From Candidatus Nanohaloarchaea archaeon (GTDB taxonomy: Archaea; Nanohalarchaeota; Nanosalinia; Nanosalinales; Nanosalinaceae), in contig JACOQA010000002.1 in NCBI GenBank assembly GCA_014297435.1, forward strand, positions 62,001 through 126,000: a DNA stretch of 64,000 nt. The letters run 5' to 3'. Below are positions 1 to 64,000 of the stretch, piece after piece. The notes under the pieces are model-generated. The model did no database searches. It had not been told where the DNA came from and saw nothing but the letters and a program-made list of their open reading frames with translations. How positions within the stretch are numbered: the first letter of the stretch is position 1; the number at the start of each line of letters is the position of its first letter. The translations under genes were made by a program, and so were the position numbers.

Positions 1-1857
1 AGTCTATTCGGCAGAACCTTCAGTGTTTCAAGCGAAACAAACGAGGACGAACTTGTTTTATTGACCGGTCAAAGAGATCTTGAGCTTAGAACCAACCAGT
101 CCCGTACAGTAACGGTTGATGGAACCGACCACACCTTTTCCGTTGTAAGCGTTAACGATGGACAGGTCGCTATGAGGGTTGACGGAGAGCTGGAACAGTA
201 TGAGGAAGACGAAAGCTTCGGTCTTAATGATGCGTCGATGAGAGTCGAAGAACTGATCGACTTAGAAGGAAGTAACGGCATCATACGTCTATCAGCCGGT
301 TCAACCCAGTTAACATTTAGTAACGGTCAGATAAGCTCAGGCGGTGAAGAAATATCCGGCTTAAGTTATTCAGCGGCAGGCGGCTTCAACGAACTCGAAT
401 CACTAAGTATCTTCATCGGAGCTACTGACGACGACAGCACCTGGATCAGGGAAGGCGAATCCTACACGTCCAACCTTTTCAGCCCTTCACTTAGCTTCGA
501 AGGGTTTTCGAGAACCGGAACAAGCTCTGTAGAAGTAAATTCCGGTGAAACCACACAGGTCAGCTTCAACACCTCGGAAGAAAGCGCCTCAATCGGTTTT
601 TCAACAGCAGTAGGAAACTCGACAGTTCTAGGACCTGAGGAGAACCAGACGATCGCAACTTACCAGAACCAGTCGCTTAACGAGGACGACTACATCCCTA
701 CGGATGCCTCAGGCATCTCAAGGCTTTGGAGGATAGAAGGTGTTGATGCCGACGAAAACGTTTCAGAAGGACAGGCTTCCCTGGAACTTCAGGACGAACT
801 ATCCGGCGCCTCTGCAAACGTCGAACTTGAGCCTTCAGAAGGCATTTACAAAGCTGAGAAAGTGGTTGACGGCAGAAGCTTCAGGTTTTACGTTACACCT
901 GATGAAGAGGTGAGTGCGGTCTGGGATCCCGATACAACACCGCTGTTTCCCGCACTCCAGTCAGGACAGTCCGCCGTAGCCATGATTGATGACGTGATGC
1001 TTGATTTCGAAGGCGAGAGAACTTTCAGGCTTCCCGCCACGTCTGGAGAACCCACAGTAACAATCTCATCCTCAAGCGATTCGGTTGAAGCTGTTTCAAG
1101 CTCTCCAGGTGTAGAAACGAGAACGGAAAACGACACAGTTATTGCAACAGTGGAAGGCGGTCAGGAGTACGGTTTCAGGATACAGGACGGTCAGGTAATG
1201 GCAGGCGCCTACTCCGACAACAACATTATCGACAACCCTTCTCTTTTGATCGTTGAGCCTTCGAACAGCGATAACCAGCAGGAATCATACGTTGTGGAGA
1301 CAGGAGTAGATGACGAGGAAGCAGTTGTCAACGAAGCATACTACTCTGGTTTTATTCAGACAGCTGAGACGGATGACGAGGAGACTGTGGGTTACGACCG
1401 TTTCGGCGCCCGCTCCTTGTACGATGAGGATGATGGAGGTTTCGAGCTTTCGATACCTGAAACACAGGCTTACGCCGAACTAGGCTTCACCACATCCACC
1501 AACCAAACACAGGTCGATGAACAAGATTCGACTCCTGATATCGTTTACAACGCTTCAAACCCTCAGGTTTCAGAGTTGAGCCAGGACTCGAATGTAATCC
1601 TTGTGGGCGGTCCTGCAGTAAACTCTTTGACCCAAGAACTGGCTTCACAGGGCGTAACCCTTCCAGCAAACCAGTACAGTTCAAGCGGATGGCTTCTCCA
1701 GTCAACAGAAGGCTTTGGAGGAAACGCTTTGATTGTTGCGGGAACTACCGCAGAGGACACTGCCTCAGCAGCGGATTTCCTCTCGAACTACAGGGAGAAC
1801 TCTGAAATGCTTCAAAACAGATCTCTGCTCAGAAGTACCGAGGTCGAGACCAACTAA
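1..1857 (+). CDS. S-layer protein, C-terminal part (cut by window edge)
   Basis: The frame is open from base 1 (reading SLFGRTFSVSSE), so the TTG at 61 on the ORF track is not the start; the gene begins outside the window. The end carries NVILVGGPAVNSLTQELA, which resembles the conserved C-terminal signature of archaeal S-layer proteins that build the cell wall lattice. The visible 618 residues are acidic, rich in Ser/Thr/Asn and carry several N-x-S/T sites, suiting an exported, perhaps glycosylated protein of a halophile. No C-terminal membrane anchor is visible; the chain ends in a polar stretch. The family call rests on the C-terminal motif and composition. Confidence 0.8.
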   Translation, partial: SLFGRTFSVSSETNEDELVLLTGQRDLELRTNQSRTVTVDGTDHTFSVVSVNDGQVAMRVDGELEQYEEDESFGLNDASMRVEELIDLEGSNGIIRLSAGSTQLTFSNGQISSGGEEISGLSYSAAGGFNELESLSIFIGATDDDSTWIREGESYTSNLFSPSLSFEGFSRTGTSSVEVNSGETTQVSFNTSEESASIGFSTAVGNSTVLGPEENQTIATYQNQSLNEDDYIPTDASGISRLWRIEGVDADENVSEGQASLELQDELSGASANVELEPSEGIYKAEKVVDGRSFRFYVTPDEEVSAVWDPDTTPLFPALQSGQSAVAMIDDVMLDFEGERTFRLPATSGEPTVTISSSSDSVEAVSSSPGVETRTENDTVIATVEGGQEYGFRIQDGQVMAGAYSDNNIIDNPSLLIVEPSNSDNQQESYVVETGVDDEEAVVNEAYYSGFIQTAETDDEETVGYDRFGARSLYDEDDGGFELSIPETQAYAELGFTTSTNQTQVDEQDSTPDIVYNASNPQVSELSQDSNVILVGGPAVNSLTQELASQGVTLPANQYSSSGWLLQSTEGFGGNALIVAGTTAEDTASAADFLSNYRENSEMLQNRSLLRSTEVETN

Positions 1858-1916
1858 ACTTTTTCCTTTTTCTTCTTTTGATTAATTTAACTTTTTGCTG
1901 GCAAATAATTAGTTGA

Positions 1917-2612
1917 ATGAGCCAGGTCGATCTCTCCACAGAGGAACTCACCCGATACAAAACGATAGATTTTGTCCAAAGCGTGGAAGATTACAGGTTT
2001 CTGAAGAGTGAAATGGACGACGAGGCATGGAGGTTTGCCTATGAGTCAGGTCCAAAAATTATAGAGGAACTGATAGATATCGCGCACCATGAAGAACGTC
2101 CTGACAAAGTTAAGCCCAGAACCCTACTTTCAAACGTCGGTAACTGGCAAGAATACGAGAGAGGTAGGTTCGACCAGTTGATCAACGCACTTGAAGAAAA
2201 GAATGCTTTATCAACCGACAGGAAAGGTTACGTAGAACTAGGGAAGACAAACATGAGAGAATTAGCGAGTTATGATCATTCTCTGAAGGCTTACAGACTC
2301 GCAGATCACACCCGAACCAATGTAGATGCCGAAGATACTGTATTCGCACTGAGACATCATGAGGATCCAGAGGCAGTGGAGATTTACGGTCCGACCGTCC
2401 TAGGGATTCTGAGGAATCCTGAACTCGAGGAAAATGAGGTCAAGATGGCTGCAAACCTGGCTTTCGAGAACGCGTTCGAGGAAGTCGATACTAGACAAAC
2501 AGAATGTGCGATCGATTTTTTCGAAGACCTGGGTGTTTTTGATAGAGCTGAAACTTCTGAGATCGATGAAGTTGTCAACGGTTTAGAAGAGTTCTACGAC
2601 ATCAACCTCTAA
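1917..2612 (+). CDS. Hypothetical acidic protein
   Basis: This 231-residue protein is not recognised. It is acidic, predicted largely helical, and has no signal peptide or membrane segment, so it is probably cytoplasmic. The ATG at 1917 is supported by an AT-rich TATA-like stretch (attaattta) about 27 bases upstream, the spacing expected for a leaderless archaeal transcript. Paired cysteines and catalytic motifs are absent. It ends 10 bases before the converging ABC permease gene and shares no operon with its neighbours. Confidence 0.7.
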   Translation: MSQVDLSTEELTRYKTIDFVQSVEDYRFLKSEMDDEAWRFAYESGPKIIEELIDIAHHEERPDKVKPRTLLSNVGNWQEYERGRFDQLINALEEKNALSTDRKGYVELGKTNMRELASYDHSLKAYRLADHTRTNVDAEDTVFALRHHEDPEAVEIYGPTVLGILRNPELEENEVKMAANLAFENAFEEVDTRQTECAIDFFEDLGVFDRAETSEIDEVVNGLEEFYDINL

Positions 2613-2621
2613 ACCAAGTAT

Positions 2622-3830
2622 TTATTCGTACCTTAATGCTTCCGCCGGTTCTAGCTTGGCTGCTCTTCTCGCAGGTAAAACCCCTGAAACAGTTCCAATA
2701 ATGAATGAGAAAACTAGGGAACCTAGCAAAAGTTCAGGACCTAGGTAAGGGTTTATCGGTATGTTAACTGCCTGTGTCGCACCCCAGGAAGCTAGTGAGG
2801 AGAGCGAGGCACCTACCAGAACCCCTACACCTCCCCCGATCAAACCGAGCACTCCTGATTCGAGTATAAAGAGAAGCATAACCTGCCGGTTTGTGGCGCC
2901 TATAGCCTTCATAACGCCAATTTCACGTGTTCTCTGGGTTACCGCCGTATACATCGTATTCATTATACCGACTGCGCCTACAAGAAGAGAGATTGAAGCT
3001 ATTCCTATTACAACACCTCTTACAACGTTCAGTATGCTTGTGAAAGATGAAATCAGGTCTTCCTGGGTTGAAACAGTGAATCTCTCGTTGCCTTCCTCAA
3101 CGTTTCTTCTCTGCCTTAAAGCCTCTTCAACCTCCTCTTTGGCTTCTTCGGCTTCAAATCCATCTTGAATCCTTGCAAAAATCCAGTCGTACGTATCTTC
3201 TTCGGCTTCAAGCAGTTCTCTTGCGTTTTCTATAGGCAGTTGGACTGCGCCATCGATAGAGGGATCGCCTGTTGGCTTCAGTATACCCGCCACCCTGTAA
3301 GTCTTGTTCCTGACCTCTAACTGAGATCTTATACCTATATCAGTATTGAACTTATCAGAGATCGCGCTGCCGATAACTATGCTCGATGTGTCGGTAGGTC
3401 TTAGTTCTCTTCCTTCACCGACCTCCATCGCCCAACTTGTCTCAACTATCTGTTTCGCCTCGCCCATAGGAATACCTAAAACCACAACAAATTCTTTGTT
3501 ATCATCGTAACTGATCTGCGCTGTCTTGAATAATGCGCCTCCAGCCTCATCAACCGATTTTACATTCTTTATAGCCTGGAGATCCTCATCGGTTAAAGTA
3601 GAGCCCGAGGCTGTGTTCCCCTGGGTCTGATCTCCGCCAGGGTTGATGAAAAGTTTGTTGCTACCTATAGACTCGAACTCCTTCTCAACAGAATCCTCTA
3701 ACCCCTGACCCAGAGAGACCAGAGAAACAACAGCAGCTATACCTATGAAGATTCCTATGACGGTGAGCCAGGATCTTCTCTTCCTGTGGAGTAGGTTCCT
3801 AACTGCCAAAGTAAAGAAGTCGTTTATCAT
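2622..3830 (-). CDS. MacB/FtsX-type ABC transporter permease (distal copy)
   Basis: This 402-residue protein has the MacB layout: an N-terminal membrane helix (about residues 18-40, LTVIGIFIGIAAVVSLVSLG), a long extracellular domain to about residue 270, and three C-terminal helices of the FtsX domain with the usual TREIGVMKAIGA loop. Such permeases couple cytosolic ATP hydrolysis to movement of a bound extracytoplasmic partner rather than acting as simple pores. It overlaps the upstream paralogue by four bases (ATGA), so the two are translationally coupled and may form a heterodimer. It is last in a four-gene leftward operon. Confidence 0.9.
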   Translation of the reverse strand: MINDFFTLAVRNLLHRKRRSWLTVIGIFIGIAAVVSLVSLGQGLEDSVEKEFESIGSNKLFINPGGDQTQGNTASGSTLTDEDLQAIKNVKSVDEAGGALFKTAQISYDDNKEFVVVLGIPMGEAKQIVETSWAMEVGEGRELRPTDTSSIVIGSAISDKFNTDIGIRSQLEVRNKTYRVAGILKPTGDPSIDGAVQLPIENARELLEAEEDTYDWIFARIQDGFEAEEAKEEVEEALRQRRNVEEGNERFTVSTQEDLISSFTSILNVVRGVVIGIASISLLVGAVGIMNTMYTAVTQRTREIGVMKAIGATNRQVMLLFILESGVLGLIGGGVGVLVGASLSSLASWGATQAVNIPINPYLGPELLLGSLVFSFIIGTVSGVLPARRAAKLEPAEALRYE

Positions 3831-5023
3831 CCGTGTCGTATCGCCTCCGCCGGTTCAAGCCTAGAAGCTTTCAAAGCAGGCAAAACACCTGAAACCATAC
3901 CCACAATGAAAGAGAAGAAGAGAGACCCTAAGATCAGTTCTAGACCTACGTAGGCTGTAATCCCTATGCCTAGCTGCGAGCTAATGACTGATGTTGCCGC
4001 CCAGCTAAGCCCTATGCCTATCGTGGCGCCCATAGCACCTCCAACCAACCCTATTGCACCAGATTCGATTAGGAAGAGCGTAAGGATCTGTCTTTTGGTA
4101 GCTCCGATCGCCTTCATAACACCTATCTCACGGGTTCTTTCAGTAACCGACGTGTACATAGTGTTCATTATTCCTACAGCACCGACAAGCAAAGAAATAG
4201 AACCTATACCAAGTAGTACGCCTCTGACTATACTTAACTGGTTGTTCAATGATCTTATCAGGTCTTCAGCAGTATTTGTAGTAAAATCTTCTTCACCTTC
4301 TTCAAGATCTCTTTCATTCCTAAGGTTTTTCTCAATATCCTCCTCAACTTCAGAAGGCGTATAACCCTCTTGAACCTTTACATTTATCGAACCGAAACTT
4401 TCAGGTCTATCTAAAAGCTCTCGTGCCTCCTCCATAGCCATAACTATGCCAGAGTCAACATTACGGTTACTAGAAGACTTACTTACACCAACAACTCTGT
4501 AATCATTTCCATTTATTTCTATTCTGGATCTAGGCTCCAGGTCTTGATCTTCCGCAATACTCTGACCTACAACCACGCCAGAACTGCCCGTAGATCTCAG
4601 ATATCTGCCTTCAGACACCCCTATATCCAATGTCTGCTTCATCAAATCTGAATCAGGATCTACACCGAAAATCTGACGGAAAGATGTCTCATCATCAATC
4701 TCAACAATTAAAGAGCCTGAAACCCTCCCCTCAACAATATCAACACCTCGAGTTCTCCTAATAGTTTCTATATCGTCTTCATCAAGTTTGGCGGCTGTAC
4801 CCGAAAATCTTTCTGCCACACTCCCGCCCCCGGGAGAAACATATACTTTATCGGCACCTATGTCCTTAAATTCATCTTCTATAGAGGTCTGGAGACCCTG
4901 ACCTATCGAAATAAGTGATACAACAGCCATTATCCCTATCAGGGTGCCGATTATTGTAAGCCAGGATCTCTTGTCCCTGTGCCTGATGTTCCTGTAAGCC
5001 AGTTTCAGGAAGTCAAGCAGCAT
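3827..5023 (-). CDS. MacB/FtsX-type ABC transporter permease (proximal copy)
   Basis: At 398 residues this is a paralogue of the next gene, with the same one-plus-three helix topology, the extracellular MacB periplasmic-core-like domain and the TREIGVMKAIGATKRQ loop that touches the ATPase. Start and stop overlap its neighbours: one base with the CARDB-like gene and four with the second permease. Two different permeases served by one ATPase suggest a heterodimeric transporter. The substrate cannot be read from sequence. The exported protein encoded just upstream is a candidate partner. Confidence 0.9.
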   Translation of the reverse strand: MLLDFLKLAYRNIRHRDKRSWLTIIGTLIGIMAVVSLISIGQGLQTSIEDEFKDIGADKVYVSPGGGSVAERFSGTAAKLDEDDIETIRRTRGVDIVEGRVSGSLIVEIDDETSFRQIFGVDPDSDLMKQTLDIGVSEGRYLRSTGSSGVVVGQSIAEDQDLEPRSRIEINGNDYRVVGVSKSSSNRNVDSGIVMAMEEARELLDRPESFGSINVKVQEGYTPSEVEEDIEKNLRNERDLEEGEEDFTTNTAEDLIRSLNNQLSIVRGVLLGIGSISLLVGAVGIMNTMYTSVTERTREIGVMKAIGATKRQILTLFLIESGAIGLVGGAMGATIGIGLSWAATSVISSQLGIGITAYVGLELILGSLFFSFIVGMVSGVLPALKASRLEPAEAIRHG

Positions 5024-6207
5024 TATCTCTCTCGTCTCTTCCTCCAGTAGTAGATACCGCCGACAGCCAACAAAACAACCACGATCAACGGCATAATACT
5101 TCCGCTGCTTGTTAATCCGTATCTTTCAAGCTCCTTAGAAGTGTAAAGCTTGGCGTCGACCGTCTGTGTCTCGGATTTCTGGGAATCAGACTTGTAACCA
5201 ATTTCTACAGGTATCTGAAGGTTTTCCGCTTCTCCAGAAGCGTGAAGTCTGAGCTCGACTGTCTGGTAGTCATCAGGATCCATCTCCCCTATGTACTCAG
5301 AACTTGATGAAAGCAGTTCGAAGCTTTCTGACTCTTGGACCTCCAAGTCAACGAAGTCGGCTGATCCTTCCCCGCTGTTAATCAGTCTTAAGGTGACTGT
5401 TCCTGTCGAACCGGGTGTAAGTGTTCCGGCATCGTTGACCCCTAGCTTGAGATCAGGTTCTCCGCCTACAACTAAAGCAGTAGTGGAGTCAACTGAGAAA
5501 GATGTTCCTGCCTCGTTCTCATATTCAAGACCTAGAGGAAGTTTGAAGACACCGTTCTCAGCTGATTCGTCTACGTTAAGCTGGAAGGAGACGTTTCTGG
5601 ATTTTCCTGGCTCGATCTTCCTCAGATTAGCTATGTTTGAGTCGGAGGCAGCTGCTGGAACCTGTTCGGACCCTAGCTTGACCTCTATATTTTTGATCTG
5701 TGAATCAGCCATGTTTTCAAGTTTTACAGTCATAGTTTCTGAGGCGCCCGGCGCCACTTTGTCCGGAAACTCTACGTTCGAGATTGAGAGGATCGAGCTG
5801 TCGGTTCTAATCTCTACAGGCACTTTTTTCTCTAATTCAATGTTTTCTGAGCCTACTGTTGTCTTGAACTCGAGCATGTTTTCGCCGTGCACCGCGTTCT
5901 CATCCACTTTAGCTTCTAAATGTATCTGGCTTGACTCTCCTGGAACCAGTTCGCCTAAGCTCCAGGAAGTTTTGTCATCAGGGTCAACTGAGAAAGGATA
6001 GTTTTCGAGGAACCGGATTTCTACATCATTTGCGGCTGTCGATCCAGTGTTCCTTACTTCGAGCCATATGTCGGCGTATTCGGATGACTGGAGCGGCGTG
6101 GGCTCCAGAGTCTTTTTCGTGATTTCTATTTGGTTTGAAGATTGTGCGGCTGCGATACCTGTAAGCATCAGCAGCGAAACTGTTAGTGCTAGTGTTTTAG
6201 TTTTCAT
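5023..6207 (-). CDS. Exported CARDB-like protein with C-terminal membrane anchor
   Basis: This 394-residue protein starts with a Sec signal peptide (LALTVSLLMLTGIAAAQ), continues as tandem beta-sandwich domains with the look of CARDB/COG1361 repeats (phrases such as VRNTGSTAANDVEI and LINSGEGSADFVDL), and ends with a membrane helix (MPLIVVVLLAVGGIYYW) followed by RKRRER, so the sandwich domains face outside. It lies between the ATPase (11-base overlap) and the permeases (one-base overlap), indicating an adaptor or substrate-binding part of the exporter. No cysteines are present. The role is inferred from context. Confidence 0.85.
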   Translation of the reverse strand: MKTKTLALTVSLLMLTGIAAAQSSNQIEITKKTLEPTPLQSSEYADIWLEVRNTGSTAANDVEIRFLENYPFSVDPDDKTSWSLGELVPGESSQIHLEAKVDENAVHGENMLEFKTTVGSENIELEKKVPVEIRTDSSILSISNVEFPDKVAPGASETMTVKLENMADSQIKNIEVKLGSEQVPAAASDSNIANLRKIEPGKSRNVSFQLNVDESAENGVFKLPLGLEYENEAGTSFSVDSTTALVVGGEPDLKLGVNDAGTLTPGSTGTVTLRLINSGEGSADFVDLEVQESESFELLSSSSEYIGEMDPDDYQTVELRLHASGEAENLQIPVEIGYKSDSQKSETQTVDAKLYTSKELERYGLTSSGSIMPLIVVVLLAVGGIYYWRKRRER

Positions 6208-6922
6208 CGTCTTTCTCCTTGTTCTTCAGTTTTTCCTGGTTCTCAAGGTCTTCATCAGGATTTGTTTTTCCGTCAACTATTCTTACGATTCTATCAGCGT
6301 ACTCAGCATCGTTTGGATCGTGTGTAACCATTATTATAGTCTTACCTTCATCGTTAAGCTCTGTCAAAAGATCCATGATCTTGGATCCTGTCTCTGTATC
6401 GAGGTTTCCTGTAGGCTCGTCCGCCAGAATTATATCGGGATTGTTCGCGAGGCTTCTGGCTATTGAAACTCTCTGGCGTTGACCTCCTGAAAGCTCTGAA
6501 GGTCTAAAAGTTTTTCTGTCACCCAGACCTACTTCTTCAAGTAGTTCATCGGCTCTCTCAACCCTTTTCTTCTTCGGAGTGTTCCTGAAGATCATGGGCA
6601 GGGCAACGTTTTGGCGTGCGTTCATAGAGTTAATCAAGTTGAATTCCTGGAAGATAAAGCCGATTTTCTTGCTTCTCAGAAGCGCGAGCTGGTTTTCGGA
6701 CATCTGATTGATCTCTTCACCGTCAATATTTACTTCGCCTTCACTGGGAACGTCTAGTGCACCTATCATGTTCATGAGTGTTGATTTTCCCGATCCGGAT
6801 GGACCCATTACTGCAATGAACTCTCCTTCCTCTATCTCTACGTTCGATCCTCTCAGGGCTCTTACTATTGTTTCTCCGAGCTGGTAGTTCTTCTCGACGT
6901 CCTGAAGGCTGATTATGGACAT
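6197..6922 (-). CDS. ABC transporter ATP-binding protein (MacB/LolD type)
   Basis: This 241-residue ATPase has Walker A GPSGSGKST, signature LSGGQRQRVSIARSLA, Walker B IILADEPTGNLD and the switch histidine in VTHDPND. It powers the two permeases encoded downstream. The first 220 residues match the usual LolD/MacB ATPase length; a charged Lys/Glu tail follows. It heads the leftward operon. Upstream lie inverted repeats around an AT-rich TATA-like stretch, described separately, which may control the operon. Confidence 0.95.
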   Translation of the reverse strand: MSIISLQDVEKNYQLGETIVRALRGSNVEIEEGEFIAVMGPSGSGKSTLMNMIGALDVPSEGEVNIDGEEINQMSENQLALLRSKKIGFIFQEFNLINSMNARQNVALPMIFRNTPKKKRVERADELLEEVGLGDRKTFRPSELSGGQRQRVSIARSLANNPDIILADEPTGNLDTETGSKIMDLLTELNDEGKTIIMVTHDPNDAEYADRIVRIVDGKTNPDEDLENQEKLKNKEKDDEN

Positions 6923-6954
6923 AGCTGTGTTCCTATAAGTTTGGTTTGTTTTCT

Positions 6955-6996
6955 CTGTCTTATAACTTTGAGACAGGCGTTCGATCTTAATCGAAC
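6955..6996. promoter_or_regulatory. Two adjacent inverted repeats in a divergent promoter region
   Basis: CTGTCT-N10-AGACAG (6955-6976) encloses a TATA-like ttataactt, and GTTCGAT-CTTA-ATCGAAC (6979-6996) follows two bases later. They lie between the leftward ABC operon (start 6922) and the rightward gene at 7045, whose own TATA box (ggttataaac) sits just to the right near 7016. Placement over the leftward promoter fits repressor or activator binding. This is inference from symmetry and position. Confidence 0.45.
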
Positions 6997-7044
6997 AAAA
7001 AATGGGGTCGAGGTTATAAACGGTTGAAGCCCGAAAAAATCTGT

Positions 7045-7248
7045 ATGTCAGAGGAAGAAGAGATTGTGGATGAGCTTGAGCACGAGGTCGAGACCTTGGA
7101 TCACGAGTTTGAGGAGGTTAAGGAATCTGATGCTGAAGGGGATCTGAAGGATAAACAGGAGCGTGTGGAGGAGATCCTTTCAGAGGTTCATGAGCAACTG
7201 GATTTCTTGAAGCAGGTAAGCGAGGAAGAGCCCGTAGAAGAACAATAA
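7045..7248 (+). CDS. Small acidic coiled-coil protein
   Basis: The ORF track starts at TTG 7024, but the ATG at 7045 (MSEEEEIVDELEHEV) is better: a TATA box, gaggttataaac, sits about 28 bases before it, as expected for a leaderless message, and would be too close to 7024. The 67-residue product is almost entirely Glu/Asp/Lys/Leu heptads and is probably a coiled coil. It has no recognised family. The hsp20 gene follows after 37 bases with its own TATA box. Confidence 0.65.
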   Translation: MSEEEEIVDELEHEVETLDHEFEEVKESDAEGDLKDKQERVEEILSEVHEQLDFLKQVSEEEPVEEQ

Positions 7249-7285
7249 TTTTAAAGATATAAACAAAAAAGCTATTGTGATACTT

Positions 7286-7705
7286 ATGAGACGCCTAGAC
7301 CGACAAGACGGCTTCGACGACCTCCGAGATCAGATGCAGAGAATGTTAAACCAGTTCCAAAACTTGGGTAAACAGGCAGGAGTCACAGGAGTACCAGTTG
7401 ACATGAGAGAGGAAGACAACGAAATAGTTCTAACCGCCGATATACCAGGCGTTACAAAGGACGATATCAATATCAAGACCGACGAAAATAGGCTTGAAAT
7501 CACAGCTGAAGCAAAGCAGGAGATTAAAGAGGAGAACGAGAAATACATCAGGAAGGAAAGAAGTTCGAGAAAGTTCTCAAGAAAGATTAGTTGGCCCACC
7601 AAGATAGATCCCGAATCAATAAAGGCTAAGTACGATGAAGGCGTTCTAACTGTTAGGGCTGAGAAAGAGGGGGACAGCGACGACTGGAACGTGGAGATCG
7701 AGTAA
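7286..7705 (+). CDS. Small heat shock protein Hsp20
   Basis: A 139-residue Hsp20/alpha-crystallin chaperone that holds unfolding proteins until the DnaK system can refold them. The alpha-crystallin domain spans about residues 40-135, with DIPGVTKDDINIK near its start and YDEGVLTVRAEK, carrying the G-V-L form of the conserved GxL motif, near its end. A poorly conserved Met/Gln-rich N-terminal arm precedes it. The ATG at 7286 is preferred over GTG 7277 because a TATA box (agatataaac) lies about 27 bases upstream. It meets the leftward gene at 7706 with no bases between the two stop codons. Confidence 0.92.
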   Translation: MRRLDRQDGFDDLRDQMQRMLNQFQNLGKQAGVTGVPVDMREEDNEIVLTADIPGVTKDDINIKTDENRLEITAEAKQEIKEENEKYIRKERSSRKFSRKISWPTKIDPESIKAKYDEGVLTVRAEKEGDSDDWNVEIE

Positions 7706-8347
7706 CTAGACCTCTTCTAGGAGGTCCTCGCCCCCACCAAACATTCTTCCTTTGAATAGATTTTCATCAATCAATTCAACCATTTCCGACCCCTTAGCTC
7801 TTTCATAGGCTTCCTCCGTACACATGTAGCCTCCGTTCTCCGAGTAGTATGGAAGATCGTCAAGAATTATGGGTTCGTTTACAACATCGTTCCATGCCTC
7901 GACCTGAGGCGAGTAAGGGACCGAAATACCTGTATTAGCTTCTATATTGTCCAGAAGCCTTTTCATGTATTTATTCTGCTTCTCTGCTTTTCTTATAGGA
8001 TTAAAAGTCTCTTCGCTTTGTTCCCTTTCTTCTCGAGAAGGTATACGTCCGGGACTTTTCAGCTCTATCTTTGTTAGCTCTCCGGTAGGCACGTGTAGCT
8101 TTCCTGCATCTAGATCTCCTGCCCATCCTCTGCCTTCGGGTCCTGCCCCTACCTTAGATGCTATCTCGGGATCAACGTTAGAAGGAGTGTGATAGTATTC
8201 TTTGTCAACGAAATAGATTGTGTCATCCCTAAGACCGTCTTTAACCCATTCCTCGACCTTGAAGTCACACAGAACATCGTGCCTCAGTCTTCCTTCTTCG
8301 TAATTGGCGCCAGAATCGACAAATAGCTCAGGCTTCAACTCGACCAC
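7706..8347 (-). CDS. Hypothetical protein
   Basis: This 213-residue protein is not recognised. It starts at GTG (MVELKPELFVDSG) and has a TATA-like agtatatagg about 35 bases upstream, so it probably has its own promoter. It is acidic with many Gly/Pro turns and has no membrane helix. VDPEIASKVGAGPEGRGWAGD and a Tyr-rich segment near residues 165-180 are its distinctive parts. It lies downstream of another unknown gene on the same strand with a 57-base gap. Confidence 0.6.
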   Translation of the reverse strand: MVELKPELFVDSGANYEEGRLRHDVLCDFKVEEWVKDGLRDDTIYFVDKEYYHTPSNVDPEIASKVGAGPEGRGWAGDLDAGKLHVPTGELTKIELKSPGRIPSREEREQSEETFNPIRKAEKQNKYMKRLLDNIEANTGISVPYSPQVEAWNDVVNEPIILDDLPYYSENGGYMCTEEAYERAKGSEMVELIDENLFKGRMFGGGEDLLEEV

Positions 8348-8404
8348 TTCTAAGGTCTTCCTGAGCTTTTGAAACCATCCTATATACTACAGCAAATGTG
8401 TTAT

Positions 8405-8830
8405 TTAATACTCTTTCGATTCAACTTGTTCCAGCTCATCAAAAGACGACGCAAGAACAGGTTCTATACCCGAGAAAACCTCATTATCAGGCGTATCAGA
8501 ACTAAAGAAATAATCCTCCGATAACTCATCATAGTCCCCTATTCTGGCGTTATCCGCGTTCGAAATGTACAACCGTGGATTGAAAACCTCCTCACTTAGA
8601 AGCACACCGGTAGACCTCAGGACGTCGACAACCTCGGACCTATCAACTTCGGCAGACTTGTCGTAAAACCAGCCTGCCTCAACCTTGTACGCATCATGAT
8701 CATACTTCAGAATATCTGCTTTTGAACCATTCGCAAGCCAGACGTCGCGTGTAATCAGGTCAAAAGAGCTTTCACCAAGCTCGGAAATTTCTCTCTCAAA
8801 CCTCCAATCCCGAACTTCTTGCCACAACAT
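8405..8830 (-). CDS. Hypothetical protein
   Basis: This 141-residue acidic protein is unrecognised. The N-terminal half mixes predicted strands and helices (around DLITRDVWLANGSKADIL), and the C-terminal half is Asp/Ser-rich. It begins 15 bases downstream of the rtcA stop codon on the same strand and might be cotranscribed with it. No catalytic motif is convincing: the KADILKYD...VEAG stretch only loosely resembles a nuclease core and lacks the final lysine. Confidence 0.6.
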   Translation of the reverse strand: MLWQEVRDWRFEREISELGESSFDLITRDVWLANGSKADILKYDHDAYKVEAGWFYDKSAEVDRSEVVDVLRSTGVLLSEEVFNPRLYISNADNARIGDYDELSEDYFFSSDTPDNEVFSGIEPVLASSFDELEQVESKEY

Positions 8831-8845
8831 ACCTATTTATTAAAC

Positions 8846-9868
8846 CTAAATTCTTTTACCCTCAACGGCAATCAACAGATTCTCGCCTTTTTCAACCTGA
8901 AAACTTCGGTCAAACTCTTCAAGAATATCTATAGAGCTCTTCAGATGGCTTGTCATCGACCTAACTTTTATTTCTCCGCCAAAAAGACCAAGATAAAGCA
9001 TTAGCTGATCAGCCATGTGTTCATCGACCGCTGCATCAGAGGAATGAAACTTCTTAAACCCCCGAACAGCTTCATTCGCAACTTCTTCACTCCTCTTTCC
9101 CTTTTCCCCCAAAACATCAAATCCGGCTACGGAGTTCTCGTAAACAGCTTTAACCACTAAAGTAGAACCTGTGGAACTGGTTTTCCTGTAACTTACGTTT
9201 TTCTCGACAGGTTTCGACATATGCGAATTCTTCAGTATTCTTTCGGCCTCATCTGCCTGCCTGTCCGCAACATTCTGCGATTCCAGGTCCTTAGACGCTT
9301 TCGAGTAAACCTCGAACCTTTCGAGTTCACCTCTCTCCTTTAATTCTATAGGCTCGAATTCACTGCTTTCAACCGTCAAATTGGCTTCTCCGTTGCCTGA
9401 AGGATAGTAACCGGTCTTTTCCAGATCTACTGAGGCTTTTAAACCAAATTTCTCCAGTAAAGGAAGCTTAATTTGTTTCAAGTAATCAATAGGCGGAGAC
9501 CATTTCACGTCCGTACCGCCTTTCCCGGTTAAACGGAAAGACCCGGAAAACCGTGTTCCGATAGGTATTACGGTGTCAAAAAGCAAAGTGATTGATCCTG
9601 CAGTCCCTATATTTGAAGTGAAAGATTCATTTCTTAGCTCCTGAGGCTTGAACACAAGTGAATCGGAGCCTAGTTCTGCACCTTCAACCTCTGCATTAGA
9701 AAGTCTTTGGACGGCCTTAACGCACTCTAGGTGCTGGTTTTTCAGCCCCGGATTCGACCTTGAACCCCTGATATTCTCCATCCGGAAAGCCTTGTTTTCT
9801 ACCGCGGAAAGTGTTAAAGCAGTTCTCAGGACTTGGCCGCCACCGTTTTCACCGTTTATCTCGATCAT
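8846..9868 (-). CDS. rtcA: RNA 3'-terminal phosphate cyclase
   Basis: RtcA converts RNA 3'-phosphate ends to 2',3'-cyclic phosphates using ATP. The protein is 340 residues from ATG 9868 (MIEINGENGGGQVLRTALTLS), the normal length. The ORF track adds 46 Ser-rich residues that are only the antisense of the neighbouring gene. The family's N-terminal GGGQVLRTALTLS and the C-terminal catalytic His in DEHMADQLM are present. A CTTTAA-type TATA element lies 20-25 bases upstream in the 43-base divergent gap shared with the deacylase gene, consistent with leaderless transcription. Confidence 0.95.
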   Translation of the reverse strand: MIEINGENGGGQVLRTALTLSAVENKAFRMENIRGSRSNPGLKNQHLECVKAVQRLSNAEVEGAELGSDSLVFKPQELRNESFTSNIGTAGSITLLFDTVIPIGTRFSGSFRLTGKGGTDVKWSPPIDYLKQIKLPLLEKFGLKASVDLEKTGYYPSGNGEANLTVESSEFEPIELKERGELERFEVYSKASKDLESQNVADRQADEAERILKNSHMSKPVEKNVSYRKTSSTGSTLVVKAVYENSVAGFDVLGEKGKRSEEVANEAVRGFKKFHSSDAAVDEHMADQLMLYLGLFGGEIKVRSMTSHLKSSIDILEEFDRSFQVEKGENLLIAVEGKRI

Positions 9869-9911
9869 GATATAGGTTGATGGCTTAAAGCTTTGAACCA
9901 GTTTCGGTTCT

Positions 9912-10433
9912 ATGGGCGACAAGTACTTCGACCTAGACCGAGATGAGCTTCTTGAGATGCTGGATTTTCTTGAAGAGGATGTCGAAAACGTCAGAAGGGT
10001 CGCCAAATTTATCGAGGAAAAAGATATCGACGCAGAGTTCCTTTTCCATGGAAAAAGCGAGTCAGCAAAGGATTCAGCGGAGAAAACAGATCTCGACCTT
10101 GATCAGATCGTGAAGACCCTGGTTTTCAAGACAGGGAACGACTTCGTTGCGGTTCTGTGCCCGGGCGACAGCAGAGTTTCCGAGCAGAGCCTGGAGGATT
10201 TGACAGGTTCGAAGGTCAGGATGGCAAAACCTTCGGAAGTGGAAAACCATACCGGTTATATTGTCGGAGGTGTTTCACCTTTCGATCTTGATATCGATGT
10301 TTTCATGGATATCTCGATACCTGAAAAGGACTTGGTACGCCCTGCCGCGGGCTCCAGGGTTGTTGGAGTTGAGCTTGAACCAGAAGAACTTGTTAGAGCT
10401 TTAAACCCTTCAATCGAGGATATATGCAGATAG
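9912..10433 (+). CDS. YbaK/ProX-type aminoacyl-tRNA deacylase
   Basis: A 173-residue protein with the YbaK/EbsC fold, which clears mischarged tRNAs in trans. The conserved catalytic-type lysine is in VKTLVFKTGND and the family's VGGVSPFDLD loop, equivalent to GGxSPxG, follows. An extra helical N-terminus of about 45 residues precedes the domain. The tRNA specificity cannot be told from sequence. It is divergent from rtcA, with TTAAAG about 25 bases before the ATG. The next gene follows after 29 bases with an SD-like GGTGG and is probably cotranscribed. Confidence 0.85.
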   Translation: MGDKYFDLDRDELLEMLDFLEEDVENVRRVAKFIEEKDIDAEFLFHGKSESAKDSAEKTDLDLDQIVKTLVFKTGNDFVAVLCPGDSRVSEQSLEDLTGSKVRMAKPSEVENHTGYIVGGVSPFDLDIDVFMDISIPEKDLVRPAAGSRVVGVELEPEELVRALNPSIEDICR

Positions 10434-10462
10434 AAGAGTTGAGTTGTAAAGGTGGAACATAG

Positions 10463-11302
10463 ATGACCGGACGAAACCAAGTAGAAAGACAGCTGCAGGA
10501 AAGTGTGTTGGATCGCACAGGAGAACTGTGCTTCTATGCTTCAGAGGCGGAGAGAGCGCTGGACAGGTATCTTAAGACCAGAAAGCAGCCGTACGGAAGG
10601 ACAGCGCACGAAATGCTGGGGAAAACCGATGACCTGCTTTTCTACGCCGATAACCTGATGATCGAGGCAGAGGAACGAGACGGTGTGACCCTGATAGAGC
10701 CCTTCACTAGCGAACTGCCTTCGAACAGGGAGTTAAGATACATGCATGAAAGCGATGAGCTCGAAGGCGTCGTAACCCAGCTACTTGAAAGCATCAAGGA
10801 GGAATCGGAGGAACTCTATATGAAGGCTGTAAGCATTCCCTCTTACAGAGACCTAAGGAGACAGATCGATGCAGAGCAGCAGCGCGAAGAGCGGAGGGAG
10901 ATAGAGGAAGAGATGCTGGGGACGGCCCGAGAACTCAGGTTCTACAACAGCATACTTGAACACATATCCAGGACATCAAACAGCTTCAACATCGAGGCCG
11001 CGCTCGAGGAGGCCGAGAGGAACACAGAAAAAGGCTGGCAAGCCTACAAGAAGGGTATAGGACATTTCAGCGATCTTTCGGATTACAGAAGAAGGAACAA
11101 CCTAGAAGCCGGTAACAGATTCGTCAACCCGGATAAAGCAGGAAGCCCAAGCAACGCCGAGAACATAGAGAAAAGATCCGAAAGTTTCGGAGAGCAAGAA
11201 CTTTCAAGACAGATGGAAGAGTTCTTCGATACACTTAAACGGTCTGAAAACCTGATAAGCACCAACCCTCTGGACAAGCTGGATGACTCCGAAATTCTGT
11301 AG
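10463..11302 (+). CDS. Hypothetical helical coiled-coil protein
   Basis: This 279-residue protein is unrecognised. It is very rich in Glu/Arg/Gln/Leu and predicted almost fully helical, with long coiled-coil stretches (for example QQREERREIEEEMLGTA). Two segments look alike, RTGELCFYASEAERAL and GTARELRFYNSILEHI, suggesting an internal repeat of a helical hairpin. The SD-like GGTGG seven bases before ATG 10463 fits an internal operon gene behind the YbaK-like gene. It has no signal peptide or membrane helix. Confidence 0.65.
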   Translation: MTGRNQVERQLQESVLDRTGELCFYASEAERALDRYLKTRKQPYGRTAHEMLGKTDDLLFYADNLMIEAEERDGVTLIEPFTSELPSNRELRYMHESDELEGVVTQLLESIKEESEELYMKAVSIPSYRDLRRQIDAEQQREERREIEEEMLGTARELRFYNSILEHISRTSNSFNIEAALEEAERNTEKGWQAYKKGIGHFSDLSDYRRRNNLEAGNRFVNPDKAGSPSNAENIEKRSESFGEQELSRQMEEFFDTLKRSENLISTNPLDKLDDSEIL

Positions 11303-11343
11303 AACCGCCAACAGTTTTAACCCTTAGACCCGCACAGCAAGTT

Positions 11344-12366
11344 ATGGACACCGAGGAGCGCAAACAACTGGTCCTGAGAAATACTACCGAAATCGTTACA
11401 GAAGAAGAACTTGACGAAGTTCTGGAAAAAGATAGTCCAACCACTTATGTAGGCTATGAGACCTCGGGTCCTGTACACCTCGGACACTGGGCATCCATAA
11501 GAAAACTGAACGATCTTCAAAAGGCAGGTTTCGACCTCAAAGTTCTCTTCGCAGATCTTCACACATACTTGAACAAGAAAGGCGAGGAGGAGTGGATCCA
11601 GACCATGACTGAGTACTGGGAAGCCACGTTCAAGGCCACAGGGCTTGACGCAGAGTTCGTCCGTGGCAGAGAGTTCCAGGAAGAGACAGAATACTTCCAT
11701 GACGTCCTCGAAATGTCGAAAGAAACCACGATTAACAGAGGGCAGCGTTCGATGGCGGAAGTTGCTTCAGGCGAAGAAGACAGCCAAAGCATTTCACAGA
11801 TCGTTTACCCGTTGATGCAAGCACTGGATATCGAATATCTTGATGTCGATCTATCTATGGGTGCGACCGATCAGAGAAAGATCCACATGCTAGCCAGGGA
11901 AGCACTGCCAAAAGTCGGTTACGACAAGCCGGCATGCCTGCACCACCCGCTGGTCGTGTCTCTACAGGGAACCGAGAAGATGAGTAGCTCTAAGCCAGGC
12001 ACCATGTTCCCTCTACATGCCTCCGAGGAAACAGTGAAGGAAAGGATCAAGGACGCCTACTGTCCTCAAGGCGAAATCGAGGACAACCCGGTAATCCAGA
12101 TCACACAGTTCCATATCTTCGGCGACGACGAAGAACTTGAGATAGAAAGACCGGAAGAGTACGGCGGAAACATCCACTACTCGAACCAGGAAGAGCTTGA
12201 GGAAGACTTCGAATCCGGCGAACTACACCCACAGGACCTGAAAAACTCGGTTGCCGACCACATCGCCGAGAAACTGGAACCGGTAAGGCAGAAGTTCAAA
12301 GATAATCCAGAGCTTCTGGACTGTCTGGAGGAGATCGGGCACGAGAAGCCGGATTACGTCAAATAG
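11344..12366 (+). CDS. tyrS: Tyrosyl-tRNA synthetase
   Basis: This class I synthetase charges tRNA-Tyr. The 340-residue length is typical of compact archaeal TyrRS. The HIGH-type motif is in SGPVHLGHWAS, the KMSKS-type loop is EKMSSSKPGT, and the tyrosine-pocket segment YVGYET is intact. A TATA-like gttttaacc lies about 28 bases before ATG 11344, so the gene is probably leaderless and separate from the upstream gene. The stop is TAG, one of several here showing that TAG is a normal terminator in this genome. Confidence 0.95.
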   Translation: MDTEERKQLVLRNTTEIVTEEELDEVLEKDSPTTYVGYETSGPVHLGHWASIRKLNDLQKAGFDLKVLFADLHTYLNKKGEEEWIQTMTEYWEATFKATGLDAEFVRGREFQEETEYFHDVLEMSKETTINRGQRSMAEVASGEEDSQSISQIVYPLMQALDIEYLDVDLSMGATDQRKIHMLAREALPKVGYDKPACLHHPLVVSLQGTEKMSSSKPGTMFPLHASEETVKERIKDAYCPQGEIEDNPVIQITQFHIFGDDEELEIERPEEYGGNIHYSNQEELEEDFESGELHPQDLKNSVADHIAEKLEPVRQKFKDNPELLDCLEEIGHEKPDYVK

Positions 12367-12372
12367 TCCGGT

Positions 12373-12435
12373 TTTTCTCCTATTTTTGAAAAGGGATGTT
12401 CTCCCGAGGACTCAGTTAGAAAAAATAGGAGAAAA
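12373..12435. terminator. Bidirectional terminator-like inverted repeat
   Basis: A perfect 15-base inverted repeat, TTTTCTCCTATTTTT (12373-12387) and AAAAATAGGAGAAAA (12421-12435), lies between the converging tyrS and 12447 genes. The 33-base loop contains a small GGGA/TCCC hairpin. Each transcript would read a stem ending in or flanked by U-rich sequence, so it could stop transcription from both sides. Confidence 0.5.
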
Positions 12436-12446
12436 TATCGAAAATA

Positions 12447-13016
12447 TTACTGATTTTCCTGATACTCTTCAACTGCTTCTTCTAACATTTGCTTATTTTC
12501 TTCAAACAAATCATCAGCATTTTTCTTTGATTCTGCTCTTTGAGATTCATAGTTAACTAGATTCAATAAGCCCTGTGAATCTTCGTCCCCCATCAGTGCT
12601 TCAGCATAGTTGTCCGATCTTTGTTCTGATGAAAAGATGACATCGTGAATGGCACCATCACTTTGCTCGTAGATAGTGGCTATTGAATCCACAACAGCTC
12701 TACCCACACTTCTCCATTTATCTAGGGAATTATCTTGTGCATTCTCAACAGCGTTTGCGAAATGGACTGCGCCTCCATATACTGCTGAAGCTCCGTCTAC
12801 CAGGCTGTGTTCTCCTTCTCCCTCAGCAACATCGTTCGCCACCTCATATAGTCTTTCAACATCTTCTATCTCGACACCCGGAGTCATGTCCGAGGCGAAT
12901 TTCACAGTATCAAATCCGTACTCGAAGTGACCTTCGGTTTTCTCGGAAACTCCTGCGCCTTGTTCCAAAGCCTCATCAAGATGTTGTTCGACCGTTTGTT
13001 GAAGTTCGTCTTTCAT
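12447..13016 (-). CDS. Hypothetical acidic protein
   Basis: A 189-residue unrecognised protein, strongly acidic and predicted mostly helical, with an Ala/Val/Gly-rich centre (VDGASAVYGGAVHFANAV) and a Glu-rich C-terminal coiled coil. It has no signal peptide. A TATA box (atttataagt on the minus strand) sits about 27 bases before ATG 13016, giving a leaderless start. It converges on tyrS across the inverted repeat. Confidence 0.65.
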   Translation of the reverse strand: MKDELQQTVEQHLDEALEQGAGVSEKTEGHFEYGFDTVKFASDMTPGVEIEDVERLYEVANDVAEGEGEHSLVDGASAVYGGAVHFANAVENAQDNSLDKWRSVGRAVVDSIATIYEQSDGAIHDVIFSSEQRSDNYAEALMGDEDSQGLLNLVNYESQRAESKKNADDLFEENKQMLEEAVEEYQENQ

Positions 13017-13144
13017 ATGTAGTTATTTAAATCGAATACTTATAAATGTTACTGTGTAGTAGTTACACTTTTTTGTTGGATTTAGGGACCCATCAACATT
13101 AACTTAACTTCTAAAACTAGAATCTATACGTGATCCACGAATGA

Positions 13145-13154
13145 AGGGTGGACG
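13145..13154 (+). promoter_or_regulatory. AGGGTGGACG box upstream of serS
   Basis: AGGGTGGACG is one of only three copies I found; the others start the structured leaders near 15.34 and 25.17 kb on the minus strand. Here it lies 72 bases before the serS start, in a 210-base intergenic region. AT-rich ttaactta lies about 42 bases upstream, the same TATA-to-box distance as at the other two copies, which would put the box about 17 bases into a transcript. A short TCCAC/GTGGA hairpin precedes it. Nothing else is evident in 13017-13226. Confidence 0.4.
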
Positions 13155-13226
13155 TTTTTCCAACAAAAGGTAGAATCGAAGCTGTAAAACCTGTTCTAGA
13201 AAAAGCTTTCTTCACAAGTGGTCTGT

Positions 13227-14495
13227 ATGCTTGATATCGAACTTTTCCGAAACAATCCCGAGAAGATTAAGGAGTCGGAGAAACGCCGCGACAAAGAACC
13301 TTCAAAGGTAGATAAGGTTGTAAAGACCGATGAGGAATGGCGTGAAAAGCTCCAGGAACTCGATAAGTTAAGACAGGAAAGAAATACTGTAGGCGATGAA
13401 ATAGCTTCGCTTAAACAAGAGGGTGAGGAAGCTTCCGAGAAGATCGAAAGAATGCAGGAAGTGAAAGAGAAGATATCTGAATTGGAGGAAGAAGTTGAAG
13501 ATCTCAAAGAGGAAAGAGATGAACTTCGTTACGAAATCGGTAATATCCTCCATGAATCCGTTCCTAAAGGCATGGATGAAGAAGATAACGTAGAGGAGAG
13601 AACTTGGGAGCCTGAGAATGGGAAGGACGAGGATTCCAGACTGGCAGCCGATATTATCGAAGAAAACGATTTAGTTGAGACAGAGAAGGCTGCAGAACTG
13701 GCAGGAGAAAGAGCTTACTACCTGAAAAAAGACTTGTTCCGCTTGAACCAGGCCTTGATCCAGTTCTCGATGGACCTTTTGAGCGAGAAAGGTTTCACAC
13801 CGATGCAGACACCTTACATGCTAAAGCACGAGCCTATGGCGGCAGCAGCCGAGCTCGAGGACTTTGAAGAACAGCTATACAAGATAGAAGATGAGGACAA
13901 GTACCTTATCGCTACTTCCGAACAGACCTTGGCTACTTTCCATAAGGACGATATCCTGCTTCCTGACGAGTTTCCGAAAAAGTACGCAGGATTTTCAACC
14001 AACTTCAGGCAGGAAGCCGGCAAACACGGACAACAAACCAGAGGCATCTGGAGAGTCCACCAATTCGAGAAAGTGGAGCAGTACATCTTCTGCAAACCCG
14101 AAAATTCGTGGGAGCTCCACGAGGAACTGCTTGATAACGCGGAAGAAGTTATGCAGGAGCTTGGACTTCCTTACCGCGTTGTGAACGTCTGTACTGGCGA
14201 TATGAATGATAATGCCGCGAAGAAGTACGATATCGAGGTCTGGAGACCTCCAATCGGCGAGTACGGAGAGGTCGTCTCGTGCTCTAACTGTACCGACTTC
14301 CAAGCCAGAAAAGTAAACGTCAGGATTCGCGGAAGCGATGAAAATCATGTAGCACATACATTAAACGCTACAGCAGTCGCAACCTCAAGGATCATGACAG
14401 CAATTATAGAGAACAATCAGGAAGAGGAAGGAGTAAGAATTCCTGAACCGCTCCAAAACTACATGGGCGGACAAAAGTACATAGAGACAGTTTAG
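13227..14495 (+). CDS. serS: Seryl-tRNA synthetase (bacterial/haloarchaeal type)
   Basis: This class II synthetase loads serine onto tRNA-Ser. The protein is 422 residues from ATG 13227 (MLDIELFRNNPEKIKES); the GTG at 13218 on the track would add three residues with no support. Residues 1-110 form the long antiparallel coiled-coil arm that grips tRNA-Ser. The catalytic core follows with motif 2 NFRQEAGKHGQQTRGIWRVHQF and motif 3 around NATAVATSRIMTAI. It is the common form, not the rare methanogen form. Its last four bases overlap the converging gene at 14492. Confidence 0.95.
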   Translation: MLDIELFRNNPEKIKESEKRRDKEPSKVDKVVKTDEEWREKLQELDKLRQERNTVGDEIASLKQEGEEASEKIERMQEVKEKISELEEEVEDLKEERDELRYEIGNILHESVPKGMDEEDNVEERTWEPENGKDEDSRLAADIIEENDLVETEKAAELAGERAYYLKKDLFRLNQALIQFSMDLLSEKGFTPMQTPYMLKHEPMAAAAELEDFEEQLYKIEDEDKYLIATSEQTLATFHKDDILLPDEFPKKYAGFSTNFRQEAGKHGQQTRGIWRVHQFEKVEQYIFCKPENSWELHEELLDNAEEVMQELGLPYRVVNVCTGDMNDNAAKKYDIEVWRPPIGEYGEVVSCSNCTDFQARKVNVRIRGSDENHVAHTLNATAVATSRIMTAIIENNQEEEGVRIPEPLQNYMGGQKYIETV

Positions 14496-14779
14496 GCGCT
14501 GTGGGAGATTTCTCCGACCTTGCAATCCTCCTCTATCTTTTCTCCACCACAGCTTTCGTTTTCCGGAGCCGAAAGCAAAGCCATCAACTGAGTGTCCCTC
14601 AAACCTTTACCAGAGGAATTTTCTAGAGCATTCATAACGTCTTCTCTAAGATCCATCTCTTCATAATGTTCTGTATAGAAATCCTTCATCCCTTCTAGTT
14701 CTCTTCCGGTGTATTGACCTGTTTGACTTAGCTTCTGACTGAAAACATCGTAGGTCTCTATCTCGAAGTATTGGGACAT
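14492..14779 (-). CDS. Hypothetical small acidic protein
   Basis: This 95-residue protein is unrecognised and predicted helical, with two cysteines near its end (NESCGGEKIEEDCKVG). A TATA box (ctcttataaatc on the minus strand) about 29 bases before ATG 14779 supports a leaderless start. Its 3' end overlaps serS by four bases tail to tail. It follows the gene at 14822 but probably has its own promoter. Confidence 0.55.
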   Translation of the reverse strand: MSQYFEIETYDVFSQKLSQTGQYTGRELEGMKDFYTEHYEEMDLREDVMNALENSSGKGLRDTQLMALLSAPENESCGGEKIEEDCKVGEISHSA

Positions 14780-14821
14780 GCTAACGTACCTGCTTCAATC
14801 TGAAGATTTATAAGAGATTGA

Positions 14822-15112
14822 CTAGTTTCCATCGCCGAACTCCCCCAGAGGGATCTCTGATGAGCCAAGATAATCAAAGGAATGTTCGTAATTCAGACCT
14901 CCATCAGCGACAGTTTCCTGATTTTCCTCTTCAAGCATCTCTGACTGGAAACCGTCCATCCCAAGCTGCTCGATATAATCCGGATCTTCGATTCCATAAG
15001 CTTCATCGCCCTCAACCATCAAATCGTCCTCTTTACTGGATTCGATATAGCCTTCAGGGTCTTGAACGATTGGAACTTCCGGATCTCTTCCTATCCTAGG
15101 ACAGTAATCCAT
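14822..15112 (-). CDS. Hypothetical small acidic protein behind a structured leader
   Basis: A 96-residue, extremely acidic protein with no recognised family and no membrane helix (DYCPRIGRDPEVPIVQDPEGY at the start). Translation probably uses an SD (GGAGAGG) eight bases before ATG 15112, unlike the leaderless neighbours. This fits the long leader (about 245 bases) predicted upstream, which contains a CA-rich tract and hairpins shared with the leader of the gene at 24879. Confidence 0.55.
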   Translation of the reverse strand: MDYCPRIGRDPEVPIVQDPEGYIESSKEDDLMVEGDEAYGIEDPDYIEQLGMDGFQSEMLEEENQETVADGGLNYEHSFDYLGSSEIPLGEFGDGN

Positions 15113-15159
15113 TATAAACCCTCTCCAGATGTTTTTTCAGGTTTTGCGATGCGGCACCG

Positions 15160-15358
15160 TATTGTTGTGTGGTTGTGTGTTGTCATATCGAGTAGAACCT
15201 CGAAAAGAGAATTATTGGTTTAATGCAGCACTGCCACATTCACTGCGGCAGCGGAGAACATTTTAATTGAATGTTTAATTGAGGAGATCTGAGAAAACTT
15301 AGAGCAGAAGCTTCCGGGACTCAAGCACAAAACGTCCACCCTTGATTCCGCTCATATC
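15160..15358 (-). ncRNA. Structured leader or small RNA, copy 1 (AGGGTGGACG box, CA-rich tail)
   Basis: Read on the minus strand, a TATA box (aactatata, centre about 15384) predicts a start near 15358. AGGGTGGACG follows at 15342-15333, then GAGTCCCGGAAGCTT, TTTCTCAGATCTCCTCAATTAAA, hairpins (TCTAAG/CTCAGA, AACATT/AATGTT, CTGCC/GGCAG, TCGAG/CTCGA) and finally ATGACAACACACAACCACACAACA (ends 15160). Copy 2 near 25.0 kb shares the box, the middle motif and the CA tail in the same order. It may be a cis-acting leader of the 15112 gene or a free RNA. This is inference from sequence comparison by eye. Confidence 0.5.
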
Positions 15359-15400
15359 CTAACAAAGTTCAGAAGACAGTTATATAGTTTAGGACGGTTT

Positions 15401-16606
15401 CTACCAGACCATCAGTGAGTGCTCATCCCTTACAAGATCCTCATCCCATTTTTCAGGAACATTTTCAGGAACAAGTTTCCTGAGCTCCTCTTGATTCACT
15501 TCACCCAGAAGTCTTTTTCGCTCCTCTTTCATCTGTCCGGGTCTGTTTCTTATTGCGTCACGATCAGGCTCACCGTCAAAGCTTCCTCTAACGGCGTTAC
15601 CCAGTATGTGCGCCATGTCGTTGACGTCCTCGCCATTGATCCTCATGTCGTTATCGGAGTAAAGGATGAACTCGAGATCCGGATTAAATACGTATCTCCC
15701 GTCCCCGTCTGCCTCAACTAGGTATTCAGGAGCGCTCCTATCAATATGACCGAGCAAGCCAAGTCCATTGAGGGTTGCGGCGTGGCGACCCCACATCTCC
15801 GCGTCGTTCTTAGAGATACCCATACTATCAACAGGCTCTGACCATGAGTGAAGTATTCCAACATCAAGGTTCGATTTTTCATAACCTCTGTTTCTCGTTT
15901 TCGGTTCTTTGCTGTCTACCCATAATTGTTCAGGTCTTGTGAGACGTGTGAGTCCAGGATGTATTTGTCCTAATTCATCGTGTACGCCTTCGTCTCTATC
16001 GAGTGCTGTTCTCAGTCCTACTTCCTGTATCCAGCCTTGTTCTCCGTTTTCTATTTGACCGTTAGTGACGTCGTAGTTTCCTTCACCGAATACCTGTTGA
16101 AGGTTGGAAAGATCGCCGGCGTCTAGAGAGCTTCGGGTTATAAGGTCAGTATCATATGATCGGGCGACGCGTATTCCTATGTACTCATTGTCATCCGAAA
16201 CTGCGTATGCTGCACTTGGAGGCTGCTTTATTCCTTCAGGATCGAAATCTTCTCTAAAGAATATTTCAAACTCTTCATCCGGACCTTCTTCTGGCTCCAC
16301 CGCCAGTTTGACATCTAGCTCGTCTCTTTTTTCGTTGTATTCCTCCCAGAGCTGTTTCTGGTCTGGTTTCATCCGGGTACCTGTATTAGTGTTTCGCCCC
16401 ATGCTTCCTGAAGCCATGTATGAATTGCCCGAACGACCGCCATCGGATAGATCCTCTACAAGTTCATAAACAGGCTCGTGGACTATATCGAACATGTCTA
16501 GGACTGACTGCGGTTCGTCATCCACGTACACTTGGATGTCCTCAATGCGGCTTATATCGTAAGAATTCACTTCCCCCTCCCCGTCATAGCTACTGGCGAG
16601 TGACAC
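15401..16606 (-). CDS. Hypothetical acidic protein
   Basis: This 401-residue protein is unrecognised. It starts at GTG with an SD-like GGAAGTGAT four bases upstream. No signal peptide or membrane segment is visible, and it is acidic throughout. The C-terminal third (LNGLGLLGHIDRSAPEYLVE, FNPDLEFILYSDN, VNDMAHILGNAVRGSF) faintly recalls a kinase-like lobe, with an NP-D near where a metal loop would be, but this is too weak to assign. It is followed by the promoter of structured leader copy 1. Confidence 0.6.
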   Translation of the reverse strand: MSLASSYDGEGEVNSYDISRIEDIQVYVDDEPQSVLDMFDIVHEPVYELVEDLSDGGRSGNSYMASGSMGRNTNTGTRMKPDQKQLWEEYNEKRDELDVKLAVEPEEGPDEEFEIFFREDFDPEGIKQPPSAAYAVSDDNEYIGIRVARSYDTDLITRSSLDAGDLSNLQQVFGEGNYDVTNGQIENGEQGWIQEVGLRTALDRDEGVHDELGQIHPGLTRLTRPEQLWVDSKEPKTRNRGYEKSNLDVGILHSWSEPVDSMGISKNDAEMWGRHAATLNGLGLLGHIDRSAPEYLVEADGDGRYVFNPDLEFILYSDNDMRINGEDVNDMAHILGNAVRGSFDGEPDRDAIRNRPGQMKEERKRLLGEVNQEELRKLVPENVPEKWDEDLVRDEHSLMVW

Positions 16607-16808
16607 TTATATCACTTCCGGCATCTTCAGTATGGATTTCCAAAGACCTGATAGAAGACTGCGAGTTAACCTTGCAGAAAGCATCCACCTTTTATTGTGG
16701 TGTAGCGCATACTTTATAGCGTTCAAACTCAGAATTTATAAAAGGACGTGGAGTCAGCGCCTCTAAAACCAGTATGGATTTAAGTGAGTTCATGTCTCAT
16801 GGAAGGGT

Positions 16809-18857
16809 ATGGAAACAACGGTCATGGTCGGGGAGAAGCCCAAAGTCGCCTCCCGGATCGCCAACGCCCTCGGAAACTACGACACCAAGACCAACCGAGG
16901 GGTCAAGAACTACGTAATCAAGACAGATGAGAGAAAGATAATCATAGCACCTGCCGTAGGCCACATATTCAACCTCGACCAGATCGCCGACAACTGGGAC
17001 TACCCTGTATTCGACGTAGAATGGAAGCCAACATTCGAAACTTCCGACTCGGCCGACTACATGAAGAAATACTACAACAACCTGAAAGACCAGCTGGAAA
17101 AGGCTGACACCTACATCAACGCGTGCGACTTCGACCTTGAAGGCTCTGTTATCGGATACAACGTTATCAAACACTTGACTGGTGCCGATGAAGAAAGAAT
17201 CGAACGCATGAAGTTCTCGACACTGACTCCTTCCGACCTACAGGAAGCATTTGATAACCTGGAGGATTTTGACGCCGGAATGACAGAAGCCGGAATAACA
17301 AGACACATTCTCGACTACTACTACGGTATCAACGTTTCCCGTGCACTGATGAAAGCGGTTAGAGATAACGACCGTTACAAGACTCTTTCTACAGGACGTG
17401 TGCAGGGTCCGACACTTAAGATCTTGGCGGACAGAGAAAAAGAAATACAGGAGTTTGAACCGGATCCTTACTGGGAGCTTTACCTAAAACATGCGGAGTT
17501 TGACGCTCAGTGGGAGGAAGACGAGGACAGGATCTGGGACCAAGAAACAGCGAACGACAAGTTCAACAAGGTATACGGAGAAACCGAAGCAGAAGTCACA
17601 AACGTGAAGGTAAACAACTATACGCACAAGCCACCGATACCTTTCAACCTGACAGGACTACAGAGCGAGGCCTCATCACAGTTCCGTATAAGCCCAAAGA
17701 AGACGCAGTCGATCGCGCAAACACTTTACGAAAACGGGCTTATCTCTTATCCTAGAACCGAGTCACAGAAACTGCCGCCGAAGATCGGATACAAGAACAT
17801 ACTGAACAAGCTGAAGGGTCAGGAAAGCTACGATAATCTGGCGAAAAAAGTACTGAAAAAAGATAAAAACGACAACCTTTACACGACGCAGGGAAGTAAA
17901 GAAGACGACGCACACCCTGCAATCTATCCAACAGGAGAAAGCCCGGGCGGAAAACTGTCAAAACAGGAGAAAAAAGTCTATGATTTAATTGTAAAACGTT
18001 TCTTCGCCGTATTCGGCAAACCAGCCAAACGTCAATCCCTTACCTTCACTCTCGACGTTAAGGAAGAAGAGTTCAAGGCCAAGTCAAAGGTTACAAAGAA
18101 GAGGAACTGGTACGAGCTCTACGATCCATACGTTAAAGTGGATTCGGCCGATCTCCCGGACATGGAGGAAGGCCAGACACTCCAGGTAGAAGACTTCGAA
18201 CTTGTTGACAAAGAAACGCAGCCACCTAACCGTTACAGCCAGTCAAAGATTGTCAACGAGCTTGAGAAACGAGAACTAGGTACAAAAGCGACACGTGCCG
18301 ACACCGTAGACCGCCTTTACGACAGGAACTACATCGAAGAGGAGCCTATCGAAGTAACGGACCTGGGACTTGCGATCGTAAACACTCTAGAGGACTACTG
18401 TGGCAACATCGTCTCCGAAGAGCTTACACGCGAATTCGAGGAAAAGATGCAGGAAATAAGAGAGCAGAAAAACACGAAAGAAGAAGTTCTGGAAGAGGCA
18501 AGAAACGAGTTAGGAGATATACTCGAAAAGTTCAAGGAGAAACAGAAACAGATTGGTTCAGAGCTTGTCGACACAATCGACTCCGAAAGAGAACGCAGAA
18601 GAAGACTAGGTCCATGCGATATCGAGGATTGTGACGGCACCCTAAAAATAATCAAGGCAAACGGCTCAAAATTCGTAGGATGCTCAAACTACCCTGACTG
18701 CGAAAACACATACCCATTACCGAACAACGGAGATATAAAGTCGACAAACGAGGTCTGCGAGGAATGCGGAACACCTAAGATCTTCGTAAGCAGGAAGAAA
18801 GGAAAAGACTACACGATGTGCCTATTTCCGGATTGTCCTACAAAAGATTCTTGGTAG
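16809..18857 (+). CDS. topA: DNA topoisomerase I (type IA, archaeal)
   Basis: A 682-residue type IA topoisomerase that relaxes negative supercoils through a 5'-phosphotyrosine link. The TOPRIM domain is at residues 1-150 (VGEKPKVASRIA; acidic DFDLEG), and the active-site tyrosine is in LISYPRTESQ near residue 316. The C-terminus carries Cys-rich zinc modules (CDIEDCDGTLKII, GCSNYPDC, CEECG, CLFPDC). ATG 16809 follows TATA-like ggatttaag by about 28 bases, and another TATA box (atttataaaagg) lies 68 bases upstream, so two transcripts are possible. Confidence 0.95.
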   Translation: METTVMVGEKPKVASRIANALGNYDTKTNRGVKNYVIKTDERKIIIAPAVGHIFNLDQIADNWDYPVFDVEWKPTFETSDSADYMKKYYNNLKDQLEKADTYINACDFDLEGSVIGYNVIKHLTGADEERIERMKFSTLTPSDLQEAFDNLEDFDAGMTEAGITRHILDYYYGINVSRALMKAVRDNDRYKTLSTGRVQGPTLKILADREKEIQEFEPDPYWELYLKHAEFDAQWEEDEDRIWDQETANDKFNKVYGETEAEVTNVKVNNYTHKPPIPFNLTGLQSEASSQFRISPKKTQSIAQTLYENGLISYPRTESQKLPPKIGYKNILNKLKGQESYDNLAKKVLKKDKNDNLYTTQGSKEDDAHPAIYPTGESPGGKLSKQEKKVYDLIVKRFFAVFGKPAKRQSLTFTLDVKEEEFKAKSKVTKKRNWYELYDPYVKVDSADLPDMEEGQTLQVEDFELVDKETQPPNRYSQSKIVNELEKRELGTKATRADTVDRLYDRNYIEEEPIEVTDLGLAIVNTLEDYCGNIVSEELTREFEEKMQEIREQKNTKEEVLEEARNELGDILEKFKEKQKQIGSELVDTIDSERERRRRLGPCDIEDCDGTLKIIKANGSKFVGCSNYPDCENTYPLPNNGDIKSTNEVCEECGTPKIFVSRKKGKDYTMCLFPDCPTKDSW

Positions 18858-18861
18858 CGGC

Positions 18862-19347
18862 TTAAATAATCTTGTAACGCTCCTCTAGATTCCTAATCTC
18901 CTCTTTGCTATGCTTGGAAAACTTTGGTTCGTATCTGTAGAAAGTTGAGAAAAAACGGACTAAGGTCCAGTTCTTGGAGCAATATCTGTCTTCATTCCGC
19001 CCGATTTCGGTTTTAAAAACATTTTCAATCTCTGAGGCTACGCTCTCATTCTTCTTTCTTATTCTAAGTTCGTTTCCTGTACACAGTATATTTGAGGCGA
19101 TACCATCTAATCTTGAGTTAGGTTTTAATGGCAATCTAATTTCAGAATTTTCGTTACCTCTAACCCCTACTTTGTATCTGAGTTGGTTTTCTCCCATTAG
19201 CCGATGTGTTTCCGCCTTTCCGAAAAGTTCAACAATTTTCGAAACCGGTGCTGCATACTTATCTTCCTCCCAAGTGTAGACCTGATGTCTGGATATCTCT
19301 AAGTTTGAGGCTATCTGACGCTGATAAAGCCCTCTTTCTTCTCTCAA
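18862..19347 (-). CDS. HTH-domain protein next to a homing endonuclease remnant
   Basis: This 161-residue frame starts at TTG and contains an N-terminal helix-turn-helix (YQRQIASNLEISRHQVYTWEE), of the type used by phage-like regulators. The remaining 120 residues are basic, unlike the acidic host proteome (many Lys/Arg/Asn), which suggests acquired DNA. It lies just downstream of the broken LAGLIDADG gene on the same strand and may be part of the same element. It could itself be a decayed fragment, since no good promoter or SD is visible. Confidence 0.5.
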   Translation of the reverse strand: MREERGLYQRQIASNLEISRHQVYTWEEDKYAAPVSKIVELFGKAETHRLMGENQLRYKVGVRGNENSEIRLPLKPNSRLDGIASNILCTGNELRIRKKNESVASEIENVFKTEIGRNEDRYCSKNWTLVRFFSTFYRYEPKFSKHSKEEIRNLEERYKII

Positions 19348-19386
19348 GCCCTGATATTATCGCCTAAACCTTCACCCTAAGATCCT

Positions 19387-20347
19387 CTACCTGATGAGGT
19401 CAAAGAAGTCTTTGAAGAAGTTTGACTTCTTTCTACCTCGATAAACGTAAGTTCGGGAACCTTTTTCCAGCTTCCTTATCATTTCTTTTTTCTTACGCGG
19501 ATGAGAGAACCCCCACATTATTACAGAAATTTCCGAAGTCCCTAGGACTGAACCTCAGAAGATAGGACCCAGGTTTCCGGATCTCACCTTCGATATTGAT
19601 TCCTTGCATATCGTTCTGACATGTTTCAAGAAAAGACCTAGTAGCTGAAGAGAGCGAAACTCTATAACTCTCCTGAGGCATACACCCATCCGTGTCAAAT
19701 ACTCCTCTCCAGTAGGCGTTAGATAGGTCTCCAGAGTCAAAAATTTCTGGGCGAGATAGTTCTCCTTTCTTGTAGGATTTAGGTAGGTTGAAACAGTGTC
19801 GGATGTATCGGCAGAACCATTTGTTAGCTATTTTAAGTTCGATTTTATTGCCTCTCTCGAGTATGCAGCATGTGCTTTCTGGTAAACCGAAGAGTTTCTG
19901 AACTAGTTCCTAGAGTTTCTCGATAAATTTTCTTGAGTCTTCGAGTTCTTCCGGCTTTCCTCCATCTACTACGCTCCATATGTTAGGTCCGTTGAATCCG
20001 CCATCTCCTGCTGCTACGCCTGCAAAGTATGCAAATTTCTCGGTTTTGAGATCCGAGTTTTTTCTTGGCGGATCGAGTTTTGAGGAGTTTCGTGAGCTGG
20101 TTATGTATTCTATTTCTTGGGACATCGTTTTTTCGTTGATGAGTTCTGAGAGGATGTCCATAGACCATGTCTGTTTTTCTTTACATCTTTGCATGGTCTG
20201 AGAAGTAATATTATGTTCTTCTGGATCTAAAATGTTGTATATTTCCTTGTTTCTTTCTTTGCCTATCTTAGCGTAGGGTATAGACTTTCGGCTTTCTTCT
20301 TTGCCGTTAATAAGGGCTTTAGACAAGTTGATGATTTCCTCTGGCAT
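19387..20347 (-). pseudogene. LAGLIDADG homing endonuclease, broken by TAG and a frameshift
   Basis: The first frame (20347-19910) ends at TAG, but the same frame continues to 19493. Across the stop it reads SRKFIEKL[TAG]ELVQKLFGLP, a natural continuation. Two LAGLIDADG helices are visible, YFAGVAAGDGGF and YWRGVFDTDGCM, with catalytic-type acidic residues. The frame is then lost at a GGGGG run; shifting by one base gives VGFSHPRKKKEMIRKLEKGS, the usual C-terminus, ending at 19387. One nonsense mutation plus one single-base insertion have inactivated it. It is a free-standing endonuclease next to topA, with no intein splice blocks seen. Confidence 0.85.
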
Positions 20348-20434
20348 GTAGATTTATTACTGGGCTTCTTTTGAAAAGTGGAGCGGACGGAGTTCCGTTA
20401 GTTCCGGTAGAAAAAGAACAAAAACAGTTATTTA

Positions 20435-20731
20435 TCATTTAGATGACTGTTCGCCATCGTGAAGTTTTTCTCTTTCTAGGTCGATTGCGGTATCGATCAA
20501 GAGACGTCCTAGCTGCCTTCCTCTTTCCCGGGACATGCCTTTTTCTTCGAACCTGTCCGCGAACTGCTCCATGACCTGTTCCTCCCGATTCTCATCCTTT
20601 ATCTCTATATCGTTTTTCTCTTTATACTCGATGACTTTGAGGACTTCTTCCATCCTGTCATCAATTTTCTCAACTATCTCATCGTTTATACTGTCGATGT
20701 TGCCGCGGGCATCTTCCAGAGGATTCGCCAT
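20435..20731 (-). CDS. aroQ: Chorismate mutase, AroQ class (second copy)
   Basis: A 98-residue all-helical AroQ domain that rearranges chorismate to prephenate. Residues matching the E. coli active-site set are present in order: R in ARGNIDSIN, R in DDRMEEVL, K in EYKEKND, and KDENREE. It is the last gene of the aromatic operon, 26 bases after tyrA. It is clearly paralogous to the mutase at the other end of the operon. Two separate mutases may supply the Phe and Tyr branches, or pair with the adjacent dehydratase and dehydrogenase. Confidence 0.88.
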   Translation of the reverse strand: MANPLEDARGNIDSINDEIVEKIDDRMEEVLKVIEYKEKNDIEIKDENREEQVMEQFADRFEEKGMSRERGRQLGRLLIDTAIDLEREKLHDGEQSSK

Positions 20732-20757
20732 AATAGGTTATGATTGAACGGTCTTTT

Positions 20758-21615
20758 TTACTTACGGACTTCATCGCTCAAATGCTCTATTACCAGATCT
20801 GTTCTTTCCTGCGCATCTTCAAGATCGAACTCTTCGCCCAACTCCTCAAACTTTTCTGCGAAAGCCTCTTCATCCCCTATTATTTCCTGTATCTCCTCAG
20901 CGGACTCCTTGAATCGTTCACGTACTTTTTCGTTCTCAGGGTTTTCGGCCTGTATAGAGCCGTAAAGTCCGGACTTCTGATTCAGCATTCTTGCTGTAAG
21001 ATCGGTAATTAACTGGTAGACCGGAGAAGAATATTCTGACATCTCCGAACCCGACATATCTGACTTCCTGATGGTTTCGGAAACCACGAGCTCTGAGAAA
21101 TGCATCAATCCCTGTACAAGACTCATCGCCTTATCATGCGACTCAGCATCTGTGACATGTATATGTGCGTCTTTCCGGTTCCAGAACTCTTCCATAGCCG
21201 TCCATTTCTTCCCTTCAATCGGAGTTAAGACAATTTTCTGACCTTCAACCGAGTTCGAAGGGGCATACATCGGATGCATCCCCAGAACTTCATCAGAATA
21301 CTGTTTCATAGCCTCTGTCGGCTTCTTCTTAACGCTTGTAATATCGCAGAACAAGGTATCGTCCGAAATATGTGAACCGATCTCTTCAATAACATCAACA
21401 GTTACAGCGATAGGAACTGCCACGATTACGACATCCGCATCTTTTACTATCTCGGTGTTTTCTCCAAAATCCCATCCATGTTTATTTGCCACTTCTTCGG
21501 CCTCTTCAAGACTTTCACCGGAGATAGTTATCTCGTTGTGTTCTTCGAGAAGTTTTCCTAGGTGTTGGCCGAACTGACCGGTTCCGCCGACAATAACGAT
21601 TTTTTCGTCTATCAT
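20758..21615 (-). CDS. tyrA: Prephenate dehydrogenase
   Basis: This 285-residue enzyme oxidatively decarboxylates prephenate to 4-hydroxyphenylpyruvate, the tyrosine precursor. The Rossmann nucleotide site is IVGGTGQFGQHL at residues 7-18, and the family stretch DITSVKKKPTEAM followed by GMHPMYAPS is present. A strong SD (GGAGG) lies four bases before ATG 21615, and the start overlaps the aminotransferase stop by four bases. There is no fused mutase or ACT domain; the mutase is a separate gene downstream. Confidence 0.92.
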   Translation of the reverse strand: MIDEKIVIVGGTGQFGQHLGKLLEEHNEITISGESLEEAEEVANKHGWDFGENTEIVKDADVVIVAVPIAVTVDVIEEIGSHISDDTLFCDITSVKKKPTEAMKQYSDEVLGMHPMYAPSNSVEGQKIVLTPIEGKKWTAMEEFWNRKDAHIHVTDAESHDKAMSLVQGLMHFSELVVSETIRKSDMSGSEMSEYSSPVYQLITDLTARMLNQKSGLYGSIQAENPENEKVRERFKESAEEIQEIIGDEEAFAEKFEELGEEFDLEDAQERTDLVIEHLSDEVRK

Positions 21616-22724
21616 AGTTCCTCCTCCAGGATGTCGAACGCTTTGTTGATTTCTTCTTTAGTTGTTGAGCCGAAACATATTCTGACATTTTGATCGCTTT
21701 CCGGACCCATAGGTTCGCCAGGAACCATCGCAACACCTTCCTCGATCATATCAAGACAGAAATCCCAGGAATCCTCTTTAACCTCGGGAAATGCATAGAT
21801 CGCTCCTTCAGGCATCTGAAAATCCCATCCTAGCTCGTTCATTCTTTCGACAAGCAGGTCTCTTCTTTCCTCGTAAACCTGCCTCATCTCTTCAACGTGT
21901 GAATCATTTTCCAGTGCTTCAAGCGCTGCAATCTGCGAGGGTTTTGGCGGACAGGCAGTTGCTCCTCTCGCGACTTTCGCAAAGTTCTCTATATCATCTT
22001 CTCTTCCTACCACCCAGCCTATTCTCCAGCCAGTCATCGCATGATTCTTCGAAACTGAACCGATCACTACAGAGTTTTCACAGTATGCTGCAGGCGAATA
22101 ATGAGTCTTTCCATAATTCAGGCGATGGTATACCTCATCGGAAAGAAGCATGACGTCATTTTCTTCACAGAACTTTCCGATGTTCTTCGCTTGTTTTTCT
22201 GTTAGCATTCTTCCTGTCGGGTTTGAAGGCGTGTTAACCACGACAAGCTCTGCATCTTTCATTTCCTGCTTTGCTTCGTCTCTAAGTTCTTCGCCATCAA
22301 AGTACTCTACTTGTGTCCACTGATTGCCGTTAACCTCACTCATCAATTTGTACGGACCCCAGCAAGGATCGTTAAATACAGCTTCTTTGTTCGAGTCAAG
22401 CATTGCCGCAAAAACAGAGTAAATCGCTCCCATTCCGCCTGTAGCAACCATAACGTTTTCTTTAGAAAGCTCGGCGTTTTTCGGACCAGTTTTTTGCTTT
22501 AATCCTTCTTCCTCAACAATGGCTTTTCTCAATTTTTCAATACCTGTTACTGATGTATATCCCTGTTTCTGTTCGACTATTCCGTCTGCTGCAGCCTTTT
22601 TAACATGTTCAGGCGTGTCAAAGCTTGGCTGACCGATATCAAATCGGACACATTTATCTTGTTCTCTTGCTTTTTCCGAAATCTTTCTGATCGAAAGCTC
22701 TATGTTTTCAATTCTTTCACGCAT
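21612..22724 (-). CDS. Class I pyridoxal-phosphate aminotransferase (aromatic/aspartate type)
   Basis: At 370 residues this is a fold-type I aminotransferase. The PLP lysine is in VIGSVSKNHAMTGWRIGW, with the conserved NTPSNPTGR loop and the C-terminal arginine of the carboxylate site in VRICFGS. The start is placed at ATG 22724, which has an SD (GGTGG) five bases upstream and only an eight-base overlap with pheA; the track start at 22745 has no SD. In this operon it should transaminate phenylpyruvate and 4-hydroxyphenylpyruvate to Phe and Tyr. Substrate choice is inferred from context. Confidence 0.9.
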   Translation of the reverse strand: MRERIENIELSIRKISEKAREQDKCVRFDIGQPSFDTPEHVKKAAADGIVEQKQGYTSVTGIEKLRKAIVEEEGLKQKTGPKNAELSKENVMVATGGMGAIYSVFAAMLDSNKEAVFNDPCWGPYKLMSEVNGNQWTQVEYFDGEELRDEAKQEMKDAELVVVNTPSNPTGRMLTEKQAKNIGKFCEENDVMLLSDEVYHRLNYGKTHYSPAAYCENSVVIGSVSKNHAMTGWRIGWVVGREDDIENFAKVARGATACPPKPSQIAALEALENDSHVEEMRQVYEERRDLLVERMNELGWDFQMPEGAIYAFPEVKEDSWDFCLDMIEEGVAMVPGEPMGPESDQNVRICFGSTTKEEINKAFDILEEEL

Positions 22725-23493
22725 CTTTACCACCGAATGATCCAAGGACTTTAACCTCGGCGTAAGTTTCCAGACATTTTTTCGTGTTCTCGAATTTCTC
22801 AGAGTTCTGGTCGGCCTCCGCCTCTATGTAGAAAAAGTAGTTTCCAAGACCATCTTTAGTCGGCCGAGACTGGATGTACGCCAAGTTAATTCCGTGTCCA
22901 GAAAAACATGAAAGCATCGACCCTAGAAGACCCGGACGATCCTCACCCGGCTCCACTATCATCGATGTCTTACTGCCTTCACTTTGTTTACCGTTTAAGA
23001 TGAAGAACCTGGTAGTGTTTGACTCACGATCCTGTACGCTTTCCTCCAGAATGTTTAGATCGTTTAGTTGTGCTGCAAGCTTGGAGCAGATCGCGGCTTC
23101 ACCTTCTTCTATTTCCTCAGCGGCTTTGGCAGTGCTTGAAGACTCTTTTTTCTCCCAGCCATTTTCTCCAATTATCTTTTTTGACTGTGTCAGTGCTTGT
23201 GGATGAGACCGAACTTTCTCGACATCGTTAATGTTTCCTTCTTTTGAGGCTAGTACGTGATCGATCTCGACCTTTACCTGTCCTGTAACCTCAACATCTC
23301 TTTCTCTCAACAAGTCGATCGATTCTGTTACTCCACCTCCAAGAGAGTTTTCGAACGGTATTACTGCTGCCTTGGCATCTGATTCAACCGCCTCTGTTAT
23401 AGTGGAGACCGGAACCGGTTCATAGTTGGAGAAGTATTTTTCTGCAGCTTGATGGGTGTATGTGCCTTCAGGTCCTAGGAACGCTACTTTCAT
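22717..23493 (-). CDS. pheA: Prephenate dehydratase with ACT domain
   Basis: This 258-residue enzyme turns prephenate into phenylpyruvate. The catalytic domain (about residues 1-170) begins VAFLGPEGTYTHQAA and contains the signature SNTTRFFIL. The C-terminal ACT domain (about 180-255) has GLLGSMLSCFSGHGINLAYIQSRP, which in the family binds phenylalanine for feedback control. It overlaps the upstream mutase stop by one base (TAATG) with an SD (GAGGAT). Confidence 0.93.
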   Translation of the reverse strand: MKVAFLGPEGTYTHQAAEKYFSNYEPVPVSTITEAVESDAKAAVIPFENSLGGGVTESIDLLRERDVEVTGQVKVEIDHVLASKEGNINDVEKVRSHPQALTQSKKIIGENGWEKKESSSTAKAAEEIEEGEAAICSKLAAQLNDLNILEESVQDRESNTTRFFILNGKQSEGSKTSMIVEPGEDRPGLLGSMLSCFSGHGINLAYIQSRPTKDGLGNYFFYIEAEADQNSEKFENTKKCLETYAEVKVLGSFGGKDA

Positions 23494-23759
23494 TACATAT
23501 CCTCTTCCTGTAAATCAACAGCAGTATCTATCAGTAGTTCAGCGAGTTCCCGACCTTTTTCTCGAGGTAGGTCTTCTTTTTCGAAAAGCTTCTCGAACTG
23601 ATCCTTAACAACTTCCTCTCTGCCTTCATCCTTGATTTCCATGCCGTTCTGTTTCTTGTATTCGCCGATCTCCTCGACAACGTTCATCCTGCGGGAAACT
23701 GCGTCAACGATCTCGGTATTAACCCTGTCAATCTCCTTCCGGTAATCCTCAAGATCCAT
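23493..23759 (-). CDS. aroQ: Chorismate mutase, AroQ class (first copy)
   Basis: An 88-residue AroQ domain at the head of the operon. Active-site matches are R in YRKEIDRVN, R in SRRMNVVEE, K in EYKKQNG, and KDEGREEVV. A TATA box (catttataaaac on the minus strand) lies about 29 bases upstream and an SD-like GGTGAATC nine bases upstream, making this the likely operon promoter. It is paralogous to the copy at 20435. Confidence 0.9.
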   Translation of the reverse strand: MDLEDYRKEIDRVNTEIVDAVSRRMNVVEEIGEYKKQNGMEIKDEGREEVVKDQFEKLFEKEDLPREKGRELAELLIDTAVDLQEEDM

Positions 23760-23800
23760 GTCTTTGATTCACCTTCGAAGCGTTTTATAAATGGCGGAGG

Positions 23801-24382
23801 TTATGGGGTGTTGAAATGCCCCATGTAGGGAGTATCCTCCGTATCAACATCTTCCATCTCTCTGTGACGAGTTCCATCATAAGTCGGAAAACCGCCATCA
23901 GTAACGACTGCTTTCTCCGATTCTTCAGTAACTTGGATCTCCCACGACGATTTCTCGCCATATTCTTTCCCCAGTTCCTGTCGGGTTTCGAACACCGTGT
24001 CTCGAACCTCAGAACGTTCACCGGCAATAACTACCTCATCGTCGAACTCGAAAACTTCAACATTCTCAGGTGCAGCTTTTTCGGCTTCATCCTTGCCGCT
24101 TTCAAATGTTCGTTGATACTCGAAACCGTTCTGGAAAACTTTTGGAAATGCTTCACGGAAACCTTCGATTCCTGCACCCTGGTCATAAACTTCTATGGAG
24201 TCGTCATAGTCGACTACTTTTATCCTGCCGTGATCGCTGTTGACATGTATATCTCTTCCGTTGGCGTCCCCTGGATAGTTCCAGGACCGGGCGGTTTCTA
24301 CAATCTCTTCCTCGTAACTTTCAGGCACCTCAACTTCTGTCCCGACATGGGTTGGCGAAAAGTCGAATCTTTTTGCAGCCAT
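23801..24382 (-). CDS. Hypothetical acidic protein
   Basis: This 193-residue protein is unrecognised. It has mixed strand/helix character (IHVNSDHGRIKVVDYDDSIEVYDQ), no cysteines and no membrane helix. Its ATG overlaps the upstream gene's stop by one base, so the two are coupled and probably function together. It may be transcribed from the promoter of structured leader copy 2. Confidence 0.6.
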   Translation of the reverse strand: MAAKRFDFSPTHVGTEVEVPESYEEEIVETARSWNYPGDANGRDIHVNSDHGRIKVVDYDDSIEVYDQGAGIEGFREAFPKVFQNGFEYQRTFESGKDEAEKAAPENVEVFEFDDEVVIAGERSEVRDTVFETRQELGKEYGEKSSWEIQVTEESEKAVVTDGGFPTYDGTRHREMEDVDTEDTPYMGHFNTP

Positions 24383-24879
24383 TATTCCATCACCGGGAAG
24401 CCGTCGTAGCTGTCAAAGGTGTTCGGTCTGTAGGTTTCTCCGTGGAACCAGCGTTCGATCTGTTTTGCCTGCTGAGGGTTCATATTACTGCCGATAACAT
24501 CATCAAGAAACTCATTTGTCTGATCGTAAACTTCATCAACAGCTGATTCGATCTCCATCATCTCATCCCTGTTAAAGGCGTACTCCTGAGAGATAGCCTC
24601 ACTACTTCCTTCAACGAATCTTTCTCCCGGGACTTCTAATGTGTCGAAGAACTCGCCATATTTTTGAGAGGGTTCTACATCTTCCTCCGGTTCGGCCAAT
24701 TTTTCCCACCAGATCTGACCTGAAGGATCTACATCATACACAGGATCTTCTCCTCCGTCCGTAACGGTTCTGTCGACTCTGCCGTTTACGGTTTCGAGCT
24801 CTCCTTCAGCTGTTTCCTTGAAGGTCATATGTGGAGCCTCTACTCTTTCCTTGATGCTGGAATCGCCTCCAGTATACAT
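24382..24879 (-). CDS. Hypothetical acidic protein behind a structured leader
   Basis: This 165-residue acidic protein is unrecognised. Its C-terminal half is helical and Tyr/Glu-rich (EIESAVDEVYDQTNEFLDDVI). It is first in a two-gene unit following the long leader with hairpins and a CA-rich tract. An SD-like GAGGT lies about 10 bases before ATG 24879, consistent with a leadered message. It shows no evident homology to the gene behind leader copy 1. Confidence 0.6.
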   Translation of the reverse strand: MYTGGDSSIKERVEAPHMTFKETAEGELETVNGRVDRTVTDGGEDPVYDVDPSGQIWWEKLAEPEEDVEPSQKYGEFFDTLEVPGERFVEGSSEAISQEYAFNRDEMMEIESAVDEVYDQTNEFLDDVIGSNMNPQQAKQIERWFHGETYRPNTFDSYDGFPVME

Positions 24880-24933
24880 GCTCTCAATACCTCTCTGGTT
24901 TTTCTGAATTAGTTTTGGGTTTTTCTCTCATGC

Positions 24934-25189
24934 CGTGTGTTGTGTGGTGTGTGTTGTGTGTCATGATTGTATCACGAATACGAAATGGCGTTTTCTACGG
25001 TTTTACCGTGAGAAAAGCCTTTTTTGGAATTTACAGCAGAATCAGTAGCAGCAGAAGTAGCAGTAAAATTGAAGATAATACGAAGTCAGTAGAAACCGAA
25101 ATTTTAGTTGAGAAGATCCGTGAGAAAGCTGGGGCTCGACCCGTCTTAAAGTTGCAGAACCCGTCCACCCTGAGTTGCGGACATCATCG
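24934..25189 (-). ncRNA. Structured leader or small RNA, copy 2 (AGGGTGGACG box, CA-rich tail)
   Basis: On the minus strand a TATA box (gtttataaat, centre about 25215) predicts a start near 25189. AGGGTGGACG lies at 25171-25162, then GTCGAGCCCCAGCTT, TTTCTCACGGATCTTCTCAACTAAA, a long hairpin (GGC-TTTTCT-ACGG paired with CCGT-AGAAAA-GCC, 24985-25018) and the tail ATGACACACAACACACACCACACAACACACGG. The order and several motifs match copy 1 at 15160-15358, including the box being about 17 bases into the transcript. The same TATA site may also serve the rightward strand. The remaining bases 24880-25281 hold only leader and promoter sequence. Confidence 0.5.
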
Positions 25190-25263
25190 TAACTATGAAT
25201 AGACAACAGAATTTATAAACAATTTGCCGCACACACCCAGGCTAAGCCAGCTATTTATTATTT

Positions 25264-25279
25264 GAACTGGACATACAGT
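25264..25279. promoter_or_regulatory. Inverted repeat at the start of gene 25282
   Basis: AACTG-GACATA-CAGTT lies two bases before ATG 25282, over the predicted start site of a leaderless transcript (TATA ctatttatt about 25 bases upstream). A protein bound here would block initiation, so it is a candidate operator. Confidence 0.4.
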
Positions 25280-25281
25280 TC

Positions 25282-25674
25282 ATGAAAGATTCAACCGGAT
25301 TTGACGACCATCTAGACGAAGTTGAAATTGATCCAGACCATTTCGAATATCTTGAAGGTCCAGATGTTGCAGAAGAAGGAGATTCATATGCGGTTAATAC
25401 ACCCCTCCATGCAATTTACGAATCAAAGAAGTCCCGAGTTTTCGCATCACTACTAAGCGAGTTAGACAACTCTGTTGGAGAAGAGGCTCTGGAAAGACTT
25501 TCAGGCGTCTCTGACCCATACAGCGTGGCCGAACAGCTTACAGAGGAGCCATCTGAAGAAAACAGCATAGTTGAGGAAACTGACGAAGGATACATAGCAA
25601 ACTTTGAACATCCTCACACTACCGGGCTTGCACTACTAGAGAGGGAGCTCGTGGAGGCATACCACTTAGAGTAA
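25282..25674 (+). CDS. Hypothetical acidic protein
   Basis: This 130-residue protein is unrecognised. The central part (HAIYESKKSRVFASLLSELDNSVGEEALERLSGVS) could be a helical winged-helix-like fold, but this is tentative. The start is supported by a TATA box about 25 bases upstream. Its TAA abuts the radB stop codon with no gap. An inverted repeat covers its predicted transcription start. Confidence 0.6.
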   Translation: MKDSTGFDDHLDEVEIDPDHFEYLEGPDVAEEGDSYAVNTPLHAIYESKKSRVFASLLSELDNSVGEEALERLSGVSDPYSVAEQLTEEPSEENSIVEETDEGYIANFEHPHTTGLALLERELVEAYHLE

Positions 25675-26364
25675 CTAGAAGATTCCTTCTCCATCCGACT
25701 CCATCAACCCATCATCTGTTATCTTAAATCTTCTTGACTTCCCTTCAGGCATCGAGCGATGTTTCTCTATCTCGGCTTTCCTTATACCTTGTTCAACGGT
25801 GGATAGTTTGAGAAGACATTTTGACCAGTAGCGCGGCACGTCTCGTCCTACTAGTTCAAGATCGTCCTCATCGAATGAAGTGTAAACCTGGTTTGTCACT
25901 AGAACCGGGATCTCTTCTTTTCGTGCGATCTTCGAGAGGTGCGAGAGAAGCTGTGAAAGAGTCTGGTTAACTTTCTGTACTTTGTCTCCTGTTGCCTGTA
26001 GTCTGTATAGCGAGACTAGAGAGTCGACTATGATTATCTCTGGATCGTGTTTCTCGACTACTGATTCAAGCGACATTATCGCGTCTACTTGTTCTTCGAA
26101 GGTTACTGGTTCGTTTACGACTATGTTTTCAAGTGCTTCGTCGGATGCGATCTGTGTAAATCTTTCTGGACTGAATCCTTTCTCGGTGTCGATATAAACG
26201 GCTTTATCTCCGTTCTCGCAGACATTCGCCGCTACCTGTATGCAGAAGTTGGTTTTTCCTGAGCCGGATTCGCCGAAGACGTTGGTGACGATTCCGCGCT
26301 CGATCCCCCCTTTTAGGAACGAGTCAATAGGCTCGCTCCCCGTTTCGAGCCTTTCAACTTTCAC
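25675..26364 (-). CDS. radB: RadB, RecA-family recombinase paralogue
   Basis: RadB is an archaeal RecA/RadA paralogue that assists homologous recombination, usually with ATP binding but weak hydrolysis. The protein is 229 residues from GTG 26364 (MKVERLETGSEPIDSFLKGG). That start has a TATA-like gataaaag 25 bases upstream and matches the usual RadB N-terminus; the TTG six codons earlier does not. Walker A is GESGSGKTNF and Walker B is PEIIIVDSLVS. As expected for RadB, the HhH domain of RadA is absent. Confidence 0.93.
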   Translation of the reverse strand: MKVERLETGSEPIDSFLKGGIERGIVTNVFGESGSGKTNFCIQVAANVCENGDKAVYIDTEKGFSPERFTQIASDEALENIVVNEPVTFEEQVDAIMSLESVVEKHDPEIIIVDSLVSLYRLQATGDKVQKVNQTLSQLLSHLSKIARKEEIPVLVTNQVYTSFDEDDLELVGRDVPRYWSKCLLKLSTVEQGIRKAEIEKHRSMPEGKSRRFKITDDGLMESDGEGIF

Positions 26365-26425
26365 AGTACAGAGTTCTATCAAAAGCTTTTATCGTTGTCC
26401 GATGGCAAACATGTTTTTTACTGAC

Positions 26426-26453
26426 GTCAACAAAAAACCGTTTAAATGTTGAC
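26426..26453. promoter_or_regulatory. Inverted repeat enclosing the TATA box of gene 26469
   Basis: GTCAACA (26426-26432) and TGTTGAC (26447-26453) flank TTTAAA (26441-26446), the probable TATA box, 25 bases before ATG 26469. A dimeric regulator here would compete with TBP. It would control the short gene and, through it, cdc48. Confidence 0.5.
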
Positions 26454-26468
26454 CCTAATTGTAGGCTT

Positions 26469-26816
26469 ATGTCCGAAAAGGAAGCCGACCTACTGACATA
26501 CAATACTCTGAAGGACCGTTTCGAATCAGTCTACGAACGGAACAAGTTCTACAGGGGTTTATTCGGCTACAAACAGACCGTGAAGAAGAACGGCAAAAAG
26601 TACGAATACGAGAAGGAAGGCTTGATGGATGAAATACCTAATGCAAGGATCGATGACTCAGTGTTTATAATCGCGAAGAAGAACACTGAACGTGTGGTCG
26701 ACTACTTTCAGGACTGGGGCAACAAGGTGTCCCACCACGTCTTCACAGTACTAGTAGAAGACGAGGAAATCATTCAGAAGATCAAAGGTGATACTCATGA
26801 CAGACAACGAAGATGA
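26469..26816 (+). CDS. Hypothetical protein cotranscribed with cdc48
   Basis: This 115-residue, fairly basic protein (many Lys/Tyr: [28 protein letters not shown]) is unrecognised; its composition stands out among acidic neighbours. It overlaps the cdc48 start by 20 bases and shares its promoter, so its product may act with Cdc48 or simply be coupled to it. The ATG is placed by a TATA box 25 bases upstream. Confidence 0.65.
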
Positions 26817-29085
26817 TAACGTAAAACTACGTGTAGGAGAAGTGCCGCCAAACGCCCAACAAGACATAGGAAGAGGGATCGTCAGAATCGACTCCAAAGT
26901 GATGGACGAACTCGGCGTAACCGAAGGCGACGCAGTAAGCATAAAAGATGATAGAGAAACAGTAGGAAGAGTTGCAAGAAGTTATCCTGCCGACAAAGGT
27001 CTTGGAATAGCAAGAATGGACGGCTACATGCGTAAAAACGCAGGCACCTCACTAGGACAGAAAGTAGATGTATCAAAGGCCGAACTAGAAGAAGCCGACA
27101 AAATAACACTGGCTCCAGCAGAAGAAGGAGTAATGATCCAGGTTAACAACCCAGATATTTTCAAGAAAGCCCTGTTAGGACGCGCCGTCATGAAGGGCGA
27201 CATAGTAGTTCCTGGAGAACCAAGCGATAGAAGAAAATCGCTTTTCGACGAGTTCTCTCACGCATTCGACATGGATACCGACCATTTCAAGTTCTCGTTT
27301 GGTCAAGATACAAAGCTTGCAGTCGTCTCTACTAAACCTAAAGGCGCTGTCAAGATAACAGAAAAAACGGAGATCGAAGTGAAACAGCAAGCAGTAGAAT
27401 CAACCGAACAACAGGAAGTAAGAGTTCCCGAAGTCACTTACGAAGACATCGGAGGACTCGAAGAAGAAATACAGCAAGTAAGAGAAATGATAGAGCTACC
27501 TCTGAAACATCCTGAAGTCTTCCAGCAATTAGGGATAGATGCGCCTTCAGGCGTGCTGCTTCACGGACCTCCAGGAACAGGAAAAACGTTACTGGCTAAG
27601 GCTGTAGCCAACGAAGCCGACGCAACTTTCATGTCGATCAACGGTCCAGAAATCATGTCAAAATACTACGGAGAATCAGAAAAACAGCTAAGGGAGAAGT
27701 TCGAGGAAGCCCAGGACAACGCACCTGCAATTATCTTCATCGACGAAATCGATGCCATCGCATCCAAAAGAAGCGAAGTCGGTGGCGAAGTCGAAAGAAG
27801 AGTTGTTGCACAGCTACTCTCCTTGATGGACGGACTTGAAGAACGTGAGAACGTTATCGTGATCGCTGCAACAAACCGTGTAGATGCTGTAGACGAAGCT
27901 CTTAGAAGAGGCGGAAGATTCGACAGAGAGATCGAAATAGGAGTTCCTAACAGAGAGGGCAGGAAGGAGATCATGCAGATCCATACCCGAAACATGCCTT
28001 TAACCGACAATGTTGACTTGGGCGAGCTCGCAGAAAACACGCATGGCTACGTGGGAGCAGACCTAGAGGCAGTAGCAAAAGAGGCAGCTATGTCAGTTCT
28101 CAGAGACGTGTTGCCGGAAATAGACCTGGATGAAGAGATTCCTAGCGAGGTGATGGAACAACTCGTTGTAGATCGAGATTCCATGCTTGAAGGTATCAGA
28201 AAGGTTCAGCCTTCCGCGATGAGAGAAGTAATGGTTGAAATACCTTCTGTCACTTGGGAAGATGTAGGGGGTCTGGAGAGTACGAAAGAGAATTTGCGAG
28301 AGATGGTCGAATGGCCTCAGAAATACCCTGAACGCTTTGAGAAGATGGGTATTGAGGTTCCGAAAGGCATCCTACTATACGGACTCCCAGGAACAGGAAA
28401 AACACTGTTAGCGAAAGCCGTAGCGAACGAAGCCAACGCCAACTTCATCTCAATCAAAGGACCTGAAATTTTCTCAAAGTATGTTGGTGAATCTGAGGAA
28501 GCCGTAAGAGAAGTCTTCCAGAAAGCTCGCCAAGTCGCACCATGTATCCTGTTCATCGATGAGATCGACTCCATTGCAACCAAGAGAGGATCGAGAAGTG
28601 ATTCAGGTGTAGGCGACCGTGTTGTCAACCAGTTACTAACAGAATTGGACGGTATTGAAAACCTTGAAGGCGTGACAGTGATCGCTGCAACGAACAGACC
28701 TGACCTGATCGATCCCGCAATCCTGAGACCCGGGAGAATTGATAGAGACATAGAGGTAGAGGTACCGGATCTAGAGGCTAGAAAGAGGATTCTCGAAGTC
28801 CACACGAGCAAAATGCCTCTAAACTCGGATGTAGATCTTGATGACCTTGCAGATAGGCTTGAAGGTTATGTAGGAAGCGATATCGAGTCACTGACTAGAG
28901 AGGCCGGTATGAAAGCTCTCAGAGAAGACACCGAATCTGAAGAAGTCAAGATGGAGCACTTCGAGCAGGCGATGGAAGAGACAAGTCCGACAGCGACCGA
29001 GGAAAACATGGAGCATTACAAGGCGATGATGCAAAAGATGGATCAAGTCGAGGAACCTGATGAAGGACCTGACTACTACGCCTAA
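26797..29085 (+). CDS. Cdc48/VCP-type AAA+ ATPase
   Basis: This 762-residue unfoldase extracts and unfolds proteins. The N domain (residues 1-180) is followed by AAA domains D1 (Walker A GPPGTGKT, Walker [15 protein letters not shown]) and D2 ([22 protein letters not shown]). ATG 26797 is chosen for its SD (GGTGAT, four bases away); GTG 26788 lacks one. D2 has Leu where the Walker A motif usually has Pro. The chain ends in DYYA, which fits the hydrophobic-Tyr-X tail that docks AAA rings on the 20S proteasome. Confidence 0.95.
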
Positions 29086-29164
29086 AACCACTCTCCTAAT
29101 TTTTCCTCTTAATCCTCCAATTAACCAAGTGGTATAATAAACGGTTCAGCAAAAATGTTTGAAT

Positions 29165-30145
29165 ATGACCGACGATTTTGAGTGCGATAAATGCGGAGAT
29201 TCTTTCGACTCGGAAAGAGGGTTGAAAGTCCACACCGCACAGATGCATAATGGAGAAGACTCAAAAGAACAACCCAAAACCAATACTGAAGAACCTGAGG
29301 CATCTACAAACTCGAAAATTTCTGTTTCGAAGAAGAACTTTGTCTCAGGAGTTTTCATCCTAGGTCTGGCGCTAGGATTTATTGGAGGTATCTATGCACC
29401 TGTCCCGGGAGACACCTCCGAGGCGTTGGAAACAACCGGAAGCACAGCACCCGAGATAGATTCTGAAGGATCGCAGAACGCTGACACCAACACAGGTTCT
29501 GAAGTTGTAACCCTTCAGGAAACGAAGTATCCTTACGGCAACTTGAATCACGGGGTAGGTTCAGGCACAATAACCAAGGGCAACAAGACTTTTGATGTTG
29601 AGGGAGAGCCTTACATCGGCAGTGAAGACTCTGAAGTTACGATGGTTGCGTTTGAAGACTTTGAATGTCCGTTCTGCAACCGCTTCAACAACAACGCGTT
29701 TCCTTCGATTGTTGAGAACCATGTGAGGGCTGGCGAAGCACGTTACTACTGGAAGAACTTCCCTCTGCAGCGCCTACACCCTTGGGCTGAAGCATCAGGA
29801 GTTGCAGCCGAATGTGCTCTAAATCAGGACAGTGAGGCGTTCTGGATCTTCAAGAACGGATTCTTCAACAACCAAGACGCTTTGAACAACGTCTATAAAT
29901 CCGATCAAGCAAAGTTCGATCAGTCAATGAAGAAATGGGCTTCACAGATTGGTTTAGACACAGAGAAGTTCAACTCGTGCTACGACAATCAGGAAGAGCT
30001 TGAAGAGGTTCAAGAAGACCAGCAGCAAGGTTCAGAGCTTGGAGTTAGCGGCACACCTACGGTGTTTGTCAACGACCAGAAGTTGGTAGGCGCTCAGCCT
30101 TATTCCAAGTTTGAGTCCGCAATCAACTCAAAATTGGGACAGTGA
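29165..30145 (+). CDS. C2H2 zinc finger fused to a membrane-anchored DsbA-like thioredoxin domain
   Basis: The 326-residue product begins with a C2H2 finger (C-X2-C-X12-H-X4-H, CDKCGDSFDSERGLKVH), then an acidic linker, one membrane helix (residues about 58-78, FVSGVFILGLALGFIGG) and a DsbA/Thioredoxin_4 domain with CxxC in FECPFCNRF and cis-Pro loop SGTPTVFVN. The finger should be cytoplasmic and the redox domain outside. ATG 29165 has TATA gtataataaac 28 bases upstream. It overlaps the next membrane gene by four bases. A second protein of the same layout is at 40772. Confidence 0.88.
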   Translation: MTDDFECDKCGDSFDSERGLKVHTAQMHNGEDSKEQPKTNTEEPEASTNSKISVSKKNFVSGVFILGLALGFIGGIYAPVPGDTSEALETTGSTAPEIDSEGSQNADTNTGSEVVTLQETKYPYGNLNHGVGSGTITKGNKTFDVEGEPYIGSEDSEVTMVAFEDFECPFCNRFNNNAFPSIVENHVRAGEARYYWKNFPLQRLHPWAEASGVAAECALNQDSEAFWIFKNGFFNNQDALNNVYKSDQAKFDQSMKKWASQIGLDTEKFNSCYDNQEELEEVQEDQQQGSELGVSGTPTVFVNDQKLVGAQPYSKFESAINSKLGQ

Positions 30146-30651
30146 ACACGAAGGAAAAAACCAGAAGACTTAGAGAAGCTTTCAGGGCAAGCGTGAAGAC
30201 GAAAAAGAGATTGCTTGCCACCTCAGTATCTATTTTTTCTGTTTTCTCTCTTATGGTCTTAAGTGCAAGACCTATCTATACCTACCAGATGCTAGATTCT
30301 AGCCTTCTAAGCCTTCCTGTAGCGATAAAGGACCTCTACCTTTACAACAACCCTGGAAAAATCAGTATGGCTCTTACTGCAATCTACTCATTTTTAGGAG
30401 GAATAGCGCTAGTAATATCTTACGTACAGTTGAGAACTCAGGGATTGAACTTGAAAGGTGTCACCAGCATAGCTCCTGGTTTCTTGGTAAGTGGCTGTGC
30501 CGGGTGCGGAGTAGGAATAATAGGTTTACTGGGTTTTACAGGTGCTTTAGCTGCCTTGCCTTTCGGAGGAAACCTAGTTATGTTGGGAGGAATTCTGCTG
30601 CTTATCTTCTATCTAAACAGAACTGGTAACCCGGAGACGTGCAAGATATAG
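30142..30651 (+). CDS. Four-helix membrane protein with a CxxC motif, partner of the DsbA fusion
   Basis: This 169-residue protein starts at GTG overlapping the DsbA stop by four bases. It has about four membrane helices. The motif SGCAGCGVGIIGLLGF places a Cys pair at a membrane edge. Context suggests it passes electrons to or from the DsbA domain, as DsbB, VKOR or CcdA do for their partners, but it does not clearly match any of these. The C-terminus ends with another Cys (PETCKI). Its stop abuts the map stop codon. Confidence 0.75.
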   Translation: MNTKEKTRRLREAFRASVKTKKRLLATSVSIFSVFSLMVLSARPIYTYQMLDSSLLSLPVAIKDLYLYNNPGKISMALTAIYSFLGGIALVISYVQLRTQGLNLKGVTSIAPGFLVSGCAGCGVGIIGLLGFTGALAALPFGGNLVMLGGILLLIFYLNRTGNPETCKI

Positions 30652-31542
30652 TTAACGACGGGTTGTAACGATGTTTTCACCGCCATCCATTCCTACTAAA
30701 ACAGTATGTTCTGCCTGGGCAACCAGTGAACCTTCTCGATCCTTCAATACATCGTAAGACTTCACAACCCCTTTCTGGACAAGCTTGTTCAAAGCCATTT
30801 TGTAACGACCGCCATAATTGTTCAGCCAGCGAGAAGTAAACGGAAGACCGTTAAAATTCTTTATTTCTCCCATAAGCTTTCTTTCAGCTCTGCCTCTAAC
30901 ACTTCTGTTCGATTCAAGCATGTAGATATTGCCAGGTTTGCCGTTCATCATCTTACCAGAACCTGTCGAAATAAAGGGCTCTATAGCCACAGCGTCTCCT
31001 TTCTTGAATTCGTGTGTTGAAGCGTTATCGCAGTTAGGTACTGAAACTCCGGCGTGTTGTGTGTAACGGTCAAGATAATGTCCGGTCAAGTTTGTAACTA
31101 TATTATATTCGCCAGGGACCTGTCTCTCTACATGTCTGCCGAACTCACCAATAGTCTTACCTGGTTCAACGAAATCCAGCGCTTCCTCAAGAACTTTCTC
31201 GACTGTTTCTATCATATCCTGATGTTTGCCTGATGGGTTTACTGTTAGAGCAGTATCGGCTATAAAGCCATCAGAATGAGCGCCTATATCCACCTTTAAA
31301 ACATCATCAGCTTTTAGCTCTCTATCTCCGCCCGGCGGAGGAGTATAATGCGCCGCTTGTTCGTTAATCGAAAGATTAACAGGGAACGCAGGTTCTAAAC
31401 CGTCATTTCTAATAGATTTTTCGACTTTCTCGGCAATATCCACAAGTTTGGTTCCTGGCTTTGCCTCCTCTCTAGCCAGTTTTCTGGCTTTCTGAACTGT
31501 TTCCCCTGCCTTAATGTAGTTGTCTTTTTCTGACTGCTCCAT
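30652..31542 (-). CDS. map: Methionine aminopeptidase, type II
   Basis: This 296-residue enzyme removes the initiator methionine from new proteins. The metal ligands are recognisable: Asp in KVDIGAHSDG, Asp in FIADTAL, His in TGHYLDRY, Glu in AIEPFIS and Glu in QAEHTVLV. The type II insertion is present between the His and the C-terminal ligands. The start is ATG 31542 (MEQSEKDNYIKAGE), with TATA agttttaac about 26 bases upstream; the 15 extra residues on the ORF track are unsupported. The flanking gap 31543-31714 is AT-rich with no feature seen. Confidence 0.94.
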   Translation of the reverse strand: MEQSEKDNYIKAGETVQKARKLAREEAKPGTKLVDIAEKVEKSIRNDGLEPAFPVNLSINEQAAHYTPPPGGDRELKADDVLKVDIGAHSDGFIADTALTVNPSGKHQDMIETVEKVLEEALDFVEPGKTIGEFGRHVERQVPGEYNIVTNLTGHYLDRYTQHAGVSVPNCDNASTHEFKKGDAVAIEPFISTGSGKMMNGKPGNIYMLESNRSVRGRAERKLMGEIKNFNGLPFTSRWLNNYGGRYKMALNKLVQKGVVKSYDVLKDREGSLVAQAEHTVLVGMDGGENIVTTRR

Positions 31543-31714
31543 GTACCTACGGATCATGAAGAAAGTTAAAACTCCTTCGGAGAACAATCTTACCCCCGCT
31601 TTCTCTATATTCGATCACGTTTCCTGACAGAATAAATTCGAAGAGAACCTGTAAGAACAATCCGAATATATTTTCTACTTTAGAATAGAAGAATTGAAAG
31701 AACAAATGACGCGA

Positions 31715-32848
31715 CTAAGCTGCTTCTCTAACTTTTTCAGCTATTTCTTCCGCCAGCTCCGAATCAAGTGTCTCAGGGACAATCCTGTCCTTTCTAGGTT
31801 CGACAAAGTTTCTGATAGCCTCTGAAGCCGCCAGCTTCATTTCTTCATCTATATCCGAAGCTTCTGCATCTAGAGCTCCTCTGAAAACACCCGGGAAAGC
31901 AAGAGAGTTATTCACCTGGTTATCGAAGTCAGATCTTCCTGTCGCCACGATCTCTGCTCCCGCCTCTTTAGCTTCACTTGGCATAATTTCAGGATCAGGG
32001 TTTGCACAGGCAAAAACTATAGAGTCTTTATTCATACTAGAGACCATTCCTTTCGACACCACTCCGCCAGTTGAAAGCCCTATAAGGACATCAGCGCCCT
32101 CTATCGCATCCTCTAATGTTCCGGATTCCTGTGATGCCTGGGTTCTCTCCGCAAGATCCTGTTTGTATTCGTTTCCCTCATCTGTTCTCAGGATCCCGGA
32201 GGAATCGACAGGAACAATATTTTCCGCTCCAGCATCGAGAAGAATATTTGATACAGCTATTCCTGATGCTCCAGCACCCAGCACAACTATTCTGGAATCG
32301 CTCAAATCCTTTTCGACAATTTCAAGTGCATTTCTCAAGGCGGCAAGCATCACTATGGCGGTACCATGCTGATCATCGTGGAAGACCGGGACATCCATCC
32401 TTCTCTTCAGCTCTTCCTCTATACGGAAACATTCCGGCGAGCTAATATCCTCAAGGTTTACACCTCCCAGCGTAGGTTCAGTTCTTTCAACCGTTTCAAT
32501 AATTTCTTCAGAAGTCTCCGTATCAAGAACTAAAGGAAATGCATCTACGTTTCCAAACTTTTTGAACAGGTTGCATTTTCCTTCCATTACAGGCATCGAT
32601 GCCTCTGGTCCGATATCTCCTAGACCTAGAACAGCTGAACCGTCCGAGACAACGGCCACGAGATTGCCTTTTGTAGTATATTCACGGGCTTTGTCCTTAT
32701 CTTTCGCAATCTCCTTGCATGGTTCAGCAACGCCAGGAGTATAGACAAGGTTAAGATCTTCCTTTGATTCTACATCTACAGCAGATTCGATTGAAATTTT
32801 TCCAGGTTTTCTAGAATGAAGCTCCAGGGCATCCTCTCTGTTGGTCAT
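31715..32848 (-). CDS. Malic enzyme (malate to pyruvate, NAD(P)-dependent)
   Basis: This 377-residue enzyme oxidatively decarboxylates malate to pyruvate and CO2. It shows the N-terminal catalytic tyrosine region LVYTPGVAEPC, GNLVAVVSDGSAVLGLGDIG, the metal-site block VFHDDQHGTAIV and the Rossmann motif VVLGAGASGIAVSN. The length fits the short prokaryotic form without the phosphotransacetylase domain. It lies next to acetyl-CoA synthetase and PDH, so it can feed pyruvate to them. Cofactor preference is not certain. Confidence 0.93.
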   Translation of the reverse strand: MTNREDALELHSRKPGKISIESAVDVESKEDLNLVYTPGVAEPCKEIAKDKDKAREYTTKGNLVAVVSDGSAVLGLGDIGPEASMPVMEGKCNLFKKFGNVDAFPLVLDTETSEEIIETVERTEPTLGGVNLEDISSPECFRIEEELKRRMDVPVFHDDQHGTAIVMLAALRNALEIVEKDLSDSRIVVLGAGASGIAVSNILLDAGAENIVPVDSSGILRTDEGNEYKQDLAERTQASQESGTLEDAIEGADVLIGLSTGGVVSKGMVSSMNKDSIVFACANPDPEIMPSEAKEAGAEIVATGRSDFDNQVNNSLAFPGVFRGALDAEASDIDEEMKLAASEAIRNFVEPRKDRIVPETLDSELAEEIAEKVREAA

Positions 32849-32894
32849 AAACTTAGAGTGCGAGAATGGTTGTTAAATTAGTTCAAGTAACCTT

Positions 32895-34931
32895 TCACTC
32901 AATATCCAAAACTATGTCACTTATGTACAGTTTTCCTTTTCGCAAAATCGCAGGGTTAAGATCGATTTCCTTGATCTCTTCATGCTCCAAAGAAAGATCT
33001 CCAAGACGAACAATAGCTTCCTTCACAGGTTCAAGATCGTGTTTTTCTCCCCTAACACCTTCAAACAGTTCAGAACTTTCTAATTCTTCTATCATTCTTT
33101 CTGCTTCCTCCTCGGCAAAAGGCGGTATTCCGAAGGAGACATCGTTTAAAGCTTCTATGTAGATCCCACCCAGACCTACCATTATCATCGGTCCAAACTG
33201 CGGATCCCGTTTCATACCTAGAGCAACTTCCAAACCATCAAGCTCTTCCTGTACCTGTATGCCCCTAATCTCAGATCCTGAAGAATTAACGTGTACGTTG
33301 TTCATGATCTCTCTAAATCCATCTTTCACGTCTTGTTTTGATTCGACGCCTGTTACGACCCCCCCAACATCTGTCTTATGGTCTATGTCAGGAGAATCAA
33401 CTTTGAGCACAACTGGAAAACCAACGCCTTGAGCAGCTTCAACGCCTTCAAAGGGAGTTTCAGCTACTTCAGTCAAAGCAATATCAAAGCCATGTGCTTC
33501 GAATAATTTTTCAGCGTCTTCGTAACTCGAATAATCCTTTAAAGCAGTTTCAGCCTTATCTAAGTCGTATTCTAAATCTAGACTAGTCTCTTCTTTCTCA
33601 AGAAATTCTTTGTATTTTTTCATGGCTTTCAGCGCCTTTACTGCGTCTTTAGGATCCTCGAATTCTGGAACCTGGTTTTCTTCAAGCATTCTTTTTCCTT
33701 TCATGACGTCCTGTTCGCCCATGAAACATGCGAAAACTGGTTTATCCGATTCCTGATCGGCTTTGATAACTGTTTTAGCAGTCTTCTTAATCTCAGTGTT
33801 GGCTTGAGGAGTAAGCAGAACCAATGCGGCATCGACTTCTTCATCTTTTAGAGCCGATTCAAGTGCTTTTCTGTAAAGCGTATGTCCTGCATCGCCTATT
33901 ACATCTAGAGGGTTGTGAGCCTTCGCCTCTTCGGGCAGAAAATCTCTCATTTCCCTTTTAGTATCACCTGTAAACTCAGCTAATTCTAAACCATTTTCAG
34001 ATATTTCATCTGTGGCTATTACCCCTGGTCCGCCCGCATTAGTTATAATAGCGACTTTCCCGCCTTCAGGTAGAGGCTGGTAGTTGAAGCTTCTCCCCAA
34101 GTCGAGTAATTCCCGGTTTGATTCCGCCTCAATAATACCTGCTTTCCGGAAAGCTGCTTTGTAGGCTTCATAGCTTCCGGCTATACTTCCTGTGTGTGAG
34201 GATGCGGCACCGCCACCTTGCTCCGTTCTACCGGATTTAACCACCACTATAGGTTTCTCTTCAGACGTTTTCTTTGCTTCTTCGATAAATTCCCTGCCGT
34301 TATCTATTCCTTCAGTGTAGGAAAGAATCGTTTCTGTATCGTCTTCCCGCCATTTTTGAAGCAGGTCGACCTCATTTATCATGGCTTTATTTCCTAGAGA
34401 TACGAAGTGTCGGAAACCTATATGCTCGGCTTTAGCGTAATCAAGTATTGCCGTGCAGAAAGCTCCGCTCTGAGACATGAAGCTTATCGAACCACTTTCA
34501 GGCATCTTTGACGCAAAACTGGCGTTCATCGAGTTCTCTGTATTGATTAAACCCAGGACATTAGGTCCAAGAAGTGCTATACCGTTTTCCTCGGCTTTTT
34601 CCACTATCTGTTTTTCAAGATCTTCTTTCCCGGTTTCTGAGAACCCTGCGGAAATAACTATTACTGCTTCGACATCTTTCTCTGCGCAGTCGTCTATAAC
34701 ATTAGGAACAATCTTTCCAGGAACCACTACAACTGCTAGATCCATGCCTTGCGGTATTTCGTCTAAAGCCTCTTCTCCATCAACTTCTTCCGCGTTCGGG
34801 TTAACAGGTACTACCTTTCCTTCGAATCCGTGTAGAAGGTTTTCGAACACTTCGTGGCCCGTTTTTCCGTCGTCTCTTGACGCGCCGACTACCGCCACTT
34901 TTTCTGGTTTGAACAGTTTTTCCAGATTCAC
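32895..34931 (-). CDS. ADP-forming acetyl-CoA synthetase, fused alpha-beta subunits
   Basis: This 678-residue enzyme makes acetate and ATP from acetyl-CoA, ADP and phosphate. Domain order is CoA-binding (1-130, KVAVVGASRDDGKTG), succinyl-CoA ligase-like (150-450) with the phospho-histidine in ASSHTGSIAG, then ATP-grasp (about 470-678, VGFPVVLKVDSPDIDHKTDVGG). The start is GTG 34931 (MNLEKLFKPEKVAVV), with TATA ctaaataac 26 bases upstream; the longer ORF runs into the divergent promoter. It diverges from the PDH operon. Confidence 0.93.
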   Translation of the reverse strand: MNLEKLFKPEKVAVVGASRDDGKTGHEVFENLLHGFEGKVVPVNPNAEEVDGEEALDEIPQGMDLAVVVVPGKIVPNVIDDCAEKDVEAVIVISAGFSETGKEDLEKQIVEKAEENGIALLGPNVLGLINTENSMNASFASKMPESGSISFMSQSGAFCTAILDYAKAEHIGFRHFVSLGNKAMINEVDLLQKWREDDTETILSYTEGIDNGREFIEEAKKTSEEKPIVVVKSGRTEQGGGAASSHTGSIAGSYEAYKAAFRKAGIIEAESNRELLDLGRSFNYQPLPEGGKVAIITNAGGPGVIATDEISENGLELAEFTGDTKREMRDFLPEEAKAHNPLDVIGDAGHTLYRKALESALKDEEVDAALVLLTPQANTEIKKTAKTVIKADQESDKPVFACFMGEQDVMKGKRMLEENQVPEFEDPKDAVKALKAMKKYKEFLEKEETSLDLEYDLDKAETALKDYSSYEDAEKLFEAHGFDIALTEVAETPFEGVEAAQGVGFPVVLKVDSPDIDHKTDVGGVVTGVESKQDVKDGFREIMNNVHVNSSGSEIRGIQVQEELDGLEVALGMKRDPQFGPMIMVGLGGIYIEALNDVSFGIPPFAEEEAERMIEELESSELFEGVRGEKHDLEPVKEAIVRLGDLSLEHEEIKEIDLNPAILRKGKLYISDIVLDIE

Positions 34932-35028
34932 AAGTTTTAGTTGTCGAAAGCCGTTATTTAGGTTGTTGACTTCACCGAAAGGTCGCAAACAATTCTTTAT
35001 ATTCAGGGCGTGGCGAAACTCAAACATA
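34932..35028. promoter_or_regulatory. Divergent promoter region, acetyl-CoA synthetase / PDH operon
   Basis: This 97-base gap holds a leftward TATA box (cctaaataac on the minus strand, about 34957) and a rightward one (ctttatattc, about 34999), each 26-30 bases before its start codon. Both genes would be leaderless. Close back-to-back placement allows joint control of acetyl-CoA production and use. Confidence 0.55.
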
Positions 35029-36078
35029 ATGTCCAGAAAACAGGTTTATTCAGGCGAAGTCGAGCGTATCGAGGTAATGAACGCGGATGAAACCTCCGAT
35101 CTCGATGAAGAAGACCTAAAACAGCTCTACAAACAGATGGTTCTTGCCAGAAAGTTCGACGAGAAAGCGTTCTCACTCCAGAGAAGAGGAGAAATATCTA
35201 CCTACGCACCACATAAAGGGCAGGAAGCTGCACAGATCGGCGCCATGTTTGCTTTAAACGAGGATGACTGGATGGTTCCTTCTTTCAGGGAAACAGCAGC
35301 TTTTATCGCAAGAGGCGCACCCCTGGACAAGATTTTTCAGCGCTGGATGGGAGATGCAAATGGACAGAAAGATCTCAGCGATATGAATACTTTGCCTGTC
35401 GCCATACCTGTCGGAACACAGAATCTTCATACTGCAGGAATCGGTATGGCAATGAAAAACAAAGGAGACGAAAACGCAGTACTGGGATTTACAGGCGACG
35501 GAAGCACCTCTCAAGGAGACTTCCATGAATCATTAAACTTCTCAGGAGTCTACTCAGGACACGCAGTATTCTTCGTACAAAATAACCAGTACGCAATTTC
35601 TCTTCCAAGAGAAAAACAGACAAGATCAGAAACAATAGCACAGAAAGCACTCGCCTATGGAATAGACGGAATACAAGTCGATGGAAACGATATTTTAGCT
35701 GTAATCGAAGCCACAAAAGAAGCATTGGAGAAAGCAAGAAACGGCGAACCTGTATTAGTTGAGGCAGAGACCTATAGACTTGAAGATCATACAACCAGCG
35801 ATGACTCCACCCGTTACAGAGACGACGAAGAGGTAGAGGAATGGAAAGAGAAGGATCCTTTGAAGAGATTCCGTGAATATCTGAAAGAAAACGATATCTG
35901 GACTGAAGAACTCGAGAAATACGGAGAAGAAGCCGAAGAGAAAGTCAACGAAGCAGCGAACAAGGCGATTGAAGCCGAAGAACCCGAGTTCGACGAGCTG
36001 TTCGACTACGTCTACGACGAGATGCCTGAGACCTTAAAGAAAGAAAAACAGGCACTAAAGGAGGAGATTAATCAATGA
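35029..36078 (+). CDS. pdhA: Pyruvate dehydrogenase E1, alpha subunit
   Basis: This 349-residue subunit carries the thiamine diphosphate site: GDGSTSQGDFHESLNF...NNQYAIS is the GDG-X-N metal motif. With E1-beta it decarboxylates pyruvate and reductively acetylates the lipoyl arm of E2. The ORF track starts far upstream at 34477 but that part is antisense to the synthetase gene; the true ATG is 35029 (MSRKQVYSGEVERI). It overlaps the small membrane gene by four bases. Confidence 0.93.
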   Translation: MSRKQVYSGEVERIEVMNADETSDLDEEDLKQLYKQMVLARKFDEKAFSLQRRGEISTYAPHKGQEAAQIGAMFALNEDDWMVPSFRETAAFIARGAPLDKIFQRWMGDANGQKDLSDMNTLPVAIPVGTQNLHTAGIGMAMKNKGDENAVLGFTGDGSTSQGDFHESLNFSGVYSGHAVFFVQNNQYAISLPREKQTRSETIAQKALAYGIDGIQVDGNDILAVIEATKEALEKARNGEPVLVEAETYRLEDHTTSDDSTRYRDDEEVEEWKEKDPLKRFREYLKENDIWTEELEKYGEEAEEKVNEAANKAIEAEEPEFDELFDYVYDEMPETLKKEKQALKEEINQ

Positions 36079-36374
36079 ACTTAGAAAAAATTAGAACCAA
36101 AGAGTTCCTAAAACCAAGCAAAATCGATTTTCTTATATCGGCAGTCGTGCTTATAATTCTAACAGCAAGCTACACGACCTTTGACCCCACTTATGAGATA
36201 GGTTCTAAAATTAATTTTCTTGGTCATGAGCTATTCGTAGGGATATGTCCTGTCGGAAATTCATGCTCCGGAGGTTACAGCCTACAATCTGTGCTAATAC
36301 TTTCTACCAGCATAATTCTATCCTATCTAATCACCAAAACAGCATTAGCCGGATACAACAGAGGTAGAAAATAA
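36075..36374 (+). CDS. Small membrane protein inside the PDH operon
   Basis: This 99-residue protein has two clear membrane helices (IDFLISAVVLIILTASYTTF and SVLILSTSIILSYLITKTAL) joined by a loop with two cysteines (GICPVGNSCSGG). It overlaps the E1-alpha stop by four bases and the E1-beta start by one, so it is translated with them. PDH operons do not normally contain such a gene. It could tether the complex to the membrane or handle an extracytoplasmic thiol; neither is shown. It matches no family I recognise. Confidence 0.75.
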   Translation: MNLEKIRTKEFLKPSKIDFLISAVVLIILTASYTTFDPTYEIGSKINFLGHELFVGICPVGNSCSGGYSLQSVLILSTSIILSYLITKTALAGYNRGRK

Positions 36375-37342
36375 TGGGCGAAAAGATGAATATTGTCGAA
36401 GCTGTAAACGCAGCACTCGAAGACGAAATGGAAGAAGATGAAGACGTGATCGCTTATGGCGAAGACGTCGGGAAAGACGGCGGAGTCTTCAGAGCCACAA
36501 AAGGTTTACAGGAAGAGTTTGGAGAGGACAGATGTTTCTCTTCGCCTCTCGCAGAGTCAGGCATAGCCGGAACCGCGATAGGCATGAGTCTATACGGCTT
36601 CAGACCTGTCGTTGAGATGCAGTTCTCCGGTTTCTCCTACCTAGCATTCTACCAGATCAAAGAACACGCAGCAAGATTCAGGATAAGAAGTAGAGGCGAT
36701 TATAACGTACCTCTTACGGTTAGGGCGCCTTACGGAGGTGGTATTAACGCATTAGAGCACCACCAGGAAAGCCCGGAAGCCTTCTTCGCACATTCACAAG
36801 GACTACATGTCGTAATTCCAAGCACGCCTCAGGACACATACTCCCTGCTAAGAAAATCCATTCAAATGGATGACCCGGTTGTTTTCTTAGAGCCTAAGAA
36901 GACTTACAGAGCGTTTAAAGAAGAAGTTGACAGGGAGAAAGAAGTTGAACTGGAAGAATCAAGAATTGTCCAAGAAGGAGACGATGTTACTTTGATCGCT
37001 TGGGGAGCCATGGTTCCTGTAGCAGAAGATGCAGCAGATGAAATTGATGCTTCTGTCGAGATCGTGGATCCGAGAACTATCTATCCTACGGACTTCGATA
37101 CCATTATTGAGTCTGTTAAGAAGACAGGTCGGGCGATGGTTCTACATGAAGCGCCTAAATCAGCAGGTTTCGGCGCCGAGATAAGCTCACGAATACAGGA
37201 AAACGCTATATTGAATATGGAAGCTCCTGTAAAGCGTGTTACCGCGCCCGACGTACCTTACCCTCTCTACACCTTAGAAGATTTCTACATGCCTAACAAA
37301 AAGCGAGCAGTAACCGGTTTAAAAGAAGTTCTGGAGTTCTAA
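36374..37342 (+). CDS. pdhB: Pyruvate dehydrogenase E1, beta subunit
   Basis: This 322-residue E1-beta completes the thiamine site and the E2 contact. Family stretches include GEDVGKDGGVFRATKGL, PLAESGIAGTAIGMS, APYGGGINALEHHQESPEA and DPRTIYP. ATG 36374 shares a base with the preceding TAA and has GAGGT eight bases upstream. ATG 36386 would also give a plausible start (MNIVEAVNAAL). Confidence 0.94.
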   Translation: MGEKMNIVEAVNAALEDEMEEDEDVIAYGEDVGKDGGVFRATKGLQEEFGEDRCFSSPLAESGIAGTAIGMSLYGFRPVVEMQFSGFSYLAFYQIKEHAARFRIRSRGDYNVPLTVRAPYGGGINALEHHQESPEAFFAHSQGLHVVIPSTPQDTYSLLRKSIQMDDPVVFLEPKKTYRAFKEEVDREKEVELEESRIVQEGDDVTLIAWGAMVPVAEDAADEIDASVEIVDPRTIYPTDFDTIIESVKKTGRAMVLHEAPKSAGFGAEISSRIQENAILNMEAPVKRVTAPDVPYPLYTLEDFYMPNKKRAVTGLKEVLEF

Positions 37343-38704
37343 ATGAGCCTCGAGTTTGAATTTCCGGATACAGGAGAAGGCGTGACAGAAGGAAAGTTCC
37401 TGGAATGGTTGGTCGATGAAGAAGAAACTGTAGAGGAAGATCAAACTGTTGCAGAGGTTGAAACTGATAAAGCTGTTGTAGACGTTCCTGCGCCCGTAGA
37501 TGGAGAAGTAGAAGAGTTAAAGGTGAGTCCTGGCGATAAAGTGGGAGTCGGCGAAGTCATAATGATAATCGAACCCGCAGATTACGAAGAAACCGAAGAG
37601 AAAGAAGATGGCGAGGAAGAAGAAAGCACTGAAGAAGTTCAGGAAGTCAGCCATACCAGCTCAGATTCTGGCATAATGGCGCTTCCGAAGGTCAGAAAGC
37701 TGGCTGAAGAGAAAGGAGTCGATCTAGATTCTATTAAAAAAGGGGAGAGAATTACAGAGGAAGATGTTCTGGAAGCCGCTCAAGATTCGACAAGTAAGGA
37801 AACGCAAAGCGACAAATCCGAGACCGGATCAGATTCGTCTCCTGCTGGTGTGCAGGCAACTCCTTCCGTGAGAAAACTGGCAAGAGAAAAAGAAATCGAT
37901 ATAGACAAAGTTGAAGGATCTGGTAGAGGTGGAAAGGTTACAAGAGAAGACCTACTCAATCATGAAGAAAGCTCAGATAGTAAAAAGAAGAAAAGAAAGG
38001 TCGAAGAAGGAGAGGGCGACGTTAGGGAAGAGCTTTCAGGAACCCGAAAGATGATTGCTGAAAGGATGGAGGAGTCGAAGTTCTCCGCACCTCACGTGAC
38101 GCACGTCGATACTGCCGATGTTACAGACTTAGTTAATTTGAGGGAGCGGGTTCGGGAAGATGTAGATGTTCACCTGACCTACATGCCCTTTATTCTGAAA
38201 GCCGCACAGAAAGCTCTCGAAGAGTACCCTGAGTTAAATGCGGAGCTTGATGAGGAGGAAGATGAGCTAGTTTTAAAGAAGAACTTCGATTTCAACATGG
38301 CAGTCGATACGGAACGAGGATTAATGATTCCGTTACTGGAAGATGTTGACGAGAAAAGCGTACTCGAGCTTGCAGAGTCCGTAGGAGATATGGCGGCAGA
38401 GGCAAAGAAAGGAGATCTTTCGCCTGAAGAAATGGAGAACGGGACTTTCTCCGTAACCAATTTAGGGGTTATCGGCGGGGAAGAGTTCACTCCTATAATT
38501 AATTATCCGCAGACCGCTATACTCGGCGTTGGGAAGATACAGGAAACTGCCGAGGTAGTTGATGGAGAAGTAGTTCCAAGAAGCACTGTAAAGCTCTCAG
38601 TTAGTTACGATCACCGGGTTGTCGATGGCGCGACAGCTGCACGTTTCACAAACAAGGTAATCGAAAAACTAGAGAATCCGGAAAAAATGCTACTGGAGGA
38701 GTAA
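37343..38704 (+). CDS. pdhC: Dihydrolipoamide acetyltransferase E2 with two E1/E3-binding domains
   Basis: This 453-residue E2 starts right after the E1-beta stop. It has a lipoyl domain (1-80, lysine in VETDKAVVDVPA), an acidic linker, two peripheral subunit-binding domains (LPKVRKLAEEKGVDLDSIKKGERITEEDVL and TPSVRKLAREKEIDIDKVEGSGRGGKVTREDLL), then the catalytic domain (about 230-453) with active-site DHRVVDG. One binding domain is usual. The first copy has KKGERI in place of the canonical GSGRGGK-like turn, so it may bind differently. The enzyme transfers acetyl groups to CoA. Confidence 0.93.
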   Translation: MSLEFEFPDTGEGVTEGKFLEWLVDEEETVEEDQTVAEVETDKAVVDVPAPVDGEVEELKVSPGDKVGVGEVIMIIEPADYEETEEKEDGEEEESTEEVQEVSHTSSDSGIMALPKVRKLAEEKGVDLDSIKKGERITEEDVLEAAQDSTSKETQSDKSETGSDSSPAGVQATPSVRKLAREKEIDIDKVEGSGRGGKVTREDLLNHEESSDSKKKKRKVEEGEGDVREELSGTRKMIAERMEESKFSAPHVTHVDTADVTDLVNLRERVREDVDVHLTYMPFILKAAQKALEEYPELNAELDEEEDELVLKKNFDFNMAVDTERGLMIPLLEDVDEKSVLELAESVGDMAAEAKKGDLSPEEMENGTFSVTNLGVIGGEEFTPIINYPQTAILGVGKIQETAEVVDGEVVPRSTVKLSVSYDHRVVDGATAARFTNKVIEKLENPEKMLLEE

Positions 38705-38707
38705 AAA

Positions 38708-40117
38708 ATGGTTGTAGGAGACATAGAACAAGGCTGCGATCTTCTCGTAATAGGCGCGGGACCTGGAGGATATACAGCAGCTATAAGAGCAGCTCAAGAA
38801 GGGCAAGAAGTCGTTGTAGTCGATAAAGAAGAGTTAGGCGGCATCTGTCTTAACCACGGATGTATTCCGGCAAAAGCACTTATCCATTCCGCAGGATTCC
38901 AGTCAAGCATCAAGCACTGGAACAGCATTGGAATTCATACGAACGATCTTGAAGTCGACTTCGAAGAGATACAGGAGTGGAAAAACACCGTTGTTGAAAG
39001 ACTTGATTCCGGTATTGAACAGCTCTTCAATAAACACGGAATCGAGTTCAAGAAAGGCGAAGCATTCTTCCAAGACTCAAACACTGTAAGAATTGAAATG
39101 GAACATAATGCAGAGACCATAAAGTTCGATAAAGCTGTAATCGCAACAGGCTCTCAACCTATCGAACTTCCTGGCTTCGAGTTCGAAAAAGACCGAGTTA
39201 TCTCCTCAAGAGAGCTACTGGAGCTCGAAGAAGTGCCTGATGAGATAGTTGTTATAGGTGGCGGTTATATCGGTATGGAGGCAGTCACAAAATTCTGCAA
39301 GTTCGGCGCAACAGTAAAAGTAGTCGAGGCAAGAGAAAAAGTTCTGCCGGTCTTCGACAGAGAGCTCGTAGACGAAATACAGGAAGTCTCCGGGTGTTAC
39401 AACGATGAAATCTATACTAACGCAAAGGCAAAAGAGCTGAAGTATGAGGACGGCAAACCTGTTGTAGTAGCCGATCAAGACGGAGAAGATTTGGAAGTTT
39501 CAGGCAATTATGTTCTTGTTGCTGTCGGCAGAACTCCCGAACCGGGACTAAACTCCCTGAACCTAGAGAACACAGAAATCGAAATTAATGATAACGGCTT
39601 TGTTGAAGTCGACAAACAGATGAGAACCTCAGACCAAGATATATTCGCTGTCGGCGATATTGCCGGTCAACCGCTTTTAGCGCATAAAGCGTACAGAGAG
39701 GGCAAAGTTGCAGGAGATGCGGCATCTGGAAAGCCAGCGGCATTTGACAATAACTACATACCGAAAGTGGTCTACACCGATCCAGAACTGGCATCAGCCG
39801 GTCTAAATCCTGAAGAAGCAAGGGAAAAACATGGAAAAATTAAGGTCGGTCGATTTGACTTCTCCAACTCAGGAAGATCTCTAACCACACACCAGGAAGA
39901 CGGTTTTTGCCGGGTTGTGGCATCCGAGGAAGGAAAGATTCTAGGCGCCCAGATAGTAGGTCCTCGTGCCTCAGATATGATTGCAGAGGCAACCTTAGCG
40001 CTTGAAATGGGTGCATACGTCGATGACGTTGCGAACACGATCCATGCACACCCAACTTTCCCAGAAGTTTTCCAAGAGGCGTGTGAAGACGTAGATAATA
40101 GAAGTGTACACACCTAA
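38708..40117 (+). CDS. lpdA: Dihydrolipoamide dehydrogenase E3
   Basis: This 469-residue flavoprotein reoxidises the lipoyl arm with NAD+. FAD-binding VIGAGPGGYTAAIRAAQEG, redox-active disulfide GGICLNHGCIPAKAL, NAD-binding VIGGGYIGMEA, second FAD motif AVGDIAGQPLLAHKA and catalytic His-Glu pair HAHPTFPEVFQEA are all present. An SD (GGAGGAGT) precedes ATG 38708. It is the last intact gene of the operon; decayed sequence follows. Confidence 0.95.
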   Translation: MVVGDIEQGCDLLVIGAGPGGYTAAIRAAQEGQEVVVVDKEELGGICLNHGCIPAKALIHSAGFQSSIKHWNSIGIHTNDLEVDFEEIQEWKNTVVERLDSGIEQLFNKHGIEFKKGEAFFQDSNTVRIEMEHNAETIKFDKAVIATGSQPIELPGFEFEKDRVISSRELLELEEVPDEIVVIGGGYIGMEAVTKFCKFGATVKVVEAREKVLPVFDRELVDEIQEVSGCYNDEIYTNAKAKELKYEDGKPVVVADQDGEDLEVSGNYVLVAVGRTPEPGLNSLNLENTEIEINDNGFVEVDKQMRTSDQDIFAVGDIAGQPLLAHKAYREGKVAGDAASGKPAAFDNNYIPKVVYTDPELASAGLNPEEAREKHGKIKVGRFDFSNSGRSLTTHQEDGFCRVVASEEGKILGAQIVGPRASDMIAEATLALEMGAYVDDVANTIHAHPTFPEVFQEACEDVDNRSVHT

Positions 40118-40154
40118 CCATTTTTAATCAATCTTACACACCAAAGATTAAGGT

Positions 40155-40455
40155 ATGGACTGGCACACGAAACCTGTCAAAGACGTATTCTCGAAGCTGG
40201 AGACCTCAGAAGACGTTCTGGATCAGAGGAAGCAGATTGAAGACATGAGGAAAACGGAGAGAATGTAATCAGAAGCGAACAGGATATTCTCCACTGAAAA
40301 TACTTTTAAGCCAGTTTCAAGATGCCCTAATCTATATACTTATACTTGCAGCCCTCCTGTCTCTGGCAGTTGGCTTTCTTCCCGGTCACGAACCAGAATA
40401 TGTTGACGCTGCGTTAATACTACTTATACTTGCTGCAAACGGAACATTCGGATAA
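40155..40455 (+). pseudogene. Cation-transporting P-type ATPase, N-terminal remnant
   Basis: The first frame (40155-40268) reads MDWHTKPVKDVFSKLETSED, the typical start of a Ca2+-type P-ATPase. The frame then shifts by one base and reads SPLKILLSQFQDALIYILIL and FLPGHEPEYVDAALILLILAANG, the first two membrane helices of the same family, before a stop at 40453. The remaining roughly 750 residues, including the phosphorylated DKTGT loop, are missing. At least one frameshift and one large deletion have destroyed it. Confidence 0.85.
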
Positions 40456-40465
40456 AGGTGAAAAA

Positions 40466-40738
40466 ATGAAGATAATTAACAAGGATGGCGAAAAAGAAGA
40501 GTTCTAGGACGACAAACTGTTCAACTCCGTCTATTATCCAGGACTTGAAGCAGAGCTAAGCGACGAAGAAGTAACTGATATAGCTGAAAAAGTTGTCTGG
40601 GAGGTCAAAGCTTGGATGTCTGAGCACGAGGACAAGATATTTTCGTCAAGCGAGATTGAAGAACGAACAAGAAAAATCCTGGACAGGGAAAACGAGGATG
40701 TCGAACTTCTCTACCGGACTCACCTAGACGTTAACTAA
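40466..40738 (+). pseudogene. ATP-cone domain protein interrupted by an in-frame TAG
   Basis: An SD (GGTG) precedes ATG 40466. The frame reads MKIINKDGEKEEF, then TAG (40505-40507), then DDKLFNSVYYPGLEAELSDEEVTDIAEKVVWEVKAW and continues openly to TAA at 40738, 90 sense positions in all. The pattern matches a stand-alone ATP-cone, the nucleotide-sensing domain of NrdR and ribonucleotide reductases. A single nonsense mutation at codon 14 is the simplest reading. Restart further down is possible at ATG in KAWMSEHED, but would lose the domain core. Confidence 0.75.
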
Positions 40739-40771
40739 CCTATTTAAGCCCCGAGCACTCGACGTAAACAT

Positions 40772-41566
40772 ATGACCGAGTGCGAATTCTGCGGAGAAGA
40801 CTTCGATTCAGAACTCAAGCTTCAAGCCCACTGGCGTGAGCACGAAGATGAGCTAAACTCCCACCAAGAAGAGAAAGTAAAGAAAGCGGAAAGAAAACTT
40901 GAGGAGAAAAAACAGCAAAAGAATGCCGAGAGAAAAAGAATGCTTGGATACTTCACCGCAGGAGGAGCCGCACTTGCACTTGTAATCGCTGTAGGACTTC
41001 AGTTGATGAGCAGTCCTGCAGGTAAACAGGCTGACGGTTTGAACCTTGAAGGAGAGCCTATGATGGGCAGCCCTGATGCTAACGTTACTGTCGTGGAGTT
41101 CGGCGACTTTCAGTGCCCTGCATGCAGAAGCTTCGAGGCACAGAGCTTCTCAAGAATAAAACAGGAATATATTGATACCGGCAAGGTCAAGTTCTACTGG
41201 AAGGACTACCCTCTTACACAGATCCATCCCTGGGCTCAATCCGGAGCAGAAGCCATGGAATGCGTCAACAGACAGAACCAAACAGCCTTCTGGGACGTAA
41301 AAGACACATTATTCAGAAACCAGGGCACACTTAGCCAGAGTAACGCACATTCACAGATAACCGACTGGGCCGTAGAGGAAGGGGTAAATCGTTCGGATAT
41401 GAACGCTTGTTTGAATAACGGAGAAGCCTTGAGCGAGGTAAACCAGGACATCAGCGATGGACAGAGCAATAGCGTTACTTCGACACCTACAGTGTTCGTG
41501 AACGGCAAATCCGTCAGAAACAGCTACTCAAGCATTAAAGCAGCAATCGAACAACAGCTAAGATGA
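40772..41566 (+). CDS. C2H2 zinc finger fused to a membrane-anchored DsbA-like domain (second copy)
   Basis: This 264-residue protein has the same layout as that at 29165: C2H2 finger (CEFCGEDFDSELKLQAHWREH), a Lys/Glu-rich coiled coil (residues 28-55), one membrane helix (YFTAGGAALALVIAVGLQL) and a DsbA-like domain with CxxC in FQCPACRSF and cis-Pro in TSTPTVFVN. The start has TATA ctatttaagcc 27 bases upstream. It overlaps the glycosylase gene by four bases. Probable role: making disulfides in exported proteins. Confidence 0.88.
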   Translation: MTECEFCGEDFDSELKLQAHWREHEDELNSHQEEKVKKAERKLEEKKQQKNAERKRMLGYFTAGGAALALVIAVGLQLMSSPAGKQADGLNLEGEPMMGSPDANVTVVEFGDFQCPACRSFEAQSFSRIKQEYIDTGKVKFYWKDYPLTQIHPWAQSGAEAMECVNRQNQTAFWDVKDTLFRNQGTLSQSNAHSQITDWAVEEGVNRSDMNACLNNGEALSEVNQDISDGQSNSVTSTPTVFVNGKSVRNSYSSIKAAIEQQLR

Positions 41567-42222
41567 AAAACGAAGACATCCTAGAACAGTACGAAGAGAA
41601 GAAGCAAGAGATAGATTCACGCCTAAATGAGTTTGAGTCACTCCGGAAAGCTGAGGACAGAAGGGTGTTCAAGGAATTAGTCTTCGTAATCCTCACTTCT
41701 CAAACCTCTGCAGAAAAAGCCTGGAAATCTACGGAGAAACTTGATGATCTCCAGCTTCTTGAAAGAGGCGATAAATCCGAGATTGCTGAAGTTCTATCCC
41801 GTTACGAGGTACAGTACGAGAAGAACAAAGCCTCGTATGTCGTGGAAAATCGTGAGATGCTTTCACAGCCCACGCTTCAGGATCCTACTAAGAGCCTCAA
41901 ACTGAGAAACAAGATTGATGAAGACGATTTAGATAAAACGAGGAAGTGGTTTGCAGAAAATATTAAGGGTATGAGTTGGAAAGGCGCCTCACATTTTCTC
42001 AGAAACATCGGTTACGGAGATGACTTTGCAATAATATCAGCTTACATTTCGAAAAGTCTATACTCTCTGGGTAGAAAAGAAGATGCTGAACCTCCAAAAG
42101 ACCGTGAAGAGTACATGGAGGACGAGGAACTGATGCATGATATTGCGGAGGAGACTGGTATAGATATTCAGGCGCTTGATCTTGTTCTATGGTCGATGGA
42201 AAACGGCGAGGTCTTCAAGTAG
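41563..42222 (+). CDS. Ogg2-family DNA glycosylase/lyase lacking the catalytic Asp
   Basis: This 219-residue HhH-GPD-like protein fits archaeal Ogg2 8-oxoguanine glycosylases: FKELVFVILTSQTSAEKAW near the start, then KGMSWKGASHFLRNIGYGDDFAI. The catalytic lysine position (SWKGASH) is kept, but the stretch that in the family reads AIxDRHI here reads AIISAYI, so the Asp and His are gone. It may be inactive, use another residue, or bind damage without cutting. It is coupled to the DsbA fusion by a four-base overlap and overlaps the converging gene by eight. Confidence 0.8.
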   Translation: MKNEDILEQYEEKKQEIDSRLNEFESLRKAEDRRVFKELVFVILTSQTSAEKAWKSTEKLDDLQLLERGDKSEIAEVLSRYEVQYEKNKASYVVENREMLSQPTLQDPTKSLKLRNKIDEDDLDKTRKWFAENIKGMSWKGASHFLRNIGYGDDFAIISAYISKSLYSLGRKEDAEPPKDREEYMEDEELMHDIAEETGIDIQALDLVLWSMENGEVFK

Positions 42223-42535
42223 AGCAAAGTTTGTATCCATCATCGCCATAATAACAAACAGCTCCAGTAAACGATGCTGCTTCTGCCGCATCCTTCAAAA
42301 TATCCGGATCTGTTTCCAGACAGGAATTAATCTCTCCAAAAGTGAGTGATTTCTTATTCTCCACAAGCTCTAAAACCGAGACAAGCGCCTCCCTGTGCTC
42401 TTCAGGCACATTTTCGTAAATACCTTCATGAAAATAGGACTTATCCGGAATCTCTTCCATATCTCTCAAGTCCCTCCATACGAAGTTGTAAGCATCTGGC
42501 ACATGGGGATTTTCACCGTCAAGCGGAAGACTCAC
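42215..42535 (-). CDS. Hypothetical protein, possible winged helix
   Basis: A 106-residue unrecognised protein starting at GTG 42535. The second half (EALVSVLELVENKKSLTFGEINSCLETDPDIL) resembles a winged-helix segment followed by a strand pair (GAVCYYGDDGYKLCST), but this is tentative. A TATA-like ctttttattc lies about 27 bases upstream. Three cysteines are present, unusual in this proteome. Confidence 0.6.
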   Translation of the reverse strand: MSLPLDGENPHVPDAYNFVWRDLRDMEEIPDKSYFHEGIYENVPEEHREALVSVLELVENKKSLTFGEINSCLETDPDILKDAAEAASFTGAVCYYGDDGYKLCST

Positions 42536-42587
42536 ATAAAAGCGTTATACGCCGACGAATAAAAAGAAAATGAATACAATACTGCGA

Positions 42588-42884
42588 TTAAACGATTCTG
42601 TAGAGCTCCTCTCCACTCTCGTAATCCACAGTTATAGCAAGATCTATATTACCTACTTCACTTCTTTCCTCAATACTTTCAATTGCATTATCGACATAGC
42701 TCTGAACTTCATCGGCTCCAAAATCCGCCGGTCTTACAAGACCGTTCTCACCGTATTCAAGCTCTATCCGTATATCTTCAGATTTTAAAGGGATCTCTCT
42801 TCTTTTCAAAAGATTTTCAATCTCAGAGACATAATCAAAGTCTCTATCAAGCGTTTCAACGTGCTCCATCTCCGCTGCTGACAT
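42588..42884 (-). CDS. Hypothetical small acidic protein
   Basis: A 98-residue unrecognised protein with mixed helix and strand prediction (IRIELEYGENGLVRPADFGADEVQSYVDNAIESI). It has no membrane helix and no conserved motif. It lies between the exchanger and another small gene on the same strand, 27 bases downstream of the exchanger start region. Confidence 0.55.
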   Translation of the reverse strand: MSAAEMEHVETLDRDFDYVSEIENLLKRREIPLKSEDIRIELEYGENGLVRPADFGADEVQSYVDNAIESIEERSEVGNIDLAITVDYESGEELYRIV

Positions 42885-42911
42885 ACCAAGTTTAGCTAAG
42901 TTGAAAAAGAA

Positions 42912-44057
42912 TTAAAAGTCGGCAGGGAATACTGTCCAGCGAACCACAACGTAGACAACAAACATCAGTATGAGCAATGCTGAACCCCATAAAGTAAGCG
43001 TTCTGTCCTCCATGGCTTCAAACCTTTCAGCCAAGCCTGTCATGCCCGCTGCCTTGGCGGGTCTAGATAGCACATTACCAATCCTGTTCTTGTTCAGTAA
43101 GTATACAAGCAGGACTGCAGCAGTAATAGTTTCCATAGGGAGATCCCACAATACCAGAGGTCTAGGAACCGCATACGTCGAAATATAGGCTCCGGCTCCA
43201 ATAGCCAATAATGGGTTGAGTATATTCGAGCCGATAAGTGTTCCGAGCGAAATACCTTCAGCTCCCTGTCTAAGCCCCTGTATGGCAGTAGTCATCTCAG
43301 GTAAGGCCGATACCACTCCTCCGATTATAACTCCTATCATAGATCCGCTTAGCCCTGTTGCAGCTATACCTATCTCTACCACTCGGAGGAAGATATCTGC
43401 TGAACCAATAACAACCCCCATCAAAAGGAAGCCTATGATCAAGTCGAGGTATGGCTTCTGGCTAGGTTCTCCATCGCCCTGTCTCTCAAGTTTCTCCGTT
43501 CTTTTGGTGTATTGATAGTACATATAGCCTGCGAAAAAGCTCAGGAGTATTCCTCCATCTATACGCGAAAGTGTGCCATCCCACGCCAGTATAAGTGTTA
43601 GAAGTGTGGTTCCCATCATCGGGGCGTAATCTCTTAGCAGGAACTTTTTCGAGAATCTGAATTCCTTGTTGCCTTTCATCCATGCCGCTGTCAGTATAAC
43701 TAGACCTAAAACAAGCGTCTGCTGTATAACATCCGAACCAATATTGTTTCCAAGTACATAAGATGATATGTCGCAGTAAGTGTTGGCTGCAGAAGTACAG
43801 TTAATCGAGGTGATTCCTGATTCAAGCCAACCAAACTCTGTTACAATCCTGAGAGAGCCTACCACATGCTGTACAAGCTCAGGTAGACTGGTTCCAAGAG
43901 AAACGATTGAAACTGCAATCACTGACTCCGAAACCCCAAAAGCTTTCGCAACACCCTGCATTTTTTCAACTACTTTATCGGCGCCGAATACTAGAAATAT
44001 GATCGATAGGAATCCGATCACGGCGTTTGCTGCGAATCCGGTAAAACCTAAAACCAT
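42912..44057 (-). CDS. Sodium/calcium exchanger (CaCA family)
   Basis: This 381-residue membrane antiporter has about ten helices and the two alpha repeats typical of YrbG-type exchangers: SLGTSLPELVQHV with NNIGSDVIQQ in the first half and VVSALPEMTTAIQG with IGSNILNP in the second. The conserved Glu of each SLPE/ALPE motif coordinates Ca2+. In a halophile it would use the sodium gradient to export Ca2+. A cytoplasmic loop lies between the halves (residues about 180-205). Confidence 0.92.
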   Translation of the reverse strand: MVLGFTGFAANAVIGFLSIIFLVFGADKVVEKMQGVAKAFGVSESVIAVSIVSLGTSLPELVQHVVGSLRIVTEFGWLESGITSINCTSAANTYCDISSYVLGNNIGSDVIQQTLVLGLVILTAAWMKGNKEFRFSKKFLLRDYAPMMGTTLLTLILAWDGTLSRIDGGILLSFFAGYMYYQYTKRTEKLERQGDGEPSQKPYLDLIIGFLLMGVVIGSADIFLRVVEIGIAATGLSGSMIGVIIGGVVSALPEMTTAIQGLRQGAEGISLGTLIGSNILNPLLAIGAGAYISTYAVPRPLVLWDLPMETITAAVLLVYLLNKNRIGNVLSRPAKAAGMTGLAERFEAMEDRTLTLWGSALLILMFVVYVVVRWTVFPADF

Positions 44058-44089
44058 GTAGTAGAGTGTAACCTGATGGTTTAAATCCT

Positions 44090-46534
44090 TCAGCCGAACC
44101 TGCCGAGACCGCTCTGCTTCCCATCACCCTTCAACTGATCTTCCGTATAGCCAAATACCTTCAGAACCCTCATAGCCACAGGTATGAGCTGGTTATCAAC
44201 ATAGTATCCTGAATCATAGCTATCCGCATACTTTGGTAGTTCGGCTCTAGAGGAGATGTTTCCTCCTCCACGCGTTATAACATAACTTATTGTCTCTCCC
44301 GGAGATATCTCCTCGCCGCGCTTCATGGCTTTTTTCGCAGCTTCAACATGAGGAGCTGTTGAATCGTAGTTCTCAGGCTTTTTAGTTAAATTTGTGTAGA
44401 TCCTGAGCTCTTCAACATCTATCTCGCCGCCCTGAAGCTTCTTAACCGTCTTTTTCACAATTTCAGCGGCTTCATCAACTTTGTTTTCAAGCACCATCCG
44501 CAGTACTTCTTTCTGCGTTTTCTTAGCTATAGGGCTCCAATCCCTCCTGACCTGTTCAAAACCAGTAATCTTCATCTGACCTTTTTCTGACAAGAGAGCG
44601 TACTTCTTCTTTGCTCCTTCACCCGAATCAGTAGATGTGAAAAATCCTCTTTCGAAGAAACCCTCAAACTCGAGCTGCATAAACTTCGGAAGGCTTTTAT
44701 TTACGTCATCAAGAAAACTATCCATCCTCTGTTTAATTTCCCTCCCTCTAAGGAATACAGAATCAGTATCGCCATATACAACTTCGAAGCCTTCCTCCTC
44801 CGCTAATTCAATAGTTTCCTGAATATGTTTTCTGCCTAAATACGTTGTTGCTTCCGCAGCCTCCCTGGAATACCATCTTGCTCCGTTATATCCAAGATAG
44901 CCGTAGAAGGAGTTTGCAAGTATTTTTTCTGCTTGTTGGCGGTTATCTAATTCCTGGAGCTTTCTTTCATCCTCTGTTTCCTTTATTTGTTCTTTAATTT
45001 TTGATCTGTCCTTGACAAGCCCCTCTACCAGCTCGGGGAAGAAACCTTGTTCATCCTGACAGAATTCATATTCGAACTCATCAAGCTCGAGCACATCTTC
45101 ACACTCTTCAACGTTTAAAGTGTCCGGAGAAATATTGTGCGCTACCATCACTGTAGGGTACAGCGATTTAAAGTCAAAGAGTGCTATATCCTCGTAAAGA
45201 CCTGCGTCAGGAGTGTAGACGAATCCGCCGGAGTAAGCACCTTGCCTTCTTCTTTTCGACCGGGCTTCCTGTGAAGGACGGTTCTTCGCAAGCATATCTC
45301 TTTCATGGGCTTCTCTCAGAAGATAATTCTCGGTGAGCTGCCCATAAGTCAGTCTGCATGCATCGAACGGGATCAAACCTACAATTCTTGAAAGCTCGAG
45401 TATCTGAGGTACAAGCTCCTCTGCCAGCCTGAGAGCTAATTCAGAATCTTTTAGGGCGTAATCCGCGAACTCCTCCAGATCCTTTTTTTCTTTCCAAGAC
45501 AGTTTCATCTCATCCCATGTCAGATCTTCTTTGTTCTCCCCGAGCAGTTCCTCAGCTACAGAGTCCAGATCCAAGGTTTCCGATTCAAGACCTTGGGACA
45601 TTATATGTTCGACAAACGGGTAGAGATCGAGGTGCATTCGTCCTTTTAACCTTGCGCCTTTAAAGCGACCTCTCCTGTTGAACTTCATGCGTTCACCGTC
45701 TCTTCCAAGTGAAAGCTCGACATTATGCTTGTTTGAACGTTCACGCATGACGTCAAAGTCGAATTCGTCAGTATTGTAGCCTGTTAGAACATCAATATCT
45801 TTTTGCCTTATAATTTCTACAAAACGTTCGATCAATTCTTTTTCATCTTCGACAACCTCTACAAATTCCCGGTCAATTTCCTCAGTTGTCAGAAGTTTGC
45901 TGAAGCCCTCTCCGTAGATTGAAGCCATTATTATCTCGTCTTCGTAGACTTCGAGATCGAAGGCTACTGTTTTCCAGTTGAAACCGTCGGGTTCCCCGGT
46001 TTCGGATGGAGAATCTTTCTCAATTTGTTTTTCCGGCGTTTCAACGATTTTATCGAGTTCAAGAACTTTTTCAAATTCTTCACTCTCTATCCCATCTCCT
46101 TCAACTTTTACGACTTTGCCCGGTCTGATACCTTTGTCAATAAGGTAGCGCCTGTAGAAAGGTATATCGAACTCTCGGCATTCCTTTACCTGCTCCATAT
46201 CCCACAGCTTGTTCTTCAGCTTCGGTATGTTCGCAGGAATAGTTGAGTAAACTTTCAGAACCTGCTTTTCCTCGTTAAGATCAAGCATCTTCTTTCTTTC
46301 AACATTCTCCGTTTTTAGTGGGTCTCCCTCTTCCTCAAAATCTTTCTCGACTATCTCTTCTTTTAGTTCTTCGAGATCTACATCTGCTTCCGGCACAGCA
46401 TAAAGATAAGGAAGAAAATCACGATCGTGGATCAAAACGTTTTCTCCTTCTGGCGTTTTACCGAAGCACCTTATAGTGACCTCTCGGTCCTCGACTATGT
46501 AGTCGACATCTGCTATCCGGATTTCGATTTCCAT
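44090..46534 (-). CDS. polB: DNA polymerase family B
   Basis: This 814-residue replicative-type polymerase has 3'-5' exonuclease motifs (VAFDLEVYEDE, LTGYNTDEFDFD, YALKDSELAL) followed by polymerase motifs A (DFKSLYPTVMVAHNISPDTL), B (KILANSFYGYLGY) and C (YGDTDSVFL). The chain is of ordinary length with no intein inserted at these sites, which are common intein targets in archaea. ATG 46534 starts MEIEIRIADVDYI. Confidence 0.95.
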   Translation of the reverse strand: MEIEIRIADVDYIVEDREVTIRCFGKTPEGENVLIHDRDFLPYLYAVPEADVDLEELKEEIVEKDFEEEGDPLKTENVERKKMLDLNEEKQVLKVYSTIPANIPKLKNKLWDMEQVKECREFDIPFYRRYLIDKGIRPGKVVKVEGDGIESEEFEKVLELDKIVETPEKQIEKDSPSETGEPDGFNWKTVAFDLEVYEDEIIMASIYGEGFSKLLTTEEIDREFVEVVEDEKELIERFVEIIRQKDIDVLTGYNTDEFDFDVMRERSNKHNVELSLGRDGERMKFNRRGRFKGARLKGRMHLDLYPFVEHIMSQGLESETLDLDSVAEELLGENKEDLTWDEMKLSWKEKKDLEEFADYALKDSELALRLAEELVPQILELSRIVGLIPFDACRLTYGQLTENYLLREAHERDMLAKNRPSQEARSKRRRQGAYSGGFVYTPDAGLYEDIALFDFKSLYPTVMVAHNISPDTLNVEECEDVLELDEFEYEFCQDEQGFFPELVEGLVKDRSKIKEQIKETEDERKLQELDNRQQAEKILANSFYGYLGYNGARWYSREAAEATTYLGRKHIQETIELAEEEGFEVVYGDTDSVFLRGREIKQRMDSFLDDVNKSLPKFMQLEFEGFFERGFFTSTDSGEGAKKKYALLSEKGQMKITGFEQVRRDWSPIAKKTQKEVLRMVLENKVDEAAEIVKKTVKKLQGGEIDVEELRIYTNLTKKPENYDSTAPHVEAAKKAMKRGEEISPGETISYVITRGGGNISSRAELPKYADSYDSGYYVDNQLIPVAMRVLKVFGYTEDQLKGDGKQSGLGRFG

Positions 46535-46717
46535 GCCTTACTAAGGAAGACGGAAAGTTAAGAAACAGGTTGGAAAGAATTTTTCCATTTTTATTCAGGC
46601 TGAAAAGCTCTAGAATCTGTCAAGAATCTGCCCTGAAACATCAGCACAATTAGCGAGTAATGTGGAAAATTCAGGTTTCAAAGATAATAAGTCTCTCTTT
46701 ACCAAGGACTAGAATAT

Positions 46718-47545
46718 ATGAGTTCAGAACGTGTTGAGGAATTCTATGAACAAAATCCCTTTCCGTACTTCGATCCTGAAGATATCGACTCTAGGGATGA
46801 TTTGTACAGAATGATAGGAGAGTTTGAGAAAGCTCTGGACAGAGCGATACCGCAAGATAGTAAAATTCTTGTTGCGGGCTGTGGAACCGGCATTCTGGCA
46901 AACTTTCTGGCTATCAGCGGCAGGGACGTGTTTGCTATAGACCTCAGCCAAGAATCAATTGACACTGCTCGATCAGTGAAGAAAAATCTGGAGATTGAAG
47001 AAGTAGAGTTTAAACAGAAAAACATAACTGATCTTGATACTTCCCAGAGTTATGATTTAGTAATATCTCTTGGCGTATTGCATCACCTTTCAAAGCCACA
47101 AGAAGGCTTCAGAGTTATATCAGAATGTCTAAAAGACGGATACATTGTCCTAGGTCTATACAACAAATATGGAAGGATCAGAACCAAGGCAAGAAAAGTA
47201 TTATTCAGACTCACAGGAAACCGTTTCAAAAGGATGGACCCCTATCTCAGAAAACAGAGTCTGGATGCTAAGCGGTCTGAAATTTTCTTTAACGACCAGT
47301 ATAGACACCCCAATGAATTTTCTTTCTCGATAGGAGATATCATATCCTGGTTTGAAGAACAACAAATAGACTTCAGGAGATGCATACCCTCTCAGAAACG
47401 CTTTAAAGGTCAGAAACAGGATTTAAACCTGTTTAAAACAACTAGAAAACCATCTTTACTCGCAAAGATAAAATTACAGACAAGATGGTTTTTAAATGAA
47501 GCTGAAGGCAACGGATACTTCATCATGATCGGGCAAAAAGAGTAG
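46718..47545 (+). CDS. Class I SAM-dependent methyltransferase
   Basis: This 275-residue protein has a Rossmann methyltransferase core: motif I VAGCGTGILANF, acidic motif II end DVFAIDLS, and motif IV LVISLGVLHHLS. The N-terminal FYEQNPFPYFDPED resembles a substrate-side segment in methyltransferases of unknown target. The C-terminal third is basic (RFKRMDPYLRKQSLDAKRSE). Basic composition and high Ile/Lys use differ from its neighbours and may mark transfer. The target is unknown. The gap 46535-46717 has a TATA-like gataataag and nothing else evident. Confidence 0.82.
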   Translation: MSSERVEEFYEQNPFPYFDPEDIDSRDDLYRMIGEFEKALDRAIPQDSKILVAGCGTGILANFLAISGRDVFAIDLSQESIDTARSVKKNLEIEEVEFKQKNITDLDTSQSYDLVISLGVLHHLSKPQEGFRVISECLKDGYIVLGLYNKYGRIRTKARKVLFRLTGNRFKRMDPYLRKQSLDAKRSEIFFNDQYRHPNEFSFSIGDIISWFEEQQIDFRRCIPSQKRFKGQKQDLNLFKTTRKPSLLAKIKLQTRWFLNEAEGNGYFIMIGQKE

Positions 47546-47617
47546 AAATTGTTGAAGAGGTGAAAGGAAAAATCATACCCCCAGCAAATTAAATCCTCTC
47601 AATCTAATCAATTAGTC

Positions 47618-48307
47618 ATGAAACTTCTGTTAGTTACTGATATACACGGCGAAGTCAACAAGCTTGAGAGAATAGTTGAAAAAGAACAGTTCGACGCTAT
47701 TCTATGCGGCGGGGACCTTGCTGAAGCCCCTATGGGCGAAGAAGGAGAAAAAGTTAGAGACTCTAACTTAGAGAAATACTCTTCGAAGCTAAATCAGGTA
47801 CTAGATGTATTCGAGAAGAAAGGAGTGATGGCGAAATCAGTTCCAGGAAACATGGACCCCGAGGAGGAATGTGTGAGGCAACTGATCGAAAGAAGGATGA
47901 ATATCCACAAGAAGATTGCTGCTTTCGAGGAGTTCGAGGTTGTAGGTTTCGGAGGCGGTCAAACACCTTTCGACACACCTTTCGAACCTTCAGGCGAGGA
48001 GATAAAGACAGCTATCGAGACCTTGCATGGTCGCATGAAGTCGGATAGGAAAGCAGCAGTTATACACATGCCTCCTGCCCGGACAAATCTTGATCAGGTT
48101 GACGGCGACCATGTAGGAAGCGAAGAGGTCAGAGAGCTGATCGAGGAGAAGGACTTCGAACTAGTTTTAACCGGTCATATACACGAGTCTTGGGGCGAAC
48201 ACGAGCTTTCAGGGACTCACGTCGTAAACCCCGGTCCTGTTATGGAAGGTCGGTATGGTATCGCGGAGTTCGGAGAAGAACTTGAAGTCGAGCTTAAACA
48301 GCTCTAA
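47618..48307 (+). CDS. Calcineurin-like metallophosphoesterase
   Basis: This 229-residue enzyme has the dimetal motifs in order: TDIHGEVNK (DxH), CGGDLAE (GDx), PGNMDPEE (GNxD), IHMPPARTN and LTGHIHESWG (GHxH). The fold resembles YfcE/Mre11-like phosphoesterases, but no partner such as Rad50 is adjacent and the C-terminus is short. It may hydrolyse phosphodiesters or cyclic nucleotides; the substrate is not evident. Confidence 0.88.
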   Translation: MKLLLVTDIHGEVNKLERIVEKEQFDAILCGGDLAEAPMGEEGEKVRDSNLEKYSSKLNQVLDVFEKKGVMAKSVPGNMDPEEECVRQLIERRMNIHKKIAAFEEFEVVGFGGGQTPFDTPFEPSGEEIKTAIETLHGRMKSDRKAAVIHMPPARTNLDQVDGDHVGSEEVRELIEEKDFELVLTGHIHESWGEHELSGTHVVNPGPVMEGRYGIAEFGEELEVELKQL

Positions 48308-48326
48308 ACTTATTTTTCTTGCTTAC

Positions 48327-48430
48327 TCCGGTTCTGGTGTCAGACCCGGATTCTCGAATACCATAAAGTACTGTGGAGAAGCCCACAGGTTTTTGATGTT
48401 TCGAGACCGGGCTGAATTTAGAAAGCCCCG
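48327..48430 (+). ncRNA. Structured RNA candidate upstream of histone
   Basis: Three hairpins follow one another between the phosphoesterase and histone genes: TCCGG-T-TCTG-gtgt-CAGA-C-CCGGA (48327-48350); a bipartite one with outer stem CTCGAA/TTCGAG (48353-48405) and inner stem CTGTGG/CCACAG separated by 10-12 base loops on each side; and GGGCT/AGCCC (48409-48428). An AT-rich acttattttt lies just upstream. The bipartite hairpin with an internal pocket recalls H/ACA guide RNAs, but no clear ACA box or K-turn was recognised. Strand is assumed. Confidence 0.35.
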
Positions 48431-48547
48431 TGTAGAAATCGGAGATTAGGGCTAGCAACTTCCTAAACCACGATTATATTTATAAGGCGTCGTAGAGTAT
48501 TTTTCTAATACAAAGGTTTACGTACTAGATACGGAGGTGAAAAACAC

Positions 48548-48745
48548 ATGGCAGAACTACCACTTGCACCTGTTAAGAGAATCATCAAACAGGCAGGAGC
48601 TCACAGAGTCTCAGAAGACGCAGTAGAAGAACTAAGAGATGAACTAGAAGACTACGCAGAAGACAGAGCTCGTGATGCGAAGGAATTCGCAGGACACGCT
48701 GGCCGAAAGACGGTGCAGGCTGACGACATCAAAGCGTCGCAGTAA
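48548..48745 (+). CDS. Archaeal histone
   Basis: This 65-residue single histone fold protein ([26 protein letters not shown]...[14 protein letters not shown]) forms dimers that wrap DNA. It ends right at the third helix with no tail. It has a strong promoter (TATA tatatttataagg, 48473-48486) and, unlike most genes here, a leader of about 40 bases with a strong SD (GGAGGTG), suggesting high expression. Confidence 0.95.
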
Positions 48746-48781
48746 ATCAACTTTTAACTCTACTTTTTCTTTCTTTATTCT

Positions 48782-49546
48782 ATGAGGCTGGAGAACAGCT
48801 TTATCCAGATACCGAGGATAGGCGAGAAAACAGAACAGAAACTTTGGAAGAAAGGAATAACCCACTGGGATCACGTAGAAGATACTTCAAACATTTCTGA
48901 TGCGAAAAAAGACCGTATAACCTCTTTCGTACAGAAAGCAAGGCAGAACCTAGAGGTAAACAACAGCTACTTTTTCGGAGAAAAGATGCCCAGTAAAGAA
49001 TCTTGGAGGATTTACAGGAACTTTCAGGAAAACGCCTGTTTCTTTGACATAGAAACCACGGGACTAGATAAGCAGAAGAACAAAGTTACCACCGTAGGAA
49101 CTCACAGAGCTGGAGAGTCAAAAGTTCTTGTTAGGGGTCAGGACCTGACTCGTGAAAGACTGAAAGAGGAGATCCAGAAATCCTCAGTTCTGGTTTCTTT
49201 CAACGGGAAGATGTTCGATGTTCCGTTTCTGGAGCAAAGTTTTGACATGAATATAGATAAGCCTCATATAGATCTGCGCTACCCCTGCAAACGCCTGGGA
49301 ATGTCAGGCGGATTGAAAAGCATAGAGAAACAGCTAGGCATAGACAGGGAGCTTGAAGATGTCGATGGTAGAGAGGCTGTAAGGCTGTGGAAGCGTTATG
49401 AGAAAGGTGATGAAGAGGCTTTGCAGAAGCTCGTGAAATATAACCGTTATGACGCAGTCAATCTCGAGCAATTGCTTGAAATGGTTCATGAGCGCCTAAC
49501 GAAGGAGTTCTTCAGGCCGTACGTAAATTCGGCAGAAGACTTATAA
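48782..49546 (+). CDS. RNase H-like exonuclease with N-terminal HhH (YprB type)
   Basis: This 254-residue protein begins with a helix-hairpin-helix-like segment (FIQIPRIGEKTEQKLWKKGI) and continues as a DEDDy 3'-5' exonuclease: Exo I FDIETTGLD, Exo II VSFNGKMFDVPFLE, Exo III KYNRYDAVNLEQL. This matches the YprB/RNase_H_2 family found in bacteria and archaea. It probably trims DNA or RNA ends. The 3' end of the gene overlaps the TATA box of the RNA candidate that follows. Confidence 0.85.
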   Translation: MRLENSFIQIPRIGEKTEQKLWKKGITHWDHVEDTSNISDAKKDRITSFVQKARQNLEVNNSYFFGEKMPSKESWRIYRNFQENACFFDIETTGLDKQKNKVTTVGTHRAGESKVLVRGQDLTRERLKEEIQKSSVLVSFNGKMFDVPFLEQSFDMNIDKPHIDLRYPCKRLGMSGGLKSIEKQLGIDRELEDVDGREAVRLWKRYEKGDEEALQKLVKYNRYDAVNLEQLLEMVHERLTKEFFRPYVNSAEDL

Positions 49547-49569
49547 AACTCGTATCACAACACTTTGAT

Positions 49570-50100
49570 AGAAAAACTATGAATACGGCCCTGAATACCA
49601 ACTGGACCATGCATGTGGGACCGGTTAGCTATAACTCTATCAGGGCCAAGGCCTTCTCTACTATTAAATATTTCCTGGCAGAGTAGAGCGGGATGACGCC
49701 TTGGCCTCGATGATGAGGTCAGTCACGCCGACCGCGAACACCAAAAAACTCTGAGGAAATGTCCTGTCACTTCCTACACCTGTGGACTTTCCTTGAAGGA
49801 CGTGTTCTGCCTAGCAAGGGTGGAGCACGTCCCCGGAACATTTACAGCCCATCCGACAACACATGATCAACACACAAGGTGCCTACAATCGACGCAAACG
49901 CAAAGCACTTCGAAACCGAGCTTCAGGCAACACATGAGCACAACAGCCGCGCAGAAACAGAGCTCTCGCAGGAAGCAACGGTTTTGACAGCAACAGCACT
50001 TTAAGCAGGGAGCGCTCCCTAAGCCGGAGCCCATTGTTACCTATAATCGTATTTTTGCCTCTAAACTCCGGCTTACAGGGAAAAAGTTCCCTGTAAAACC
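49570..50100 (+). ncRNA. Large structured RNA candidate
   Basis: A strong TATA box (cttataaaact, 49538-49548) predicts a start near 49570, and no good reading frame follows for about 530 bases. Helices include GGCCCTGA/TCAGGGCC (49587-49647), GGCCAAGGC/GCCTTGGCC (49644-49706, sharing bases with the first), CCTC/GAGG, GGACGTG/CACGTCC (49798-49832), a 14-base palindrome AGGGAGCGCTCCCT (50007-50020) and TAAGCCGGAG/CTCCGGCTTA (50020-50075). CTGAGGAAATGTCC resembles the RNase P RNA CR-I core (GAGGAAAGTCC) with one extra base, but the other conserved blocks do not match well, so identity is open. Confidence 0.55.
50073..50096 (+). terminator. Hairpin at the end of the large RNA candidate
   Basis: TTACAGGGAA-AAAG-TTCCCTGTAA is a perfect 10-base-pair stem with a four-base loop, followed by a pyrimidine-rich run ending in ctctttttac. 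It could end the RNA at 49570 and, from the other side, the converging gene at 50117. Confidence 0.55.
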
Positions 50101-50116
50101 TTCCTCTCTTCTCTTT

Positions 50117-50587
50117 TTACTCCATAGAAGCCGATTCAAACGCTGCCCAACCATTAGCCATCGAATCCAGTATCGAGGTAAAACTTCTAGCCGGCTTTAC
50201 AACCTTTCTCCGACCTTTCTTACCTTCTCTCGGACCTCTATATTCAAGATATTCGTATTTGATAACGCCCAACCTCCTCAGCTTCGGCAGTATGTTGTTT
50301 TTCAGGTTGGACTTGCCTTTCTCGTGACCCCATTCATCGAACGCGTTAAGCTTCTCAGAGTTGATTTCGCCCTCATCCTTCAACTCTCTCAAAAATATCT
50401 TAGCATACTTGTTCCGTTTTGGGCTTTGCTCTTTAGGGAAGAACAGGTCTACAATCTTTTCCCAGTTCCATGCCCTTTCACTCTTCTTGAACTTCTGCTC
50501 GTCCTCCGGAATCGCCATACTATGCTTTGTGACAATTGTGGTAGAGGTCCTAGCCTCTTCATCGACAAACGGATGTTCATCGCCCAT
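50117..50587 (-). CDS. Hypothetical protein, possible winged-helix regulator
   Basis: A 156-residue protein, basic in the C-terminal half. The middle (INSEKLNAFDEWGHEKGKSNLKNNILPKLRRLGVIKYEYL) reads like a winged helix with recognition helix and wing, followed by a Lys/Arg-rich stretch (REGKKGRRKVVKPAR). It could be a DNA-binding regulator. TATA-like gatatacaat lies about 25 bases before ATG 50587. Confidence 0.6.
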   Translation of the reverse strand: MGDEHPFVDEEARTSTTIVTKHSMAIPEDEQKFKKSERAWNWEKIVDLFFPKEQSPKRNKYAKIFLRELKDEGEINSEKLNAFDEWGHEKGKSNLKNNILPKLRRLGVIKYEYLEYRGPREGKKGRRKVVKPARSFTSILDSMANGWAAFESASME

Positions 50588-50664
50588 ACAGAAGTTCTTA
50601 ACAAAGATTGTATATCAAGTTTTCATAGAATATTTTTTCAATAACTGAGAAACAAAATGAGATT

Positions 50665-50799
50665 ATGAAATTCAATCTCTCGAACCTAGGTTTTCTCGGA
50701 GTTCTGGGAGTCCTCGGAACCGTGACAAATCAACCTAGCCTATACTCACTGTTCGCACTCTTCGCATTATACGGTCTGGATAAGGAAATAGAGTTTTAG
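50665..50799 (+). CDS. Small hydrophobic protein, 44 residues
   Basis: This ORF is below the track's cutoff. MKFNLSNLGFLGVLGVLGTV followed by NQPSLYSLFALFALYGLDKEIEF gives one or two short membrane segments and a charged end, like small LGFLG-type membrane proteins. An AT-rich gaatattttttc lies about 33 bases upstream. It overlaps the converging permease gene by four bases. Reality is likely but unproven. Confidence 0.5.
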   Translation: MKFNLSNLGFLGVLGVLGTVTNQPSLYSLFALFALYGLDKEIEF

Positions 50800-51500
50800 A
50801 ACTCTAGCCTTCGATAACCTAGAATAAAACCTGCGGCTGAAAGTATTGACAGCAGCAATAATGCAGTCCAAACTGCTTCAATACCGGCTCCGTCCACCAT
50901 CACCGCTCTCATCGCTTCTACACCGTGAGTCAACGGAATGAACTGTTGAACTAAAACCAGGATTTCAGGCAAGCTATTGGAGGTGTAGAAAACCGGCGCC
51001 AGAAAAGTCATTCCTAGGAGGAAAATAGTCAAGAATTTCTGAACATCGGCATGTTCCGTCACGAAGGATCCGATCAAAAGACCTATTCCGGCATGCGCTA
51101 GAACCGAGAGAACAAGTATAGGAAGAATCTCAATACCAAGATTCAGAGAAGTCGCTAAAGTCCCCACACCTATAACCATGAAGGAAAATACCACGGGAAG
51201 GCTCGCAATCAACACCTTTGCGGATACATATTCGGTCTTCGAAAGCCTCGAGCCTCTGTACATTCTGTAAAGACCTTTTTCCTTGTCCCCCGCAATAGAG
51301 TATGCAATTGCGCTAATCGCGGCATATGAAACTATAAACACGGAGTAGGACGCAACTATCTCAGCAGTCGTACCTTGATTCAATACGAACGCAGTCAAAC
51401 CAAGAACGCCGAAAACCATCAAAACCCCGTATAACATGTTGACAGGGTTTCTGATAGTATCAAGTAGGTATGCTTTCAGCAGTTGTTTAACCTTTCTCAT
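50796..51500 (-). CDS. ABC-2 type transporter permease
   Basis: This 234-residue membrane protein has six helices and the ABC-2 layout: cytosolic N-terminus (VKQLLKAYLLDTIRNPVNML), helix pair, and the conserved C-terminal region (GLLIGSFVTEHADVQKFLTIFLLGMTFLAPVFYTSNSLP). It forms the channel for the ATPase encoded just upstream, with a 14-base overlap. These systems export drugs, lipids or polysaccharide; the substrate is unknown. Confidence 0.9.
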   Translation of the reverse strand: MRKVKQLLKAYLLDTIRNPVNMLYGVLMVFGVLGLTAFVLNQGTTAEIVASYSVFIVSYAAISAIAYSIAGDKEKGLYRMYRGSRLSKTEYVSAKVLIASLPVVFSFMVIGVGTLATSLNLGIEILPILVLSVLAHAGIGLLIGSFVTEHADVQKFLTIFLLGMTFLAPVFYTSNSLPEILVLVQQFIPLTHGVEAMRAVMVDGAGIEAVWTALLLLSILSAAGFILGYRRLEF

Positions 51501-52338
51501 ATCTTCTTCCTGTCACCTCGAAAAAGACATCTTCGAGACCTGGCTTCTCAACTGAAAGATTTCGAAGATCATCTAAAACACCGCGATCAACCAGCTCCTT
51601 CAAAACTTCGTGGGGTTTATCGGTTCTAAGCTCGAAAAAACCATCACTTGAAACCGCTCTTTCTTTAAAGCCTTCAGGAACATCTCCTTCCGCCTTCAGA
51701 ATATAATCAGCATTGATATCAGAAATAAGATCTTTGGGTGAACCCGAGACGACTTCCTTGCCGCCTTCAATTATAATTACTCTGTCGCAGAGTTTCTCTG
51801 CCTCCTCCATCGAATGAGTCGAGACCATAACACCTGTCTGGGAAGTGAAGCTCTCTATCATCTCACAGATATCTTTACGAGCTCGAGGATCTAGTCCGGA
51901 GTTAGGTTCGTCAAGCAAGAGGTAATCCGGATCTTTGAGGACCCCTGAAGCAATATTAAGCTTCTTCTTATTACCTCCTGAAAGATCAGTCACGTATTTA
52001 TCCATCTCTGACTCGAGGCCTACCTTCCGATATATCTCAGTGTCTTGGGACTCGTTTAGAACACCCATCATCTCAAGAAACTCCTTTACTTTTAGTTTCG
52101 AGCTGTATTCGGTCTCTTGAAAGACCACCGACACTTTGTCCCTTACAGGATTGCCTCCGGCGCCTACTTTCCCTGATTCTGGCTCGATCAAGCCGGCAAG
52201 CACCTGCATCGTCGTTGTTTTTCCTGCTCCGTTCGGACCAAGAAGACCGACAATTTCGCCTTTTTCAAGACTCAGACTTAAGTTTTCCACAGCCTTTGTT
52301 TCGCCGAAGGTTTTCGACAGGTTTTCCACTTTTAGCAT
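51487..52338 (-). CDS. ABC transporter ATP-binding protein (ABC-2 partner)
   Basis: This 283-residue ATPase has Walker A GPNGAGKTT, signature DLSGGNKKKLNIASG, Walker B YLLLDEPNSGLDP and switch His in VSTHSMEEAE. A C-terminal regulatory extension (about 215-283) is typical of drug- and NatA-type exporters. It is first of a two-gene unit with the permease. Confidence 0.93.
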   Translation of the reverse strand: MLKVENLSKTFGETKAVENLSLSLEKGEIVGLLGPNGAGKTTTMQVLAGLIEPESGKVGAGGNPVRDKVSVVFQETEYSSKLKVKEFLEMMGVLNESQDTEIYRKVGLESEMDKYVTDLSGGNKKKLNIASGVLKDPDYLLLDEPNSGLDPRARKDICEMIESFTSQTGVMVSTHSMEEAEKLCDRVIIIEGGKEVVSGSPKDLISDINADYILKAEGDVPEGFKERAVSSDGFFELRTDKPHEVLKELVDRGVLDDLRNLSVEKPGLEDVFFEVTGRRYEKG

Positions 52339-52363
52339 AGATAGAAATAAGTCATAAAGGTGT

Positions 52364-52681
52364 TTAAAGACTGTTCCAGCTTTCCATTCCGCCCTCTATA
52401 TTTCTGGCGTCGAATCCTTTCTTCCTTAGAAGCTCTGCTATCTTCTTGCTGGAATCTCCTTCCCAGCAGACAACGTAAACAGGTTCTTCTTTCGAGAATT
52501 CGTCCATGAGCTTTTCTACAGGCTGGAAGGCAAACTTCTTGTAGTAAACATTCAGAACTGTGGCGTTTTCGTGTCTTATGTGAGCCTGTGAGAAGTCCTC
52601 TTCGTCCCTGACGTCCAGGACCTGTGTATCGCCGCTTTGGAGGCTTTTCTCTAGCTGTTCTGTATCTGCTTTGTTCGCCAC
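52364..52681 (-). CDS. Single-domain rhodanese-like sulfurtransferase
   Basis: This 105-residue protein is a rhodanese domain with the active-site cysteine in VYVVCWEGDSSKKIAELL and the start motif VLDVRDEEDFSQAHI. It transfers sulfur via a persulfide or acts as a thiol handler. It lies 26 bases upstream of the ABC ATPase start on the same strand and might be cotranscribed. Confidence 0.9.
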   Translation of the reverse strand: MANKADTEQLEKSLQSGDTQVLDVRDEEDFSQAHIRHENATVLNVYYKKFAFQPVEKLMDEFSKEEPVYVVCWEGDSSKKIAELLRKKGFDARNIEGGMESWNSL

Positions 52682-52764
52682 GGAGAAGTATAGCTTACCG
52701 TACCTTCATAAAAGGTTGATCTTGGGAGGGAGTTAAAAGCTTGAGAGCCCGCCAATTTTACGTG

Positions 52765-53271
52765 ATGGAGTACGAAAACCTTTCACGCGAAGAACTTGGG
52801 GAAGCCCTAGAAACCTTCGAAAAAGAAGTAGATGAACTAGAACAGGAAAAGAATAAATGGGAAGAGAAAGCCAAAAAAGTGAAGGCGGACTTCGAGAACT
52901 ACAAGAAGAAACAGGATGAAAGGAAGGAGAAATGGCAGCATAGAGCTAGAGAGGATCTTGCCGAGGACCTAATCCAGATAATGGACAATCTTGAGCGCGC
53001 GATTGCGTCTGCAGACGAGGACTCAACTGTTCTACAGGGCGTAAAGATGGTTGCCGACCAACTGCTTAGCGAATTGGAGAAGAGAGGGTTGGAAAGAATC
53101 GACGCTGAGGGCGAAGAGTTCGATCCAAGGCTGCACAAAGCCGTCGATACCGAAGAGCATGAGGAGGAGAACAAAGTGCTTAAACAGAAAAGGAAAGGGT
53201 ACATGTTTGGCGATAAGGTCTTAAGAGAGGCGGAAGTAGTGGTTTCGAAGCGTGCTGAAGAGCAGAACTGA
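52765..53271 (+). CDS. grpE: GrpE nucleotide exchange factor
   Basis: GrpE releases ADP from DnaK. The protein is 168 residues from ATG 52765 (MEYENLSREELGEAL): TATA gagttaaaagc lies 30 bases upstream, whereas the TTG at 52741 is only a few bases from it. A long N-terminal coiled coil (KVKADFENYKKKQDERKEKW) leads to the beta domain (FDPRLHKAVDTEEHEEENKV, GYMFGDKVLREAEVVV). Two unrelated genes separate it from dnaK. Confidence 0.93.
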   Translation: MEYENLSREELGEALETFEKEVDELEQEKNKWEEKAKKVKADFENYKKKQDERKEKWQHRAREDLAEDLIQIMDNLERAIASADEDSTVLQGVKMVADQLLSELEKRGLERIDAEGEEFDPRLHKAVDTEEHEEENKVLKQKRKGYMFGDKVLREAEVVVSKRAEEQN

Positions 53272-53315
53272 GAATCGACGAAAATTATTTATTAGAAAGT
53301 AGCAAATGACCAGTC

Positions 53316-54107
53316 GTGCAGTCCGTCGAACTAAAAGAATCCGATCTGAGAGATTTTTTAGACGCCGAGAGGAAGCGTCTAGATGAGATTTATCCGAAAG
53401 ATGATGTTCCTGACGACCCACTCCTATTTTTGAATAAAGATCTCATTCCCGAAGGCAGTCACGGATCAATAGTCTACGAAGATGACTTCTCCGGAGTTGC
53501 CCTCCCAGAAAGCTCCGTTGGAGACCACTCCGTTCCGGACAATCATGATGAAGATAGCTGGAAAATAATACTGGAGGATCAGAGGAGAAAAACCCTCAGA
53601 CATGAATTAACCCATATATGCTATAGGAACCACCATTTAGGCGACCAAACCGCTCCTGTGAAAAGTGGCTCCGACCCTTCTGCAGCCTACTTGGAAGCTG
53701 TTGCGATGTGGGAGGAAACCCATATATCTGAACCTCTGAAACCTTTTAATCTTGAAGAATATGGCGCACAAGGATTGGAGGATATACCCGAATTCTGGGA
53801 TAGATTCATAGCAGACAAACAGAATCCTAGGTCTATAGATGACCCTCACAGATTCGGCACCCTCTCTGCTTACCTAATCGAACGCGGCTATCTTGAGAAC
53901 CATGACCTCAAAGAGGCCAAAAAAAGAACGCGGAGAGATCTTCTGAATGTGAGTAGCAACAAAGAGCTTGAACAAGCGAATAGGCAGGCAGCAGAAACGC
54001 TATCAATTCCTTACTTTCCTGACCTTATTAGAGGACGAACTGTGAACCACTTAGACTCAGAAATTGCCGAAGTATATCTATCCAAAGGGGAAAATATTCT
54101 TAGATAA
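53316..54107 (+). CDS. Putative HExxH zinc metallopeptidase
   Basis: This 263-residue protein has a zincin motif, LRHELTHICYRNHH, near residue 95, with a possible third ligand Glu about 35 residues on in YLEAVAMWEE. The start is GTG 53316, with TATA attatttattag 26 bases upstream. No signal peptide is seen, so it acts in the cytoplasm if active. The rest is unlike any family I recognise. It sits between grpE and dnaK, which suggests but does not show a protein-quality role. Confidence 0.65.
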   Translation: MQSVELKESDLRDFLDAERKRLDEIYPKDDVPDDPLLFLNKDLIPEGSHGSIVYEDDFSGVALPESSVGDHSVPDNHDEDSWKIILEDQRRKTLRHELTHICYRNHHLGDQTAPVKSGSDPSAAYLEAVAMWEETHISEPLKPFNLEEYGAQGLEDIPEFWDRFIADKQNPRSIDDPHRFGTLSAYLIERGYLENHDLKEAKKRTRRDLLNVSSNKELEQANRQAAETLSIPYFPDLIRGRTVNHLDSEIAEVYLSKGENILR

Positions 54108-54190
54108 TTCTTCAAGTTAGTTTGAGCAACATGATAGTGAGAAGGCTGGAAAGAAGCCGGAGTCGTAGTAGGAGAAGGTAGGAATAAGAA

Positions 54191-54580
54191 TTAAGAAGTT
54201 TCTACTTGCTCCATTCTTTCTATAGCCTGTTCTGCGTCACCACACAAATTTTCTACCTCCTCTAACGTAGATACAAGTTCCCTTAACTCCGATATTTCAT
54301 TATCAATATCTTGTCTTATCTGCTCAATTTGCTCTTCAAACGCATTTTCATCCTTAAGAACTTGTTTCAATTCCTGTTCGCCAGCTTTACCTTCGTTGTA
54401 TTTCTCAAGGAACGGAACTAATTCATTCTGAATGAACTTTGCCATCCGTGTGCCTTCCATAGACTCATCTAACTGGTTCAGATGGCCTTCAGCCGACTCT
54501 ATTAAATTACTGGATTTCGTAACTTTTCCAGAAAATAATTTAATGACCTTAACATGCCTCTCTAACTCTCCGTTCGACAT
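54191..54580 (-). CDS. Hypothetical coiled-coil protein
   Basis: A 129-residue protein from ATG 54580 (MSNGELERHVKVIKLFSG); TATA gatttaaaat lies 26 bases upstream, so the 17 extra residues on the ORF track are rejected. The C-terminal 70 residues are a long coiled coil (EEQIEQIRQDIDNEISELRELVSTLEEVE). It has no recognised family. It is divergent from dnaK with a 121-base gap. Confidence 0.65.
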   Translation of the reverse strand: MSNGELERHVKVIKLFSGKVTKSSNLIESAEGHLNQLDESMEGTRMAKFIQNELVPFLEKYNEGKAGEQELKQVLKDENAFEEQIEQIRQDIDNEISELRELVSTLEEVENLCGDAEQAIERMEQVETS

Positions 54581-54701
54581 ACGTCTTTCATAGACTAGCA
54601 GCATTTTAAATCTAGGTCCAAAAGTGAGCAAAACAATCCACTTTAAAAATTTTTAATCACGTAAACAAAAATAGAGTTTATTCTAAAGGTGAATCAATAA
54701 A

Positions 54702-56624
54702 ATGGCGAAGATAGTCGGAATCGACCTCGGAACAACAAGAAGCGCAGTAGCTTCAGTAGAAGACGGAGAACCCAAAATCCTCGAAAACAGCGAAGGAGAA
54801 AGAGTAACACCTTCCATAGTCGCATTTGACGACGGCGAAAGACTTGTAGGAAAGCCGGCTAAGAACCAGATGCTGACAAACGAGGAAAATACTGTAAAGT
54901 CGATCAAACGCCACATGGGCGAGGACTACGAAGTCAATCTAGAGGGAGAAGCCTACACGCCACAGCAAATCTCCTCGATGATCCTCCAGAAACTCAAGAA
55001 CGATGCAGAAGACAAACTGGGAGACGATGTCGAGAAAGCAGTTATCACAGTCCCAGCACACTTCAACGACGCACAGAGACAAGCAACAAAAGATGCGGGA
55101 GAGATCGCAGGTCTCGAAGTAGAGAGAATCCTCAACGAGCCAACCGCAGCAGCACTCGCATACGGCCTAGACGATGAATCAGAGAAAACAGTACTTGTAT
55201 ACGACTTCGGAGGAGGAACATTCGACGTAACAGTCCTAGAAATGGGAGACGGAATCTACGAAGTCCAATCCACAGAAGGAGACAACAACCTTGGTGGAGA
55301 CGACTTCGACCAGGAAATAATCGACTGGGTACTCGAAAAGTTCGAGGAAGAAAAAGGAATCGATCTTTCCGAGAACGATGAAGCTCTCCAGAGAGTTAGA
55401 GAGAACGCGGAGGAAGCCAAGAAAGAGCTTTCCTCGAGGAAACAGACCAAAATCAACATTCCGTTCATCCATCAGGACGACGAAGGAAACACATACAACA
55501 TCGACTACGAACTCACACGTTCAAAGTTCGAAGATCTTGTAGAAGATCTGATCCAGAGAACAACAGATCCGACAGAGACCGCAATCGAAGATGCAGGCAT
55601 CTCAAAGTCAGAAATAGACGACGTAATCCTCGTAGGAGGAACAACTAGAGTTCCGGCTGTAAAGGAACATGTCCAAGCAATTACAGGGATGGAACCGGAC
55701 CAAGAAGTCAACCCTGCAGAAGCAGTTGCACAAGGAGCAGCGATTCAGGCAGGAAGCATTACAGGAGAGATGGACGACCTACTGCTTCTTGATGTTGCAC
55801 CTCTCAGCCTTGGAGTCGAAGTCAAGGGAGGTTTAACGGAAACACTGATCGAGAAGAACACAACAATCCCTGCAGAAGAGTCCAAAGTGTTCACGACCGC
55901 CCAGAACAACCAGACAGCGGTAACCGTGCACGTTGTGCAGGGAGAGAGAGAAATGGCCAAAGACAACAAATCTCTTGGCCAGTTCAACCTTCAGGGAATC
56001 CCTCCAGCACAGGCAGGACAGCCTCAGATCGAAGTAACTTTCGAAATCGACTCAGACGGAATCCTCAACGTCTCCGCAGAAGAGCAGCAGAGCGGAGAAG
56101 AAGCCTCAATCAGTATAGACGACACATCAAGACTTGACGAGGACGAGATCGAGGAGATGAAAGAACAGGCAGAAAAACACGAGGAAGAAGACAAGCTGAA
56201 ACGTGAGTTCATCGAGACCAAGAACAAGGCAGATCAAATAGCCTCTCAGGCAGAAACACAGATTGACAACTTCAAAGACGAAGTAGACGAAGAGCTGATT
56301 GAGGGAATCGAAGATGCGATCGAAGACGTTGAAGAAGCCAAGGAAGAAGCAGAAGAGATCGACGATCTTGAAGAGGCATCGGAGCATATCGACTCCGCAA
56401 TCGAGGACTTGGAAAACGAGCTACAGGAGATCGGCCAGGAAATGTATGACGGCCAGCAGGGAGGAATGGGCGGTTTCGACCCAAGTAACATGTCAGAAGA
56501 AGATCTGAAGGAAGCAGCCCAGAACATGGGCGGAATGGGCGGAGCTCCCGGAAACTCTGGTGACGATGAAGTAGTCGACGCAGACTACGAAGAAGTCGAC
56601 ACAGACGAGGAGAAGAAAGAATAA
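54702..56624 (+). CDS. dnaK: Chaperone DnaK (Hsp70)
   Basis: This 640-residue Hsp70 has the ATPase domain (1-370; [36 protein letters not shown]), the hydrophobic linker ([16 protein letters not shown]), the substrate-binding domain and a lid, ending in a Gly-rich and acidic tail ([22 protein letters not shown]). It is the bacterial-type DnaK found in many halophilic archaea. An SD (GGTGA) lies about 10 bases before ATG 54702. Antisense ORFs across it are shadows. Confidence 0.96.
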
Positions 56625-56642
56625 AGGAGTTTTTTAGCTCCC

Positions 56643-56825
56643 TTAATTCTCCTTTAATTTTGTGTAACCGAGAACCGCATTACTTATTGCTAATGCAAAA
56701 ATCGCGATCGACATCAAGTATTCGCCGAGGTAGCCGACAATCAGCGCTGAAACGGTTGTAAAAACAACCACGCTAATCCAGAACCCCTTATCATGCTCAA
56801 GATCATCTAAATCGACAAGACTCAT
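56643..56825 (-). CDS. Small two-helix membrane protein
   Basis: This 60-residue protein has two membrane helices ([20 protein letters not shown] and [18 protein letters not shown]) and charged ends. It is encoded on the opposite strand between dnaK and dnaJ. A TATA-like tttttattt lies about 24 bases before ATG 56825, close to the dnaJ start. Function is unknown. Confidence 0.55.
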
Positions 56826-56858
56826 GAAAACACATCATTCGAACGAGAAATAAAAATT

Positions 56859-57932
56859 ATGGCAAAGGAATACTACGAACTTCTAGGAGTATCAGAAGAC
56901 GCAAGTCAGGACGAAATCAAAAAAGCTTACAGGAAGAAGGCGAAGAAATACCACCCTGATTCTAACAAGGATACTGCGGATGAGGAGAAGTTCAAGAAGA
57001 TAAACAAGGCCTACGACGTTCTTTCAGATGAAGACAAAAGAAAGAAGTACGACCAGTTCGGAAAACAAGGAGTCGAAGGCCATGCCGGAAGAGGTCAAAG
57101 ACGAGCTGCATCAAACTTCCAGGATCTGTTCGAACAAATCTTCGGAGGCGGAGGTTTTGGCAGCCAAAGAAAGAGAGGTGGAAAGAACCTCAAAATACAT
57201 ACTACAATAAGCCTAGGCGAAGCCTACTCAGGCGTTGAAAAAACTTTTGAGGTTGAGAGAAAGGCAAAATGTTCCGAATGCAGCGGAACCGGAGCTGAAA
57301 ATGGCAATACATCAACATGTTCCGAGTGTAACGGTAGAGGTCAGGTAAGAAAAGTTCAAAGAACTCCGCTAGGAAGGATGGAGACCGCGGCCGAATGCCC
57401 TAAATGCAACGGCTCAGGGAAAGTGCCTGAAGAAAAGTGCTCAAATTGTGACGGATCCGGTACCGAGAAGAAAGAAGAGACCGTTACCGTGAAAGTTCCG
57501 GAAGGAGTTCGGGATGGGCAACGTCTCAGAGTCAGAAATAAAGGAAACCGCAGCTCGACCGGTGAGACCGGCGACCTCTACGTCTATATCTCAGTTGAAG
57601 AACATGAAAGCCTTGAGAGAAAGGACCACGACCTGTTTACAACAGTAACCTTAGGTGTGGGGGACGTTGCATTAGGCACTTCAGTTGAGATCGACCATCC
57701 TGACTCAAATATCCAGGTCGATGTTCCGAAAGGCACACAGCCCGGACAAGTACTAAGACTTAACGGAAAGGGAATGCCCTCAAGAAGAGGAAGAAACGGA
57801 GATCTCTACGTAAAAGTGGATGTCGAGATCCCCAAGGATGTTTCAGAAGATCAGAGAGAAGTGCTTGAAGGAATGAGAAAGAAGCCTAAAGAAGACCGTT
57901 CGTTCTTCGAGACAGTGAAAGATTTCATATAA
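56859..57932 (+). CDS. dnaJ: Co-chaperone DnaJ (Hsp40, type I)
   Basis: This 357-residue type I J protein has the J domain with KYHPDSN (residues 1-65), a Gly/Phe-rich stretch ([13 protein letters not shown]), four zinc-binding CxxCxGxG repeats ([32 protein letters not shown]) and the C-terminal substrate domains. It stimulates DnaK's ATPase. It overlaps the converging ZIP gene by eight bases. Confidence 0.95.
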
Positions 57933-58656
57933 GCGCCTTGATATACGGTATAGAGTACATTATGGCGACCCCTATAGAGAAAACTAGAACGTGTGGCGCC
58001 CAGTTATCCTCGATATCCTTTATTTCGGGCATCAGGTCGCTTCCCGCGATATAGACAAAGTTGCCGACAACCAGAGGCAGAAGGATGCTTTGGATAGAAC
58101 CAGAAACATTTGAAAGCATTATAACAGCTAAAGCGCCTAGAAACATGAAAACACTGATACCTAGGTTAAAACCGAAGGCTTTGACTCGTGTAAAGCCCGA
58201 GTGGACAAGTATTCCAAAGTCTCCTATTTCTTTAGGCACTTTATGGAGTGCGACAGCGATTGTTGCGGCGACACCTGCGGAAGTCGATGCAAGAAAGCTT
58301 GAGGCGATCAATATACCGTCCAGTATGTTGTGTATGGCGTCACCTACAACCAATACTATAGAGAATGGTTCGTAGTGGTGGTCTGCGTGATGGCAGTGCC
58401 AGTGTACAAGTTTTTCGAGCAGGAAGGATCCAAGTATTCCTGCCATTATAGCGAGACCTGTGAACCGTGTGTATGATCCGGCGAGTTTGAATACGAGGTG
58501 GATGAATACGCCGCCGAAGATTGTTCCTGCGGAAAGCGAGATCATGTAAGGTATGTAGCGTTCCATTCGCTCTTTCTCCACGAAGAGGAAAAGTGCGCCA
58601 AGCGCAGATAAGACCGCAGTAATACCTATACTTAGAAGTATATTCTTGTAGACCAT
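57925..58656 (-). CDS. ZIP family metal transporter
   Basis: This 243-residue membrane protein has eight predicted helices, a His-rich loop ([13 protein letters not shown]) and the ZIP metal-site motifs [10 protein letters not shown] and [15 protein letters not shown]. It imports zinc or another divalent ion into the cytosol. Zinc is needed here by topA, DnaJ and the zinc-finger fusions. The upstream region contains a terminator-like hairpin. Confidence 0.92.
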
Positions 58657-58714
58657 TCAGCCTCTGTGATATTTTCTCGAACCACAGTATTAAATTAAGG
58701 TACAAAAAAAGAAG

Positions 58715-58729
58715 GTTTTTAGTAAAAAC
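58715..58729 (-). terminator. Short hairpin, terminator-like
   Basis: GTTTTT-AGT-AAAAAC (58715-58729) followed on the minus strand by CTTCTTTTTTTG. It lies 10 bases after the stop codon of the small ORF at 58739-58822 and before the ZIP gene, and would end a leftward transcript. Confidence 0.4.
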
Positions 58730-58738
58730 AGTATCCTT

Positions 58739-58822
58739 TTAGTTTGCGTCTTCACCTCTTAAGCCCGGTACAGTAAGTCTTTCAAGTTCAACCTCGAACT
58801 GGTTCATCACGTTAGGATCCAT
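58739..58822 (-). CDS. Possible 27-residue peptide gene
   Basis: ATG 58822 opens MDPNVMNQFEVELERLTVPG and ends at TAA 58739. It is preceded by a full SD (GGTGATC) six bases away and followed by a terminator-like hairpin, an arrangement unlikely for random sequence. The peptide is acidic and has no recognised family. The rest of the gap 58657-58968 is AT-rich with no other feature seen. Confidence 0.35.
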   Translation of the reverse strand: MDPNVMNQFEVELERLTVPGLRGEDAN

Positions 58823-58968
58823 TACTCCGATCACCCTTGGAAAAGTTTTTGATCTTAGATATTCAAAAAGAAAGTTTCAGTAAGTTATAGGAGTCCTGAG
58901 ACAACAAAAACCCTTATTAGAAAACAAAAACTATACACTACAACTTAAAGGTTTTATCGATCCTAAAA

Positions 58969-60240
58969 CTAAGATCCTATAGAAGAAATAAACTCTGTGA
59001 CACCGACTCCCTCACGGTAAAGGACGCCAGCTACAACAGCGAGACCGGCAAGGATCGAACCTATTAGACGCGTTTCAGAGCCTGAGAAAGCTCCAAGAGC
59101 TGGCGACCCACCACCCCCAGCGAAACTTGTGGTTTGATCAGAAGTCTCAAAACCGCCACCGGACCCGACACGTCTTAAGGTAGAGGTCTCAGCCTCCATA
59201 CCGCCCTTTCTAGCGACGAACCTAATCCGGTTTAGACCTTCCTCCATGCTTAAAAGCGTGCAGAAACGGTTTTCCGCATCTTCCTCACGCTGCCTTTCAC
59301 CATTCCTGTATATTGTAACTTTTTCGGCGTCACCCGAAATATCAGCGCATGCCCTCACCGTTCCGGGTTCAGATATAGGAGGCATATCTATATCACTTAT
59401 TTCAAGACCAGAGACTACATCGAGCTCTAAGGTTCGTGATTCAGAACCTGCCGAAACCTGGAAATCGATTTTACCTGGTTCAGAGGGAGTAAAACCTGTC
59501 CTGAAATCTGTGTTAGGTTCAACCGTTTGTTCAAAGATTCTCTGGTCCCCAGCAAAAACATTTACAGTCTGAGAAGATGGGAATTCATGGTTTCCGCTGA
59601 CATAGACCGTTTCACCTAAAGAAACTTGTTCCTGGGAAAGCTTTACATCCAAGTTCTGCCCTTGCACAACTACTTCAGGCCAGTCTATCGATGAAACTCC
59701 GTCACCTGAACCCCCACCGTTCGTATTATCTGAAGAGTCTTGATCATCTTGATCCGAAGAGTCAGAGTCTTCATCATTATCCGAGTTTTCATTAGAGTCG
59801 TCCTGAGAATCTCCGTCATCAAACCTGGATCCATCCTCATTAGAATCATCGGTTGAATCACCGCTATCAAACCTGGAACCATCTTCACCTGCATCATCTG
59901 TAGAGTCTCCACTATCGAATCTGGAGCCGTCCTCGTTTGAGTCATCAGTTGAATCTCCGCTATCAAATCGAGAGTCGTCACTACTCTCGTCAGAGGTGTC
60001 GGTCGAATCTTGTCGATCTCCCGTATTGTAATCGTCTTGAGAGTCACCGCTATCAAACCTAGAACCAGGACTTTCCGTGTCATCGTTCGAATCTCCGCTG
60101 TCGAATCTATCACTGGATCCTTCCGAGTAATCGTTGAAGTCGTCCTGAGAGTCACCGCTCGCGAACCGCTGACCAGCCACAAGAGATGCTGAAGAGGCAA
60201 GAAGAATTAGGATACCGAGGGCTAGAGCTGTCTTCTTCAT
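58969..60240 (-). CDS. Secreted, membrane-anchored surface protein with RFDSGDS repeats
   Basis: This 423-residue protein has a Sec signal peptide (LALGILILLASSASLVAGQ), seven RF-D/A-x-GDSxDD units between residues 25 and 154, an Asp/Ser-rich spacer, then two beta-sandwich-like domains (about 185-270 and 275-350). The second holds one Cys pair (RACADIS, NRFCTLL). A Gly-rich stretch and C-terminal helix (IGSILAGLAVVAGVLY) follow. The Asp-rich repeats may bind Ca2+. It is paralogous in layout to 61201 and lies seven bases after the Tat-type protein gene. Confidence 0.8.
   Translation of the reverse strand: MKKTALALGILILLASSASLVAGQRFASGDSQDDFNDYSEGSSDRFDSGDSNDDTESPGSRFDSGDSQDDYNTGDRQDSTDTSDESSDDSRFDSGDSTDDSNEDGSRFDSGDSTDDAGEDGSRFDSGDSTDDSNEDGSRFDDGDSQDDSNENSDNDEDSDSSDQDDQDSSDNTNGGGSGDGVSSIDWPEVVVQGQNLDVKLSQEQVSLGETVYVSGNHEFPSSQTVNVFAGDQRIFEQTVEPNTDFRTGFTPSEPGKIDFQVSAGSESRTLELDVVSGLEISDIDMPPISEPGTVRACADISGDAEKVTIYRNGERQREEDAENRFCTLLSMEEGLNRIRFVARKGGMEAETSTLRRVGSGGGFETSDQTTSFAGGGGSPALGAFSGSETRLIGSILAGLAVVAGVLYREGVGVTEFISSIGS
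59779..60168 (-). repeat. Array encoding seven RFDSGDS units
   Basis: Four units at residues 91-154 (59970-59779) keep a strict 16-residue, 48-base period (RFDSGDSTDDSNEDGS); three more upstream are spaced irregularly. Codon-level differences between units show the array is not a very recent expansion. Such arrays often vary in copy number between strains. Confidence 0.75.
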
Positions 60241-60247
60241 AACGGTT

Positions 60248-61090
60248 TCAGTCGCAGTAGTTGTTAGGGTTGGCGTTTTCGAAGAGTTGGTCTGCCTGCG
60301 ATACAGTCAGGTCTTCCTGAGAATCGGCGTCGTTAAGTTGAATTACGTATGAATCCGGTCGACCGTCATTGTCCGAGTCCCTAAAGTCAATATCGTAACC
60401 TATATCGCCTTCGACAGCAGTAAGATCTTCCAAGGGTTCGTCTCCAATCGCATCTCTGACGTCCTCTTCGACAAAGTAACCGGACACACCTCCTTCATTA
60501 CGGTAACAGGCAGCTTCCGGAAGCTCATTCATAGTGTCGTAGAACTTGGTTTCACCTGTCTGATCGATCTCGCCCGGACTTTCACCTGAATCTGTCGGCT
60601 GCTGCGTCTGCTCAGAAGCCTGATTGTCTTCCTCAGTCTCTTGGTTAGGAGTGTTGGAATCGTTTGAGTTTTGATTATTATTTGCGCCTTGGTTTGTTTG
60701 ATCTTCGGTCGAGGTTTGATTCGATGTCTGTCCTGTGGCTGTACCAGATGTTTTTTGAACTCCCGAGCCAGATCCAAGATCTCCATCTATCTTTCCGTCA
60801 GCTCCATAATCGGCGCCTATATATCCTGCTGCGCCTATACCGGCTGAAGCGAATGTTGCTTGTAATACAGAGCGTCTTCTTTCATTCACCCCTTCTTCGG
60901 TGTAGACTCCGGCTGCGTTGTATAATGTGTCTCTTGGAACTGTGTAGAGTTTTTTTATTCCGCCACCGAGCATGTGGGCGACCTCCCCTAGCCCTCCGCC
61001 TTTTCCTTCAAGGTTTTCCGAGGCATTTCCGCCCACGGAGGAGCTTTCTGATTCTCTTCTGTTTCCAGCGTCTCCTGGTTCTTCAGACAT
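60248..61090 (-). CDS. Tat-signal exported protein with acidic N-terminus and Ca-binding-like loop
   Basis: This 280-residue protein has about 70 residues of polar sequence, then ERRRSVLQATFASAGIGAAGYIG, a twin-arginine signal or anchor, an Asn/Gln/Thr-rich spacer (120-180) and a small C-terminal domain. That domain contains FRDSDNDGRPDSY, which fits a DxDxDG calcium loop, and two cysteines (EAACYRNE, NNYCD). It precedes the repeat protein gene by seven bases. The layout matches the protein at 62058. Confidence 0.75.
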   Translation of the reverse strand: MSEEPGDAGNRRESESSSVGGNASENLEGKGGGLGEVAHMLGGGIKKLYTVPRDTLYNAAGVYTEEGVNERRRSVLQATFASAGIGAAGYIGADYGADGKIDGDLGSGSGVQKTSGTATGQTSNQTSTEDQTNQGANNNQNSNDSNTPNQETEEDNQASEQTQQPTDSGESPGEIDQTGETKFYDTMNELPEAACYRNEGGVSGYFVEEDVRDAIGDEPLEDLTAVEGDIGYDIDFRDSDNDGRPDSYVIQLNDADSQEDLTVSQADQLFENANPNNYCD

Positions 61091-61200
61091 CGTGAGTCAC
61101 GGTAACCCTTTAGAAGTCTTTTATTAAGTCCATTTGTTTTCTTGACCGAAATAAACAGTTCTTTGTAATATAAACGTTATATCTATGGTTCAGAAAGAAA

Positions 61201-62058
61201 TTAGGAAAATATGAGAGATGTGACGACAAATCCGCCCGTAATAACGGACAGAAGCGCCTTCGAAATAAAGCCCAAACTTGTTGGAGCGCCCGCTGTCGAT
61301 GCACCCGCTTGCTCCTCAACTTGAGACTCCGCACCACCCGAGGTTAAGACCCTGATCTCAGCCGTCCTCGAGTCAGAGGAGCCTTGATTCTCGACCACAA
61401 GCTCGAAGCTGTTCACGCCTTCAGCACCCGGAGAGATGCTAAAGCATAGATCACCAGAGGCTTCAGCCGAATCAACAAGGTTGTCGTTCCTGTAGAGTCT
61501 GACGTCCGCCTCCCGAGTTGAATCTATACTAGAGCATGCCTCTATTATCTCACCTTCCGAAACCACGTCCGGAATCTGGAAGCTTCGGATCGAAACACCT
61601 TGGTTCTCAGACCGTCCTAAGTCTATATTCGGCAGCTCTATTCCTTCACCTGTTCCCGAAGATTGGTTTTCGTCCCTTCCTTCTACTGTGTCATCTAGAT
61701 CCCCCGGGCTTTCCATTTCAGGGCTGTTCTGCTCTAACTCATCATTCCTGTCACCTGGACTTTCCATGCCAGTTGATTCGTTTTCAAGTTCATCGTTCCT
61801 ATCTCCAGGGCTTTCAAGTTCAGTCGATGAGGTGCTTTTAGAGGTCTGGTTGTTCCTGTCACCTGGGCTCCGGTTACTGCTTGGACGCGATTCCATATCT
61901 CCCGGGCTTTCACCCGAATCCATTTCTCCCGGAGATACCCTGCTTGACTCATACCTATCGGCAGGGCTTTTCGGGCTGGAAGCCGTTTGGGCAACTGTGA
62001 AAGTAGCCATTAAAATGAACGTGGTAAGAAGTAGGGCTGTTCGGCTTTTTGGAGGCAT
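61201..62058 (-). CDS. Secreted, membrane-anchored surface protein with SPGD repeats
   Basis: This 285-residue protein has a signal peptide (ALLLTTFILMATFTVAQ) and seven SPGD-like units (SPADRYE to ESPGDLDD, two identical ESPGDRNDELE) in residues 30-122. An Ig-like domain with one Cys pair (IEACSSID, GDLCFSIS) resembles that of the 58969 protein, and a C-terminal helix (FISKALLSVITGGFVVTSLIF) follows. Its ATG shares one base with the upstream gene's stop. The 61091-61200 gap separates the two cassettes. Confidence 0.78.
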   Translation of the reverse strand: MPPKSRTALLLTTFILMATFTVAQTASSPKSPADRYESSRVSPGEMDSGESPGDMESRPSSNRSPGDRNNQTSKSTSSTELESPGDRNDELENESTGMESPGDRNDELEQNSPEMESPGDLDDTVEGRDENQSSGTGEGIELPNIDLGRSENQGVSIRSFQIPDVVSEGEIIEACSSIDSTREADVRLYRNDNLVDSAEASGDLCFSISPGAEGVNSFELVVENQGSSDSRTAEIRVLTSGGAESQVEEQAGASTAGAPTSLGFISKALLSVITGGFVVTSLIFS

Positions 62059-62747
62059 CAGCCATCACACTCGTATAGCGCTCCTACTACCTCCGGATTC
62101 TGAAGTGCGTCCTGGTAGATTTCCTGCTCCACCGGTTCGTAGTTTCCACGACCATCACTGAGCAGTACCTCTTCCTCGCCTAGAACATCCGTGTTGTGAG
62201 GATCTCTGTCAACTAGAAATACGTATTCCTCGTCTGAGTCAACCATCAGGCCGTCGCCAGGTAGCGTGTCCGAAGGCCATGTTTCGTACTGGTCAAGATT
62301 TAAATCGCCAAGTCTTTCGTATTGACCTCTAAGCCCTTGAACCCAATCAAGTTCGACCGCTAGGTCACATCCTCTGTTCGCGAGGGGTTCTGGCGGAACT
62401 CTTGCACCTGCTCCTGTGTCTTGGGGTGTGCTCTGGTTACTTCCTGTCCCGTTACCTGTTTGGTTGCCGTCACCTCCTGCACCCCCTCCAAGCTGTTCAG
62501 ACTTCCAGTTTATAGCGGCTCCATCACCGTCTGTAGCTTCTAGTATTCCGAAGCCTACAACGCCGACACCTGTGGCTGCACCTAAAGCTCCTAGACCTGT
62601 CTGGAGTACTTCTCTCCTGTTCGGCAAATATTCTTCGTTCGTATCCTCCGTAGTGCGGTCTTTTTCTATTGTGGTTTCTTCAGTAACTTTTGTTTCTTCA
62701 TGTGTGTTTTCGTCTTCGTCCCAATTTTCGTCTTCCGGGTCTGACAT
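62058..62747 (-). CDS. Tat-signal exported protein with long acidic N-terminus
   Basis: This 229-residue protein has about 42 very acidic residues, then PNRREVLQTGLGALGAATGVGVVGFG, a twin-arginine signal or anchor. A Gly/Asn spacer leads to a C-terminal domain with two cysteines (NRGCDLAVELD, LYECDG), arranged as in the 60248 protein. An SD-like GGTGAG lies eight bases before ATG 62747. It is first gene of the right-hand cassette. Function is unknown; surface location is inferred from the signal. Confidence 0.75.
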   Translation of the reverse strand: MSDPEDENWDEDENTHEETKVTEETTIEKDRTTEDTNEEYLPNRREVLQTGLGALGAATGVGVVGFGILEATDGDGAAINWKSEQLGGGAGGDGNQTGNGTGSNQSTPQDTGAGARVPPEPLANRGCDLAVELDWVQGLRGQYERLGDLNLDQYETWPSDTLPGDGLMVDSDEEYVFLVDRDPHNTDVLGEEEVLLSDGRGNYEPVEQEIYQDALQNPEVVGALYECDG

Positions 62748-62914
62748 AGTTTGTTCTCACCAATAATCCTAAACTTCTAACCCGACTAAGAAAAGGAAAG
62801 TTGTGAATAATTCCAATAATCGGCTCTGAAAGCCTCAAAACATGTAGAACGCAATAAGAACTATTTTAAGCAGTCCTTGGCTTGGGAGTGGTCGAAAAGA
62901 CGGTTACACCAACG

Positions 62915-62937
62915 TAAGTCAAACGGTTAAGTCAAAC
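62915..62937. promoter_or_regulatory. Direct repeat before the glyoxalase gene
   Basis: TAAGTCAAAC occurs twice with a 13-base period (62915-62924, 62928-62937), ending 22 bases before ATG 62960 where BRE/TATA elements would lie. It may be a regulator site or a duplicated promoter element. Confidence 0.3.
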
Positions 62938-62959
62938 CCTTACACTCATAATTTGTATT

Positions 62960-63337
62960 ATGAAGTTCGCACACACGATGCTCAGAGTCTCGAACCCAGA
63001 AAAAGTCATCGAATTCTACACAGAAGCATTTGACTGGGAGATGAAACGAAAGAAGGAGATGGAAACCTTCACCCTATACTTCCTTGGACCGGAAGATCAG
63101 ACCGCCGAGCTTGAACTCACATACAACCATGGGGAAGACGATCGATACGAGAAAGGCGAGGGCTATGGACACATCGCAATCCACACAGAAGAAGGTCAGT
63201 CACTGGAAGATGCGTATCGAAAGGCTGTTGATGCCGGTGGCGAGGACTACCGAGCTCCCGACGAATGTCCTGGAAACTACGCTTTTGTGAAAGACCCTGA
63301 AGGTTACGAGGTAGAGATCTTAGCGAGATCACCTTAA
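62960..63337 (+). CDS. gloA: Glyoxalase I (lactoylglutathione lyase-like, VOC family)
   Basis: This 125-residue VOC protein matches glyoxalase I, which isomerises the methylglyoxal-thiol adduct to a lactoyl-thioester. The four metal ligands are present: His in MKFAHTMLRV, Glu in AELELTYN, His in GYGHIAIH and Glu in GYEVEILAR. The thiol cofactor in this organism may not be glutathione. It stands alone, with a direct repeat in its promoter region. Confidence 0.88.
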   Translation: MKFAHTMLRVSNPEKVIEFYTEAFDWEMKRKKEMETFTLYFLGPEDQTAELELTYNHGEDDRYEKGEGYGHIAIHTEEGQSLEDAYRKAVDAGGEDYRAPDECPGNYAFVKDPEGYEVEILARSP

Positions 63338-63504
63338 TTCTCGCACCCTTTTTCTTTCCTATATCTTATCCCGTTAGTACACCCCGAGCAACCATCAAAG
63401 GAGTGAGTCTCTAACAGTCACTTGGATCCGTCAGAGTAAACCCACCTATTCTTTCGAAGAAATGGCATGTTTAGTCCTGCTGCAACTCACAATCACCTAA
63501 AGAT

Positions 63505-63625
63505 TGTTCAAATATATTGAACAGTAATATGTTCTTCAAAAACGAACATTCAAATGTTTTTAATACCTTTTGTTATTTCCATTTGGTGAAGACGAAAATA
63601 GAAGAGTGTTCGTCCTTCAAGAACA
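63505..63625. promoter_or_regulatory. Three TGTTC-N9-GAACA operator-like sites
   Basis: The same 19-base inverted repeat format occurs at 63505-63523 (TGTTCAAATATATTGAACA), 63530-63548 (TGTTCTTCAAAAACGAACA) and 63607-63625 (TGTTCGTCCTTCAAGAACA). Only the outer five bases are conserved, as in dimer-binding sites. The third lies about 25 bases upstream of TATA aataaaaagc and 55-73 bases before ATG 63680. The remaining intergenic sequence (63338-63504) shows nothing recognisable. Confidence 0.65.
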
Positions 63626-63679
63626 ACCAATATTTACTTTTTGGTAACAAATAAAAAGCTAGGGCTTCAATCCTTTACT

Positions 63680-64000
63680 ATGAGCTCAGATCAAGGCTTG
63701 GAAGGCGCCAGAAATGAAGCTAGAACAGTTTATCACGAGAAGGATAGGTATGAAGCCATACCGGAGCTAACGGGAATGATGGGCGCCAAGGAAACGCTCG
63801 AACATCAAGAGAAGGATGCCGTAGATACTGCTTATGAACTAATTAACGAATACGGACACAACCTTGAGGAGGACGATAATAGAGCCAATAAAGATCTGGG
63901 ATGGTCGCTCGCACAGGCAAGGGACCTAATGGAGAGAGAGCCATCTACAGATTTTGAAAAACGTGCACACAACCTTCTCGAAAGCCTTGACAGAAAGATC
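63680..64000 (+). CDS. Hypothetical acidic helical protein (cut by window edge)
   Basis: The frame is open from ATG 63680 to the window end (107 codons so far) and is missing from the ORF track because no stop is reached. It reads MSSDQGLEGARNEARTVYHE and continues as an acidic helical protein with no recognised domain. TATA aataaaaagc about 26 bases upstream gives a leaderless start. The three operator-like sites upstream suggest tight control. Confidence 0.6.
   Translation, partial: MSSDQGLEGARNEARTVYHEKDRYEAIPELTGMMGAKETLEHQEKDAVDTAYELINEYGHNLEEDDNRANKDLGWSLAQARDLMEREPSTDFEKRAHNLLESLDRKI

Follow-up and report, generated by a model that had tools for sequence, protein, structure and literature searches.

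Leaders of aminoacyl-tRNA synthetase genes and amino-acid genes in Nanohaloarchaeota share a conserved element that, judged by its coding pattern, is a translated upstream ORF (uORF); one of its codons specifies an amino acid, and a +1 frame is directed toward the start of the main gene. We consider it very likely that each leader senses starvation for one amino acid through programmed +1 frameshifting at the hungry codon. It is likely, too, that the leaders constitute lineage-wide modular archaeal sensors, in which synthetases, amino-acid metabolism and peptidases would be controlled by programmed +1 frameshifting at one hungry codon, itself exchangeable, and in which serial copies would be gates that each need a slip. 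To our knowledge, such regulatory use of hungry-codon frameshifting in nature would have no counterpart, and an amino-acid sensor of this type is undescribed in the literature as far as could be found. The first-pass annotation had suggested a family of cis-regulatory RNAs or free small RNAs that it did not recognise; a family of cis-regulatory leaders was indeed found, with further copies in 19 genomes, but it is almost certainly neither a structured riboswitch-type RNA nor a free small RNA.

Leaders within the window

In the window, which is the whole 64,000-nt stretch of DNA analysed here, two minus-strand segments had been described as homologous, and this was borne out. A TATA element (TATATAA about 30 nt 5' of the ATG at 15355, and TTTATAAA 5' of the ATG at 25187), the AGGGTGGACG box (15342-15333 and 25171-25162, minus strand), the stretches GAG-C/T-CCC...AGCTT and TTTCTCA..GATCTYCTCAAYTAAA, and a tail of the form ATGACA(CA)n follow one another in the same order in both. 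The local alignment of the two leaders scored 44, while 1000 dinucleotide shuffles scored 17.2 ± 3.2 with a maximum of 34, so the two are related beyond chance. The box had been placed about 17 bases into the transcript. A short ORF has its start codon at, or close to, the supposed transcript start, and the box is therefore coding (Table 1). The CA-rich tail is present in both leaders as claimed, but it begins another short ORF. Several hairpins had also been noted, and single hairpins do exist, but taken whole the two leaders are no more stably folded than shuffles (z = −0.36 and −0.60), for which reason a structured riboswitch or small RNA was rejected. Read as coding sequence, the pair is a Val-type and a Leu-type leader with Val/Ala-rich and Leu-rich +1 tails, respectively, and the Ile/Leu/Val codon runs of branched-chain-type leaders sit in the +1 frame.

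Two more members of the family lie within the window, one at 13141 on the plus strand (serS) and one at 16710 on the minus strand. In the 1-Mb genome the exact AGGGTGGACG box has 6 copies, compared with 1 for the reversed control, and the relaxed in-ORF form ATGN{0,48}GGTGRNYRYKTT gave 15 matches and 0 in the controls.

Table 1. Predicted features of the leaders in the window (specifier residues are set off by hyphens; every peptide given ends at a stop codon)
Leader	Feature	Coordinates	Strand	Remarks
serS	uORF1, MKGGRF-S-NKR	13141..13173	+	specifier TCC 13159-13161
serS	+1 frame, PTKGRIEAVKPVLEKAFFTSGLYA	13160..13234	+	stop 5 nt within serS start
serS	serS, seryl-tRNA synthetase	13227..14495	+	TIGR00414, 474 bits
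Val-type	uORF1, MSGIKGGRF-V-LESRKLLL	15299..15355	-	box GGTGGACGTTTT 15340-15329; specifier GTG 15328-15326
Val-type	+1-frame continuation, CLSPGSFCSKFSQISSIKHSIKMFSAAAVNVAVLH	15220..15327	-	end rich in Val/Ala
Val-type	third short ORF (CA-rich tail), MTTHNHTTIRCRIAKPEKTSGEGL	15112..15186	-	TAA overlaps main ATG (TAATG)
Val-type	main gene	14822..15112	-	96-aa acidic protein; no Pfam match
Further Leu-type	uORF1, MRYTTIKGGCF-L-QG	16666..16710	-	
Further Leu-type	+1 frame, CKVNSQSSIRSLEIHTEDAGSDISVTRQ	16590..16676	-	enters start of 401-aa ORF 15401-16606 (GTG 16606 or 16570)
Leu-type	uORF1, MMSATQGGRV-L-QL	25146..25187	-	specifier CTG 25157-25155
Leu-type	+1-frame continuation, ending in STDFVLSSILLLLLLLLILL	25031..25156	-	run of Leu/Ile codons
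Leu-type	third short ORF (CA-rich tail), MTHNTHHTTHGMREKPKTNSEKPERY	24884..24964	-	end 4 nt short of main ATG
Leu-type	first main gene	24382..24879	-	165 aa
Leu-type	rest of operon	23759-20435		193-aa ORF, chorismate mutase, prephenate dehydratase, aminotransferase, prephenate dehydrogenase, second chorismate mutase

The specifier codon and the +1 frame

Throughout the family, a near-leaderless uORF with the pattern M(x)n-G-[GDE]-[RCHY]-[F/V/P/A]-X contains the AGGGTGGACG box, and the codon X directly after the motif encodes the amino acid of the downstream gene. The pairings are Ser-serS, Thr-thrS, Gly-glyS, Val-valS, Cys-cysS, Tyr-tyrS, Phe-pheS, Leu-leuS, Pro-proS, Lys-lysS and His-hisS, together with Trp in trpS operons and Ile-ilvA. 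The specifier was cognate in all 63 synthetase leaders found, that is, in 38 of 38 tabulated leaders, for 10 of which variant boxes were picked by eye with the specifier in view, and in 25 more, whose gene identities came partly from N-terminal similarity. Among the leaders retrieved by a regular expression blind to the specifier, it was cognate in 16 of 16. NCBIfam confirmed the gene identity for nine synthetase types, in one representative each, and for IlvA. A TATA-like element usually lies about 30-36 nt upstream of the in-frame uORF AUG. Leaders are absent from some synthetase genes in some genomes, and synthetase genes lacking the box tend to carry a TATA-like element directly 5' of the ATG.

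Beginning at X, all 38 tabulated leaders have an open +1 frame that stops at −13 to +10 nt of the main start; dinucleotide shuffles would lead one to expect 9.0 such leaders (summed log10 P about −27). In 19 of these leaders the +1 stop overlaps the main start exactly, as ATGA or GTGA. Frame 0 is open to the main start in none of the 38 and the −1 frame in just 6, which led us to reject −1 frameshifting. Where boxes with the same X occur in tandem, the second is always in the +1 frame of the first (7/7; one Ser, two Pro, three Trp and one His leader), and in several trpS operons the first gene is the +1 frame itself (GNAT-like proteins of 238 and 243 aa, a GCS2-like protein and an M20 peptidase of 358 aa). 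The +1 ORFs differ to much the same extent at all three codon positions (0.23, 0.27 and 0.27), without third-position bias, suggesting that the act of translation rather than the peptide is kept. A conserved +1-ORF peptide, such as KPVLxKxF in serS, was rejected as a general rule on this ground. The case for a conserved arrest peptide KGGRF is weakened by the replacement of R by C, H or Y and of F by V, P or A, yet GGTG(R) stays.

This invariant GGUGR of the uORF is complementary to the anti-SD UCACC. The 16S rRNA 3' end was not found in the genome of the window, and the anti-SD was therefore assigned from five relatives, whose 16S rRNA ends in ...GGATCACCTCC. With X in the A site, the spacing from GGUG to the P-site codon is 5 nt, counted from GGUG. 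Re-pairing of the P-site tRNA after a +1 shift would be imperfect for some combinations (TTT-A, TTT-G, GTT-C and GCG-T), a point that speaks against a shift.

Folding of 37 synthetase leaders was also at the level of shuffles (mean z −0.65); masking of the main ribosome-binding site by the leader was not detected (mean difference in unpaired probability +0.03 ± 0.02), and no terminator-type folding signal was found in the leaders. A search of the window region against Rfam gave no match up to an E value of 1, save one chance microRNA match outside the leaders. To judge from these comparisons, conservation lies in the reading frames and in the specifier codon, not in helices.

Proposed mechanism and alternatives

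We propose that transcription begins at or just before the AUG, as the in-frame AUG and the position of the TATA-like element suggest, and that the ribosome would read the short uORF up to X, where pairing of GGUGR with the anti-SD may hold or slow it with X in the A site. If the aminoacyl-tRNA for X is plentiful, X would be read in frame 0 and translation would terminate early, well before the main gene. If it is scarce, the ribosome would slip by +1 (a −2 slip being indistinguishable here) and read the +1 frame, a step which we infer and which is strongly constrained by the frame geometry. Ending at or over the main start, the +1 frame would allow reinitiation there or keep the RNA covered; where it is itself the first gene, in several trpS operons, the slip would yield that protein directly. 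In branched-chain-type leaders the +1 frame ends in an Ile/Leu/Val run and is followed by a small branched-chain-poor ORF ending near the main start, and the two may form a second, attenuator-like stage. The genes switched on would be those of the cognate synthetase, threonine dehydratase, and operons with aromatic amino-acid enzymes or M20 peptidases.

Another explanation is attenuation by a leader peptide that merely stalls, in which a frame-0 stall at the specifier would alter RNA folding or transcription and the open +1 frame would be incidental. The concordance of the specifier and the Ile/Leu codon runs, which resemble those of classical attenuators, fit this explanation, but we regard it as quite unlikely, because every tabulated leader has a +1 frame that stays open up to the main start, the tandem boxes, the Ile/Leu runs and, in several trpS operons, the first gene are all in that frame, and the leaders showed neither excess folding nor general masking of the ribosome-binding site. 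It has also to be considered that GGTG contains GTG in the +1 phase, a possible start of the +1 ORF, so that the uORF and the +1 ORF might be two overlapping cistrons with internal initiation at the GTG. Such a GTG is present in nearly all boxes and may be where first genes, among them the GNAT-like and GCS2-like ones, begin. However, this leaves unexplained the cognate frame-0 codon seen at a fixed position in every case; moreover, leaders starting with MK leave no more than about 7 nt between the start AUG and the GTG, and the upstream Trp box of SG9 (AAG GGG GGA TAT TTT TGG) keeps the specifier and the open +1 frame without any GTG. Internal initiation is thus very unlikely.

Least credible, with almost no probability, is an RNA of T-box or riboswitch type with uncharged tRNA or an amino acid as its ligand, or a free small RNA. 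Synthetase targets with a specifier codon, some hairpins and the similarity of AGGGTGGACG to AGGGUGGNACCGCG, the T-box consensus, are in its favor, but the box is at the 5' end within a reading frame, everything downstream keeps a reading frame, and neither the folding nor the Rfam search supports it. Homology to the T-box was accordingly rejected on the grounds of the wrong position and the missing Rfam match.

Relation to known systems and distribution

The proposed frameshifting sensor most recalls bacterial prfB (RF2), in which scarcity of a factor at one A-site codon causes a +1 slip downstream of an SD-like element and the expressed gene restores the missing activity, the +1 frame being the protein itself as in the trpS operons. 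In the archaeal leaders, too, an SD-like internal element lies 5' of the proposed shift site, and at this defined point the 0-frame ORF gives way to an open +1 frame (38/38). In contrast to prfB, where the sensed codon is a stop codon recognised by the product of the gene, the leaders would sense a sense codon that is exchangeable over at least 13 amino acids, their product usually charges the tRNA reading that codon, and they form a separate uORF ending at the main start. The SD-like element of prfB is about 3 nt from the shift site, whereas GGUGR is at an initiation-like spacing. With the attenuation leader peptides (trp, ilv, his and pheL) the leaders share a short ORF, placed before amino-acid genes, with codons for the amino acid concerned and, in the branched-chain type, runs of Ile/Leu/Val; they differ in having a single specifier in a fixed box, a geometry that demands a change of frame, and an output at the main start. 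One specifier codon also names the sensed amino acid in T-box riboswitches, whose targets are synthetase and amino-acid genes, but there a folded RNA reads the tRNA without translation, while here the specifier is inside a translated ORF.

For decades, hungry-codon frameshifting has been investigated as an error that starved cells make. In E. coli, as proposed here, the slip occurs where an aminoacyl-tRNA is lacking, but it is an error or recycling phenomenon whose natural role is unclear (PMC5009743), whereas the leaders would be a regulatory cassette; its natural extent was still called unclear in that 2016 review. In the ermC leader ORF, ketolides induce a frameshift by which ribosomes enter the spacer, and the gene downstream is turned on (PMC5009743). 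Activation by a leader-ORF frameshift would be common to both, although in ermC the signal is a drug, a masked initiator is opened and the gene is for bacterial resistance, whereas the leaders would sense aminoacyl-tRNA. According to a 2021 review of archaeal recoding, only Sec/Pyl readthrough and −1 frameshifting have been demonstrated, and +1 frameshifting was reported for one haloarchaeal virus (PMC8211752). If our interpretation is true, a whole archaeal lineage would have a modular regulator, different as an amino-acid sensor from both the T-box and the stalling attenuator, in which one codon change makes it sense another amino acid. It would place archaeal synthetases under control at the level of aminoacyl-tRNA, explain how symbionts dependent on amino acids may tune synthetases, biosynthesis and peptidases to supply, and offer a rule, open to testing, by which programmable frameshift switches could be designed.

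A presence in prokaryotes at large was rejected: a scan for the exact box in 84,980 species gave 37 contigs, no excess over chance (about 60 by base count), and the synthetase-linked uORFs among them were from Nanohaloarchaeota only. In 32 other archaeal genomes (about 42 Mb), matches to the relaxed pattern were scattered and without the MKGG form (93, against 44 in reversed controls); diverged versions may exist in Haloarchaea. One candidate, L228 of G019, was dropped as chance, having an Ile specifier before a TrpRS-like gene on an apparently foreign contig. In the Nanohaloarchaeota order (about 23 Mb), for which the genome set includes complete genomes such as SG9 and M3_22, the relaxed pattern gave 140 matches against 26 in controls, and the leader family spans 13 genera in three families of the order.

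Coding content of the paired leaders

The first-pass annotation had described two minus-strand leaders, starting at 15358 and 25189, as a homologous pair. The window corresponds to C8:62001-126000 of G000, a nanohaloarchaeal genome of 1 Mb. The leaders are present as described, and their local alignment score of 44 exceeds that of every one of 1000 dinucleotide shuffles (17.2 ± 3.2). In both, a TATA-like element precedes a short ORF (uORF1) that opens with ATG and contains AGGGTGGACG in constant phase. The conserved box is therefore coding sequence, and we call the codon directly after it the specifier. The tail of each leader, noted earlier as CA-rich, does exist, but it forms the 5' end of a third short ORF, which encodes 24-36 residues rich in Thr, His, Gln, Asn and Lys and poor in branched-chain residues, and stops near the start of the main gene. 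This ORF is found in most leaders with Ile, Leu or Val specifiers (branched-chain type), and in the relative G010 it is fused to ilvA.

Leader features in the window, elsewhere in its genome (G000) and in a relative; specifier residues in parentheses, stop codons omitted
Feature	Position	Strand	Peptide or remark
uORF1, Val-type leader	15355-15299	minus	MSGIKGGRF(V)LESRKLLL
uORF1, Leu-type leader	25187-25146	minus	MMSATQGGRV(L)QL
Aromatic amino-acid cluster	23759-20435	minus	downstream of Leu-type leader; also holds a second chorismate mutase
uORF1, serS leader	13141		MKGGRF(S)NKR
Fourth window leader	16710		MRYTTIKGGCF(L)QG; upstream of 401-aa ORF
uORF1, G000	C1:137k		MSQAIKGGRF(I)VRKTAFYK
uORF1, G000	C1:272k		MYDHFQLRTKGGRF(S)AAQNMF
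Lys-codon box, G000	C1:121264 (L191, L208)		MQGGCF(K); upstream of endonuclease V
tRNA-Cys(GCA) gene, G020	L231:415-486		inside cysS leader, within +1 frame (ARAGORN)

The Val-type leader (GGRF(V); +1 tail MFSAAAVNVAVLH, then stop) lies upstream of a 96-aa protein gene and opposite serS; similar Val or Val/Leu leaders adjoin serS in four relatives (SG9, G009, G015 and G002). The Leu-type leader heads genes for chorismate mutase, prephenate dehydratase, an aminotransferase and prephenate dehydrogenase. Its Ile-type equivalent in G010 is followed by ilvA and then by comparable aromatic genes, identified by sequence similarity. A Pfam search with the 401-aa ORF gave no match.

Agreement between specifier and downstream gene

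Further copies do occur in related genomes. An order-wide search with GGTGGACGTTTT gave 25 matches compared with 4 in reversed controls, and relaxed forms were also searched. The codon following G-[GDE]-[RCHY]-[F/V/P/A] specifies the amino acid handled by the downstream gene: Ser, Thr, Gly, Val, Cys, Tyr, Phe, Leu, Lys and His precede serS, thrS, glyS, valS, cysS, tyrS, pheS, leuS, lysS and hisS, respectively, Pro precedes the bacterial-type proS, Trp stands at the head of operons containing trpS, and Ile precedes ilvA (threonine dehydratase). Concordance was complete in the main leader table (38/38), among leaders from a pattern search that ignored the specifier (16/16), and among all 63 synthetase-linked leaders including later finds, which come from 19 genomes, 13 genera and three families. 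Ten divergent boxes were spotted by eye and are weaker evidence if taken alone. NCBIfam models confirmed representatives of nine synthetase types and IlvA; gene identities behind the later leaders are based on N-terminal similarity, with TrpRS found by Pfam in three of them.

The +1 frame between specifier and main start

From the specifier to the main start, the +1 frame is open in all 38 leaders, compared with 9.0 expected from dinucleotide shuffles. Its stop lies within −13 to +10 nt of the main start, with exact ATGA or GTGA stop/start overlaps in 19; the −1 frame reaches the main start in 6 of the 38, and frame 0 never does. Specifier and start lie 60 to 318 nt apart, so the leaders are not one inherited sequence, and substitutions between relatives are even across +1-frame codon positions, suggesting that openness is kept rather than a peptide.

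Three further observations argue for a real frame change. Two boxes that share a specifier occur in seven leaders (Ser at G000 C1:272k; Pro in proS of two genera; Trp in one G004 and two G008 leaders; His in G005), and every time the downstream box falls in the +1 frame of the upstream one. The first protein of several trpS operons is the +1 frame itself (GNAT-like, of 238 or 243 aa; GCS2-like; or an M20 peptidase). In branched-chain-type leaders the +1 frame ends in runs before the stop, such as ILLLLLLLLILL (window 25189), AIAIILLIILIL and SYIIILFIILLFLL, and in the ilvA leader it ends in NISAIGIISIIGMIMG. Alternatively, the +1 ORF might be initiated at the internal GTG of the box and not be reached by frameshifting. 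We regard this as highly improbable, because one Trp box in SG9 has no GTG and the specifier rule also argues against it.

Proposed mechanism and related systems

Comparative sequence evidence throughout leads us to infer that the leaders are frameshift sensors. GGUGR is complementary to the anti-SD sequence UCACC (five relatives have the 16S 3' end ...GGATCACCTCC), and GGUG lies 5 nt from the codon before the specifier, which equals the GGTG-to-ATG spacing at several main genes (e.g., AGGTGTTTCTATG). A ribosome translating uORF1 would thus be held at the box with the specifier in its empty A site and, if the cognate aminoacyl-tRNA were lacking, would slip by +1 (or −2, which is alike by frame). 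Perfect re-pairing after the slip is possible for only some codon pairs. Leaders for two amino acids (Ile and Leu, or Val and Leu) have both boxes in frame 0, where either shortage would suffice; same-amino-acid tandems in successive frames would need two slips. The leaders showed no general masking of the main RBS, and the likeliest outputs are therefore reinitiation at the overlapping stop/start or a shielding that keeps transcription from terminating in the naked leader.

In logic, prfB is among the closest relatives of these leaders, as is ketolide-induced frameshifting in the ermC leader (PMC5009743); T-boxes and leader-peptide attenuators are closest in function. In none of these is a frame change coupled to a sense-codon specifier that can be swapped. 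The open literature on archaeal attenuation, nanohaloarchaeal uORFs or frameshifts and hungry-codon synthetase control, a scope outside which most subscription papers and all preprints fall, yielded no description. As far as could be checked in that literature, the components are known and their combination as a class is new, although on a stricter view the leaders could be placed under autoregulatory +1 frameshifting. Outside Nanohaloarchaeota, distribution was covered by an exact-box scan and 32 other archaeal genomes.

Several arrangements at individual leaders (L-numbers) were also observed. The cysS leader L026 (G023) probably has a tRNA-Cys(GCA) arrangement similar to that of L231, judged by eye. 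At the endonuclease V leader the +1 frame again terminates immediately upstream of the start; in other places Lys-type leaders stand before lysS. Two genomes have a bacterial-type proS with a leader and an archaeal-type proS without one (L140, L141 versus L145-L150). Small AbrB-like proteins lie within or close to the +1 frame of two leaders, one His-type and one Tyr-type (L256, L240). Several genomes have proteins resembling GCS2 (glutamate-cysteine ligase family 2) downstream of Leu- or Trp-type leaders (L243, L251, L205; Pfam check for L205 only). M20-family peptidases recur in leader-headed operons (L087, L207, L203, L252, L263), which would fit a role for peptide breakdown in the response to starvation.
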